A DNA stretch of 47,843 bases, from assembly GCA_024508855.1 (NCBI GenBank), contig JANINJ010000033.1, forward strand, positions 1-47,843. Direction: 5' to 3'. Positions 1-47,843 of this stretch are shown one piece after another. The stretch comes from Xanthobacteraceae bacterium (GTDB lineage: Bacteria > Pseudomonadota > Alphaproteobacteria > Rhizobiales > Xanthobacteraceae). Position numbers and translations under genes: made by a program. Below the pieces are notes generated by a model that ran no database searches, had not been told where the DNA came from, and was given only the letters and a program-made list of their open reading frames with translations. Within the stretch, counting starts at the first letter, position 1. Every line of letters starts with the position of its first letter.

Positions 1-65
1 TCCGTGCGGCCGCGATCTCGCACCGTCTTCCTGATTCACATGTCAAACAGCCACGACTATGCATT

Positions 66-124
66 CCCGCGCCGCAGCGCGGGTTGCGCTTTTGGTTCTC
101 TCCCCTCTCACGAATGAGGGGAGA
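66..124. terminator. Two consecutive hairpins, possible terminator
   Basis: Two perfect stem-loops lie side by side. The first has the arms CCCGCGC (66-72) and GCGCGGG (77-83) with a 4-base loop. The second has 9-bp arms TCTCCCCTC (99-107) and GAGGGGAGA (116-124) with an 8-base loop. Neither is followed by a convincing T run on either strand, so intrinsic termination is only a possibility. They lie at the far end of the gene-poor segment that the promoter near 491-519 would transcribe. Confidence 0.35.
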
Positions 125-230
125 CGGAGCGCCGAGAGGCGTGCCTTGGTAGTTGTGCCGCGACGTATTCGCTTGACGGAGCGAACAGCGGCCGCGGAAA
201 CGCCTTCCGGCGCTCCATCGGCGGCGATTT

Positions 231-461
231 TTAAGGACCGGGGACCGTGCTTCCGGGCTGGGCACAGATTCCCGAAGATGCTCTCTCCAGGTCTCCGTCG
301 ATCTCCGGCGGATTTCGCCGCCGGCCTCCCAACCGCGTCCAGCCAGCAAGTGGCGGCCGCTCGTAGTAGCGGCGGACGGTAGCCCCCGGCCTCCCGGACG
401 ACATGGCTGCGAGACCACATCGCGCAGGCGCCGCATCCCGTTCCGCGTCACGACGCCTCAT
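231..461 (-). CDS. Doubtful small Arg/Gly-rich ORF behind a strong promoter
   Basis: This 76-codon reading frame is the only candidate gene in the first 530 bases. It begins with ATG at 461 behind a GAGGGG sequence about 7 bases upstream, and a near-consensus promoter lies at 491-519. The product would be basic and rich in Arg, Gly and Pro, with no transmembrane segment, signal peptide or family motif I recognise. The other frames are also open here, as expected in very GC-rich DNA, so the frame may be chance and the transcript non-coding. I assign no function. Confidence 0.2.
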   Translation of the reverse strand: MRRRDAERDAAPARCGLAAMSSGRPGATVRRYYERPPLAGWTRLGGRRRNPPEIDGDLERASSGICAQPGSTVPGP

Positions 462-490
462 GATGCGCCCCTCGCGAACGAGACACAAGG

Positions 491-519
491 TATATATTCC
501 TATTATGGAAAGTTGTCAA
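491..519 (-). promoter_or_regulatory. Consensus-like sigma70 promoter firing leftward
   Basis: On the minus strand TTGACA (519-514) is followed after exactly 17 bases by TATATA (496-491). The -10 region lies inside a near-palindrome, GGTATATATTCC at 489-500 with one mismatched pair, which could be an operator. Transcription would start near 484 and run into a stretch without a convincing gene. The match is seen directly; activity is inferred. Confidence 0.5.
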
Positions 520-533
520 TAGGCCGCGCCGTT

Positions 534-1430
534 TCATCCGGGGCGGTGCATCAGCAACGCGATCCAGCCGTCGATCCGGAGGCGCCGCACCAGAACAACC
601 CCAACCGAGCGATAGGTCGCCACCACGCTCGCGGCCTGATGCGGCAACAGCCCCGACAGGATCAGCAGGCCACCCGGCGCGAGATGCGCGGCCATCGTTG
701 GCGCCATCTGGCGCAGTGGATTGGCGAGGATGTTGGCGAGGATGAGATCGAACGGTGCGCGGGCGCGAAACTGCGGCGCTGAAAATCCCTTGGCGCAGAT
801 CGATTCCACCAGATTGCCGACGCCATTGTGGTGCGCATTCTCCGCGGCAACGACAGCCGAGCGGGGATCGATATCGCTGGCCAGAATATGCTGACGCAGC
901 GCTTTTGCCGCCGCAATGGCCAATACGCCGGTCCCAGCCCCGAGATCGAGAACGCGGCGCGGCGATCGCCGCCGCAACACATCGTCGAGCAGCAGGAGAC
1001 AGCCGCGCGTCGTGCCGTGATGGCCGGTGCCGAAGGCCAGCGCCGCTTCGATTTCGATTCCGAGTTTGTTCGGCGGCACGCGATCGCGATCGTGGTGTCC
1101 GTGCACGACGAACCGTCCGGCCGGCACCGGAATCAGACCTTCGAGGCTGGCCTTGACCCAATCCTTGGCTTCGATGTCCTGAAACAGCACGGTCGCGGCA
1201 AGGTCTTCGCCGGCCGAGAGTGCGATCAAATCCCGGATCGCGGCTTGATCCGGTGCTTCCGCAAAATGCAGCGTGACATCCCAACGGAGATCCGGCCGCT
1301 CGAACGCGGCAATGGCCACGTCGCCGGGATCCAGCGCCTCCTCGAGCACGTCGACCACGCGACGCGCGTCATGCTCGGTGCCGATCGAAAACGTTGCGCT
1401 GCTGGTGGCAGGGGTCGTGAAGCTGGTCAT
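534..1430 (-). CDS. prmA: Ribosomal protein L11 methyltransferase
   Basis: PrmA transfers methyl groups from S-adenosylmethionine to ribosomal protein L11 in the cytoplasm. The 298-residue product has the family layout: an N-terminal substrate-binding part (about 1-100), the signature FGTGHHGTT at 133-141, the Rossmann motif I DLGAGTGVLAIAA at 162-174, and ILANILANPL near 230-239, which is the family's NxxxNP-type active-site motif. Length is typical (about 290-300 residues). The start is the ATG at 1430; the sequence just upstream gives only a weak ribosome site. The gene stands alone, and its promoter must lie in the unusual 1431-1873 region. Nothing is missing from the catalytic motifs. 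Confidence 0.93.
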   Translation of the reverse strand: MTSFTTPATSSATFSIGTEHDARRVVDVLEEALDPGDVAIAAFERPDLRWDVTLHFAEAPDQAAIRDLIALSAGEDLAATVLFQDIEAKDWVKASLEGLIPVPAGRFVVHGHHDRDRVPPNKLGIEIEAALAFGTGHHGTTRGCLLLLDDVLRRRSPRRVLDLGAGTGVLAIAAAKALRQHILASDIDPRSAVVAAENAHHNGVGNLVESICAKGFSAPQFRARAPFDLILANILANPLRQMAPTMAAHLAPGGLLILSGLLPHQAASVVATYRSVGVVLVRRLRIDGWIALLMHRPG

Positions 1431-1499
1431 GAACTATCCGGACGGGGAGGGCGCGGCCGCACCTGAATTTCACAGGTTGGCAATGCCTACATACAACGG

Positions 1500-1720
1500 T
1501 TATGCACCGTCTCATACATGACTTATCAACCTTGTCATCTACGGCTTTGCACCGGCTGCCCACAGACTTGTACACAGGTGAGGGCAGATATTTCCACAGA
1601 GATATCCACAGCCTGCTCACCGGCTCACAATTGGATCAGCTCTTCTTGCGGCTTAAGAATTTGCTTCTGATTCAAAGCAGAATCCGCGACCAAGTCGGCC
1701 TCACCGAAAAGATATCCACA
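1500..1720. other. Cluster of DnaA-box-like 9-mers
   Basis: Within 221 bases I count six sites resembling the DnaA box TTATNCACA, all in the same orientation: TTATGCACC (1500-1508), TTATCAACC (1523-1531), TTGTACACA (1568-1576), ATTTCCACA (1590-1598), ATATCCACA (1602-1610) and ATATCCACA again (1712-1720). The last two lie in identical GATATCCACAG contexts. A locally AT-richer stretch (about 1625-1685) sits between the boxes and carries GANTC sites at 1669 and 1680. The whole 1431-1873 gap has no gene. A replication origin, a DnaA-titration site or a DnaA-regulated promoter for prmA are all possible. Origin-linked genes such as hemE, maf or parAB are absent from the window, which counts against a chromosomal origin. 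Confidence 0.4.
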
Positions 1721-1873
1721 GGCGTTGATGCCGGGCCGGTAACGCCATTTCGCTCGTCCGAAACGATACGGTTAATGGATCATGGCGACGATGCTCAAAA
1801 CACGAGGCATCGGGTGGCCGGCTTTTTAAAACTCAATGGCTAGAGATGCCCTCAAGCAGAACGCGAGGGCGTC

Positions 1874-2020
1874 ATGAAAATGCGAAGCATGGATACGTCT
1901 TGGCCCATCGGGCAGATGTTCGGTCTCGGGGCCGAAGATATCGCCTGGATGCTGGGGCTTTGCGCGGGGACGCTGATCGTCGCTGCAATGCTCGCGATGT
2001 ATGTCCTGCTGTTCTTCTGA
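1874..2020 (+). CDS. Small single-pass membrane protein, 48 residues
   Basis: This short frame starts with ATG at 1874 behind a GAGGGCG stretch and ends 12 bases before the stop of the convergent oxidoreductase gene. The product starts MKMRSMDTSWPIGQMFG. Its second half (about residues 25-48) is a continuous hydrophobic helix rich in Leu, Ala, Met and Val that ends at the C-terminus in LLFF. A polar head followed by one C-terminal membrane segment is unlikely by chance in DNA of this composition. I recognise no family. Two competing frames overlap it but look like shadows. Confidence 0.5.
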   Translation: MKMRSMDTSWPIGQMFGLGAEDIAWMLGLCAGTLIVAAMLAMYVLLFF

Positions 2021-2032
2021 CCGTCGCGCCGG

Positions 2033-3646
2033 TCAGGCGCGTCCGAACAATCCGCGATCATCCTTCAGGATAACCCTTGCTGCATTGTGCCCGGGGGCGC
2101 CGGTCACGCCGCCGCCGGGGTGGGCGCCGGAGCCGCAGTGGTACAGCCCCTTGAGCGGGCCGCGATAATCGGCGTGGCCGAGCATCGGACGTGCGGAAAA
2201 CAGCTGGTTCAGCGTCAGCGCTCCATGGAAGATATCGCCGCCGAGCAGGCCGAAGTCGCGCTCCAGATCGAGTGGCGTCAGCGCTTTGCGCGCAATCACG
2301 CTCGCAGCAAAACCCGGCGCGTAGCGATCCACCGTTGCGATCATCAGGTCCGCGACCTCTTCGCGACGATCGTCCCACGACGCGCCGCCGGGCAATTGCG
2401 GGGCGACATGCTGGCAGAACAGGCTGGCGACGTGCTGGCCGGGCGGGGCGAGTGAATCGTCCAGCGTCGATGGAATCAGCATTTCCACTACCGGCTCGCG
2501 GCTCCAGCCGAATTGCCGTGCGTCCTGCCACGCGCCATCCATATAGCCGAGGCTCGGCGCCAGGATGATGCCTGCGCTGAGATGATCGCCATCGCCCGAC
2601 AGGGCAGTGAAGGAGGGCAGCTTCGACAGCGCCACGTTCATCCGGAACGTGCCGGAGCCGTTACGCCATTTGCCGATGCGATCGAGGAATGGTGCTGGCA
2701 AGACGCCCGCGGGCACCAGCCGCTTATAGAGCAGCTTCGGATTGACATTGGACACGACATACCGGGCGCGAATGCTTTTGCCGTTGTCGAGTACCACGCC
2801 GGCCGCGCGGTCGCGTTCGACGATCACCTCGCGCACTCCTGCATCCACGTCGATCTCGACACCCCGGCTGCGCGCGGAGGCGGCCATCGCCTGGGTGATC
2901 GCGCCCATGCCACCGATGGCGTGTCCCCACACGCCTTTCTTGCCGTTCACCTCGCCGAAGGCGTGATGCAGCATGACATAGGCCGAACCGGCAGCATAAG
3001 GACTGGCGTAATTGCCGACGATGGCGTCGAATCCGAATAGCGCCTTGATGAGGTCGCCTTCAAAGACGTCATCGAGCATCTCGCCGGCCGAGCATGTGAA
3101 CAAGTCGAGCACCGTGCGCTGCTGTTCCAGCGTCAGGCCGCGCAGGACGTTGGCGGTGCCGAGCGCGTTGATGGCTTCGCTCACGGATTTGGCGCCGAAT
3201 CCCTCGACGACATTCGGCGGTGCGCGCAGGATGAACTGCCGCAACACATCGGCGACCATCTCGAGTTGTTGCGTGAACGCGCCATAGCGTTCGGCATCGC
3301 GCCTGCTGAGCTTCTCCAGCGATGGGCGCGTGCGGCCCTCGCCGGTCAGGAGATAGCTGCCGTCCGGCGCGGGCAAAAAATTCTGCGCGCGGCGTTCGAC
3401 GATCTTCAGGCCGTGCTCGTGCAACCGGAGGTCCGCGATGATTTGCGGATTGAGCAGGCTGACCGTGTAGGCCGCCACCGAATTGCGGAAGCCGGGATGG
3501 AATTCCTCGGTAACGGCAGCACCACCGACCACCTTGCGGCGCTCGACGACGCGGACGCGCAGACCGCTCATCGCCAGATAGGCGGCGCATGTCAGGCCAT
3601 TGTGGCCTGCGCCAATGATGACAACATCGGGTTCTGTGTCAGCCAT
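2033..3646 (-). CDS. FAD-dependent phytoene-desaturase-like oxidoreductase (PYROXD2-like)
   Basis: The 537-residue protein belongs to the flavin amine oxidase / phytoene dehydrogenase superfamily (COG1233). The N-terminus carries the dinucleotide-binding motif GAGHNG at residues 12-17, followed by an acidic-end strand with VVERR and the GGAAVTEEF turn that contacts FAD. The C-terminal FAD-binding block, with GSGAHPGGGVTGAPGHNAA, lies near residues 500-522. No carotenoid genes are nearby, so pigment synthesis is unlikely. The length and the GHN variant of the Rossmann motif resemble the uncharacterised PYROXD2-type branch, whose substrate is unknown. ATG at 3646 has GAAAG a short way upstream. 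It diverges from the gene at 3871, with a perfect palindrome in the gap. Confidence 0.8.
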   Translation of the reverse strand: MADTEPDVVIIGAGHNGLTCAAYLAMSGLRVRVVERRKVVGGAAVTEEFHPGFRNSVAAYTVSLLNPQIIADLRLHEHGLKIVERRAQNFLPAPDGSYLLTGEGRTRPSLEKLSRRDAERYGAFTQQLEMVADVLRQFILRAPPNVVEGFGAKSVSEAINALGTANVLRGLTLEQQRTVLDLFTCSAGEMLDDVFEGDLIKALFGFDAIVGNYASPYAAGSAYVMLHHAFGEVNGKKGVWGHAIGGMGAITQAMAASARSRGVEIDVDAGVREVIVERDRAAGVVLDNGKSIRARYVVSNVNPKLLYKRLVPAGVLPAPFLDRIGKWRNGSGTFRMNVALSKLPSFTALSGDGDHLSAGIILAPSLGYMDGAWQDARQFGWSREPVVEMLIPSTLDDSLAPPGQHVASLFCQHVAPQLPGGASWDDRREEVADLMIATVDRYAPGFAASVIARKALTPLDLERDFGLLGGDIFHGALTLNQLFSARPMLGHADYRGPLKGLYHCGSGAHPGGGVTGAPGHNAARVILKDDRGLFGRA

Positions 3647-3703
3647 GTGTCTTTCGAAGCCAATATGAGAACGGCCCAGCCGATGTCATGGGCTATCCCG
3701 TTG

Positions 3704-3718
3704 CTGTATTGAATACAG
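3704..3718. promoter_or_regulatory. Perfect 15-bp palindrome in a divergent intergenic region
   Basis: CTGTATT-G-AATACAG is a perfect inverted repeat with 7-bp arms and a one-base centre. It lies 58 bases upstream of the oxidoreductase start (minus strand) and 153 bases upstream of the fused spermidine-synthase-like gene (plus strand). The size and symmetry fit an operator for a dimeric regulator. The regulator is unknown and no regulator gene lies beside it. Confidence 0.4.
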
Positions 3719-3870
3719 AATGATCGGAACAAAGCCACACCCAAACAATTTCCGCGCGGGTGTCTTTGCGCCGCGTTGCCCGGATTGGTGCCGTGTGCTC
3801 CACTCCGGCACCGTCGGCATCTTGCCGGCAGGGCGCAACCGGCGCCGTCGCGCATGAAACCGGATTTTGC

Positions 3871-6150
3871 ATGACTGCTTCGCCGCCTGCCGAGCCGATC
3901 CAGAAGTCGCGTGCCCGAAATGCGCTGATCCTCACGGTCTATACCGTGGCGATCTTCGTCAGTGCGTTGCTGCTGTTCTCGGTGCAGCCGCTATTTACCA
4001 AGATGGTGTTGCCGCGGCTGGGCGGATCGCCGGCCGTCTGGTCGGTGGCGATGGTCTTCTTCCAGTCGCTGCTGCTCGGCGGCTATGCCTATGCGCATTA
4101 TCTGATGCAGCTCCGCAGCCGGGCCGCGCCGGTAGCGATCCATCTGATGCTGCTGGCGGCCGCGTTGGGGACGCTGCCGCTGGCCATTGCCAGCGGCTGG
4201 GGCGAGCCACCGACGAGCGGCTACGCGATCTGGCTGCTGGGGTTGTTCGCGGTATCGATCGGCCTGCCGTTTTTCGCGCTCGCGGCCAACAATCCGTTGC
4301 TGCAGGCGTGGTTCGTCCGCACCGGCCATCCCAACGGTCCTGACCCGTATTTCCTCTATGCCTCGTCGAATATCGGCAGCTTCCTCGCGCTGCTGTCCTA
4401 TCCGGTTTTGCTGGAGCCGATGTTCTCGCTGCGCATGCAGAACCTGCTGTGGACCTGCGGTTATGGATTGTTGATCGTGCTGATCGCCGGATGCGGCGTG
4501 TTGTTGTTGCGCTCGCCAGCGGTTGCCGTGGCGCAAGTGGACAGCGAGCAGGCGAATGCGCCCGCGCCGTCATGGGCGTTGCGCGCGCGCTGGATTTTCC
4601 TGGCCGCGGTCCCGTCGGGTCTGCTGATCGCAGTGACTGCGCATATTTCCACCGACGTAGCGGCCGCGCCGTTGCTGTGGGTGCTGCCGCTGTCGCTGTA
4701 CCTCCTGACGTGGGTGCTGGTGTTCCAGTCGCGTCCGCTGCTGCCGCACCGGCTGATGCTGTTATTGCAGCCGGCGGCGATTGCAGGCGTGATCATCCTG
4801 CTGGCGATCGGCGGCGAGCAGAACCTGTTGCTGACGCTGGGCGGCCATCAACTCTGCTTCTTCATCATCGCCATGGCCTGTCACGGCGAACTCGCCCGCA
4901 CGCGCCCCGCGGCAAGATATCTGACGGGCTTTTACGTTGCGCTGTCGTTCGGCGGCATGCTGGGCGGACTGTTCGCCGGCTTGATCGCGCCGTTCACGTT
5001 CTCGTGGATTGCCGAATATCCGATCCTGATCGCATTGGCCGTGTTGTGTCGCCCGCCTGAAGAGGAGCGATGGAGCGGGCTTCTGCGCTGGTATTGGCTC
5101 GTCCTGGCCATTCTTGCAGTCGTGTGGCTGGTGCCGGCTTTCTCGCCGGGCCGCGCGTTCGACTGGATAAAAGAGCAACGCGTCAGCATTGTCGCTGCTT
5201 GCGCGATACTGTCGATGATCCTTGCGATCGTGCCGCATGCCAGCCGCGCGAAGATCGCGGCGACGGTGGTGCTGGCGCTGGTACTGCTGCGCGTTTACCC
5301 CTCCGACGACGGGCGGGTGGAAACGGTGCGCAGTTTCTTCGGTGTTCACAAGATCGTGGTCACGCCCGGCGGCCAGTATCATGTGCTGATGCATGGCACC
5401 ACGATCCACGGCGCCGAGCGGATGCAGAACAACGATGGCACGCCGGTGACCGGACGGCCGGAGCCGATCTCGTATTATCACAAGGACGGCGGCATCGGCC
5501 GCGCCATCAGCGCGGTTCGCGCGCGCAAGGGTGGACCCATTCGCGTTGCCGTGATCGGTCTTGGTGCCGGTACGCTGACCTGCGCCTCGCAGCCGGGCGA
5601 AAACTGGCGGTTCTTCGAGATCGATCAGACCATGGTCGATACCGCGCGCGATCCGAAATATTTCACCTTCATCCAGAGTTGCGAGCCCGATCTCAAACCG
5701 GTGATCGGTGACGCACGGCTGACCTTCGCCAAGGAGCCCGACGGACTTTACGACCTCATCATCGTCGATGCCTATTCCTCGGATGCGATTCCCATCCATC
5801 TGGCGACGCAGGAGGCGATGAAAATCTACAAGGACAAGCTCGCGCCGCAGGGGGCGGTGCTGATGCACGTTTCGAACCGTCACCTTGAACTGGCCAGTGT
5901 CGTCGTCGGCATCGCCGATGCCAATGGGCTGAAGAGCTGGGTCTACAACGAGGATTCCGGCCGCGACGACGAATATATCTTCACCACCTCGGTAGTGGTG
6001 TCCGCCCGCGACGAGGCGGATGTCGGCGCGCTGGCCTCAAGCGAGCAGTGGGTGCAAACCGATCCGACCGCCGGTCAGCGCGTATGGACCGATGACTATT
6101 CGAATATTCTCGGCGCCGTGTGGCGGCGGCTGCGCGACGGCGACAACTAG
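3871..6150 (+). CDS. Membrane-fused spermidine synthase-like protein
   Basis: The 759-residue product joins a polytopic membrane region (about residues 20-455, roughly a dozen hydrophobic helices) to a soluble C-terminal domain of the spermidine synthase / methyltransferase fold. In that domain the nucleotide-binding loop GLGAGTL is at about 563-569 and the gate-loop-like DAYSSDAIP at about 633-641. This matches the family annotated as fused MFS/spermidine synthase, for which polyamine production has rarely been shown. I chose ATG at 3871 (MTASPPAEP) because the membrane helices start soon afterwards. An upstream in-frame ATG at 3760 would add 37 residues with no recognisable feature. No clear ribosome site precedes either. 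Real substrate and direction of transport, if any, are unknown. Confidence 0.8.
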   Translation: MTASPPAEPIQKSRARNALILTVYTVAIFVSALLLFSVQPLFTKMVLPRLGGSPAVWSVAMVFFQSLLLGGYAYAHYLMQLRSRAAPVAIHLMLLAAALGTLPLAIASGWGEPPTSGYAIWLLGLFAVSIGLPFFALAANNPLLQAWFVRTGHPNGPDPYFLYASSNIGSFLALLSYPVLLEPMFSLRMQNLLWTCGYGLLIVLIAGCGVLLLRSPAVAVAQVDSEQANAPAPSWALRARWIFLAAVPSGLLIAVTAHISTDVAAAPLLWVLPLSLYLLTWVLVFQSRPLLPHRLMLLLQPAAIAGVIILLAIGGEQNLLLTLGGHQLCFFIIAMACHGELARTRPAARYLTGFYVALSFGGMLGGLFAGLIAPFTFSWIAEYPILIALAVLCRPPEEERWSGLLRWYWLVLAILAVVWLVPAFSPGRAFDWIKEQRVSIVAACAILSMILAIVPHASRAKIAATVVLALVLLRVYPSDDGRVETVRSFFGVHKIVVTPGGQYHVLMHGTTIHGAERMQNNDGTPVTGRPEPISYYHKDGGIGRAISAVRARKGGPIRVAVIGLGAGTLTCASQPGENWRFFEIDQTMVDTARDPKYFTFIQSCEPDLKPVIGDARLTFAKEPDGLYDLIIVDAYSSDAIPIHLATQEAMKIYKDKLAPQGAVLMHVSNRHLELASVVVGIADANGLKSWVYNEDSGRDDEYIFTTSVVVSARDEADVGALASSEQWVQTDPTAGQRVWTDDYSNILGAVWRRLRDGDN

Positions 6151-6180
6151 AGTCTGATTCAACTGCGTTGAATCAGACTC
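6150..6180. terminator. Perfect 13-bp inverted repeat with four GANTC sites
   Basis: GAGTCTGATTCAA (6150-6162) and its exact complement TTGAATCAGACTC (6168-6180) flank a 5-base loop. The repeat begins at the stop codon of the plus-strand gene and ends 10 bases before the stop of the minus-strand gene, so it is placed like a bidirectional terminator. It contains four GANTC sequences, the target of the alphaproteobacterial CcrM methylase. There is no T run, so a repeat element or methylation-related role is also possible. Confidence 0.5.
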
Positions 6181-6190
6181 GTCGCGTGGA

Positions 6191-7003
6191 TCAATCCTGA
6201 TCGGAGAACAGACCGCGAGGCTGGTAAGACGGCTGCGGCGGCGCGTAGTAACCCTGCTGACCATAGCCTTGCTGACCGTAGCCTTGGCCGCCGTACTGCG
6301 ATTGATAGCCGTAATTGCCCTGTGCCTCATAGACGCGGCGATAGCTGCGCGGCGACGGATAACGCCGGTCGCTCGAGCTGCCGTCAGCCGGATAGATGTA
6401 CCCGTCGTCATCGCGCGCCGCCTGCTGCGGCATCCGTTGCGCCGGGAATGTCTGCTGTGGCGTGATGTTAACCGGGTTGCCGGCCGCATCGTAGGCCGGT
6501 CCGACGTCGGACGGAATCGGGTTGCGGCGTGCTACCGCGGTGGCCGGCTTGCCACGCCGCGCTAGTGCAACGCGGGACGAGCCGGTGAGCGTCACCGTAG
6601 TGGAGAGAAGGCCATCGCTTTTCACCAGATCGTAAAGCGTCGTGGCGTTGGCACGCGAGAGTCTGACGCAGCCATGGGAGACCGGGCTGCCGAGGCTGCG
6701 CTCCGACAGGGTGCCGTGGATGGCGTGACCGACCTTGGTGAAGAAGATCGAATGCGGCATCGGCGCATCGTCGAATTCCTTGGAGAAGTGATCTTCCTCC
6801 ATGCGGAACGTCTGGAATTTGCCGTTGGGCGTTTCGTGCGACGGATTGCCGGTGGAGACCGGCCAGCGATAGCGTTCGACGCCATCGACCGCCACGGTCA
6901 TCTCCTGGTTATCCTTGTCGACGGTGATGGAAACTTTGGCCAGCGCGACGCTGGGACTCGCCACGAATAGAACGGCGGCAAGCGGAATGAGAAACGCACG
7001 CAT
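6191..7003 (-). CDS. L,D-transpeptidase (YkuD domain), periplasmic
   Basis: The 270-residue product starts with a signal peptide (MRAFLIPLAAVLF..., cleavage expected near ALA at 20-22). A YkuD catalytic domain follows, with HGT at 96-98 and SHGCVRL at 109-115; Cys112 is the predicted nucleophile. Such enzymes make 3-3 cross-links in peptidoglycan or attach proteins to it. After about residue 140 the chain becomes low in complexity and ends in Gly-Gln-Tyr repeats (GYGQQGYGQQGY) and a Pro-rich tip, perhaps a wall-binding tail. I start it at ATG 7003, 11 bases after GGAGG; the longer frame to 7069 would bury the signal peptide. It converges on the preceding gene at the 6150-6180 palindrome. Confidence 0.88.
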   Translation of the reverse strand: MRAFLIPLAAVLFVASPSVALAKVSITVDKDNQEMTVAVDGVERYRWPVSTGNPSHETPNGKFQTFRMEEDHFSKEFDDAPMPHSIFFTKVGHAIHGTLSERSLGSPVSHGCVRLSRANATTLYDLVKSDGLLSTTVTLTGSSRVALARRGKPATAVARRNPIPSDVGPAYDAAGNPVNITPQQTFPAQRMPQQAARDDDGYIYPADGSSSDRRYPSPRSYRRVYEAQGNYGYQSQYGGQGYGQQGYGQQGYYAPPQPSYQPRGLFSDQD

Positions 7004-7269
7004 CAGACTTCTGGCCTCCAGACCTTCCAAAGCAAGGTCGCTCGCCCGTCCCCCGCTGGCAATATGCATACGAAACGGGTCAGGTGCCAGTCCCTGTAGA
7101 CATCAATCTTAACGGAGGTGTGGCGGCGAAATGAACGAAGCGCCGCCGCCGACCGGTGCATTTCGTGCAATTTGTAGGCATTTGGGCGCAACCAAAATGC
7201 AAGTCGGGCGTTAGTGTGGCCGAGGGCGGCCGCGGCCGTTGTAGTTGTATCTGCCAAAAGGGGATTCGG

Positions 7270-7602
7270 ATGAAGATCAAGACATCGACGCTGCCGGCCG
7301 TAACGCCCACCCGGATGACGTTTGCTGCGATCGCCACGGCGCTGGCGCTGCTTGCAGCCCCTCATTTTGCCCATGCCCAGGGTGTGATTGGCGGCATGGA
7401 GCGGGGCGCAAATCAGGGCGCGCGCGAAGGCAATCGCGCGGCCGGGCCGGTCGGCGGCGCGATTGGCGGCGCCATTGGGGCCGGTGTCGGTGGTGCAGTC
7501 GGCGGCGTTAAAGGTGTGCTCGGCATTCCGGATCGCGGGCCGCGTCGCGGTCACCGTTGCCGCGGCTATTGGCGCCACGGCCATTTCCACTGCTACCGGT
7601 AA
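7270..7602 (+). CDS. Exported glycine-zipper protein, 110 residues
   Basis: This small protein has an N-terminal signal sequence (hydrophobic stretch around residues 16-32, then AHAQ, a likely cleavage site). The centre is very rich in glycine in a GxxxG-type pattern (GGAIGGAIGAGVGGAVGG), as in glycine-zipper proteins that associate with membranes. The C-terminus is short, basic and rich in His and Cys (RCRGYWRHGHFHCYR). ATG at 7270 follows AAGGGGA with good spacing. A strong terminator lies 19 bases after the stop. The function is unknown; a periplasmic or outer-membrane location is inferred. Confidence 0.72.
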   Translation: MKIKTSTLPAVTPTRMTFAAIATALALLAAPHFAHAQGVIGGMERGANQGAREGNRAAGPVGGAIGGAIGAGVGGAVGGVKGVLGIPDRGPRRGHRCRGYWRHGHFHCYR

Positions 7603-7620
7603 GGTACCGACAGAATAACA

Positions 7621-7648
7621 AATGGCCCGGATCGCTCCGGGCCATTTT
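7621..7648 (+). terminator. Rho-independent terminator
   Basis: An 11-bp perfect stem, AATGGCCCGGA (7621-7631) with TCCGGGCCATT (7636-7646), closes a 4-base loop and runs into TTTT. It ends the glycine-zipper gene. The A-rich left flank may also let it serve the minus-strand ABC permease gene, which stops 25 bases to the right. Confidence 0.8.
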
Positions 7649-7672
7649 GCATTTGGTGGTCGCCAGCCGGCG

Positions 7673-8430
<758 letters not shown>

Positions 8431-8434
<4 letters not shown>

Positions 8435-9357
8435 GCGCCGGTCCTCACCAGGTTGACGAAGATTTCTTCCAGCGAACTCTGCGTGGTGCTGAGATCCTTG
8501 AAGCGGATGTCAGCGTCGCGCAGATCGCTCAGGAGCGTGGTGATGCCGGTGCGTTCGCTTTGGGTGTCGTAGGTGTAGATCAATTCCTTGCCGTCTTCGG
8601 TCAGTTCGAGATGATACGGCGCCAGCGTTGCGGGTAGAGTATCGAGACGGCCTTGAAGATGAAGCTTGAGTTGCTTGCGCCCGAGCTTCTGCATCAGCTT
8701 GGCTTTTTCTTCGACCAGGATGATCTCGCCCTTGTTGATGACGCCGATGCGATCGGCCATCTCCTCCGCTTCCTCGATGTAATGCGTGGTGAGGATCACG
8801 GTCACGCCGTTCTCGCGAAGCTGGCGCACGACTTCCCACATGCCCTTGCGCAACTCCACGTCGACACCGGCGGTGGGCTCGTCGAGGAACAGGATCTGCG
8901 GCTCGTGCGACAGCGCCTTGGCGATCATCACGCGACGTTTCATGCCGCCGGACAGCGTGATGATCTTGTTGTCCTTCTTGTCCCACAACGAAAGATCCTT
9001 GAGGACCTTCTCGATGTGGGCCGGATTTTTGGGTTTGCCGAACAGGCCGCGGCTGAAGCTGACGGTGGCCCAGACTGACTCGAACGCATCGGTATGCAAT
9101 TCCTGCGGCACCAAGCCGATCAGCGAGCGCGCCACGCGGTAATCCGCATTGATGTCATGGCCGCCGACCTCCACTTTGCCCGCGCTCAGATTGGCAATGC
9201 CGCAAATGATGCTGATCAGGGTGGTCTTGCCGGCGCCGTTCGGCCCGAGCAGCGCGAAAATCTCGCCGCGCTGGATATCGAGGTTGATTCCGTTCAGCGC
9301 CTTGAAACCGGAGGCGTAGGTTTTGGTCAGGTTCGAAACCGAGATGATGGGCTGCAT
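8431..9357 (-). CDS. ABC exporter ATP-binding protein (ABC-2 / DrrA-like)
   Basis: The 308-residue ATPase drives the permease encoded next to it. Walker A GPNGAGKT is at residues 38-45, the ABC signature LSGGMKRR near 134-141, and Walker [12 protein letters not shown] near 153-163, followed by a switch His in [11 protein letters not shown]. The C-terminal third after about residue 220 is the extension seen in DrrA/CcmA-like exporter ATPases. I start it at ATG 9357 ([14 protein letters not shown]), where similarity to the family begins; the 30 residues upstream in frame look like non-coding sequence. No strong ribosome site is visible. Confidence 0.9.
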
Positions 9358-9578
9358 GGGCAATGGAGGTTGTAACGGGGAAGGAGAATGCGGCACTGCG
9401 TCGTCACCGGACGAGGCCGCCGAGATTCGGCAAGCGGGGCACAGCACATAGGGACGTCAGGACGATTGTGCAATTGCCCAGATCAGAAAATTTCGTGTCA
9501 AACGGATCGAATTGAGTTGAGGTTTACGCAATGGCGCCACCTCACAGTGGGCTTCCGTCAATCTCAATTCATCCGGCC

Positions 9579-12038
9579 CTACACCCGCTCCACGAAACTA
9601 TCGACCACCTTTTTCTCGCCGGCCTTGTCGAACACGATCGACAGCTTGTTGCCGTCGACCTTCACGATCCTGCCATAGCCGAACTTCTGGTGAAACACCC
9701 GATCGTCGATGGAAAAATCCGAGGTCGTGCCGGTCGACTTGGCGATCAGTTCGCCTTCGATGGTTAGCGGTGCCCGCTTGCTACGCGACGTGCCGCCGCC
9801 ATAGGCCGTGCCGGCCTCGTTGAAGCCGCCGCGTGTGCGATTGGCCTGTGCGCGCTGCCACCCCGGCGTCGTGTAACGTGAGCCGAAGGATTCCAGATTG
9901 TCGAAGCGGGAGGGACCGTAGCCGCTCGTGCCGCCCCAGCCCGATCCGCCCTTGGACTCGGTAATCTCGACGTTGTGTGCCGGCAGTTCGTCGAGGAAAC
10001 GCGATGGCACGGTCGTCGACCACGATCCGTGAATGCGGCGATTGGTTGCGAAATACAGCTTGGCGCGCCTCCGGGCCCGGGTGATGCCGACATGGGCGAG
10101 GCGGCGCTCTTCCTCGAGGCCGGCGCGACCCTGTTCGTCCAACGCGCGCTGATGCGGAAACAGGCCTTCCTCCCAACCCGGGAGGAACACGTTGTCGAAC
10201 TCCAGCCCCTTGGCCGAATGCAGCGTCATCAGCGACACGGCTTCCTCGTCGGGGCCGCCATCGCGATCCATCACCAGCGAGATGTGTTCGAGAAAGCCTT
10301 GCAAGTTCTCGAACTCCTCCATGGAACGGATCAGTTCCTTGAGGTTTTCGAGACGGCCTGCGGCATCCGCCGAACGGTCCTTCTGCCACATTTCGGTATA
10401 ACCGCTCTCATCGAGCACCATTTCGGCAAGCTCGGTGTGCGGCATGGTTTCGCGCTGCGTCGACCATCGCGCAAAGTTGTCCAGCAGCGCACGCAGCGAT
10501 CCGCGTGCTTTCGGCTTCAGTTCATCGGTCTCGACCACCGCGCGCGCCGCTTCCGATAACGGGATGCGCCGCTTGCGGGCATGATCGTGCAGCAGCTGCA
10601 CGGTGGCGTCGCCGAGGCCGCGCTTCGGTACGTTGACGATGCGCTCGAACGCGAGATCGTCGGCTGCCGAATTGATGACGCGCAGATAGGCCAGCGCGTC
10701 GCGGATTTCCGCGCGCTCATAGAAACGCGGACCGCCGATGACGCGATAGGAGAGGCCGAGCGTAACGAAACGGTCTTCGAATTCGCGCATCTGGAACGAA
10801 GCACGTACCAGAATGGCGATCTCGTTGAGATTATTCCCGGCGCGCTGCAGTTGCTCGATCTCTTCGCCGATGGCGCGGGCTTCCTCTTCGGAATCCCACG
10901 CGCCGGTAACGGTCACTTTCTCGCCGTCCTCGTCCTCGGTGCGCAAGGTCTTGCCGAGGCGGCCTTCGTTGTGCGCGATGAGATGCGAGGCAGCGGCGAG
11001 GATATGCCCCGTCGAGCGATAGTTGCGTTCAAGCCGGATTACCTTGGCGCCCGGAAAATCATGTTCGAAGCGGAGGATGTTATCGACCTCGGCGCCGCGC
11101 CATCCGTAGATCGACTGATCGTCGTCACCGACGCAGCAGATGTTCTTCGGGGGAGACGCGCTCGGTTGCGTCTGCGGCACATGGTCTTGTACGGCGTCGC
11201 GTGGAGCGATCGCTGCAGGGGATGACGCCGTCTGCGAGAGCAGCCGTAGCCATAGATATTGTGCGACGTTGGTGTCCTGATATTCGTCGACGAGAATATA
11301 CTTGAACCGGTGCTGATATTGCCGCAGCACGTCCGGATGTTCGCGAAACAGGCGGATGTTCTCCAGCAGCAAGTCGCCGAAGTCGGCCGCGTTGAGAACC
11401 TTCAACCGTTCCTGATAGCTCGCGTAAAGCTTGCCGCCGGTGCCATTGGCGAATACGGCAGCTTCGCCCGACGGCACCTGCGACGGCGTGAGGCCGCGAT
11501 TTTTCCAGCCATCGATCAGGCCAGCCAGCATCCGCGCCGGCCAGCGCTTGTCGTCGATGTTCTCGGCCTGCAGCAATTGCTTCAGCAGGCGAATCTGATC
11601 GTCGACATCGAGCACAGTGAAATTTGATTTTAGCTGCACCAATTCAGCATGCGTGCGCAGGATACGGCCGCCGATCGAATGGAAGGTGCCGAGCCACGGC
11701 ATGCCCTCGACCGCCTGGCCGAGCATCTGGCCGAGGCGCATCTTCATTTCGCGCGCGGCCTTGTTGGTGAAGGTCACCGACAGGATTTCGCCGGGCCGGG
11801 CACGGCCCTGACTGAGGATGTGCGCGATGCGCGACGTCAGCACGCGGGTCTTGCCCGTGCCCGCGCCTGCAAGCACTAGCACCGGCCCGTCCAGCGTCTC
11901 GACCGCCTCGCGCTGCTCGGGATTGAGCGCGGAGAGATATTGCGGCACGGCCGTGGCCCGTGCGCGCGCAGCAATGCCGCCAGCAACGGGCTGGTGATCG
12001 GGCAGATCGCGGTGGATCAGTTTGTGCGGCTCAGTCAT
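9579..12038 (-). CDS. uvrD: UvrD/PcrA/Rep-type DNA helicase
   Basis: This 819-residue superfamily 1A helicase unwinds DNA in excision and mismatch repair and displaces proteins from DNA. Motifs in order: Q-motif region LNPEQREAV near 38-46, Walker A AGAGTGKT at 57-64, TFTNKAAREM, LGTFHSIG, motif II VDEYQDTN near 250, GDDDQSIYGWRGA near 302, LERNYRST, and the C-terminal VGITRAR. The last 45 residues form the small Tudor-like domain (VFHQKFGYGRIVKV) typical of UvrD/PcrA. An unusual insert of about 30 residues, rich in Ala, Ser, Pro and Gln, lies at about 266-297 between motifs II and III. ATG at 12038 is chosen because the upstream in-frame extension overlaps the thioesterase gene and shows no similarity. 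Confidence 0.93.
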   Translation of the reverse strand: MTEPHKLIHRDLPDHQPVAGGIAARARATAVPQYLSALNPEQREAVETLDGPVLVLAGAGTGKTRVLTSRIAHILSQGRARPGEILSVTFTNKAAREMKMRLGQMLGQAVEGMPWLGTFHSIGGRILRTHAELVQLKSNFTVLDVDDQIRLLKQLLQAENIDDKRWPARMLAGLIDGWKNRGLTPSQVPSGEAAVFANGTGGKLYASYQERLKVLNAADFGDLLLENIRLFREHPDVLRQYQHRFKYILVDEYQDTNVAQYLWLRLLSQTASSPAAIAPRDAVQDHVPQTQPSASPPKNICCVGDDDQSIYGWRGAEVDNILRFEHDFPGAKVIRLERNYRSTGHILAAASHLIAHNEGRLGKTLRTEDEDGEKVTVTGAWDSEEEARAIGEEIEQLQRAGNNLNEIAILVRASFQMREFEDRFVTLGLSYRVIGGPRFYERAEIRDALAYLRVINSAADDLAFERIVNVPKRGLGDATVQLLHDHARKRRIPLSEAARAVVETDELKPKARGSLRALLDNFARWSTQRETMPHTELAEMVLDESGYTEMWQKDRSADAAGRLENLKELIRSMEEFENLQGFLEHISLVMDRDGGPDEEAVSLMTLHSAKGLEFDNVFLPGWEEGLFPHQRALDEQGRAGLEEERRLAHVGITRARRRAKLYFATNRRIHGSWSTTVPSRFLDELPAHNVEITESKGGSGWGGTSGYGPSRFDNLESFGSRYTTPGWQRAQANRTRGGFNEAGTAYGGGTSRSKRAPLTIEGELIAKSTGTTSDFSIDDRVFHQKFGYGRIVKVDGNKLSIVFDKAGEKKVVDSFVERV

Positions 12039-12184
12039 GCGAATCAATATTAGCTCACGATGGCACCGTGCGCTCGGGAAGGGGAGCCCGCGTTGCAGGA
12101 TTTGACGCCGATATAGGGTAAGAATGCGGCTTTTCCCACCTCCATGGCGGCTTGCGCACACGGTTCTGCCGCGGGAACCGGCTC

Positions 12185-12694
12185 TCAGCGCGCCGGCATG
12201 GAAATCTTGCGCCCGATGCCGTCCGGGCGCGGGCCGGCGGCATGTGCCTCTGCGAGGGCTGCGATGCGGGAGCGGATATCGGGTGGAAAGGGCGCGGTCT
12301 TGCGCGCCGCCATATCCATGTGCAGCGTCATGTTTTCGGAAGTGGCCGATAGCCAGCCTTCGGTAGCGTGACGCAGTTCCTCGAATGTATGCATGCGTTT
12401 CTCGTCCGCCGCGACCAGCAAGATCGAGACCCGCACCGGATCGCCGAGATGGATTTCGCGCAGGTAGCGGACGTGGCATTCGGCGGTGAAGGTCGAGCCG
12501 CCGCGGGTCTTCATGTATTCGGGACCGATGCCGATCTGCAGCCAAAGCTCGTCGATCGCGCGGTCGAACAGCACGTTGTAATAGGCCATGTTGAGATGAC
12601 CGTTATAGTCGATCCATTGCGGCTCGATCTGCATTACCGACGTGAGAAACGGCACCTGCTGCAGCGGCAGGCCTGCGGTCGCGTCCATCGTCAT
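12185..12694 (-). CDS. Hotdog-fold acyl-CoA thioesterase
   Basis: The 169-residue protein is a 4-hydroxybenzoyl-CoA thioesterase-like hotdog enzyme that hydrolyses acyl-CoA thioesters in the cytoplasm. Its N-terminal part contains the helix-start motif WIDYNGHLNMAYYNVLFDRA, where the Asp and the GH pair match the active-site block of the YbgC/FcbC branch. The YLREIHLGDPVRVSI strand and the HTFEELRH segment fit the rest of the fold. ATG at 12694 follows AGAGGA by 6 bases, better than the longer frame to 12811. The protein also resembles carnitine-linked thioesterases; no gene nearby fixes the substrate. Confidence 0.78.
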   Translation of the reverse strand: MTMDATAGLPLQQVPFLTSVMQIEPQWIDYNGHLNMAYYNVLFDRAIDELWLQIGIGPEYMKTRGGSTFTAECHVRYLREIHLGDPVRVSILLVAADEKRMHTFEELRHATEGWLSATSENMTLHMDMAARKTAPFPPDIRSRIAALAEAHAAGPRPDGIGRKISMPAR

Positions 12695-12792
12695 TCCAGA
12701 TCCTCTGCTCGAGCGGTCCACTATTGTATTTGTAGGTTTGCTTGACCCGTTATACATCCTTTGCCACGGTCTTGCCGCCGGGAGGAAGAGAC

Positions 12793-14211
12793 GTGAACGC
12801 AAGCAATCCATTCGATCTGAAGCATCCTGAACCGAAGGCGCTGGCCAGCACGATTGAATCGCTCGCGGCGCGGTTCGGCAACCGGCTCGTCACCTCGCAG
12901 GCAGTTCGCGACCAGCACGCCCACACCATGACCTGGCTGGCGTCGCAGCCGCCGGATGCCGTGGTGATGGCGCAGGAGACGGCCGACATTCAGGACGTGG
13001 TCCGGATCTGCGCGGCCAATCGCGTGCCGGTGATTGCGTTCGGCACCGGCACCTCGCTGGAGGGGCAGGTGAATGCGCCGGCCGGTGGCATTTGCATCGA
13101 TCTGCGCGACATGAATCGTGTGCTGGATGTCCATGTCGAGGATCTCGATTGCGTCATTCAACCCGGCATCACCCGCAAGACGCTGAACGAGAATCTCCGC
13201 GATCAGGGCGTGTTCTTTCCGATCGATCCCGGCGCCGATGCTTCGATCGGCGGCATGGCTTCGACGCGCGCGTCCGGCACCAATGCGGTCCGCTACGGCA
13301 CCATGCGCGACAATATCCTGGCGCTGAAAGTCGTGCGCGGCGACGGCGAGATCATCACGACCGGCACGCGGGCGAAGAAGTCGTCGGCCGGTTACGACCT
13401 GACGCATCTTTTCGTCGGGGCCGAAGGTACGCTCGGCATCATTTCCGAACTCACGATCAAGCTGCGGGGCATCCCCGATACCATTGCCGCCGCTGCATGC
13501 TCCTTCGCAACGGTGGAGGGCGCCTGCCAGGCCACCATTCTGGCGATCCAGACCGGCATTCCGCTGGCACGCATCGAATTGCTCAATGCGGCGCAGGTGA
13601 AGGCCTGCAACGCCTATTCGAAATTGTCGTTGCCGGAAACGCCGCTGCTGCTGCTCGAATTCCACGGCAACGATGTCGAGGTGGCGGAGCAGACCCGCCG
13701 CTTCGGTGAGATTGCGCAGGAATGCGGTGGCGGGTCGTTCGAATGGACGACGCGTCCGGAAGACCGCACGCGGCTCTGGCAGGCACGTCATGACGCCTAC
13801 TGGGCGGTGCGCGGCCTGCGCCCCGGCGCTGGCGTCGTCGCCACCGACGTATGCGTGCCGATTTCGCGGCTCGCCGATTGCGTGGTGGAGACCGAAGCCG
13901 ATCTGCTCGACCTCAAATTGCTGTCGCCGATCGTCGGCCATGTCGGCGATGGCAACTTCCATTGCTCGCTGCTGTGCGACGTCAACGACCCCGACGAAAT
14001 GGCGCGGGCGGAAGACTTCATGCACCGGCTGGTGGAACGGGCGCAGTCGATGGATGGGACCTGCACCGGCGAGCATGGTATCGGTCAGGGCAAGCAGAAG
14101 TACCTGGTCGGCGAACTAGGTCCCGAAGCGCTCGATGCGATGCGGGCGCTGAAGCAGGCGCTCGATCCGCAAAATATCTTCAATCCCGGCAAGATCGTCC
14201 CGGCGGCGTGA
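12793..14211 (+). CDS. FAD-linked 2-hydroxyacid dehydrogenase (GlcD / D-lactate dehydrogenase-like)
   Basis: The 472-residue flavoprotein oxidises a 2-hydroxyacid, most likely D-lactate or glycolate, and passes electrons to a membrane acceptor. The FAD-binding PCMH domain covers about residues 35-220, with FGTGTSLEGQV, PGADASIGGMASTRASGTN and GTLGIISELTIKL. The C-terminal domain carries VGHVGDGNFHC, GTCTGEHGIGQGKQKYL and LDPQNIFNPGKI. I take the GTG at 12793 as the start because a full GGAGGAAGAG ribosome site ends 2 bases before it; an in-frame ATG at 12742 has none. No glcE or glcF partner is next to it, which favours a single-subunit D-lactate dehydrogenase (cytochrome) over glycolate oxidase. 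Confidence 0.85.
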   Translation: MNASNPFDLKHPEPKALASTIESLAARFGNRLVTSQAVRDQHAHTMTWLASQPPDAVVMAQETADIQDVVRICAANRVPVIAFGTGTSLEGQVNAPAGGICIDLRDMNRVLDVHVEDLDCVIQPGITRKTLNENLRDQGVFFPIDPGADASIGGMASTRASGTNAVRYGTMRDNILALKVVRGDGEIITTGTRAKKSSAGYDLTHLFVGAEGTLGIISELTIKLRGIPDTIAAAACSFATVEGACQATILAIQTGIPLARIELLNAAQVKACNAYSKLSLPETPLLLLEFHGNDVEVAEQTRRFGEIAQECGGGSFEWTTRPEDRTRLWQARHDAYWAVRGLRPGAGVVATDVCVPISRLADCVVETEADLLDLKLLSPIVGHVGDGNFHCSLLCDVNDPDEMARAEDFMHRLVERAQSMDGTCTGEHGIGQGKQKYLVGELGPEALDAMRALKQALDPQNIFNPGKIVPAA

Positions 14212-14397
14212 CGGTCAAGCGAGGCTATCGTTAGTACACGTTCGATTTTGTCGTTTGCTATGTGACGCGGTTAACTGCCCGACAACGGTATCGGGCTGCT
14301 CGACATGACAAGTCCTGCCAGAACCTGTATGAAAGATCGCTAAGCCGCCGCATCCATTCACTCGCCAGATCCGCCGTCCGGAGAAGGTTTCTCGTGC

Positions 14398-15708
14398 ATG
14401 CGTCCTCGCTTCTTCTATGGCTGGGTCATCGTCGCCATTACCTTCGTGACCATGGGGATCGGCGTTAACGCCCGAACCTCATTCTCGCTGTTCTTTCCGT
14501 CGATCGTCGATGAGTTCGGGTGGGATCGCGGTACGACGGCCGGTGCTTTTTCGTTCGGCTTCATCGTGTCGGCGTTTTTCAGCCCGCTCATCGGGCGGAT
14601 GATGGACCGCTTCGGCCCGCGCGTCGTGATGGAGTTCGGCGTTCTGCTGATGGCCGGCGGGCTGCTGCTGGCGCCGCTCACCACCCAGCCGTGGCACCTT
14701 TACCTGACAATGGGTCTGATGGTCGGCGGCGGCAGCGTATGCCTCAGCTACACCGGCCAGTCGCTGTATCTGCCGAACTGGTTCATTCGCCGGCGCGGGC
14801 TCGCGATCGGCATCGCCTTCGCCGGTGTCGGCATCGGATCGATCACGCTATTGCCATGGGCGGGATACTTGATCGCACAGTCGGGCTGGCGTTCCGCCAG
14901 CACTGCGCTCGGCATTCTGATGCTCGTGACGCTGGTGCCGATCAATCTTCTGGTCCGCCAGCGACCCGAGCAGATGGGGCTGTTGCCGGACGGCGACGGC
15001 AGCGTCGCTCAAGTTAGCCGCCCCTCGGTGACCATCGTGGATCCGGCCTGGGTCGCGGTGGACTGGACGCTCGGCCGCGCGTTTCGCACGGCGCGGTTCT
15101 GGTGGCTCGGCCTTGGATTTTTCTGCGGCCTTTACGCCTGGTATGCGGTGCAGGTGCATCAGACCAAATATCTGGTCGAGTCCGGTTTCAGCGCCAGCCT
15201 TGCCGTATGGGCGCTCGGTGCGGTCAGCCTGCTCGGTATTCCGGGGCAGATTGTGCTCGGCCACCTTTCGGATCGCATCGGGCGCGAATGGATATGGAGC
15301 GTCAGCGGTCTGGGATTCGTGATCTGCTTTGCGGCACTTATCGCGCTTGCGTATTTTCCGAACGTCCTGCTGGTCTATGTCATGGTGCTGGCGCAGGGCT
15401 TGCTAGGTTACGGTGTCACCGCGGTGATGGCGGCGGTTGTTGTCGAAATTTTTGAAGGCAGGCACTACGGCAGTATCTTCGGGACGGTGATGCTGGCGGG
15501 CCTTGCCGGCGGAGCTGCGGGCCCGTGGCTGACCGGCGTGCTTCATGACTGGTATGGGACCTATACCGTCGCTTTCGCTGTCGGACTCGGCATAAGTCTG
15601 TTGGGTAGTTTGACGATCTGGCTTGCGTCGCCGGGCAAGGTACGGGCGGTGTCCGGACGGTCGCATCGGCCGGGCATCGTCAAGGCAAGCGAGCCGGCGG
15701 CGACATAG
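14398..15708 (+). CDS. MFS transporter, OFA (oxalate/formate antiporter-like) family
   Basis: The 436-residue inner-membrane protein has about 12 hydrophobic helices. It begins MRPRFFYGWVIVAITFVTMG, an N-terminus typical of the oxalate:formate antiporter-like and monocarboxylate-carrier-like MFS branch. The loop between helices 2 and 3 carries GRMMDRFGPR, and the mid-protein loop GHLSDRIGREW matches the repeated MFS motif. It probably moves a small carboxylate. It follows the hydroxyacid dehydrogenase by 186 bases on the same strand, so lactate, glycolate or a related acid is a reasonable but unproved guess. Confidence 0.85.
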   Translation: MRPRFFYGWVIVAITFVTMGIGVNARTSFSLFFPSIVDEFGWDRGTTAGAFSFGFIVSAFFSPLIGRMMDRFGPRVVMEFGVLLMAGGLLLAPLTTQPWHLYLTMGLMVGGGSVCLSYTGQSLYLPNWFIRRRGLAIGIAFAGVGIGSITLLPWAGYLIAQSGWRSASTALGILMLVTLVPINLLVRQRPEQMGLLPDGDGSVAQVSRPSVTIVDPAWVAVDWTLGRAFRTARFWWLGLGFFCGLYAWYAVQVHQTKYLVESGFSASLAVWALGAVSLLGIPGQIVLGHLSDRIGREWIWSVSGLGFVICFAALIALAYFPNVLLVYVMVLAQGLLGYGVTAVMAAVVVEIFEGRHYGSIFGTVMLAGLAGGAAGPWLTGVLHDWYGTYTVAFAVGLGISLLGSLTIWLASPGKVRAVSGRSHRPGIVKASEPAAT

Positions 15709-15940
15709 ATCGTCTGAAGGCGAGGGCGGTTGTTGCCATCGGTGCACGCGCCCGTTCCGGGGGGGCGGTCTGCTGTGACTTTGCCACAGTTCTCGCTATA
15801 TATACCGTCGCTCCGGCGCTAATTTCATCAGCACCGTGTCGGGTGACCGTTTTGCTGCGGGCGCCGATCCTTAGTGCGCGGCCTTGGTCGAGCGTGCAGA
15901 GCGGATTAGCTGTGCCGGACAGTGCTTGAAGGGAGACGCC

Positions 15941-18900
15941 GTGCAGACGACGCTGCTCGGACTGGCGATTGCATTTATCATTGCACTGCTATCCGCGCTG
16001 ATCGGACCGTATTTCATCGACTGGAGCCAGTTCCGTCCGCAATTCGAGGCCGAGGCGAGCCGCATCATCGGTGCGCCGGTTCGTGTCGGCGGCGCGCTGG
16101 ACGCACGGCTATTGCCGACGCCATCGTTGCGTTTGCAGTCGGTCGTCGTCGGGGGCGTCAACGATCTTGGCAAGGTGCATGCCGACAAGCTCAATGTCGA
16201 ATTCAGCCTCGGCTCGCTGATGCGCGGCGAATGGCGCGCCACCGAATTGACCGTCAACGGCGTCGGGCTCGATCTGGGGCTGGACCGGCAAGGCCGGATC
16301 GATTGGCCGGCCTCGTCGGGCAACGCCAATCTCGGCTCGCTCGCGATCGATCGGCTGAACCTGACCGGGCGCGTGGCGCTGCACGATGCCGCGAGCCGCA
16401 GCACGCTGGAGTTGAACGACATCGCTTTCAGTGGCGACGTCCGTGCTCTCGCGGGCGCGATCCGCGGCGACGGCAATTTCACCTGGTCGGGCGCACGCTA
16501 TCCGTTCCGAATCTCCTCCAGTCCGGCCGGCGATGGCAACGGCGTGAAATTCCATCTCGCGCTCGATCCAGGCGAACAGAGGACCGCAGCCGATCTCGAT
16601 GGCGTGCTGGCATTCGAAGGCAGGTCACCGCGATTCGACGGTTTGCTGACCCTGGCCGGCGGGAATCGCGGCAAGGCGGACGCGAGTTCCGCCGCACCGT
16701 GGCGCATCGCGACGAAACTGAAGGCAGATCCCGCACGCGCCCGCATGGAGCAGGTCGAGATCAGCTACGGTGCCGATGACGTGGCGATGAAATTCGCCGG
16801 CAACGCCGAGATGCGCTTTGGTGCCTCGCCATTGCTGCAGGCCTCTCTGTCCGCGCGGCAACTCGATGCGGACAAGATGCTGGCGAAGCAGGCCTCGGGG
16901 GCGGAGCCTGCGCAATGGCTGTCCGGATTATCGGCGCTGATTGCAGGGCTTCCCGCGGCGCCGATGCCCACGCAAATCGATGTTACGGCCGAGCAAGTCA
17001 TGCTTGGCGGCCGTGCGGTTCAAGATATCGACGCAAGCTTTCGGAGCGACAGCAAATCGTGGGCGGTCGATCGCATGGCGCTTCGTGCGCCTGGATCGAC
17101 GCAGGTCAGCCTGCGGGGAGCCGTCGCGCCATCGGATTCCTCGGCCGGTTTCAAGGGAGCGCTCAGCCTCGATTCATCCGACCCGAATGTGTTTGCGGCT
17201 TGGCTGACCGGCGGCAGCGAAACCGCCTATCGCAGCCGGAAACCACTGCGGATCAGCGGGCGCGTCGATCTTGCCTCCGATCACGCGGACATTGCTGATC
17301 TCAAGGCCGAGATCGACGGTGGCGCGATCGCCGGGCGAATGGCGTGGTCGGCTCGCAGCGCCGGAGGCACGTCGGCGTTCGATGCCGCACTGACGGCAGA
17401 CAGGCTCGATCTCGATGCCGCGGCCGGGTTGGTGCGCGCGCTCGGCGTGCCGCAACAGCAATGGCCGGATCGTGCGCAAGTTTCGCTGAACATCGCCGAC
17501 GCGGTTTCGTCGGGGCAGGATCTTCGTCCGTTCGTCGCAAAGCTTGGCTACGACGCGAAGACCGCGACCCTTGAGGAACTGAAAATCGGCTCAACCGGCG
17601 GTGTTACGCTAAATGGCTCCGGGGCTTTCGACCGCGCGGAGAACACCGGCAAACTGACGCTGACCGCGGCCGCGGCATCGGCCGATCAACTCACCGGTCT
17701 GCTTCAGCCGTTCGCGCCGGCAGTCGTTGAGCGCATCAATGCATCGAAAACCGATGCCAAGGGCGCGGCGCAGCTCAAGCTCGCAGTCAATCTCGGCAAA
17801 GACAGCAAGGATCGCAATCGTACCAGAGCAAGTGCCGCGCTCGATATCAACCTGCCGCAACTCAACGGCACTGTTACCTTGACGGGTACGCCGCCAGCGC
17901 AGGCCGTACATGGTCTCGATGTCGACGCGCTGGCGAAGAACGAATTTGCCGCCAATTGGAAATTGTCGTCGCCGCACGGGCAAACGCTGCTGAATTTGCT
18001 CGGCCTCGATCGGGTCCTCGTTGCGGCCAGCGTGCCGGCACAGTTCGAAGGCACGGCCAGCGGGAAATGGCACGATCCGCTGCACGTGCAGACGAAACTG
18101 TCCAGCGGTGATTTCAATGCTTCGATTCAAGGCACTGTTGCGCCATCGGTCGATCAGCCGAAGGCCGACGTGAACTTGACCGTTCAACGCGGCAACTTCG
18201 CGCCGCTGTTCAACCTCATGCCGGTCGATCCGGTCGCGCAAGATGTCAATCTCTCGTCGCGGTTGACGGTTGCGGGAAACAAGCTCGCGTTCACAGGGAT
18301 CGACGGTGCCATGGCCGGTGCCCGCATACGTGGCCGCGTGTCGCTCACGCTTGGCGACGAAAATGCCGTGGAAGGCCAGTTGGGCATGGATACGCTCGAT
18401 CTGTCGCGCGGGTTCGGTCTCGTCACCGGCACTGCCGCTGGAGATGCGGATAGCCCGCTCGAAAGCGGATTGCTGCGAGGCTGGCACGGCAAGCTGGAAT
18501 TCCAGGCACTGCGCGGCACGCTTCCCGGCGGCAGCGAATTGCGGCCGGTCAGCGGCGTGATCAAGAGCGACGGCCAATCGCTGAGCTTCGATAGCCTCAA
18601 GGGTGGCATCGGCGGCGGTGACGTCACTGCCGATATTGACGCGAAGCAATCGCCCAGCGGCCTTGCATTGAATGCTCGCGTTCAGTTGGCCGGCGTCGAC
18701 GGTTCGGCGCTGCGCTATCGCGCACTGACCATGCCGGCGGGACGAGCCACCATGCGCATGACCTTGGCGAGTCAGGGGCGAAGCCGTTCGGCGCTCGCCG
18801 GCGCCTTGTCCGGAAGTGGATCCTTGACGCTGGAATCGGCTCATATCGCTGGACTTGACGGGAAGGCGATCGATGCGGCGATCGCGGCCAGCGACAGCGG

Positions 18901-19630
18901 GCAGGTGGCGAACGACGACATCCTTCGAAAAAATGTCGCGGCGTCGTTATCTGCCGGCCATCTCACCGTCGGCAGCGCTCAAATTCCTTTCAACATCAGG
19001 GACGGCCGGTTGAGCGTGGCCGCGACTACCTTGCAGGCCGACGGTGCGACCGCCGTCATATCCGGCGGTTACGACGTCACCGCCGATCAGACCGACATAC
19101 GTGTCAACCTGAGCTCGCTGTCGGGGGAGCAGGCTACGGGGCGTCCGGCGGTCGAGGTGTTCGCCGTTGGCCCGTCGGATGGACTGCATCGAACGGTCGA
19201 CGTCGGATCGCTGTCCTCGTGGCTGGCGTTGCGATCGATCGATCGCGAGACGCGCCGGCTCGATGCGCTGGAGCGCAGCACCATACGGCCGCCCGTCGTG
19301 ACGCCGCCGGCCTCGCCGCCACCGGCCGTGGCGATGACGCCACCGGCGGAAAACGCCCCGGCGCGCGACGCGGCCCCGACGGCAGCAATCCCGGGGCCGG
19401 AAGTCCCGTTGCCGGGCAGCGATCCGCGCCGCGCAGCCCCCAAACCCAAAGTCCCGGCGTCACAGCCAGCCCCGAATCCGCAAGCGTCCAACGGGTCTCC
19501 AGCACCGCGCGCTGCACCTCTGCCGCCGCCGATCGAAGTCCGCCCAGCTCCGAGCGTCAGGCCAATGCGGCCGCACGCGCCGTTGGTGATAGCGCCGCCG
19601 GCCCCGATTCCGGGCAGGCCCGGGTTCTGA
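15941..19630 (+). CDS. Large AsmA-family protein
   Basis: This 1229-residue protein has an N-terminal membrane anchor (about residues 3-25) followed by an AsmA domain (PYFIDWSQFRPQFEAEASRIIGAPVRVGG) and a very long periplasmic body of repetitive beta strands. AsmA-like proteins such as YhdP and TamB are thought to bridge the envelope and support phospholipid transport to the outer membrane. The last 110 or so residues (from about 1116) form a Pro/Ala-rich disordered tail. I use the GTG at 15941, preceded by GAAGGGAGA; the TTG at 15884 has no good ribosome site. The stop abuts the convergent ribbon-helix-helix gene with no gap and no obvious terminator. Confidence 0.85.
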   Translation: MQTTLLGLAIAFIIALLSALIGPYFIDWSQFRPQFEAEASRIIGAPVRVGGALDARLLPTPSLRLQSVVVGGVNDLGKVHADKLNVEFSLGSLMRGEWRATELTVNGVGLDLGLDRQGRIDWPASSGNANLGSLAIDRLNLTGRVALHDAASRSTLELNDIAFSGDVRALAGAIRGDGNFTWSGARYPFRISSSPAGDGNGVKFHLALDPGEQRTAADLDGVLAFEGRSPRFDGLLTLAGGNRGKADASSAAPWRIATKLKADPARARMEQVEISYGADDVAMKFAGNAEMRFGASPLLQASLSARQLDADKMLAKQASGAEPAQWLSGLSALIAGLPAAPMPTQIDVTAEQVMLGGRAVQDIDASFRSDSKSWAVDRMALRAPGSTQVSLRGAVAPSDSSAGFKGALSLDSSDPNVFAAWLTGGSETAYRSRKPLRISGRVDLASDHADIADLKAEIDGGAIAGRMAWSARSAGGTSAFDAALTADRLDLDAAAGLVRALGVPQQQWPDRAQVSLNIADAVSSGQDLRPFVAKLGYDAKTATLEELKIGSTGGVTLNGSGAFDRAENTGKLTLTAAAASADQLTGLLQPFAPAVVERINASKTDAKGAAQLKLAVNLGKDSKDRNRTRASAALDINLPQLNGTVTLTGTPPAQAVHGLDVDALAKNEFAANWKLSSPHGQTLLNLLGLDRVLVAASVPAQFEGTASGKWHDPLHVQTKLSSGDFNASIQGTVAPSVDQPKADVNLTVQRGNFAPLFNLMPVDPVAQDVNLSSRLTVAGNKLAFTGIDGAMAGARIRGRVSLTLGDENAVEGQLGMDTLDLSRGFGLVTGTAAGDADSPLESGLLRGWHGKLEFQALRGTLPGGSELRPVSGVIKSDGQSLSFDSLKGGIGGGDVTADIDAKQSPSGLALNARVQLAGVDGSALRYRALTMPAGRATMRMTLASQGRSRSALAGALSGSGSLTLESAHIAGLDGKAIDAAIAASDSGQVANDDILRKNVAASLSAGHLTVGSAQIPFNIRDGRLSVAATTLQADGATAVISGGYDVTADQTDIRVNLSSLSGEQATGRPAVEVFAVGPSDGLHRTVDVGSLSSWLALRSIDRETRRLDALERSTIRPPVVTPPASPPPAVAMTPPAENAPARDAAPTAAIPGPEVPLPGSDPRRAAPKPKVPASQPAPNPQASNGSPAPRAAPLPPPIEVRPAPSVRPMRPHAPLVIAPPAPIPGRPGF

Positions 19631-19963
19631 CTACTCGGCGTGGACGGGAGCGAGGGTGGGCGATGCCGCTTGACGTTCACCGATGAACATCATGCTGATC
19701 GCGCGGGTACGGAAATAGTCGAGCACGAAAAGGCGGATCGCAGACGATAGATTGCTGGTCTTGCGATGCCGGTCGATCGATATCAGCACAGCCGAAAGCG
19801 ACAGATCGCTGCGTGTCGCAATATCCTTCAGGCTTACCCAGAACGCGTCCTCGAGGCTGACGCTGGTCTTGTGGCCACCGACCATGACGGAGCGTTTGAC
19901 GACGGCATAACTCCGTGTGGCGGAGGTGGCGCGCTCGTCCGGATGGAGATCGAGGTTTTGCAT
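19631..19963 (-). CDS. Ribbon-helix-helix domain protein, copy 1
   Basis: The 110-residue protein contains a ribbon-helix-helix domain of the RHH_4 / COG4321 type at about residues 25-95: a strand VVKRSVMVGGHKTSVSLE, then FWVSLKDIA and LSSAIRLFVLDYF helices. Such proteins usually bind DNA as dimers, but the targets of this family are not known to me. The N-terminus has about 20 extra polar residues. I start at ATG 19963 because AGGGAG lies 6 bases upstream; the ATG at 19987 has no such site. The domain is about 60 percent identical by eye to the product of 20304-20579, so the pair is a tandem duplication. Confidence 0.8.
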   Translation of the reverse strand: MQNLDLHPDERATSATRSYAVVKRSVMVGGHKTSVSLEDAFWVSLKDIATRSDLSLSAVLISIDRHRKTSNLSSAIRLFVLDYFRTRAISMMFIGERQAASPTLAPVHAE

Positions 19964-19987
19964 TTCGGACTCCCTGGCAGCCGTCAT

Positions 19988-20303
19988 CGCACGCTGCCGC
20001 GCGAGACTTCGCTAATTCGAAAATAAGATTATGGAGCGTCGCCATTGGCGACAGACATACACGGACGTCTAACTCAACGCTGTCCGGGCTCGACCATCTT
20101 TCGGCGAGACCCCTATCTATTAACCCAACTTGTCGAGTTTCGGTATTCGGTAAACAACCTACGGCGTAATCCGCAGGTGACGAGACTGGTTGCCGTCACG
20201 CCGAGTTCAGACGTGAACCATAGGCAATCGATTGAGGTGAGCAGCCAAACGGCGCCGCGATCAAACGTCGTCGCGCGGTGCCCGACGCTGCAATCGATTG
20301 GTG
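19988..20303. other. Intergenic gap with two copies of CAATCGATTG
   Basis: No gene is visible in these 316 bases between the two ribbon-helix-helix genes. The 10-bp palindrome CAATCGATTG occurs twice, at 20225-20234 and 20291-20300. The part next to copy 1 is AT-rich (around 20010-20035) and may hold its promoter. A binding site for the neighbouring DNA-binding proteins is possible but unproved. Confidence 0.35.
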
Positions 20304-20579
20304 CTAGCCGGATCCGACCTGTGCCGGGAAGTGCTCCACGGAATCATGTCGAGCCACCGAGGTGGCGCGTGTCCGGAAGTAATCCAGCACGAACAGGCGG
20401 ATCGCCGACGACAGATTGCCTTGCTGGCGATTGTTGTCGATCTCTCCGACCAATTCCGACAGCGTCATGCCGCGCAAGCCGGAGATTTCTTTCATGCCGT
20501 TCCAGAAAGCTTCTTCGAGACTGACGCTGGTCTTGTGACCTGCGACAACAATGGATCGTTTCACCACCGGTGATTTCAT
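20304..20579 (-). CDS. Ribbon-helix-helix domain protein, copy 2
   Basis: This 91-residue protein is almost entirely an RHH_4-type ribbon-helix-helix domain: VVKRSIVVAGHKTSVSLEE, then FWNGMKEISGL, then LSSAIRLFVLDYFRT. It is predicted to be a cytoplasmic DNA-binding dimer. Its ATG overlaps the stop of the DUF4169 gene by 4 bases (ATGA), with AAGGA upstream, so the two are translationally coupled. Genes of this family sit beside DUF4169 and fumC in many alphaproteobacteria. I infer that this copy is the ancestral one and that copy 1 arose by duplication. Confidence 0.82.
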   Translation of the reverse strand: MKSPVVKRSIVVAGHKTSVSLEEAFWNGMKEISGLRGMTLSELVGEIDNNRQQGNLSSAIRLFVLDYFRTRATSVARHDSVEHFPAQVGSG

Positions 20580-20764
20580 GAGGCATCCTTGCTGTCGATG
20601 CGATGTTGATCAAGAACATCGCTTTCCCGTCGCGCGCGATCCTTTTCGATCGCGCGTTCGGATTTGGTGCGGCCGAATCGGACGCGATTGGCGTCAGCCT
20701 GCTTGGCTGCCCGATCCCGCTCGGCTCGCTTCTTGACGCGGTTGAGGTTGACGATCTCGACCAA
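20576..20764 (-). CDS. DUF4169 family small basic protein (TTG start)
   Basis: The 62-residue product reads VEIVNLNRVKKRAERDR after its start. It has the DUF4169 hallmarks: a short EIVNL strand, a long highly charged helix rich in Arg, Lys, Glu and Ala, the FGRTKSERA motif, and a DQHRID end. The function of the family is unknown; the charged helix suggests RNA or ribosome binding, which is only a guess. There is no ATG at the right place. A TTG at 20764 lies 6 bases after GAGGAGG and gives exactly the usual length. Its stop overlaps the next gene's start. It lies downstream of fumC on the same strand. Confidence 0.8.
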   Translation of the reverse strand: MVEIVNLNRVKKRAERDRAAKQADANRVRFGRTKSERAIEKDRARRESDVLDQHRIDSKDAS

Positions 20765-21048
20765 GGTGGCCTCCTCAACCCATGACAACTGCATATGGAC
20801 AGCCGGCGTTTCCACGCCGGTTGCATGCAGGCCTGCCGAGAGCCTTGCCGGGAATAGTCCGGTTTGGCCTTGGTCGGAATTGGATTGCAATCTTCATCGA
20901 GCCGTCAGAACTGAGTGGTTACTTCTGCATCGCTTTGCGGCGACACTGATTAAATCACTATCAGCCTTTGGGATGTATGATTCATAATTATTCTGCGCGC
21001 TAAACGCTCTGGCGAAAAGCCGTGGTTCGGTCGGCACAAAGCCGTATC

Positions 21049-22479
21049 CTAGCCAGGATGCGTCATCTTCTCGGGACGCACCAGTTTGTCAAAATCCGAG
21101 GCTGAAACGAAGCCGAGACGCACGGCCTCCTCTTTCAGGGTTGTGCCTCTCGCATGGGCGGTTTTCGCAATCTTGGCAGCATTATCATAGCCGATCTTTG
21201 GGGCAAGGGCGGTCACCAGCATCAGCGACCGTTCCATCAGTTCCGCGATACGTTTTTCGTTGGCCTGAATGCCGTCGACGCAGTGCTCCGTAAATGAACG
21301 AGCCGCATCCGAGATCAGTTGAATGGAATTCATCATACAATATGCCAACACCGGCTTGTAGACGTTCAGTTCGAAGTGTCCCTGGCTGCCGGCGACCGTG
21401 ACGGTGGTCTGATTGCCGAACACCTGACAGCATACCATCGTCATGGCTTCGCACTGCGTTGGATTGACCTTGCCGGGCATGATCGACGAGCCGGGCTCGT
21501 TTTCCGGCAGGATCAATTCTCCCAGGCCGGAGCGCGGACCCGAACCAAGCAAGCGGATGTCGTTGGCGATCTTGAACAGGCCGGTCGCTACCGAATTGAT
21601 CGCGCCGTGGACGGAGACATAGGCGTCGTTCGACGCAAGCGCCTCGAATTTGTTGGGGGCGCTGGTGAACGGCATCTTGGTGAGCGCCGCGACGTGCTTT
21701 GCAAACAGCTTTGCAAATTTCGGCTTCGAATTGAGGCCGGTGCCGACCGCGGTCCCGCCCTGCGCCAGCGGATAGAGCTCGCGCAAGCCGACCCGAAGCC
21801 GGGCGATGCCGCTTTCGACCTGGGCGGCGTAGCCGGAGAATTCCTGGCCGAGCGTCAGCGGTGTTGCGTCCTGGGTATGGGTACGGCCGATCTTGACGAT
21901 CTTCGCGAACGCCTTCTCCTTCTTGCGAAGCGCCTTGAGCAGCACGCCGAGCGAGGGGATCAGATCGGAGGCGATACGTTGCGCCGCTGCGATATGCATC
22001 GCGGTCGGAAACGAATCGTTCGACGACTGACTCATGTTGACGTGATCGTTGGGGTGAACCGGCTTCTTCGAGCCGAGTTCGCCGCCGAGCAGTTCGATGG
22101 CGCGATTGGAGATGACCTCATTCAAGTTCATGTTGGTCTGCGTGCCGGAGCCGGTTTGCCACACCACCAACGGAAAATGGTCGTCCAGCTTGCCGTCGAT
22201 GACTTCCTGCGCCGCCCGGATGATGGCGCGTGCGCGCCGCTGATCGAGCAGCCCGAGTTCGAGGTTGGTCTTTGCGGCTGCCAGCTTGACGATACCGAGT
22301 GCGCGCACGATCGGCATCGGCATGCGGTCGTGCCCGATACGGAAGTTCTGCCGCGAGCGTTCGGTTTGCGCGCCCCAATAGCGGTCCGCCGCAACGTCCA
22401 TGGGACCGAAGCTGTCCGTCTCGCTCCGGGTCTTCGTCGATGCTGTCCGTGAGGCAGGCTTGCTGGCTGATCGTGGCAT
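21049..22479 (-). CDS. fumC: Fumarate hydratase, class II
   Basis: FumC interconverts fumarate and L-malate in the TCA cycle and is an oxygen-stable, iron-free homotetramer. The 476-residue product has the superfamily signature [11 protein letters not shown] near residues 327-337, the substrate-binding blocks GSGTQTNMN and SSNDSFPT, and the HTQDATP segment that carries the catalytic His. The N-terminus before SFGPMDV is an extra Ser/Thr/Lys-rich stretch. I use ATG 22479 (MPRSASKP); an in-frame ATG at 22518 would add 13 residues, and neither has a strong ribosome site. sspB lies upstream and the DUF4169 gene downstream on the same strand, a common alphaproteobacterial order. Confidence 0.95.
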
Positions 22480-22586
22480 GGTCGATATCCGCTGGCTTTG
22501 TGGCGTTGGCGTCGGCATATCGGTTTTTCAGCCACCACGCCATGTGCCGTGGTGGGGTAATCGCATGCGAAAAAACGCAAGTCGCG

Positions 22587-22621
22587 AAAAAGCCCGATTC
22601 CGTGGAGGTGAATCGGGCTTT
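22587..22621 (-). terminator. Rho-independent terminator of sspB
   Basis: Read on the minus strand, a 12-bp perfect stem pairs AAAGCCCGATTC (22621-22610) with GAATCGGGCTTT (22600-22589) around a 9-base loop and continues into further T residues. It lies 68 bases after the sspB stop and before fumC, so fumC probably has its own promoter. Confidence 0.75.
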
Positions 22622-22688
22622 GGAAACTATCAAAACTTGGGCACCGGCCGACCGAAAACGCTCGCAAGAATTGCGATCGTGCGATCTT

Positions 22689-23204
22689 TCATTTCTTGCG
22701 GAAACGATCGAGCCGAACCACCTCGGCACCTTCGCTCGGTCTGGTCGGCGGCTCGTCGTCGGGTGTCTCCGGCGTGGACGTAGCCGTTGTCAGAGCAGAC
22801 GGCGCCGGTGCGGCGGGGACATTGACCGGGGGAGTTTCGGCTGCGGGTTCGCCGGTTTCGAATTGCAGACCGAACTGAACCGAAGGGTCGAGGAAGCTCT
22901 TGATCGCGCTGAACGGAACGACCAGCCGCTCCGGAACGCCGCCGAACGACAGGCCGACTTCGAAACGGTCTTCCGTCACCACGAGGTCCCAGAACTGGTG
23001 CTGCAGGATGACCGTCATTTCTTCCGGATACTGCGCCATCAGCCGCGGCGACAGCTTCACGCCGTCGGCGGTCGACTGGAACGTAATGTAGAAATGATGA
23101 TCGCCGGGCAGGCCGTGTTCCGCTGCATCCATGAGCACGCGCCGCAGCACGCCCCGCAACGCATCGCGGGCAAGCACGTCATATCGGATAAGGTCGGTGG
23201 CCAT
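22689..23204 (-). CDS. sspB: SspB, ClpXP adaptor for ssrA-tagged proteins (alphaproteobacterial type)
   Basis: SspB binds the tmRNA-encoded tag on stalled proteins and tethers them to ClpX for degradation by ClpXP. The 171-residue product has the adaptor domain at about residues 5-115, including IRYDVLARDALRGVL, HHFYITF, and LQHQFWDLVV. An Ala/Pro/Thr-rich linker follows, and the protein ends in EVVRLDRFRKK, which matches the ClpX-binding tail of SspB proteins. ATG at 23204 (MATDLIRYD) is chosen because family similarity starts there; an upstream start at 23279 would add 25 residues. The gene for the tag itself, ssrA, lies about 200 bases upstream on the same strand. Confidence 0.9.
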   Translation of the reverse strand: MATDLIRYDVLARDALRGVLRRVLMDAAEHGLPGDHHFYITFQSTADGVKLSPRLMAQYPEEMTVILQHQFWDLVVTEDRFEVGLSFGGVPERLVVPFSAIKSFLDPSVQFGLQFETGEPAAETPPVNVPAAPAPSALTTATSTPETPDDEPPTRPSEGAEVVRLDRFRKK

Positions 23205-23402
23205 GGAGGTGATCTCGTCGCTCGTCTGGTGTTGCGGGTCGGAAATGCGGAGCAGCCGCAGCCGACTCGGCCTTTGCATATGCTACCCCGGCGTCGTCCG
23301 AAGGTCAGCAGCTACGGTCCGTAACCGCGGCATTCTCCGCAGGATACTCGCAGAAGCGTCGGACGTTCCGCGAAAACCTCGGCAATTTCGGAGCAGGGGG
23401 CG

Positions 23403-23733
23403 GAAATTGAGTGGAGGCTTCTGTTGCCAGGTGCCTCCGAACCCCGCCTAACGGAGCTTAACCCGCTAGGACTTTAAGATGGTCTTTCAAACTGCGTTAC
23501 GCAGCCTGAGCAACCGGAGCATAGTTGTCGTTTGCAACTATTGCATAGCCCGATAACGGCGGAACCATACCGAGAAAAAGCGAGCCCTTTACGCCCTCGT
23601 CGATCCTGTTTCGCCCCCGCCGAAGCCCGCTCTGTCCGAACGAAGCCGGGCTTTGGTGGAGGCGCCGGGTGCTGCCCCCGGGTCCGAATGGTTTATTACG
23701 ACGGCCATTTATTTCCATAGCCGGCGAACCGGC
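23403..23733 (-). ncRNA. ssrA: Two-piece (circularly permuted) tmRNA gene
   Basis: tmRNA rescues stalled ribosomes and adds a degradation tag. Here the gene is permuted. The acceptor piece comes first, from about 23733, and ends in CCA at 23656-23654. A 35-base spacer (23619-23653) with a 7-bp hairpin is presumably removed. The coding piece starts with GGGGGCG at 23618. GGGGGCG pairs with CGCCTCC (23664-23658) as a 7-bp acceptor stem with a G-U third pair, the alanine identity mark, followed by ACCA. The tag frame (23497-23535) encodes ANDNYAPVAQAA, with its stop codon in a CTGCG/CGCAG hairpin loop. A further stem (23413-23418 with 23433-23438) follows, then a hairpin at 23383-23409 that may end the transcript. 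The outer ends are estimates. An overlapping long open frame on the same strand is a shadow. Confidence 0.93.
23497..23535 (-). other. tmRNA tag reading frame ANDNYAPVAQAA
   Basis: The resume codon is GCA at 23535-23533, followed by 11 more codons and TAA at 23499-23497. With the alanine carried by the tmRNA the tag is A plus ANDNYAPVAQAA. It begins with the ANDN element read by SspB and ends in AA, the ClpX recognition end. It has no start codon of its own. Confidence 0.93.
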
Positions 23734-23739
23734 ACCCGC

Positions 23740-23768
23740 AATATAGGGTGGAAATCCGGGCGACAAAA
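23740..23768 (-). promoter_or_regulatory. Likely ssrA promoter
   Basis: On the minus strand TTTTGT (23768-23763) and TATATT (23745-23740) are separated by 17 bases. Transcription would begin near 23733, just before the GCCGG-CGAA-CCGGC hairpin (23720-23733) that seems to open the acceptor piece. This gives an acceptor RNA of about 80 bases, a plausible size for this RNA. Confidence 0.55.
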
Positions 23769-23873
23769 GGCCGAGTTTCAATTGTCCCGTGGGGCCGCCT
23801 GCCGCAGTTGCATGCTTGCCCGCCGGAAAATGCCGGTTGGTGGCGTCTCGCGCCCGTTCTAAATCTTCCAGCC

Positions 23874-24488
23874 ATGCCACCGGATTCGCCTCCTGCCGTC
23901 CTGAGCCAATCGTTGCCGCCATCGGAGATGCCCGCGCCCGCCATGCCCGGGCTGCTGGAGCTGTTTCTGGCATTTGCCAAGATGTCGCTAGCGGGTTTCG
24001 GCGGCGTTCTGGTGTTCGCCCGCCGCGCCATCGTCGACAAGCATCGCTGGATGACCGCCAACGAATTCAACGAGACCTTCGCGCTTTGCCATTTCCTGCC
24101 CGGTCCCAACATCGTCAATCTGTCGGTGGTATTCGGCGCGCGAATTCGCGGTGTCGCCGGCAGCATTGCGGCGTTCACCGGACTGCTCGGCCCGCCGTTC
24201 CTGATCGTGACGGCGCTGGCGATGGTCTATGCGCGTTATGGCGATCTGCCGGTGTTGCGGCGGGTGCTGGACGGCGTGTCCTGCGCCGCGGTCGGGCTGC
24301 TGTTCGCGGTTACGTGGCGGATGATGCTGCCGCTGCTGAAGCAACGCGATCCGGTTGCCATCGTCGTGCTGGTCGCGGTGTTCGTCGCAATCGGCGTGTT
24401 GCGCTGGCCGTTGCCGCAGGTGCTGCTCGTTGCGGTCCCCGCCAGCTTCGCGGCAACGTGGCTTGCACGGAAGCGGGTGGCGCCATGA
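23874..24488 (+). CDS. Chromate transporter family protein, N-terminal-type half
   Basis: The 204-residue membrane protein belongs to the CHR family, whose known members export chromate or related oxyanions. The family block LFLAFAKMSLAGFGGVLVF with FNETFALCHFLPGPNIVNLS lies near residues 25-83 and is followed by about four more hydrophobic helices. The length fits the short-chain CHR proteins that act as heterodimers, and the next gene encodes the partner with a 4-base ATGA overlap. ATG at 23874 opens a Pro-rich lead; ATG at 23928 is an alternative start. It diverges from ssrA. Confidence 0.85.
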   Translation: MPPDSPPAVLSQSLPPSEMPAPAMPGLLELFLAFAKMSLAGFGGVLVFARRAIVDKHRWMTANEFNETFALCHFLPGPNIVNLSVVFGARIRGVAGSIAAFTGLLGPPFLIVTALAMVYARYGDLPVLRRVLDGVSCAAVGLLFAVTWRMMLPLLKQRDPVAIVVLVAVFVAIGVLRWPLPQVLLVAVPASFAATWLARKRVAP

Positions 24489-25015
24489 TGGGAGCCGGGG
24501 CTCTGTTCACCATCGCGCTGACCTTCGGCTGGCTGTCGCTGTTTGCCGTTGGCGGCGCAGCGGCGGCGATTCCGGAAATTCACCGGATCGCGGTCGATCT
24601 CAACCACTGGATGACCGATCCGCAGTTTGCCGATGCCTATGCGATCTCGCAGCTCTCGCCAGGGCCGAACGTGCTGATCGTGTCGCTGGTCGGATATCAG
24701 GTCGCGGGAATTGCCGGATCGCTGGTCGCGATGGTGTCGATGTGCGCACCGACGGCGGCGCTCGCCTATGGCGTCAGCCGGCTGCTGAATCGCGTCGGCA
24801 GTTCGCCGTGGCCGGCGCTGATTCAGAAAGCGCTGGTTCCGGTTTCGATCGGATTGATGGCGGCGAGCGGTCTGGTTGTAGCGATCGCGGCCGACGGGTC
24901 GCGGACCGCTGCGGTGCTGACGCTGATTGCCGCCGTCGTTGCGGCTGTCACGCGCGTCAATCCGATCTGGCTGCTGCTCGCGGGCGGGGTATTAGGATTT
25001 GCCGGGTTCCTCTAG
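24485..25015 (+). CDS. Chromate transporter family protein, second half
   Basis: This 176-residue CHR-family protein starts inside the stop codon of the previous gene (ATGA). It carries the second version of the family block, with FTIALTFGWLSLFAVGGAAAAIPE and YAISQLSPGPNVLIVSLVGY in the first 75 residues, then three or four helices. In single-chain ChrA these two halves are fused. Here they are separate and probably form a heterodimer in the inner membrane. The substrate could be chromate or another oxyanion such as sulfate. Confidence 0.85.
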   Translation: MMGAGALFTIALTFGWLSLFAVGGAAAAIPEIHRIAVDLNHWMTDPQFADAYAISQLSPGPNVLIVSLVGYQVAGIAGSLVAMVSMCAPTAALAYGVSRLLNRVGSSPWPALIQKALVPVSIGLMAASGLVVAIAADGSRTAAVLTLIAAVVAAVTRVNPIWLLLAGGVLGFAGFL

Positions 25016-25132
25016 GCCTCTTGAACGTGCACCCGGAACTCACATTTTCCGGGTATAATTCGCCGGAGCGTGTCGAATCGCCCCTGACAACGCGTTAGGT
25101 TCCGCCGTCTTAAGGTCGCGCGACGAATTGCC

Positions 25133-25927
25133 ATGAACCAGTATCACGATCTGCTCGAACGAATTCTTGCCGACGGTGCGGAGAAACACGACCGTACCGG
25201 CACCGGTACCTTGTCCGTATTCGGACATCAGATGCGGTTCAATCTCGGCGCCGGATTTCCGCTGCTGACGACCAAGAAGCTGTCGCTCAAGGCGATCATT
25301 CATGAGTTGCTCTGGTTTCTGGCTGGCGATACCAACATAAGATACCTCAAGGACAACGGCGTCTCGATCTGGGATGAGTGGGCCGATGCCAACGGCGATC
25401 TCGGGCCGGTTTATGGTTCGCAGTGGCGCTCGTGGCCCGCGCCGGATGGGCGCAGCATCGATCAAATATCGAACGTCATCGACATGATCCGGCGCAATCC
25501 GGATTCGCGACGGCTGATCGTCAGTGCGTGGAATCCAGCCGACGTCGACAAGATGGCGCTGCCCCCGTGCCATTGCCTGTTTCAGTTCTATGTCGCGGGC
25601 GGCAAGCTGTCGTGCCAGCTCTATCAGCGCTCCGCCGACGTCTTTCTCGGCGTGCCGTTCAACATCGCGTCTTATGCCTTGCTGACGATGATGGTCGCGC
25701 AGGTCACCGGACTGAAGGCCGGCGATTTCATCCATACGCTTGGCGATGCGCACCTCTATTCCAACCATCTCGATCAGGCGCGGCTGCAACTGACACGACC
25801 GACGCGGCCGCTGCCGACGATGACGCTCAATCCCGATGTAAAGGATGTCTTCGCTTTCCGTTACGAAGACTTCAAGCTCGAAAACTACGATCCGCACCCG
25901 CACATCAAGGCCGAGGTTGCGGTGTGA
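25133..25927 (+). CDS. thyA: Thymidylate synthase
   Basis: ThyA methylates dUMP to dTMP using methylene-tetrahydrofolate and releases dihydrofolate. The 264-residue protein has the length and landmarks of the bacterial enzyme: [12 protein letters not shown] near 20-31, the WDEWAD loop, [10 protein letters not shown], and the active-site PPCHCLFQF with the nucleophile Cys146. The last segment, [11 protein letters not shown], is also typical. The start is ATG at 25133. The dihydrofolate reductase gene follows with a 4-base overlap, so the two steps are made together. A small hairpin with 7-bp arms (25032-25038 and 25047-25053) lies upstream, next to a TATAAT at 25054-25059 for which I see no -35 match. 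Confidence 0.97.
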
Positions 25928-26451
25928 GTTCGTCTGCCGCCGCACGTCCCGAAATCGTGTTGCTCGTTGCGATGGCCGAGAACGGCGTCATCGGCCATAA
26001 CAATACGATTCCGTGGCGGCTGAAGTCGGATCAGCAGCGCCTCAAGCAGATGACGATGGGCAAGCCGATCGTGATGGGACGAAAGACATTTGTCTCACTG
26101 CGCAGGCCGTTGCCCGGGCGCACCAATATCGTCGTCACCCGCGATCCGAACTACACCGCCGACGGAGCGATCGTTACGACTTCGCTCGCAGATGCGCGAA
26201 ACATTGCGACCGGCGATGCCCTGCGGCGTTCGGCCACTGAAATTGCCGTGATCGGCGGTGCCGACATCTATGCCCAATGGATGGACGATGCCGATCGCCT
26301 TGAAGTGACGGAAGTTCACGCCATGCCCGATGGCGACACGCATTTCGCGCCGATCGATCGAACGATCTGGCAGGAAGTCGCCCGCACGCGCCACGCGGCG
26401 TCGGCAGATGACAGCGTCGATTTTTCCTATGTGACCTATCGCCGCCGCTAG
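25924..26451 (+). CDS. folA: Dihydrofolate reductase (GTG start)
   Basis: FolA reduces the dihydrofolate made by ThyA back to tetrahydrofolate with NADPH. The 175-residue product has the DHFR hallmarks: [23 protein letters not shown] near residues 11-33, where Pro-Trp and the following segment line the folate site, then [21 protein letters not shown], and IGGADIYAQ for NADPH. The start is the GTG at 25924 that overlaps the thyA stop (GTGA); AAGGCCGAGG lies upstream. The only unusual feature is the 10-residue polar lead. Confidence 0.95.
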
Positions 26452-26634
26452 TGCTTCGATTCCAACACTGGCGTCCCGTTTCCGCAGGCATTCTCGCAAC
26501 TTTTGAATCCAGGGCTCTCCCGGTGCGTTAACCGCGCTGACCAATGTTTGCATTGACAATCCGCGGTTCGGGCTTAGCTGCTGCGTGGCCAGAATAAGGC
26601 GCTGCTTTTGCGGATAACGCGCTAACAAGCCGCG

Positions 26635-26663
26635 TTGTAAGGGCCCCGGTCGTCCCCTATAAA
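26635..26663 (+). promoter_or_regulatory. Likely hflKC promoter
   Basis: TTGTAA (26635-26640) and TATAAA (26658-26663) are separated by exactly 17 bases and lie 60 bases before the hflK start. Transcription would begin near 26670. The sequence match is direct; use by the cell is inferred. Confidence 0.5.
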
Positions 26664-26722
26664 GCCGTGCAGACGTTGCCGGGCCGGTTATTCGATCGCG
26701 AGCCCTGCGGAGGAGATTGTAG

Positions 26723-27859
26723 ATGCCGTGGAAGAATCAAGGCGGAGGCCCCTGGGGTTCGGGTCCGAAAGGTCCGTGGGGGTCGGGGCCACAGTCGCCG
26801 GGACCGAGGCCGCCTGATCTTGAGGATCTTCTGCGACGCGGACAGGATCGTCTCCAGTCGCTGTTGCCGGGCGGTCACATGAGCGCCATGGGCATTCTGC
26901 TGATCCTGGTCGCCGCATTGGCGATCTGGGGTCTGTCCGGCTTTTTCCGTGTGCAGCCTGATGAACTCGGCGTGGTGCTGCGCTTTGGCAAGTATGTTCG
27001 CGATGAGGGGCCAGGCCTGCGCTATCATCTGCCGTATCCGATCGAAACCGTGCTATTGCCGAAGGCATTGCGCGTTTCGACAATCAGCATCGGCACGGCG
27101 ACGGTGGTGGACTCGTCGCGGCGTGCGCGATCCTCGCGCAGCATTCCCGAGGAAAGCCTGATGCTGACCGGAGACGAGAACATCGTCGACGTGGATTTCG
27201 CGGTGTTGTGGCGCATCAAGCCGAATGGTGCTGGCGACTTCCTGTTCAACATCCAGAATCCGGAAGGCACCGTGAAGGCGGTGGCGGAGAGCGCAATGCG
27301 CGACGTCATTGGCCGCAGCGAAATTCAGCCCATTCTCACCGGCGCGCGGAGCAATATCGAGAATGCCGTGCAGGAGATGATGCAGAAGATTCTCGACGGT
27401 TACGGTTCCGGCATTCAGGTGCAGCAGGTCCAGTTGCAGAAGGTCGATCCGCCGCAGCAGGTGATCGATTCCTTCCGCGACGTGCAGGCGGCGCGCGCCG
27501 ACTTCGAGCGACTGCAGAACGAGGCGCAGACCTATGCCAACCGCATTATTCCGGATGCGCGCGGCCGTGCGTCGCAGATCGTCCAGAACGCCGAGGGCTA
27601 CAAGGAGCAGGCCGTGGCCGAAGCCAAGGGCCAGAGTGCGCGCTTCCTCAAGGTCTACGACGAATACAAGAAGGCGCCGGGCGTGACGCGCGAGCGTATT
27701 TATCTCGAGACCATGGAACGCATTCTCGGCGGCTCGGAGAAACTGGTGATGGATAGCGGCGGGTCGCAGGGTGTCGTGCCCTATCTGCCTCTCAACGAGT
27801 TGTCGCCGCGTCGTACGCCGCCGGCTGCACCCCAGACGCAGAGCGGAGGCAACCGATGA
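26723..27859 (+). CDS. hflK: HflK, SPFH-family regulator of FtsH
   Basis: HflK and HflC form the large periplasmic cage that surrounds the membrane protease FtsH and controls its access to membrane proteins. The 378-residue protein has a Gly/Pro/Trp-rich cytoplasmic head (1-33), one membrane segment at about 53-74, an SPFH/band-7 domain (about 78-270) and an Ala/Glu-rich coiled region. The tail is Pro-rich. The head repeats GPWGSGP, as in other HflK proteins. ATG at 26723 follows GGAGGAG. hflC begins inside its stop codon. Confidence 0.93.
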   Translation: MPWKNQGGGPWGSGPKGPWGSGPQSPGPRPPDLEDLLRRGQDRLQSLLPGGHMSAMGILLILVAALAIWGLSGFFRVQPDELGVVLRFGKYVRDEGPGLRYHLPYPIETVLLPKALRVSTISIGTATVVDSSRRARSSRSIPEESLMLTGDENIVDVDFAVLWRIKPNGAGDFLFNIQNPEGTVKAVAESAMRDVIGRSEIQPILTGARSNIENAVQEMMQKILDGYGSGIQVQQVQLQKVDPPQQVIDSFRDVQAARADFERLQNEAQTYANRIIPDARGRASQIVQNAEGYKEQAVAEAKGQSARFLKVYDEYKKAPGVTRERIYLETMERILGGSEKLVMDSGGSQGVVPYLPLNELSPRRTPPAAPQTQSGGNR

Positions 27860-28773
27860 GGGCCGGAGTTTCAGGTGTTGTCGCGCTGCTGGTGCTGCTC
27901 GCGGTCGTCGTCGTCGGATACAGTTCGCTGTTCACCGTGCGTGAAACCGAGCAGGTGCTGGTTGTTCGCCTTGGTGAGCCGGTGCGGGTGGTGACGAATC
28001 CGGGTCTGCATTTCAAGGCTCCGTTTGTCGATACTGTGATCTCGATCGATAAGCGCATTCTCGATCTGGAGAATCCGGCGCAGGAAGTCATAGCGTCGGA
28101 TCAGAAGCGATTGGTGGTCGATGCGTTCGCGCGTTACCGTATCAAGGACGCGTTGCGGTTCTATCAGAGCGTCGGCTCGATCCAGGCGGCGAACGTCCAG
28201 CTTGCGACGTTGTTGAACTCGGCGCTGCGCCGCGTGCTCGGCGAAGCCACCTTCATTCAGGTCGTGCGCGACGAGCGTGACTCGCTGATGGGCAAGATCC
28301 GCGCCCAACTCGATCGCGAAGCGCAGGGCTATGGCATCTCGGTTACCGACGTCCGCATTCGCCGCGCCGATCTGCCGGAGCAGAACAGCCAGGCGGTATA
28401 TCAGCGAATGCAAACCGAACGGCAGCGTGAGGCGGCCGAATTCCGTGCACAGGGCGGCCAGAAGGCGCAGGAAATCCGCTCCAAGGCCGACCGCGAGGCA
28501 ACGGTCATCATCGCCGATGCCAATTCGCAGGCCGAACAGATTCGCGGTCAGGGTGACGGCGAACGCAACCGTCTGTTCGCCGAAGCTTATGGGCAGGACC
28601 CCGGGTTCTTCGCGTTCTATCGCTCGATGACCGCCTACGAGAATGGCCTGAAGAGCAACGATACCCGTTTCGTGCTGAAGCCGGATTCCGATTTCTTCCG
28701 CTACTTCGCGAATCCGTCGGGCGTATTGCCGTCAGCGGCGCCCGCGCCGCAGGGAGCCGCCGCGCCGAAATAA
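27856..28773 (+). CDS. hflC: HflC, SPFH-family partner of HflK
   Basis: The 305-residue partner of HflK has an N-terminal membrane anchor (about residues 7-26), a band-7 domain starting VRETEQVLVVRLGEPVRVV, and a helical region with RQREAAEFRAQGGQ and ANSQAEQIRGQGDGERNR near 185-240. It ends in a short Ala/Pro tail. The start overlaps the hflK stop by 4 bases (ATGA), consistent with equal production of the two cage subunits. A GC-rich hairpin follows 35 bases after the stop. Confidence 0.93.
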   Translation: MRAGVSGVVALLVLLAVVVVGYSSLFTVRETEQVLVVRLGEPVRVVTNPGLHFKAPFVDTVISIDKRILDLENPAQEVIASDQKRLVVDAFARYRIKDALRFYQSVGSIQAANVQLATLLNSALRRVLGEATFIQVVRDERDSLMGKIRAQLDREAQGYGISVTDVRIRRADLPEQNSQAVYQRMQTERQREAAEFRAQGGQKAQEIRSKADREATVIIADANSQAEQIRGQGDGERNRLFAEAYGQDPGFFAFYRSMTAYENGLKSNDTRFVLKPDSDFFRYFANPSGVLPSAAPAPQGAAAPK

Positions 28774-28808
28774 TCTACGGCGGTGACATTCCGGATGTGT
28801 CCCTTAGG

Positions 28809-28843
28809 GCGGCCTGCGCGATACCCACTGCGCAGGCCGCTTT
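28809..28843 (+). terminator. Likely terminator after hflC
   Basis: An 11-bp perfect stem, GCGGCCTGCGC (28809-28819) with GCGCAGGCCGC (28830-28840), closes a 10-base loop and is followed by only three T residues. It is probably an intrinsic or assisted terminator. Leakage could carry transcription into the DUF2065 gene. Confidence 0.5.
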
Positions 28844-28955
28844 GACTCCGGGGCGGGTTAGGTTCTAATCGCTCAAAGCGCGAGTCTGCCAAGGTGAGTA
28901 TCTGCTCGCCGGATCGGCCGCCGTGCTCAATATGGTTGCGGGAGGTTGCTGTCCG

Positions 28956-29156
28956 ATGAGGTCCATAGCGTTCGCCGACTTCCTCATCGGCGTGGGTGTT
29001 CTGTTTGTGATCGAAGGCTTGTTGTTCGCGGCCCTGCCGGGCTGGATGCGGCGAGCCATGACCAGCGTGGTGGCAACGCCCGACAATATTCTCCGCGTTA
29101 CGGGTATCGGATCGGCCGTCGTCGGCCTGATCCTGATCTGGCTTGTCCGGCGCTAG
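28956..29156 (+). CDS. DUF2065 (YjeT-like) small membrane protein
   Basis: The 66-residue protein has two hydrophobic segments (about 6-25 and 46-63) linked by a short basic loop, PGWMRRAMTSVVATPDNILR. This matches DUF2065, whose Escherichia coli member YjeT is also encoded next to hflK-hflC. The function is unknown, and association with the HflKC/FtsH system is an inference from gene order. I start at ATG 28956 because GGGAGG lies about 10 bases upstream; in-frame starts at 28923 and 28932 would add a Cys-rich lead that the family lacks. Confidence 0.78.
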   Translation: MRSIAFADFLIGVGVLFVIEGLLFAALPGWMRRAMTSVVATPDNILRVTGIGSAVVGLILIWLVRR

Positions 29157-29392
29157 ATATCAGTCGCTCAGACGGGCTTCTGACGCCGCAACCGCCGGTG
29201 AGGGAACCGGGGCACGATGCAATCGTGAACGTGGCGCCCCGTCATTTTGCCGCAATCCATGTCGTTGATATGGTTGCCTAAGGTCGCCATATCGCCCGGA
29301 AGCTTGCGCCAATGCCGCTTTCGGGCACATTGTCATGCCAGACTTGTCAGCGACTCGAAGCTTTTATCCCAGTTGCAGGAGACCTTTCACAT

Positions 29393-30889
29393 ATGACCGG
29401 TGCGATCCAAATGCTCGGCTTGCGGCTGCGGCCGGTGCTGACGGCAATCTGTCTCGGCGCGGCGGGCGCCATGATGTCCGCACCGGCTTTCGCGCGCGGC
29501 CCCGAAGGCATCGCCGACGTCGCGGAGAAAGTCATCGATGCCGTCGTCAACATTTCGACGACGCAGAACGTCGAGGCCAAGGGCGGCGACGGCGGGGAGG
29601 CGATGCCACAGCTTCCGCCGGGATCTCCGTTCGAGGATTTTTTCGAGGACTTCTTCAAGAACCGCCGGGGTCCCGGTGGCAAGGGTGGCAGCCCGCGCGC
29701 GCACAAGGTCAATTCGCTCGGCTCTGGTTTCATCATCGATGCGTCGGGAATCGTGGTGACGAATAATCACGTCATCGCCGATGCCGACGAAATCAACGTC
29801 ATCCTCAACGATGGTACGCGATCGCGCGCCGAGATCGTCGGCGTCGACAAGAAGACCGATCTCGCGGTGCTGAAATTCAAGCCGGAGAAGCCGCTGACCG
29901 CAGTGAAGTTCGGCGATTCGGATACGTTGCGATTGGGCGAATGGGTCATCGCGATCGGCAATCCGTTCAGCCTCGGCGGCACCGTCACGGCCGGCATCGT
30001 TTCGGCGCGCAATCGCGACATCAATTCCGGCCCTTACGACAGCTATATTCAGACCGATGCGGCGATCAACCGCGGCAACTCCGGCGGCCCGCTGTTCAAC
30101 CTCAATGGTGAAGTCGTCGGCGTCAACACCGCGATCATCTCGCCGTCAGGCGGTTCGATCGGTATCGGCTTCGCCGTGCCTTCGAAGACCGTCTCTGCGG
30201 TGGTTGCGCAACTGCGCGAATTCAAGGAAGTTCGCCGCGGTTGGCTCGGCGTGCGCATCCAGCAGGTCACCGATGAGATCGCCGAAAGCCTGAGCATCAA
30301 GCCGGCACGCGGCGCGCTGGTCGCCGGCGTCGACGACAAGGGGCCTGCCAAGCCGGCCGGCATCGAGCCGGGCGACGTCATCGTCAAGTTCGACGGCAAG
30401 GACGTCAAGGAACCGAAGGATCTGTCGCGTATCGTAGCCGATACCGCTGTCGGCAAGGCCGTGGATGTTCTCATCATTCGCAAGGGCGCCGAACAGACCA
30501 AGAAGGTCACGCTCGGGCGTCTCGACGACGGCGCCACCAAGCCGGTTCAGGTCTCGACCAAGCCCAGCGAAACCATCGAGAAGACGCCGGCCCAGAAGGC
30601 GCTCGGACTCGATCTTGCGAATATCAGCAAGGACCTGCGCAGCCGCTACAAGATCAAGGATTCGGTCAAGGGCGTCGTGATTACCAAGGTCGATGAGGGG
30701 TCCGACGCGTTCGAGAAGCGCCTCAGCGCCGGCGACATCATCGTCGAGGTGGCGCAGGAGTCGGTTTCGAACGCCGATGACATCAAGAAGCGCGTCGATC
30801 AGCTCAAGAAGGACGGCAAGAAGTCGGTGCTGTTGCTGGTGTCGAACGCGACCGGCGAACTGCGTTTCGTGGCGCTGAGCCTGCAGTAA
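29393..30889 (+). CDS. DegP/HtrA-family periplasmic serine protease
   Basis: This 498-residue protease/chaperone degrades or refolds damaged envelope proteins. A signal peptide occupies about residues 1-35 (cleavage near AFA). The trypsin-like domain shows the full catalytic triad: His126 in TNNHV, Asp156 in TDLAVLK and Ser230 in RGNSGGPL. Two PDZ domains follow (about 275-370 and 400-495). An acidic-then-basic Gly-rich loop (about 75-105, FEDFFEDFFKNRRG) precedes the protease core, like the LA loop of DegP/MucD proteins. ATG at 29393 has GGAG 11 bases upstream; the frame is open to 29312 without a signal-like lead. It could be called degP, degQ or mucD. Confidence 0.9.
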   Translation: MTGAIQMLGLRLRPVLTAICLGAAGAMMSAPAFARGPEGIADVAEKVIDAVVNISTTQNVEAKGGDGGEAMPQLPPGSPFEDFFEDFFKNRRGPGGKGGSPRAHKVNSLGSGFIIDASGIVVTNNHVIADADEINVILNDGTRSRAEIVGVDKKTDLAVLKFKPEKPLTAVKFGDSDTLRLGEWVIAIGNPFSLGGTVTAGIVSARNRDINSGPYDSYIQTDAAINRGNSGGPLFNLNGEVVGVNTAIISPSGGSIGIGFAVPSKTVSAVVAQLREFKEVRRGWLGVRIQQVTDEIAESLSIKPARGALVAGVDDKGPAKPAGIEPGDVIVKFDGKDVKEPKDLSRIVADTAVGKAVDVLIIRKGAEQTKKVTLGRLDDGATKPVQVSTKPSETIEKTPAQKALGLDLANISKDLRSRYKIKDSVKGVVITKVDEGSDAFEKRLSAGDIIVEVAQESVSNADDIKKRVDQLKKDGKKSVLLLVSNATGELRFVALSLQ

Positions 30890-30910
30890 GGAAAAGCCGA
30901 TTCCTTCACG

Positions 30911-30939
30911 AAAACGGCCGGGAAATCCCGGCCGTTTTT
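30911..30939 (+). terminator. Rho-independent terminator after the protease gene
   Basis: AAAACGGCCGGGA (30911-30923) pairs with TCCCGGCCGTTTT (30926-30938) and is followed by more T. Because the stem begins with A's it can work on both strands. The stop codon of the minus-strand ArsC-like gene (30940-30938) lies in its T-rich flank. Confidence 0.85.
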
Positions 30940-31288
30940 ATTTGGATGGCAACAGATCGAGCACCTGTTCGGGCGGCCGACAGATGCGAACGGCGTTTGG
31001 CGTCGCCACGATCGGCCGTTCGATCAAAACCGGATGCTCGATCATGGCGTCGAGCAGCGCGTCATCGTCGGCGGAGTCGAGACGCAACTCCTGATAGATT
31101 GCTTCCTTGGTGCGGATGGCCTGTCGCGGCGTCAAACCGGCGCGGGTGAGGAGCTCAGCAAGCACGGCACGGCTCGGCGGCGTCTTCAGATATTCGACAA
31201 TGCGGGGCTCGATCCCGGCGCTGCGGATCAGGTCCAGTGCGCCACGCGAATTGCTGCATCGGGGGTTATGATAGATGGTGATGTCCAT
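30938..31288 (-). CDS. ArsC-family (glutaredoxin-type) arsenate reductase-like protein
   Basis: The 116-residue thioredoxin-fold protein begins MDITIYHNPRCSNSRGALDL, with the catalytic Cys11 in the NPRCSNSR motif of glutaredoxin-dependent arsenate reductases. The segment LIERPIV is the usual substrate loop, and PPEQVLDLL the C-terminal helix. Arsenate reduction to arsenite is the family activity, but no arsB, acr3 or arsR is nearby. A housekeeping YffB-like or general reductase role is therefore equally possible. It starts at ATG 31288 and is converged upon by the protease gene. Confidence 0.83.
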   Translation of the reverse strand: MDITIYHNPRCSNSRGALDLIRSAGIEPRIVEYLKTPPSRAVLAELLTRAGLTPRQAIRTKEAIYQELRLDSADDDALLDAMIEHPVLIERPIVATPNAVRICRPPEQVLDLLPSK

Positions 31289-31332
31289 GGGGGGCTCATC
31301 GTCTCAGGTGCGAGTGTACGGCGCCGCACCTG

Positions 31333-32226
31333 CTAGATGCTTGCGAACTCAGTGCGCTTGTAGCCTTGCGCATACAGCAATGCGGTGAGATCGCCATGAT
31401 CGATCCGCGCGGCCGCTGCCGCTGCGACCGCGGGCTTGGCATGGTAGGCGACGCCGAGACCGGCTGCCTGGATCATGCCGAGGTCGTTGGCGCCGTCGCC
31501 AACCACCAGCGTATCGAGATTGTCGAAATCGAATGCCTCGCGCAGTTCGACCAGGGTTGCGAGCTTCGCGTCGCGTCCCAGGATCGGCTCTGCCACGGCG
31601 CCGGAAAACTTGCCGTCCTCGACCAGCAGGGTATTGGCGCGATTTTCCTGGAAGCCGATCATCGCGGCGACGGCATTGGTGAAGAGTGTGAAGCCGCCCG
31701 ACACGAGGCAGGTATAGGCACCATGCGCGCGCATGGTGCCGACCAGTTCGCGGCCGCCCGGCGTCAGCGTGATGCGGCTTTTCAGTGTCTCATCGACGAC
31801 GCCGACCGGCAGCCCCTTCAACAACGCCACGCGTTCGCGCAACGCGGGCTCGAAGGCGATTTCGCCGCGCATGGCGCGCTCTGTGATGGCGGCGACATGG
31901 GCCTTGAGGCCCGCAAAGTCCGCCAGTTCGTCGATGCATTCCTGGCCGATCATGGTGGAATCCATGTCGGCGAGAAAAAGCTTCTTGCGCCGGCTGATCT
32001 GAGGCTGCACGACAACATCGATCGGCAGGTCTTCGCGCGCCTGGCGCAGGCGATCGGCAATGGTGTGCGGATCGTCGGTGCTGGTGAACGGGATATCGAC
32101 TGCAACCTCGTCGAACAGCCAGTGCGCCGGACCGGCCGATGGTAGAATAGCCCGCGCGCCGTCGACGATGGTGGAGTCGAGTGCGGGGTTGGCGGGATTG
32201 CAGATGAGCGTGGCGACGAGAGACAT
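31333..32226 (-). CDS. serB: Phosphoserine phosphatase
   Basis: SerB removes phosphate from phosphoserine in the last step of serine synthesis. The 297-residue protein has a weakly conserved N-terminal regulatory part (1-80) and a HAD domain from about 82. The nucleophile motif is DMDST at 87-91, where Asp87 is phosphorylated and Asp89 is the acid/base. VSGGFT supplies the second motif, and VVGDGANDLGM with GVAYHAKPAV the third and fourth. Length and motifs are normal for the alphaproteobacterial enzyme. It starts at ATG 32226, 15 bases from the divergent miaA start, so the two genes share a very tight intergenic space. Confidence 0.93.
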   Translation of the reverse strand: MSLVATLICNPANPALDSTIVDGARAILPSAGPAHWLFDEVAVDIPFTSTDDPHTIADRLRQAREDLPIDVVVQPQISRRKKLFLADMDSTMIGQECIDELADFAGLKAHVAAITERAMRGEIAFEPALRERVALLKGLPVGVVDETLKSRITLTPGGRELVGTMRAHGAYTCLVSGGFTLFTNAVAAMIGFQENRANTLLVEDGKFSGAVAEPILGRDAKLATLVELREAFDFDNLDTLVVGDGANDLGMIQAAGLGVAYHAKPAVAAAAAARIDHGDLTALLYAQGYKRTEFASI

Positions 32227-32241
32227 CGGGGATCACGGTAA

Positions 32242-33156
32242 ATGAATGACAAGGCCGTGCTTATCGCAGGGCCGACCGCCAGCGGCAAGTCAGCGCTGGC
32301 GATCGAACTGGCGGAAGCTGGGAACGGTGTCGTGATCAACACCGATTCCATGCAGGTTTACCGTGACCTGCGGGTCCTCACTGCGCGGCCGACACATGCA
32401 GACGAGGCGCGCGTTCCGCATCGTCTGTACGGTCACGTCGATGCGGCGCTGAATCACTCCGCCGGTGCCTGGGTGGCTGACGCGACCGCTGCGCTGGCGG
32501 AGGTGAGGCAGCAGAGGCGGCTGCCGATTTTCGTCGGCGGCTCGGGCCTGTACTTCAAGGCTCTGACGCGCGGATTATCCGCGGTGCCGCCGATCCCGGC
32601 CGGCATCCGCGAGGATGTGCGGGCGCGGCTGGAGCGCGACGGTCCCGAAGCGCTCCACGCGGAACTGGAGCAGCGCGATCCGGTCGCGGCGGAAAAGCTC
32701 AATGTTCGCGACCGCATCCGGATCGCACGGGCGCTCGAGGTGATCGAGGCGACCGGACGGTCGCTGGCCGATTGGCACCGGGAAGGCCTGCCGCCGCCGC
32801 TGCCGCCGGATCAGGTGACAGCGGTCTTTCTCTCTCCCGAGCGTGACGAGCTTTATGCCCGCATCGACCGACGCTTCGGCACCATGTTGCAGGCAGGCGC
32901 GCTGGAGGAGGTCGCACGGCTGGCGGCACGTGACCTCGACCCGCTGCTTCCGGCCATGAAGGCCCACGGCGTGCCGGCCCTGATCCGCCATCTCAAAGGC
33001 GAGCTATCGGTCGAGGAGGCCGCCGCCATCGGCCAGGCGGACACCCGTCACTATGCCAAGCGCCAGTTCACGTGGTTTCGGCATCAGCTTCCGGAGTTCG
33101 AATGGCTGAAGCCGGAAGCGGCTGCCGCATGGCTCGCCCGCGCAATTTCGCGATAG
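32242..33156 (+). CDS. miaA: tRNA dimethylallyltransferase
   Basis: MiaA adds a dimethylallyl group to A37 of tRNAs that read codons starting with U. The 304-residue protein has the P-loop GPTASGKS at residues 10-17, the [20 protein letters not shown] block that binds tRNA and prenyl donor, [13 protein letters not shown] near 94-106, and the late [13 protein letters not shown] motif. Length is normal. It starts at ATG 32242, 15 bases from the divergent serB, and precedes the regulatory region of ilvI. Confidence 0.95.
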
Positions 33157-33197
33157 CCGGGCAGGCCGGAACTCGCTATTCTGCATCCAACGCGGTG

Positions 33198-33226
33198 TTG
33201 ACCTGACCAATTCGGGGTTCTATAAC
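33198..33226 (+). promoter_or_regulatory. Likely promoter of the ilvI-ilvH unit
   Basis: TTGACC (33198-33203) and TATAAC (33221-33226) are separated by 17 bases. Transcription would start near 33233, about 25 bases before the leader peptide start. This is one of the best promoter matches in the window. Confidence 0.65.
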
Positions 33227-33257
33227 CCGCGCAACCTTCGGGAAGTTACGGCGATCC

Positions 33258-33323
33258 ATGCGAAATAAAGTTACCAGCCTCCTTATTATCGTCGTACCTT
33301 GGCACACCGCCGGGGGTGGCTGA
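33258..33323 (+). CDS. Branched-chain leader peptide for attenuation control
   Basis: The 21-residue peptide begins MRNKVTS and then runs through LLIIVV before PWHTAGGG and TGA. Seven of its residues are Leu, Ile or Val, six of them in a row. Such clustering just upstream of a branched-chain biosynthetic gene marks a transcription attenuator. A ribosome stalled for lack of charged tRNA would sit near 33279-33297 and mask the arm GCACACCGCC (33302-33311). That arm can otherwise pair perfectly with GGCGGTGTGC (33340-33349). The peptide itself has no expected function. Confidence 0.85.
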   Translation: MRNKVTSLLIIVVPWHTAGGG

Positions 33324-33350
33324 CGTCACCCTGAATGTGGGCGGTGTGCG

Positions 33351-33373
33351 AAGGGCCTCAGGGGCCCTTTTTT
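33351..33373 (+). terminator. Attenuator terminator before ilvI
   Basis: AAGGGCC (33351-33357) pairs with GGCCCTT (33363-33369) and runs into a T tract. An alternative pairing between CCCTGA (33329-33334) and TCAGGG (33358-33363) would disrupt this hairpin and could be the antiterminator. It lies 28 bases after the leader peptide stop and 54 bases before ilvI. Confidence 0.82.
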
Positions 33374-33426
33374 ATTTTGGACTTCACGACATCAAGCCGC
33401 GCCGGCAGGCGCATCCGGAGAGACCC

Positions 33427-35205
33427 ATGAGCGATGACAAGAGCCACGATCCCAATCAGATGACCGGCGCCGCGATGATCGTCCGCGCGCTTGCGGATCA
33501 CGGGGTCAAGCACCTCTTCGGATATCCGGGCGGCGCGGTCCTTCCGATCTACGACGAGATTTTCCAGCAGAGCGACGTCGAGCACATCCTGGTGCGCCAC
33601 GAGCAGGGTGCCGGCCACGCCGCGGAAGGCTATGCGCGCTCGACCGGCAAACCCGGCGTGGTGCTGGTGACGTCCGGTCCCGGTGCGACCAACATGGTGA
33701 CGCCGCTGACCGATGCGCTGATGGATTCGATTCCGCTGGTCTGCATCACCGGACAGGTGCCGACGCATCTGATCGGCAACGACGCCTTCCAGGAGTGCGA
33801 CACCGTCGGCATCACGCGGCCCTGCACCAAGCACAACTGGCTGGTGCGCGACGTCAACGATCTCGCCAAGGTGCTGCACGAAGCGTTTTACGTGGCGACG
33901 AGCGGCCGTCCGGGGCCGGTGGTGGTCGACGTGCCGAAGGACGTGCAGTTCGCCACCGGCACCTATCATCCGCCGCGCAAGACCGACGTTCACGTGTCCT
34001 ACAAGCCGCGCGTGAAGGGTGATCCGGCGCAGATTCGCAAGGCGGTGGCGCTGATGGCATCGGCGAAGCGTCCGGTGATCTATTCCGGCGGCGGCGTCAT
34101 CAACTCCGGCAACGAAGCGTCGAAGCTGTTGCGCGATCTGGTGGAGGCGACCGGCTTTCCTATCACCTCGACCCTGATGGGCTTGGGCGCCTATCCGGCC
34201 TCGGGCAAGAACTGGCTCGGCATGCTGGGCATGCACGGCACCTACGAAGCGAACATGGCGATGCATGATTGCGATGTCATGCTGTGCGTCGGCGCGCGCT
34301 TCGACGACCGCATCACCGGACGTACCGACGCGTTTTCGCCCGGCTCGAAGAAGATCCACATCGACATCGATCCGTCGTCGATCAACAAGAACATCCGCGT
34401 CGACGTGCCGATCATCGGCGACGCCGCCAACGTGCTGAGCGATCTGTTGCAGGCGTTCAAGGCGGAGGGCAAAAAGCCGAAGATCGATCCGTGGTGGTTC
34501 GAGATCGGCCGCTGGCGCGCGCGCAATTCGCTGGCCTACAAGAAGAACAATGATGTCATCCTGCCGCAATACGCGATCCAGCGCCTGTTCGAGGCGACCC
34601 GCGGGCACGACACTTACATCACGACCGAGGTCGGTCAGCATCAGATGTGGGCGGCGCAGTTCTTCGGCTTCGAGGAGCCGCATCGCTGGATGACCTCCGG
34701 CGGGCTCGGCACCATGGGCTACGGCCTGCCGGCCGCGCTCGGCGTGCAGGTTGCGCATCGCGACAGCCTGGTGATCGACATCGCCGGCGACGCCTCGGTG
34801 CAGATGACGATGCAGGAGATGTCGAGTGCCGTGCAGTACGAACTGCCGATCAAGATCTTCATCCTGAACAACCAGTACATGGGCATGGTGCGCCAGTGGC
34901 AACAACTGCTGCACGGCAACCGCCTGTCGCATTCTTATACCGAAGCGATGCCGGACTTCGTCAAACTGGCGGAGGCGTACGGCGGGGTCGGGCTTCAGGC
35001 GATCAAGCCGGGCGATCTCGACGGCGCGTTGCAGGAGATGATCAAGGTGAAGAAGCCGGTGCTGTTCGATTGCCGCGTCGCGGCGCTCGAGAACTGCTTC
35101 CCGATGATCCCGTCCGGAAAGGCGCATAACGAGATGCTGTTGCCGGCGGAAGCCAACGACGATGCAACCGCCGCTGCCTTTGCCGGTGGCAAGGCACTCG
35201 TGTGA
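33427..35205 (+). CDS. ilvI: Acetolactate synthase large subunit
   Basis: This catalytic subunit condenses two pyruvates to acetolactate (valine/leucine) or pyruvate with 2-oxobutyrate (isoleucine), using thiamine diphosphate and FAD. The 592-residue protein has the N-terminal pyrimidine-binding domain with the catalytic Glu region VRHEQGAGHAAEGYAR near 57-72, a central FAD-binding domain, and a C-terminal diphosphate/Mg domain with GDASVQM...NNQYMGMVRQWQ near 454-497. ATG at 33427 follows GGAGAG. The frame extends upstream through the attenuator, but that part is not coding. Its regulatory subunit, IlvH, is encoded downstream after a palindromic repeat. Confidence 0.95.
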   Translation: MSDDKSHDPNQMTGAAMIVRALADHGVKHLFGYPGGAVLPIYDEIFQQSDVEHILVRHEQGAGHAAEGYARSTGKPGVVLVTSGPGATNMVTPLTDALMDSIPLVCITGQVPTHLIGNDAFQECDTVGITRPCTKHNWLVRDVNDLAKVLHEAFYVATSGRPGPVVVDVPKDVQFATGTYHPPRKTDVHVSYKPRVKGDPAQIRKAVALMASAKRPVIYSGGGVINSGNEASKLLRDLVEATGFPITSTLMGLGAYPASGKNWLGMLGMHGTYEANMAMHDCDVMLCVGARFDDRITGRTDAFSPGSKKIHIDIDPSSINKNIRVDVPIIGDAANVLSDLLQAFKAEGKKPKIDPWWFEIGRWRARNSLAYKKNNDVILPQYAIQRLFEATRGHDTYITTEVGQHQMWAAQFFGFEEPHRWMTSGGLGTMGYGLPAALGVQVAHRDSLVIDIAGDASVQMTMQEMSSAVQYELPIKIFILNNQYMGMVRQWQQLLHGNRLSHSYTEAMPDFVKLAEAYGGVGLQAIKPGDLDGALQEMIKVKKPVLFDCRVAALENCFPMIPSGKAHNEMLLPAEANDDATAAAFAGGKALV

Positions 35206-35216
35206 GGGAAAGGAAG

Positions 35217-35343
35217 TCGTCATGGCCGGGCATGGCCGTTCGAAGAACGGCGTTCTGAAAACGCCTATGTCCCGGCCATCCACGTCTTCAGACGATATCA
35301 ACGCACAAAGACGTGGATGCCCGGCACAAGGCCGGGCATGACG
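35217..35343. repeat. Palindromic intergenic repeat between ilvI and ilvH
   Basis: The element has nested inverted arms. CATCCACGTCTT (35277-35288) pairs perfectly with AAGACGTGGATG (35308-35319), and the outer ends CGTCATGGCCGGGC and GCCGGGCATGACG are near-complementary. Elements with CATGGCCGGGCAT and ACGTGGATGCCCGG ends are, to my knowledge, common between genes in Bradyrhizobium relatives. It fills nearly the whole gap and would fold into a long RNA hairpin within the ilvI-ilvH message. Confidence 0.75.
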
Positions 35344-35367
35344 GATGAAAATCGACAGGATTTGAAG

Positions 35368-35910
35368 ATGAACCAGCCTGCCTCCGCCTACTTCATGGAA
35401 GAGCGTCACGATCCGAACGAGACTCACACCCTGTCGGTGCTGGTCGCCAATGAACCCGGCGTTCTCGCGCGCGTCATCGGCCTGTTCTCCGGCCGCGGCT
35501 ACAACATCGAAAGTCTCACGGTGTCGGAGACCGAGAGCCAGAAGCATGTCTCGCGTATCACGATCGTCACCACGGGCACGCCGATGGTCATCACTCAGAT
35601 CAAGCACCAGCTCGACCGCATGATCCCGGTCTATCAGGTGGTGGACATGACGCTGACCGGGCGCTCCATCGAGCGCGAATTGGCCATGGTCAAGGTGAAA
35701 GGCTCCGGCGATCAGCGCATCGAGGCGATGCGCCTCGCGGAAGTGTTTCGCGCACGCGTGGTCGACGCGACCAACGAGAGCTTCGTGTTCGAGATCACCG
35801 GCGGCACTTCCAAGATCGATCAGTTCGTCAACCTGATGCGGCCGATCGGTTTGGTCGAAGTGTCACGCACCGGCGTTGCCGCGATCGGCCGCGGACCGGA
35901 CGGAATGTAG
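35368..35910 (+). CDS. ilvH: Acetolactate synthase small (regulatory) subunit
   Basis: IlvH binds the catalytic subunit, raises its activity and confers feedback inhibition by valine. The 180-residue protein has an N-terminal ACT domain, HTLSVLVANEPGVLARV then GLFSGRGYNIESLTV near residues 18-48, and a C-terminal ALS_ss domain with KVKGSGDQRIEAMRLAEVFRARVVD and TGGTSKIDQFVNLMRP. ATG at 35368 (MNQPASAYF) is used; the frame continues upstream only into the repeat element. It is probably transcribed with ilvI. Confidence 0.95.
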   Translation: MNQPASAYFMEERHDPNETHTLSVLVANEPGVLARVIGLFSGRGYNIESLTVSETESQKHVSRITIVTTGTPMVITQIKHQLDRMIPVYQVVDMTLTGRSIERELAMVKVKGSGDQRIEAMRLAEVFRARVVDATNESFVFEITGGTSKIDQFVNLMRPIGLVEVSRTGVAAIGRGPDGM

Positions 35911-35932
35911 GCGGTTCGCGAAGAAAGCTGAC

Positions 35933-36808
35933 ATGAAGCCGGTCGATATCTTTCTTGCGGTGCTGGTCGCCGTGATCTGGGGGCTTGGATTCGTCGCCAG
36001 CCGGCTGGCGCTCGACGAATTGTCGCCTTCGATGATGACCGCGCTTCGCTTTGCGATTGCCGCCGTACCGTGCCTGTTCATCCGCAAGCCCAACGTGTCC
36101 TGGCCGGTTCTCATCGCGATCAGTCTGACCCTGTTCCTGTTTCAGTTTCTGGCACAATCCTACGGCATCGCGAAGGGCGTTCCGGTCGGGCTGACCAGCG
36201 TCATCGTGCAAAGCCAGGCACTGTTCACGGTCGCCTTTGCCGCGATCGCGTTTCGCGAGACGCCGACGCGTATTCAAGTATTCGGGATCGCCATCGCAAC
36301 GCTCGGCTTGCTGATGATCTGCGGCACGGTCGGTTTCGATTTCTCCGTCGGCGCCTTCGCGGTGCTGATGATTTCGCCGGTCAGTTTTGCCATCGGCAAC
36401 CTGCTGCTGCGATATGCCAACCATGCGCCGATGTTCGATGTGTTTGCATGGCTGTATCTGATTCCGCCGCTGCCGTTGTTTGCGCTGGCGCTGTTCGTCG
36501 ACGGCCCGCAGGCGACGTGGCACGATCTGACCCACATGACGGTAACCGGGATCGTCAGCATGCTGGCGATCGGAATTCTGACGACCAGCTTCGGCTACTG
36601 GCTGTGGGGCCGCTTGCTGCGTCAGTACACGGCTGCACAAGTGGCGCCGTTCGCGCTGCTGGTACCGTTCATCGGCGCTGCCGCGTCGGCCGTGGTGTTC
36701 CATGAGCGGTTCGGATTGCTCCGTCTCGGGGGCATGCTCACCGTGGTGTTCGGGATCGCGGTGATGCTGCTGTCGCGGCGGACGCCGGCCACAACCGGAA
36801 CGGCGTGA
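35933..36808 (+). CDS. EamA/DMT-family transporter
   Basis: The 291-residue inner-membrane protein has about ten hydrophobic helices in two repeated EamA halves, starting MKPVDIFLAVLVAVIWGLGFVASRLALDE. The family exports amino acids and other small metabolites; the LDELSPSMMTALRFA segment and the second-half FGYWLWGRLLRQYTAAQVAPFALLVPF block resemble O-acetylserine/cysteine exporters of the YdeD type. It starts 22 bases after ilvH, so cotranscription is likely. Export of branched-chain amino acids or precursors is only a guess from the context. Confidence 0.82.
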   Translation: MKPVDIFLAVLVAVIWGLGFVASRLALDELSPSMMTALRFAIAAVPCLFIRKPNVSWPVLIAISLTLFLFQFLAQSYGIAKGVPVGLTSVIVQSQALFTVAFAAIAFRETPTRIQVFGIAIATLGLLMICGTVGFDFSVGAFAVLMISPVSFAIGNLLLRYANHAPMFDVFAWLYLIPPLPLFALALFVDGPQATWHDLTHMTVTGIVSMLAIGILTTSFGYWLWGRLLRQYTAAQVAPFALLVPFIGAAASAVVFHERFGLLRLGGMLTVVFGIAVMLLSRRTPATTGTA

Positions 36809-36815
36809 GTTGGCG

Positions 36816-37424
36816 ATGATGGCAATGTCCCAACAACTGCTGATCGCCTTTATCGTGTTCGCGATCGTCGGCCTCTACACGCCGGGGCCGAATAACGTCA
36901 TGCTGCTGGCGTCGGGCCTGAACTTCGGGTTGCGCCGGACGCTGCCGCACGTTGCCGGCGTCAGTTTCGGTTTCGCGTTCCTGGTGACTGTCGTGGGGCT
37001 CGGGCTCGGCGCGGTGTTCGCGGCATATCCATTGCTGCAATCGATCCTCAAATATGCCGGCGCGGCCTATCTGGTGTATCTCGCTATCGTCATCGCGCGT
37101 TCGGGGCAGGTGACGGCCAGCAACGCATCGTCGCAGCCGCTGACGTTCTGGCAGGCTGCGCTGTTCCAGTGGATCAACGTCAAGGGCTGGGTGATCGCCA
37201 TCGGCACCATTACCGCCTACGCGGCGCTGGCCAGCTACCCCTGGAATATCCTCACCATGGCGGTCCTGCTGCTCGTGCTCGGACTGTCGTCGTCGGTGAC
37301 GTGGACCCTGTTTGGCGCGTCCCTGCAGTCGCTGGTTCGCTCGCCCGGAACGGTTCGCATCTTCAACTGGGTCATGGCGGCGTTGCTGCTGGCCTCGCTC
37401 TATCCGGTTCTGACCGAGGGCTGA
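36816..37424 (+). CDS. LysE-family amino acid exporter-like protein
   Basis: The 202-residue membrane protein has six hydrophobic helices and the LysE/RhtB signature near residues 19-38, YTPGPNNVMLLASGLNFGLRR. A second conserved stretch, FWQAALFQWINVKGWVIAIG, covers about 113-132. Members export amino acids such as lysine, homoserine, threonine or cysteine. It begins 7 bases after the EamA gene, so both are probably in the ilvI-ilvH transcript. Possible starts at 36810 (TTG), 36816, 36819 and 36825 (ATG) differ by a few residues, and I see no decisive ribosome site. Confidence 0.83.
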   Translation: MMAMSQQLLIAFIVFAIVGLYTPGPNNVMLLASGLNFGLRRTLPHVAGVSFGFAFLVTVVGLGLGAVFAAYPLLQSILKYAGAAYLVYLAIVIARSGQVTASNASSQPLTFWQAALFQWINVKGWVIAIGTITAYAALASYPWNILTMAVLLLVLGLSSSVTWTLFGASLQSLVRSPGTVRIFNWVMAALLLASLYPVLTEG

Positions 37425-37578
37425 AACAGGGTATCCGAAACAGGGCTTGGCCATGCGCAAAACCGATTTCCCCTCCGCGGCAAAATGCTTTAGACAACGG
37501 CGGAATTTTCAGCCGAGCCGCTGCGGAGGCTCGATTTCACCCGAAAACCCATCTTTCCGGGCAATCGTGCCCGCCTGA

Positions 37579-38613
<1,035 letters not shown>

Positions 38614-38638
38614 GCGCTATTCGTCATCGAAATATCGG

Positions 38639-38671
38639 AATGCGCGGGCTTGACCCGCGCATTTCTTTTTT
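38639..38671 (+). terminator. Rho-independent terminator of ilvC
   Basis: AATGCGCGGG (38639-38648) and CCCGCGCATT (38654-38663) form a perfect 10-bp stem with a 5-base loop, followed by TCTTTTTT. It ends the ilv transcript 25 bases after the ilvC stop. Confidence 0.85.
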
Positions 38672-38708
38672 GGGAAGCTCTACGCCAGATCGTACGATTT
38701 CGGAGCCG

Positions 38709-39107
38709 ATGATGCAGCGAAGACGATTGCTTCAGGCGATGACGGTCGTGGGCGTGATTGCGTGCGGATTGCCTGCGCATGCTGCCGACGACGCTCGTTA
38801 CGGCGATGAGTACCAGACTTGCGGCAAGGGCTCGACGGTCGATATCGAGCAGTGCGTCGGAAAGCTGACCAAGGCGTGGGACCAGCGGCTGAACGCAGCC
38901 TATCAGAAGCTGATAAAAAATAATCCCAAAGGCTACAAGTTGCGGATAGCCCAACGTTTGTGGGTTCAGTTCCGCAACGCCAACTGCAGATATTACGGAG
39001 CCGGCGAAGGCACCATCCGCCGTCTTGAGTTTGCCGAATGCATGCGCAGCTCCACGGCGCACCGTGCGTTGGAACTGGAAGATCTTGCGAAGGGTGAGGG
39101 CGGGTGA
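38709..39107 (+). CDS. LprI/DUF1311-type exported protein
   Basis: The 132-residue protein has a signal peptide (MMQRRRLLQAMTVVGVIACGLPAHAA, with twin-arginine-like RRR and an AHA-A cleavage site). A DUF1311 / lysozyme-inhibitor LprI-type domain follows. The domain shows CVGKLTKAWDQRLNAAYQKLI and RLWVQFRNANCRYYGAGEGT, and ends with AECMRSSTAHRALELEDL. Four Cys in the mature part could form disulfide bonds. Members include LprI, which inhibits lysozyme, but most have no known role. I start at ATG 38709; upstream codons in frame overlap the ilvC terminator. Confidence 0.8.
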   Translation: MMQRRRLLQAMTVVGVIACGLPAHAADDARYGDEYQTCGKGSTVDIEQCVGKLTKAWDQRLNAAYQKLIKNNPKGYKLRIAQRLWVQFRNANCRYYGAGEGTIRRLEFAECMRSSTAHRALELEDLAKGEGG

Positions 39108-39152
39108 GGTATCTCAATCCGAGCGGAGCATTCCGGGGATAATATGATCGGA

Positions 39153-40355
39153 CTACATGGCCTTTCCGCCAAGGCCGGTCCCGCCATAGAGCCAGGCGAG
39201 ATGGTTGTAATAGTCTTCGGACGATTTCGCTTGCATGACGGCGTTGCGCGCCATCGCATGGGCCCCGGCTGGATGATAGATGTGCTCGCCGATGGCGCGT
39301 GACTGAAGCTGGACCCGTGCAGTGCGGACCACTCGCTGCTGGCGGTAGCTTTCCAGCGCGGCCGCATGATTGTCGGGATGTGAATCCAGCATATGCGAGA
39401 GGCACACCGCGTCCTCGAGTGCCATGCATGCGCCTTGTGCGAAATACTGCATCATTGGGTGCGCAGCGTCGCCCAGCAATACCACGCGGCCGTCAACCCA
39501 ACGCTCGACGGGATCCCGATCGCACAGCACCCAGAGCTTCCAGTCTCTGCCGTGACGAATGATATTTTGCGCGCGGGGATGAACGTGCTCGAACCCCCGC
39601 ATGACCTCCTCGTGAGGCACCGGCTTTCCGGCAACCGGTTCGGGCGCGTCGTTGTGATAGGTGACGACGAGGTTGAACACCTTCCAGCCGGATAGCGGGT
39701 AGTGCACGATGTGGCATTTCGGTCCGGCCCATAGCGTCGCGGCATTCCAGCGCAAATCTTCCGGCATCTGGTCGGTCGGAATAACGGAGCGATACGTCGT
39801 ATGGCCCGAGACGCGCGGCGCACCGTCGTCGACGACCTGCTTGCGGATGTTCGACCACAGGCCGTCGGCTCCAACCAGGAGCGAGCCGTCGATGCCGTCG
39901 CCATTGGCGAGCCGCGCTCGGACGGTCGTACCATCCTGATCGTAACCGACCACCTCGCTGCGAACCCTGAGGTCGACCAGATCGTGGTTCTCGCAGGCTT
40001 TCAGGAAAACACCATGCAGGTCGCCGCGATGGACCACGGCATAAGGGTTGCCGAACCGCGCGCGGAACGCCTCGCGCAAATCGATGTGGGTGATCTCCTC
40101 GGCGGTGAGGGCATCCATGAGGCGGAGCTGATCGATATAGACAGCCATGCCGCGGGCGGCTTCGCCGACGCCGAGATAATCGAAGGCATGGAACGCATTC
40201 GGGCCGAGCTGGATTCCAGCACCGATCTCGCCAAGGGCCGATGCCTTCTCGAGAACGATGCTGCGGATTCCCTTTCGTGCGAGGCCGAGCGCGGTCGCCA
40301 GACCGCCAATTCCACCGCCGGCAATCAGCACCGGGTTTGTCGCGTGTTTGCTCAA
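39153..40355 (-). CDS. Probable 3-hydroxybenzoate 6-hydroxylase (FAD monooxygenase, TTG start)
   Basis: The 400-residue flavoprotein monooxygenase probably hydroxylates 3-hydroxybenzoate to gentisate with NAD(P)H and O2. The FAD motif GGGIGG is at residues 13-18, VHRGDLHGVFLKAC contains the DG/GD-type region, GADGLWSNIRK follows, and VLLGDAAHPMMQYFAQGA near 292-310 is the second FAD motif. It resembles salicylate hydroxylases too. I prefer the 3-hydroxybenzoate assignment because gentisate dioxygenase is encoded by the divergent operon. The start is TTG at 40355 behind GAGGGAGA; no ATG fits the N-terminus. It lies 11 bases after marR, on the same strand. Confidence 0.83.
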   Translation of the reverse strand: MSKHATNPVLIAGGGIGGLATALGLARKGIRSIVLEKASALGEIGAGIQLGPNAFHAFDYLGVGEAARGMAVYIDQLRLMDALTAEEITHIDLREAFRARFGNPYAVVHRGDLHGVFLKACENHDLVDLRVRSEVVGYDQDGTTVRARLANGDGIDGSLLVGADGLWSNIRKQVVDDGAPRVSGHTTYRSVIPTDQMPEDLRWNAATLWAGPKCHIVHYPLSGWKVFNLVVTYHNDAPEPVAGKPVPHEEVMRGFEHVHPRAQNIIRHGRDWKLWVLCDRDPVERWVDGRVVLLGDAAHPMMQYFAQGACMALEDAVCLSHMLDSHPDNHAAALESYRQQRVVRTARVQLQSRAIGEHIYHPAGAHAMARNAVMQAKSSEDYYNHLAWLYGGTGLGGKAM

Positions 40356-40366
40356 AGACGTCTCCC

Positions 40367-40876
40367 TCAGTTCATTTTCTTCATATGCGCGATGGCGTCC
40401 TCGGCCCGGAGCGGGACGCGCGAGGTTTCGTTGTTGAGATCGACCAGTTGCACGAGCAAGCCCAGCAGCACCTTGCGTTCGGAAGCTTTCAGCGGCGCCA
40501 GCATCCGCGCCTGGGCGCGATCGACCGATCCCATTACCTCTTCCAACAGGTCCGCGCCGCTGTCGGTGAGGTAAAGCAGCTTGACGCGCTTGTCCTCGCG
40601 CGCGGGTTTGCGTTGGATGTATCGTTTGGTTTCGAGCCGTTCGATAACGCTGCCAAGGGTCGAACGATCGAAGGCGATGACGGCCGAAAGGCGGGTCGCA
40701 TCAATCCCGGGATGGGCGCGAATGCCGACCAGTGCAGCATATTGCACCGGCGTCAGGTCGAAGGTCTTGCACTCTTCCATGAAAATCGAGATCGCGATCT
40801 GCTGCATGCGCCGGAACAGATATCCGGGCTTGGTGTAGACATCATCCATCGATGTCGGCAGCGTTTTCCTCCCCAT
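40367..40876 (-). CDS. MarR-family regulator, probable gentisate-locus repressor
   Basis: The 169-residue protein has a MarR winged-helix domain at about residues 20-155. The DNA-binding part is LTPVQYAALVGIRAHPGIDATRLSAVIAFDRSTLGSVIERLETKRYI, with the wing RKPAREDKRVKLLYLTDSG. Regulators of this kind bind palindromes as dimers and let go when an aromatic ligand binds. It is encoded upstream of the hydroxylase and diverges from the gentisate dioxygenase operon. A near-perfect palindrome at 40995-41029 is its likely operator, which would make it self-regulating. ATG at 40876 follows GGAAAG; ATG at 40849 is possible but worse placed. Confidence 0.87.
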   Translation of the reverse strand: MGRKTLPTSMDDVYTKPGYLFRRMQQIAISIFMEECKTFDLTPVQYAALVGIRAHPGIDATRLSAVIAFDRSTLGSVIERLETKRYIQRKPAREDKRVKLLYLTDSGADLLEEVMGSVDRAQARMLAPLKASERKVLLGLLVQLVDLNNETSRVPLRAEDAIAHMKKMN

Positions 40877-40994
40877 CGGAGCTTTCCATTCTTGCCGGAT
40901 CGGACCGGTCGCGAGCCCGGCTCCCGCAGCGGTGCGCGGGCGAGGGCCGGTGCAATCGCTGGCCGAAATCCGTCGCGCGCAGCCGATCAAGTGT

Positions 40995-41029
40995 ATTGAC
41001 AGTATACAATCGAACAGTATGCTGTCAAT
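40995..41029. promoter_or_regulatory. Symmetric face-to-face promoters with palindromic operator
   Basis: ATTGACAGTATAC (40995-41007) and GTATGCTGTCAAT (41017-41029) are inverted copies with one mismatch and a 9-base centre. Each strand carries a promoter within the palindrome: plus, TTGACA (40996-41001), 16 bases, TATGCT (41018-41023); minus, TTGACA (41028-41023), 16 bases, TATACT (41006-41001). A dimeric regulator here would block both at once. The plus promoter drives the dioxygenase operon and the minus one marR and the hydroxylase. Confidence 0.75.
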
Positions 41030-41060
41030 TAATCGACAACAATAGTGACGGGAGGCGATT

Positions 41061-42104
41061 ATGGATCACGCCATCCAGAAGACACCCGAACGTGAAGCGT
41101 TCTATCGCAAGATCGACGGCGAAAATCTTTCGGCATTGTGGACCGTGATGGGCGATCTCATCACCCCGCAGCCCAAGAGTCCGTGCCGACCTCATCTGTG
41201 GAGCTTCGATCTGATCCGCGCCTACATGATGGAAGCCGGAAAGCTGATCACGGCAAAGGAGGCCGAGCGTCGCGTTCTGATTCTGGAAAACCCCGGCCTG
41301 AAGGGGCAATCCAAGATCACGACGTCGCTCTATGCAGGCGTTCAGCTCGTGATGCCCGGTGAGGTCGCCCCCGCGCACCGCCACTCGCAATCCGCGCTGC
41401 GGTTCATCCTCGAAGGCAAGGGAGCGCATACCGCGGTCGACGGCGAGCGCACCGATATGGAGCCGGGCGATTTCGTCATCACGCCGTCGATGGCCTGGCA
41501 TGACCATGGCAATGAGACCGATGAGCCGATGTTCTGGCTGGATGGTCTCGATATTCCAATGGTTCAGTTCTTCGATGCCTCCTTCGCGGAAGGTCTTGGT
41601 GCGGACGAGCAACCGCTGTCGCGGCCGCCGGGCGACAGCTACGCCCGTTACGGTCACAACCTGCTTCCGGTCGATCTGAAGCGAAACTCGAAGACGTCGC
41701 CGGTGTTCAACTATCCTTACGTGCGGACACGCGAGGCTCTCGAACAGGCGCGCAAGCACAACGAGTGGGATCCATGCCATGGGTTGAAGCTGCGCTACAC
41801 CAACCCGGTGACGGGAGACTTTGCGATGCCGACCATTGGCACGTTTGCTCAACTGCTGCCCAAGGGCTTCAAGACTGCGCGCTATCGTTCGACCGACGCC
41901 ACCGTGTTTGCGCCGATCGAAGGCCGAGGACGGTCGCGTATCGGTGAAGAGACATTTACGTGGGGACCTCGCGATATTTTCGTGGTGCCGAGCTGGCAGT
42001 GGGTAACCCATGAGGCGGATGAAGATGCCGTTCTCTTCAGTTTCTCCGATCGGCCGGTCCACCAGAAACTCGATCTTTTCCGCGAAGATCGCGGCAACGC
42101 CTGA
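41061..42104 (+). CDS. Gentisate 1,2-dioxygenase
   Basis: This Fe(II) enzyme opens the gentisate ring between C1 and C2 to give maleylpyruvate. The 347-residue protein is a double cupin. The N-terminal cupin holds the iron-site motif PAHRHSQSALRFILEG with His106 and His108, and the third ligand His147 in SMAWHDHGNE. The C-terminal cupin is around residues 255-330 (TWGPRDIFVVPSWQWVTH). Length fits the family (about 340-350). ATG at 41061 follows GGGAGGCG. It is the first gene of the plus-strand operon, 32 bases after the promoter palindrome. Confidence 0.93.
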   Translation: MDHAIQKTPEREAFYRKIDGENLSALWTVMGDLITPQPKSPCRPHLWSFDLIRAYMMEAGKLITAKEAERRVLILENPGLKGQSKITTSLYAGVQLVMPGEVAPAHRHSQSALRFILEGKGAHTAVDGERTDMEPGDFVITPSMAWHDHGNETDEPMFWLDGLDIPMVQFFDASFAEGLGADEQPLSRPPGDSYARYGHNLLPVDLKRNSKTSPVFNYPYVRTREALEQARKHNEWDPCHGLKLRYTNPVTGDFAMPTIGTFAQLLPKGFKTARYRSTDATVFAPIEGRGRSRIGEETFTWGPRDIFVVPSWQWVTHEADEDAVLFSFSDRPVHQKLDLFREDRGNA

Positions 42105-42115
42105 AAGACGAAACA

Positions 42116-42835
42116 ATGACCGAATACGCTTTTGCGCCGCCTGCGCCTGCAACGGTCGCGATCGCCGGGGAGACCGCGCGATTTCCGGTGCGTCGCATCT
42201 TCTGCGTCGGCCGCAATTACGCGGCTCACGCGCGCGAAATGGGCAAGGATCCGGACCGCGAACCGCCGTTTTTCTTCACCAAGCCGGCCGACGCGGTGGT
42301 CGACAGTGGCGCGGTCATTCCCTATCCGCCCGAGACCAGCAACCTGCATTACGAGATCGAGTTGATTGTCGCGATCGGCCGTGAGGCTTTCGCGATCGAT
42401 CGCGAAGCGGCGCTGGATATCGTCTTCGGCTATGGGGTTGGAATCGACCTGACGCGTCGCGATCAGCAATTCGCGGCACGCGACAAGGGGCGTCCCTGGG
42501 ACTGGGGCAAGGCGTTTGATCAATCTGCTCCGATCGCACCGATGCATCGCATCAGAGATGGACAGCATCCGACGCAGGGACGTATCTGGCTCTCCGTCAA
42601 TGGGCAGATAAAGCAGGATGCCGATCTGACCGAACTGATCTGGCCAGTGCCGGACATCATCTCGATTCTGTCACGCTCCATGGTGCTCAAACCGGGAGAT
42701 CTGATCATGACCGGCACGCCAGCCGGCGTCGGCGCGATTGTCGCGGGCGACAAGGTTGCCGGCGGCATCGATGGCTTCGGCGAGATCGCCGTCACCATCG
42801 GCGCGCCCGTCGCTGGTTCATCACGCGTCGCCTGA
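42116..42835 (+). CDS. Fumarylpyruvate hydrolase (FAA hydrolase family)
   Basis: This enzyme splits fumarylpyruvate into fumarate and pyruvate at the end of the gentisate pathway. The 239-residue protein has the family signature RRIFCVGRNYAAHAREMG near residues 26-43, the metal-binding HYEIELIVAIG and YGVGIDLTRRDQQ blocks, and the late LKPGDLIMTGTPAGVG motif. It begins 11 bases after the dioxygenase stop. Maleylpyruvate must first be isomerised by a glutathione-dependent isomerase, and no such gene is visible here. Either it lies elsewhere or this hydrolase accepts maleylpyruvate directly. Confidence 0.9.
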   Translation: MTEYAFAPPAPATVAIAGETARFPVRRIFCVGRNYAAHAREMGKDPDREPPFFFTKPADAVVDSGAVIPYPPETSNLHYEIELIVAIGREAFAIDREAALDIVFGYGVGIDLTRRDQQFAARDKGRPWDWGKAFDQSAPIAPMHRIRDGQHPTQGRIWLSVNGQIKQDADLTELIWPVPDIISILSRSMVLKPGDLIMTGTPAGVGAIVAGDKVAGGIDGFGEIAVTIGAPVAGSSRVA

Positions 42836-42899
42836 CGGGCATTTATAACGGTAACGACAGTGCCCCGTTCAAGGGGCCATATCGGAGGAGGATACAATC

Positions 42900-44072
42900 A
42901 TGAAGATCGCTTCAATTGCCTTGGCATCGCTGTTGCTGCTGTCCGCTTCAGCTTCCGCTGAAGAGCCGGTGAAGATCGGGTTCATCTCGACATTCTCCGG
43001 ACCCTCGGGGCAACTCGGACAGGAATTGCTGGACGGATTTAATCTCGGCATCAAAAGCGTCGGCGGAAAACTCGGTGGACGGACGGTCGAGGTCATCAAG
43101 GGTGACGATCAGGCCAAGCCCGACGTTGGCCGCCAACTGGCGGACAAGATGATCGAAAGCGACCGCGTCCAGATCATTACCGGCATCAACTTCTCCAACG
43201 TCATGCTCGCGGTGGCCAAGCCGGTGCTGGATTCGGGAGCCTTCATCTTCAGCGTCAATGCGGGGCCGTCGCAATATGCCGGAAAACTCTGCAACGCTCA
43301 TTATTTCAACGAGTCGTTTCAGAACGACACCCTGCCGGAGGCGATGGGTCTCTATCTGAATTCCAAGCAGGCGAAGCGCGTCTACCTGATGGCGCCGAAC
43401 TATCCGGCCGGCAAGGATTTCCTCGCCGGTTTCAAGCGCACCTTCAAGGGGCAGATCGCCGGCGAAGTATATACGGCCTTCGGTCAACTCGACTACGCGG
43501 CGGAGATCGCGCAATTGCGTGCCGCGAAGCCCGACGCCGTTTTCTTCTTCTATCCGGGCGGCATGGGGATCAATTTCGTCAAGCAGTACGCCCAGGCCGG
43601 GCTGACCAAGGAGGTCAAGCTTTACGGACCGTCATTCTCGCTCGACCAGACCGTATTGCCCGGAATGGGCGACGCCGCGATCGGAGCCTACGCGTCCGCC
43701 TTCTGGACCGAAGACTTCGATAATCCGGCGAGCAAGAAATTTGTCGCTGATTTCGAGGCGGCATACGGCCGCGTTCCGTCGCCGAATGCCGCCAACGCCT
43801 ATGACGGGGCGCGGATTCTGGACGCCGCCCTGACGTCGATCGGCGGCAAGATCGAGGACAAGGCTGCTTTCCGGAAGGCGCTCGAAAACGTCAAGTTCGA
43901 TTCCGTACGTGGTCATTTCCGCTTCAACACCAACCATTACCCGATCCAGGACTCTTACCTTGCGGAGATCGTGAAGGATGCGAAGGGACGCCCGACCATG
44001 AAAAAGCTCGAACTGATCAAGGCCGATCAGGCCGATTCCTATGCGAGCCAGTGCAACATGGCGGCGCAATAG
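42900..44072 (+). CDS. ABC importer substrate-binding protein, LivK/aromatic-acid type
   Basis: The 390-residue periplasmic protein has a signal peptide of about 20 residues (MKIASIALASLLLLSASASA) and the type I receptor fold of Leu/Ile/Val-binding proteins, starting VKIGFISTFSGPSGQLG. Conserved parts include GRTVEVIKGDDQAKPDVG, NVMLAVAKPVLDSGAF, and NAANAYDGARIL. In Rhodopseudomonas-type bacteria many proteins of this family bind aromatic acids. Here the place directly behind gentisate genes points to 3-hydroxybenzoate or gentisate. ATG at 42900 has a strong GGAGGAGG site. The four genes behind it encode the other subunits. Confidence 0.88.
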   Translation: MKIASIALASLLLLSASASAEEPVKIGFISTFSGPSGQLGQELLDGFNLGIKSVGGKLGGRTVEVIKGDDQAKPDVGRQLADKMIESDRVQIITGINFSNVMLAVAKPVLDSGAFIFSVNAGPSQYAGKLCNAHYFNESFQNDTLPEAMGLYLNSKQAKRVYLMAPNYPAGKDFLAGFKRTFKGQIAGEVYTAFGQLDYAAEIAQLRAAKPDAVFFFYPGGMGINFVKQYAQAGLTKEVKLYGPSFSLDQTVLPGMGDAAIGAYASAFWTEDFDNPASKKFVADFEAAYGRVPSPNAANAYDGARILDAALTSIGGKIEDKAAFRKALENVKFDSVRGHFRFNTNHYPIQDSYLAEIVKDAKGRPTMKKLELIKADQADSYASQCNMAAQ

Positions 44073-44114
44073 CTGGGTCAGGGCAATCCGGTCACACGCA
44101 CGGGTGAGGAATAG

Positions 44115-44987
44115 ATGGACGTCGCGCTGTTCACGGAGCAGTTGTTGAACGGGGTGCAGCTCGGCGTCCAGCTTTTCCTGATGGCGGCGGGGCTCACGCT
44201 CGTGTTCGGCATCATGAACATGATCAATCTGACGCACGGATCGCTCTACATGATCGGTGCGTTCGTAGCCGCAGCGTTGTTCGGGCATACCGGCAGCTTC
44301 CTGCTGGCGCTGGTGATCGCGGTCCCGGCGACTGCGCTGGCCGGCGCGCTGCTCGAAGCGGCGGTCCTGCGTCATTTCTATCACCGCGGCCATCTCGATC
44401 AGGTGCTGGTTACGTTCGGTCTGATCCTCGTACTTAATGAGATCGTCAAGATGATCTGGGGAGCCGTTCCGGTACCCTTGCCGGTGCCGCAATTGTTGTC
44501 CGGTTCGGTGACGCTGTTCGCAGATGTGACCTATCCGAGCTTCAGACTGGCGATCCTCGGTGTGGGCGCTGTGGTTGCGCTTGGGCTCTACGCGGTAGTC
44601 GCGCATACGCGGATCGGGATGTGGGTACGCGCGGGAGCCAGCAACCGGGACATCGCGTCTGCGATGGGCGTGAACGTCGAATTGATCTTTTCACTCGTCT
44701 TCGCGGCGGGCGCGGCACTGGCGGGACTTGCCGGCATCATGGCCGGACCGATCAACGCGGTTCAGGTGGGTATGGGCGAGCCGGTACTGATCCTGGCGCT
44801 GGTGGTGACCGTGATCGGTGGCGTCGGTTCGATCAAGGGCGCCTTCATCGCCGCATTGATGATCGGTGTCGTGGACACCTTCGGCCGGGTGCTGTTGCCG
44901 CCTGCACTCGGCAGCATGATGATTTTCATGCTGATGGCGGTCATTCTGGCCTGGCGGCCGCGCGGACTGTTTCCCGTTCATGGCTGA
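44115..44987 (+). CDS. ABC importer permease, LivH type
   Basis: The 290-residue membrane protein is one of the two permeases of the importer. It has about eight helices and the LivH landmarks: LLNGVQLGVQLFLMAAGLTLVFGIMNMINLTHGSLYMIG near residues 9-47, and the coupling segment RAGASNRDIASAMGVNVELIF near 173-193, which docks on the ATPases. ATG at 44115 follows GTGAGGA. Its last codons overlap the livM-type gene by 8 bases. Confidence 0.92.
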   Translation: MDVALFTEQLLNGVQLGVQLFLMAAGLTLVFGIMNMINLTHGSLYMIGAFVAAALFGHTGSFLLALVIAVPATALAGALLEAAVLRHFYHRGHLDQVLVTFGLILVLNEIVKMIWGAVPVPLPVPQLLSGSVTLFADVTYPSFRLAILGVGAVVALGLYAVVAHTRIGMWVRAGASNRDIASAMGVNVELIFSLVFAAGAALAGLAGIMAGPINAVQVGMGEPVLILALVVTVIGGVGSIKGAFIAALMIGVVDTFGRVLLPPALGSMMIFMLMAVILAWRPRGLFPVHG

Positions 44988-46008
44988 GGATGCGATCAAC
45001 ATGGCGTCGTCGCCCGCGTCGTACCGTCCCTCGTCGGACATGATGGCGATTACCGTGATCGTTGCAGTACTGGCTGCGGTGCCGGTCGTCGCGTCGCTGG
45101 TCGGCGATCCCTTTCTGGTGAAAATCGCGACGCGGGTCGTGGTGTTTGCGATTGCTGCCGTCGCCTTGAATCTGGTTCTGGGATTCGGCGGCCTGGTTAG
45201 TCTGATGCATGCAGGATTGTTCGGCATCGGCGGCTACGTGGTGGCCATTCTCGCCTTCCATGCGGACGACAGCAGTCGGTTGTTTGACCTGTTTCCGGGA
45301 ACGACGGAGTTGTCGATCGGTCTGCCGCTCGCGATGCTGGTTGCGGGCGCGGCGGCGGCCGTAATGGGTCTGGTTTCGCTACGTACCAGCGGCGTTTACT
45401 TCATCATGATCACGCTCGCATTCAATCAAATGCTGTATTATTTCTTCGTGGCCCTGCAGCAGTACGGCGGCGAGGACGGCCTGCAGATCATGAGCGATCT
45501 CACCTTGTTCGGCCACGCGGCGATCGGCCGGATGTCGTTTTACTATGGCTGCCTGGTTGCGCTGGCACTGGTGCTGGTCGTCGTGCAGCGCCTCATCAAC
45601 AGCCGGTTCGGCATGGTGCTGCGAGCGTCGTCCCAGAATGAGCGACGTTTGACGGCGATCGGCATTGCGCCGCTTCGATACAGGCTCACGGCATTCGCGT
45701 TGTCCGGCGCCATCGCGGGTCTCGCCGGCGCGCTGCTGGCTGCCGGACAACAGTTCATCAGCCCGGCTGAAATGTCGTGGGTTCGCTCCGGCGATCTGGT
45801 GGTGATGTGTGTGCTTGGTGGCATGGCGCGCGTCTGGGGACCCGTTCTCGGCGCGGCGGTGTTCCTCGTTCTTGAAATCGTGTTGTCAGGCTGGTCCACG
45901 CATTGGCAGCTGGCCTTCGGATTGCTCATCATCCTGGTGGTGGTCTCGTTGCGCGGCGGTCTGATCGATCTATTGCACCTCGTCGGTCGAAGGGGTGCAT
46001 CGCGATGA
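44980..46008 (+). CDS. ABC importer permease, LivM type
   Basis: The second permease (342 residues) has about ten hydrophobic segments, the LivM stretch ALNLVLGFGGLVSLMHAGLFGIGGY near residues 63-87, and the ATPase-docking loop RASSQNERRLTAIGIAPLRYRL near 214-235. ATG at 44980 overlaps the end of the upstream permease gene; ATG at 45001 is an alternative that would remove seven residues. Its stop overlaps the start of the first ATPase gene (ATGA). Confidence 0.92.
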   Translation: MAEDAINMASSPASYRPSSDMMAITVIVAVLAAVPVVASLVGDPFLVKIATRVVVFAIAAVALNLVLGFGGLVSLMHAGLFGIGGYVVAILAFHADDSSRLFDLFPGTTELSIGLPLAMLVAGAAAAVMGLVSLRTSGVYFIMITLAFNQMLYYFFVALQQYGGEDGLQIMSDLTLFGHAAIGRMSFYYGCLVALALVLVVVQRLINSRFGMVLRASSQNERRLTAIGIAPLRYRLTAFALSGAIAGLAGALLAAGQQFISPAEMSWVRSGDLVVMCVLGGMARVWGPVLGAAVFLVLEIVLSGWSTHWQLAFGLLIILVVVSLRGGLIDLLHLVGRRGASR

Positions 46009-46748
46009 CCGCGCCTTTGCTCGAGGTCAAACAACTGGTGAAGCGGTTCGGTGGTTTGGTCGCCACCGATCATCTTGATCTCGATGTCAGGCCGGGCGAA
46101 ACGCTGGCACTGATCGGGCCCAACGGTGCGGGAAAGACCTCATTGATCGCCCAGCTTCAGGGCGATCTGACGCCGGACGCCGGCGCGATTTATTTCTCTG
46201 GCGTCGAGATCACGCGGCGCCCCGCTCACGGCCGTGCGCTGATGGGATTGGCGCGATCGTTCCAGATCACCTCGGTGTTTCCGGAGTTGTCACTGGTGCA
46301 GAATGTTGCTTTGGCCGTTCAGGCGCGCCTCGGCCACAGCTTCCGGTTCTGGCGCGACGCCTCGTCGGATTCGCGCCTGACCGGGCCGGCGCGTGAGGCG
46401 CTCGAAATTGTCGGGTTGTCGTATCCAAGCCGACCCGCATCGGATGTTTCCCACGGGGAACGCCGCCAGCTCGAACTAGCGATGGCACTGGCCATGCAGC
46501 CACGACTGTTGCTGCTCGATGAGCCGATGGCCGGCATGGGTCGTGAGGATGGCGTCCGGATGACGCGATTGTTGAACGAATTGAAGCGCGACTACGCCAT
46601 GATGCTGGTCGAGCACGACATGAATGCGGTGTTTGCGCTTGCGGATCGGGTGACGGTCCTCGTTGCAGGAAAAGCCATTGCGACCGGACGGCCGGACGAG
46701 ATACGAGCCGATCCCCAGGTCCGCGCCGCTTATCTTGGTCAGAAGTGA
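46005..46748 (+). CDS. ABC importer ATPase, LivG type
   Basis: The 247-residue ATPase has Walker A GPNGAGKT at residues 38-45, the signature VSHGERRQLELAMAL near 148-162 (SHGE in place of SGGE, as in many LivG proteins), and Walker B LLLLDEPMAGMG. The MLVEHDMNAVFALADRVTVL segment carries the switch His. It works with the LivF-type ATPase below the two permeases. The start overlaps the upstream stop by 4 bases. The in-frame extension to 45903 is the reverse of nothing useful and is discarded. Confidence 0.92.
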   Translation: MTAPLLEVKQLVKRFGGLVATDHLDLDVRPGETLALIGPNGAGKTSLIAQLQGDLTPDAGAIYFSGVEITRRPAHGRALMGLARSFQITSVFPELSLVQNVALAVQARLGHSFRFWRDASSDSRLTGPAREALEIVGLSYPSRPASDVSHGERRQLELAMALAMQPRLLLLDEPMAGMGREDGVRMTRLLNELKRDYAMMLVEHDMNAVFALADRVTVLVAGKAIATGRPDEIRADPQVRAAYLGQK

Positions 46749-47461
46749 GTGCTTCGATGCTGCTTGAAGTATCAAACCTGACCGCTGCTTACGGATCGAT
46801 CGAAGTGCTGTTCGGTGTGTCGTTTGAGATCGCGCCGGGCGAAGTGGTCACGCTGCTCGGTCGCAACGGCATGGGAAAGACAACGACGGTACGGGCGTTG
46901 TCCGGATTGCTGTCGAAGCCTGCCGGCAGGATCATGTTCGATGGCAAGCCCATCATCGGGCTTGCGCCGTATCGCATCGCCCGGTTGGGATTGGGGCTCG
47001 TTCCGGAAGGCCGTCATATTTTCCCGAACCTGACGGTAAAGGAAAATCTGTTGATGGCAGCCTCGAATCTCGCCGGGGCTTCGGATCCCTGGTCATTGGA
47101 CAAGGTCATTGCCTTCTTCCCGCGGCTTGGCGATCGGTTGTCGAACGGCGGGGCGCAGCTCTCCGGCGGCGAACAGCAAATGCTGGCGATCGGGCGCGCA
47201 CTGATGACCAATCCGCGCTTGCTCGTCCTCGACGAGGCGACGGAAGGGCTGGCTCCGGTGATCCGCCAGGAGATCTGGGCGCGGCTGAAGTCCCTGAAAG
47301 AGCAGGGACTGGCCATGCTCGTCATCGACAAGGAAGTCGATGCGCTCGTCGAATTCGCCGATCGCCATTATGTGCTGGAGAAGGGCGAGGTGGTGTGGAG
47401 CGGAAATAACGACGCGCTGGTCGCCGATGCGACGCTCCATCATCGTTTCCTCGGCTTGTAA
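46745..47461 (+). CDS. ABC importer ATPase, LivF type (GTG start)
   Basis: The 238-residue second ATPase has Walker A GRNGMGKT at residues 39-46, LGLVPEGRHIFPNLTVKENL near 83-102 (the LivF-typical PEGR..FP motif), the signature LSGGEQQMLAIGRAL, and Walker B LLVLDEATEGLAP. A Lys replaces the usual His in the switch position (VIDKEVDALVEFADRHYVL has DKE where most members have EQN/H-type residues). GTG at 46745 overlaps the previous stop (GTGA); ATG at 46757 is a shorter alternative. It closes the importer operon. Confidence 0.92.
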   Translation: MSASMLLEVSNLTAAYGSIEVLFGVSFEIAPGEVVTLLGRNGMGKTTTVRALSGLLSKPAGRIMFDGKPIIGLAPYRIARLGLGLVPEGRHIFPNLTVKENLLMAASNLAGASDPWSLDKVIAFFPRLGDRLSNGGAQLSGGEQQMLAIGRALMTNPRLLVLDEATEGLAPVIRQEIWARLKSLKEQGLAMLVIDKEVDALVEFADRHYVLEKGEVVWSGNNDALVADATLHHRFLGL

Positions 47462-47490
47462 GTTCGCCGCGAATTTGTTTGAGACCGATT

Positions 47491-47529
47491 AGCCGTTCAG
47501 GTTCACTCAAGTCAGTGCACGGAACGGCT
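47491..47529. terminator. Inverted repeat between convergent genes
   Basis: AGCCGTTC (47491-47498) and GAACGGCT (47522-47529) are perfect 8-bp complements around a 23-base loop. It lies between the stop of the LivF-type gene and that of the convergent binding-protein gene and includes the latter's stop codon. There is no T run, so a terminator role is only possible. Confidence 0.3.
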
Positions 47530-47843
47530 CACGCTGATTTTTTCCCATAGCCATTTCGCCACGTCGGCTGCCGACGACGAGGCGTTGTTGCCGCTGGCGC
47601 GCAGGTTGGCCTCGCGCATTGCGCCGATATCGATTTTGCCGAGCAAAGGCTGCAGCGCGGCGCGCAGCTTCGCGTCGTCAGCGCGTTTCGGGGACAACAG
47701 GACGACGGCGTCGTAGGGTGGGATCGCGTGTCGTGGATCGTCGAGCACGACCAGATCGTATTTGGCAATCAAGCCGTCGCTGGTGTAGCCGGCGATGACA
47801 TCGACGTCGCCGGAAGCGGCCGCCGCATACATGAAGTCCGGCT
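47512..47843 (-). CDS. Osmoprotectant-type ABC substrate-binding protein, C-terminal part
   Basis: Only the last 110 codons are in the window; the gene continues past the right edge. The visible chain has MYAAAASGDVDVIAGYTSDG, then IAKYDLVVLDDPRHAIPPYDAVVLLS. This is the closing part of the OpuAC/OpuBC/OsmF-type domain that binds glycine betaine, choline or related compounds; the YTSDG-IAKYDL-VLDD and PPYDA blocks are characteristic. The protein ends in a Ser-rich tail and a Lys-Trp helix. Whether it is a free binding protein or fused to a permease cannot be told from here. Confidence 0.82.
   Translation of the reverse strand, partial: PDFMYAAAASGDVDVIAGYTSDGLIAKYDLVVLDDPRHAIPPYDAVVLLSPKRADDAKLRAALQPLLGKIDIGAMREANLRASGNNASSSAADVAKWLWEKISVSRSVH

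Follow-up and report, generated by a model that had tools for sequence, protein, structure and literature searches.

The window analysed here, a stretch of 47,843 nucleotides from an alphaproteobacterium of the Bradyrhizobium/Nitrobacteraceae group, almost certainly carries a complete, circularly permuted ssrA gene, single in its assembly, that would specify a two-piece, alanine-charged tmRNA tagging proteins with ANDNYAPVAQAA. The gene adds nothing new and is a typical member of its family, and an ordinary one, since the Rfam model RF01849 matched every one of the 115 genomes drawn from the class (113 of them above cut-off). Some relatives, judging from their genome sequences, appear to lack this native gene through loss and to depend on another tmRNA of a different kind.

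The permuted ssrA gene and its predicted products

An Rfam covariance search of the window matched RF01849 (alpha_tmRNA) on the minus strand at 23772-23410, over positions 1-355 of the 355 in the model and with a score of 305.3 bits (E 2.8e-88) against a gathering score of 50 bits. The model for the tRNA-like domain of all permuted tmRNAs, RF04321 (tmRNA_permuted; gathering threshold 47 bits), also matched at 23716-23497 (130.2 bits, E 2.6e-25), and ARAGORN independently called a permuted tmRNA (tmRNA*) at 23406-23749 with the tag ANDNYAPVAQAA. The feature bounds, 23403-23768, lie a few bases from those of the Rfam match (23410-23772). A preliminary description of this DNA had recognized an alphaproteobacterial circularly permuted ssrA and had suggested a search with the alpha_tmRNA covariance model; that search, in its full-length match, bears out the assignment, and the other two calls agree with it. 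The genome (5.16 Mb in 107 contigs, 99.89% complete) contains a single RF01849 match, which is the gene in the window, and its smpB lies on another contig (PF01668, 200.2 bits, G000:C74:4581-5009).

The minus strand, read directly, has the permuted order, in which a CCA-ending acceptor piece (end at 23654) precedes a spacer (23653-23619) and a piece beginning with GGGGGCG (5' end at 23618). Upstream of these is a -10-like element, CTATAT (23741-23746), the putative ssrA promoter by its sequence and the Rfam match, preceded by 17 bp by a -35-like CTTTTG (23764-23769) found by eye, at a place where the Rfam model has a conserved CUU. The acceptor RNA, of ~80 nt, would extend over 23654-23734, with its 5' end placed from the -10 element and its 3' end at the CCA; it closes with the 3' strand of the acceptor stem, CGCCTCC (23664-23658), followed by ACCA (23657-23654), as seen in both the Rfam alignment and the sequence. 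The 35-nt spacer (23619-23653), which is expected to be removed, can form by eye a 7-bp hairpin between AAGCCCG (23653-23647) and CGGGCTT (23629-23623). The coding RNA (23406-23618) is 213 nt long to the end given by ARAGORN (the Rfam end is at 23410) and starts with GGGGGCG (23618-23612), which forms all seven of the seven pairs of the acceptor stem with CGCCTCC, the third being G-U. The tag frame (23497-23535, by ARAGORN and from the sequence) reads ANDNYAPVAQAA and ends in TAA (23499-23497), and this stop codon is the loop of a hairpin, CTGCG-TAA-CGCAG (23492-23504). The acceptor end, the hairpin-bearing spacer of 35 bases, the GGGGGCG with its G-U third pair and the tag frame closed by a TAA within a hairpin had all been described beforehand, and each proved exact when the strand was read base by base.

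Expression, processing, charging and degradation are proposed here by extension from the family. A single precursor would be transcribed leftwards from about 23734, just beyond CTATAT (23746-23741), and tRNA-type processing enzymes would remove the spacer (23653-23619), so that the acceptor RNA (~80 nt) and the coding RNA (~213 nt) could pair into a tRNA-like domain. A G-U third pair in the acceptor stem confers alanine identity, and the tmRNA would be charged with alanine by virtue of that pair. Together with SmpB, the charged molecule would then enter stalled ribosomes and add the tag ANDNYAPVAQAA, and the tagged protein would be degraded, probably by ClpXP aided by the SspB that is encoded next door. 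The sizes of about 80 and 215 bases that had been forecast for the two RNAs agree with the predicted pieces (213 nt for the coding RNA and ~80 nt, as measured from the -10 element, for the acceptor RNA). Northern blots of the S. meliloti tmRNA show bands of 82 and 204 nt (PMC2245857), which the predicted lengths of ~80 and ~213 nt fit.

The ssrA-sspB neighbourhood

The gene occupies the intergenic space between the start of sspB, taken as 23204, and the inferred start of a divergent chromate transporter gene at 23874, which forms the upstream boundary of the locus. The next gene after ssrA is sspB (22689-23204, minus strand; PF04386, E 1.1e-49; start placed at the ATG at 23204 within a listed ORF of 22689-23279), which encodes the ssrA-tag adaptor. 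The chromate transporter gene (23874-24488, plus strand; PF02417, E 1.8e-37, residues 70-230) lies in an ORF listed from 23748, its start again being inferred. In tblastn searches of 29 class loci, which were the best-scoring of the class draw with the window excluded and with up to 1.5 kb of flank, sspB was found just downstream of ssrA in 21, each time on the strand and side expected, so that the RNA that writes the tag and the adaptor that reads it adjoin in most of the class loci tested (21/29). A review (PMC3985003) describes SspB as an aid in the delivery of ssrA-tagged proteins to ClpXP, a role that it has in beta- and gamma-proteobacteria and may also have in alpha-proteobacteria. Both genes flanking the tmRNA gene were described as conserved among the alphaproteobacteria compared in PMC2245857, where sspB is unnamed in the portion at hand; the S. 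meliloti tmRNA resembles that of the window, by its description in the same portion, in being permuted, in two pieces and unlinked to smpB.

Distribution in the class and family

A two-piece tmRNA of Alphaproteobacteria, now represented by RF01849, was described in Caulobacter. The window gene shares with that family the order of acceptor piece, spacer and coding piece, the G-U third pair and a tag beginning with ANDN, and shows no notable difference from it, the details of tag and spacer varying between genera. RF01849 matched 145 of 149 genomes of the family; the remaining four gave no match, even in a more sensitive pass. These four may represent assembly gaps, because three of the assemblies have no sspB either and, in the fourth, 370 bases separate a contig end from the start of the SspB match. 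In one genome of the class draw (G556) there were three RF01849 matches above the cut-off, at 185.5, 109.9 and 107.8 bits.

The sspB loci compared were the best 80 of 344 in public genomes; the labels of most of these genomes read Bradyrhizobium, Afipia, Rhodopseudomonas, Tardiphaga or unclassified relatives. In 59 of the 80, ARAGORN called a permuted tmRNA before sspB, always on the sspB strand, with 52-336 bp between the end of the native tmRNA and the SspB match. The tag is the ANDNYAPVAQAA of the window in 48 of these, ANDNFAPVAQAA in nine, and ANDNFAPVARAA and ASDNYAPVAQAA in one each. A contig end cuts the native gene in four further loci (L033, L045, L062, L074), and two genomes (L019, L021) keep it apart from sspB (native copies L083, L084). 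At L019 the DNA upstream of 3675 retains just the last bases of ssrA before sspB, following unrelated DNA that by eye resembles a recombinase gene, and that genome has kept its native tmRNA on another contig. At another locus (L186:1432-12948, in G005), ssrA and sspB are ~11.5 kb apart; the intervening DNA includes a phage capsid gene and, directly after ssrA, a tyrosine integrase, and is apparently a prophage-like element integrated at the 3' end of the tmRNA gene. The position and score of the match in G005 equal those in G053, a genome listed under the genus of the window. Five of 21 genomes searched (L173-L177, in G075, G041, G096, G160 and G111) gave an additional, partial SspB-like match, in one case with an internal stop.

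The acceptor stem is identical in 74 of 76 distinct native sequences of the family, one of the others having a compensatory pair and one being unparsed by our script. Covariation within the family says little, because the G-U pair, the acceptor stem and the tag hardly vary among native copies. The stop hairpin is kept in a fixed register in 59 of 75 native copies, and among the other 16 there are 12 that can, by eye, pair one base out of register as CCGC-GTAA-GCGG.

Probable loss of the native gene and a divergent second tmRNA

The native ssrA is missing from 15 of the 80 sspB loci (L012, L014, L017, L022, L032, L035, L042, L053, L055, L056, L059, L061, L066, L075 and L081). Each of the 15 genomes has a full-length RF01849 match elsewhere, at 154.8-180.5 bits, and the tag of this divergent permuted tmRNA, where ARAGORN read it, follows the pattern ANDNV(A/R/S)(L/M)NEVRLAA. 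ARAGORN reported ANDNVALNEVRLAA, ANDNVRMNEVRLAA or ANDNVSMNEVRLAA in 14 of the 15; the copy in Afipia birgiae (L099), which drew no ARAGORN call, has by eye the same body and tag as the other divergent copies. Many of the 15 displaced loci come from metagenome-assembled genomes, a label that Tardiphaga robiniae Vaf-07, Bradyrhizobium sp. NFR13 and Afipia birgiae do not carry. Divergent tmRNAs away from sspB are found at loci L085-L100, L113-L130, L137-L153, L180 and L181.

Like the gene of the window, the divergent tmRNA is permuted and exceeds the cut-off of RF01849 with a match along the whole model, and the copies printed by ARAGORN share the acceptor stem GGGGGCG/CGCCTCC. It differs in its RF01849 score (143-181 bits, whereas complete native copies reach 255-322 bits) and in its coding-RNA body and tag, and by eye it has no CTGCG-TAA-CGCAG hairpin. 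Among the 149 family genomes, 128 have the native type only (including G019, counted there on a partial match of 196 bits), 12 the divergent type only, five both and four neither; where the two types coexist, in those five genomes, it is the native gene that adjoins sspB. When the divergent tag pattern was sought with up to three mismatches in 397 genomes of the order, it was present in six, all of them in the family, which had supplied 19 of the 397.

Traces of the native gene persist at some displaced loci. Partial RF01849 matches of 26-47 bits lie upstream of sspB in five displaced genomes (G001, G003, G007, G008, G014) and in G040. Of these six remnants, cmscan with an E limit of 0.01 listed three (L101, L102 and L017:4736-4853) but not those in L012, L032 and L154. 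By eye, L012, L017, L032, L035 and L061 retain parts of the promoter-side hairpin, of the 3' pseudoknot or of both, the middle being gone, and at several Tardiphaga loci only a TATAT promoter-like piece is left before the sspB leader. A tree of SspB, built from 76 of the 80 loci, implies seven changes to account for the displaced state, of which at least two are forced by well-supported branches; the native gene was therefore probably lost more than once. A search of open-licence papers for ANDNYAPVAQAA, NEVRLAA and second or two ssrA/tmRNA genes found no report of such a replacement.

The existence of these relatives raises the question of whether the window copy might itself be a relic, the working tmRNA being a second, divergent one. 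The 15 of 80 related sspB loci that are without the corresponding gene and have a divergent tmRNA elsewhere, and the occurrence of both types in five of the 149 family genomes, give this idea some footing, but the window genome has only one RF01849 match, where divergent copies, at 143-181 bits, would have been seen, and the window copy is complete, unlike the remnants in relatives. We consider a relic very improbable.

Still less credible, to the point of being nearly negligible, is that the region is a protein gene whose resemblance to a tmRNA is incidental. The preliminary description had the tmRNA hidden under open reading frames, and the long frame that ends at the tag stop does exist, as a mechanical ORF of 158 aa that stays open over 23497-23973 on the minus strand; the tmRNA is nevertheless not hidden, because two standard tools call it at once. 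A Pfam search of the 158-aa frame matched no family, and the stretch that is open above the same stop varies from 28 to 242 codons across 62 related copies (189 in the window), findings on which we rejected the protein-gene reading of 23497-23973. Part of the frame also overlaps the beginning of the chromate transporter gene on the other strand, and the E value of the tmRNA match, given above, further opposes a coding role. It is thus not a conserved gene and no rival to the tmRNA; its overlap with the tmRNA is an accident, and the annotation of the genome should carry a two-piece RNA here rather than the 158-aa ORF.

Sites and possible origin of the divergent gene

Of 18 divergent loci, ten have a tRNA gene within 1.7 kb of the tmRNA (Gly-CCC in five, Ser-TGA in four, Arg-CCG in one) and four of those ten have it within 120 bp, a count made without a chance control and over loci that, within one genus, are not independent. 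By their neighbouring ORFs, which are mostly group-specific, the divergent loci fall into four groups (L114/L115/L121/L124/L126; L113/L118/L122; L116/L120/L125/L128/L130; L123/L127), and L117, L119 and L129 stand apart. None of 20 divergent loci, of 16.5-20 kb each, contains sspB. These several separate sites suggest mobility of the divergent gene. When PF00589 integrases were sought in 18 genomes, the nearest among the matches listed was ~22 kb from the divergent gene (G058), so that these matches point to no carrier element.

The window gene had no similar DNA in phage records at E 1e-5, and its tag pattern was not found in IMG/VR as an exact degenerate pattern; for the divergent tmRNA there were six partial matches in plasmids (27-55% of the query) and a single one, weak and also partial, in phage records (36% of the query). 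In a quick tree of 165 rows, 28 divergent rows joined three viral rows with a support of 88, a grouping flagged as long branches meeting, and leaving out the viral rows in quick trees changed the neighbours of the divergent group. A more careful tree of 85 of the 165 rows comprised 14 of 28 divergent, 13 of 25 native, all 25 class and 33 of 87 viral rows, with 12 long viral rows kept out of the random draw; here all divergent rows cluster together (99/96), and their cluster is placed with three viral rows (98/91). On the data of the careful tree a clade of divergent and family-native genes was not rejected (p-AU 0.166), and with the 165-row set the tree constrained to unite divergent and native genes outscored the unconstrained quick tree by 69 log units (p-AU 0.918). 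The RLAA ending of the tag is no marker here, as ordinary alphaproteobacterial tmRNAs carry RLAA as well. A phage origin of the divergent tmRNA is perhaps indicated, and is a lead, not a result.

We lean, if only slightly, towards a scenario for Bradyrhizobium/Nitrobacteraceae in which a second permuted tmRNA, with another tag, would have taken the place of the sspB-linked one on more than one occasion. On this comparative reading of genomes, the newcomer, perhaps derived from phages, might have inserted at several places in the chromosome, many of them close to tRNA genes, coexisting with the native gene at first and later becoming the sole copy, as the native gene decayed upstream of sspB and SspB was kept. 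Proteins rescued in these cells would therefore bear a new tag, while the adaptor stayed the same, and some sister lineages of the window bacterium would have broken the ssrA-sspB pair and now carry another tmRNA. Should the replacement be confirmed, such lineages represent natural experiments that show how a housekeeping RNA for ribosome rescue can be swapped together with its degradation tag, and how an adaptor copes with a new tag.

Two-piece tmRNAs of phages, as described for phage Melnitz (PMC9004378) and as seen on viral contigs, are permuted like that of the window and have other tags. Phages of B. elkanii with a tmRNA are also on record (PMC12656738). Many of those on viral contigs share an acceptor and T-arm sequence of the window type, which is the basis of their selection, the loci (at least 200) having been chosen by an alphaproteobacterial-type acceptor pattern. 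Of the 200 listed, at least 112 carry a permuted tmRNA by ARAGORN, with very varied tags of up to 31 residues. One viral contig (IMGVR_UViG_3300028800_001569; L184/L185), in which a search with RF01849 at E up to 1 gave no match, has 17 tRNA genes, a TROVE/Ro60-like gene with a sub-threshold Y-RNA-like match beside it and, by eye, a small ATG-led frame that reads MNANDNVGMNEVRLAA.
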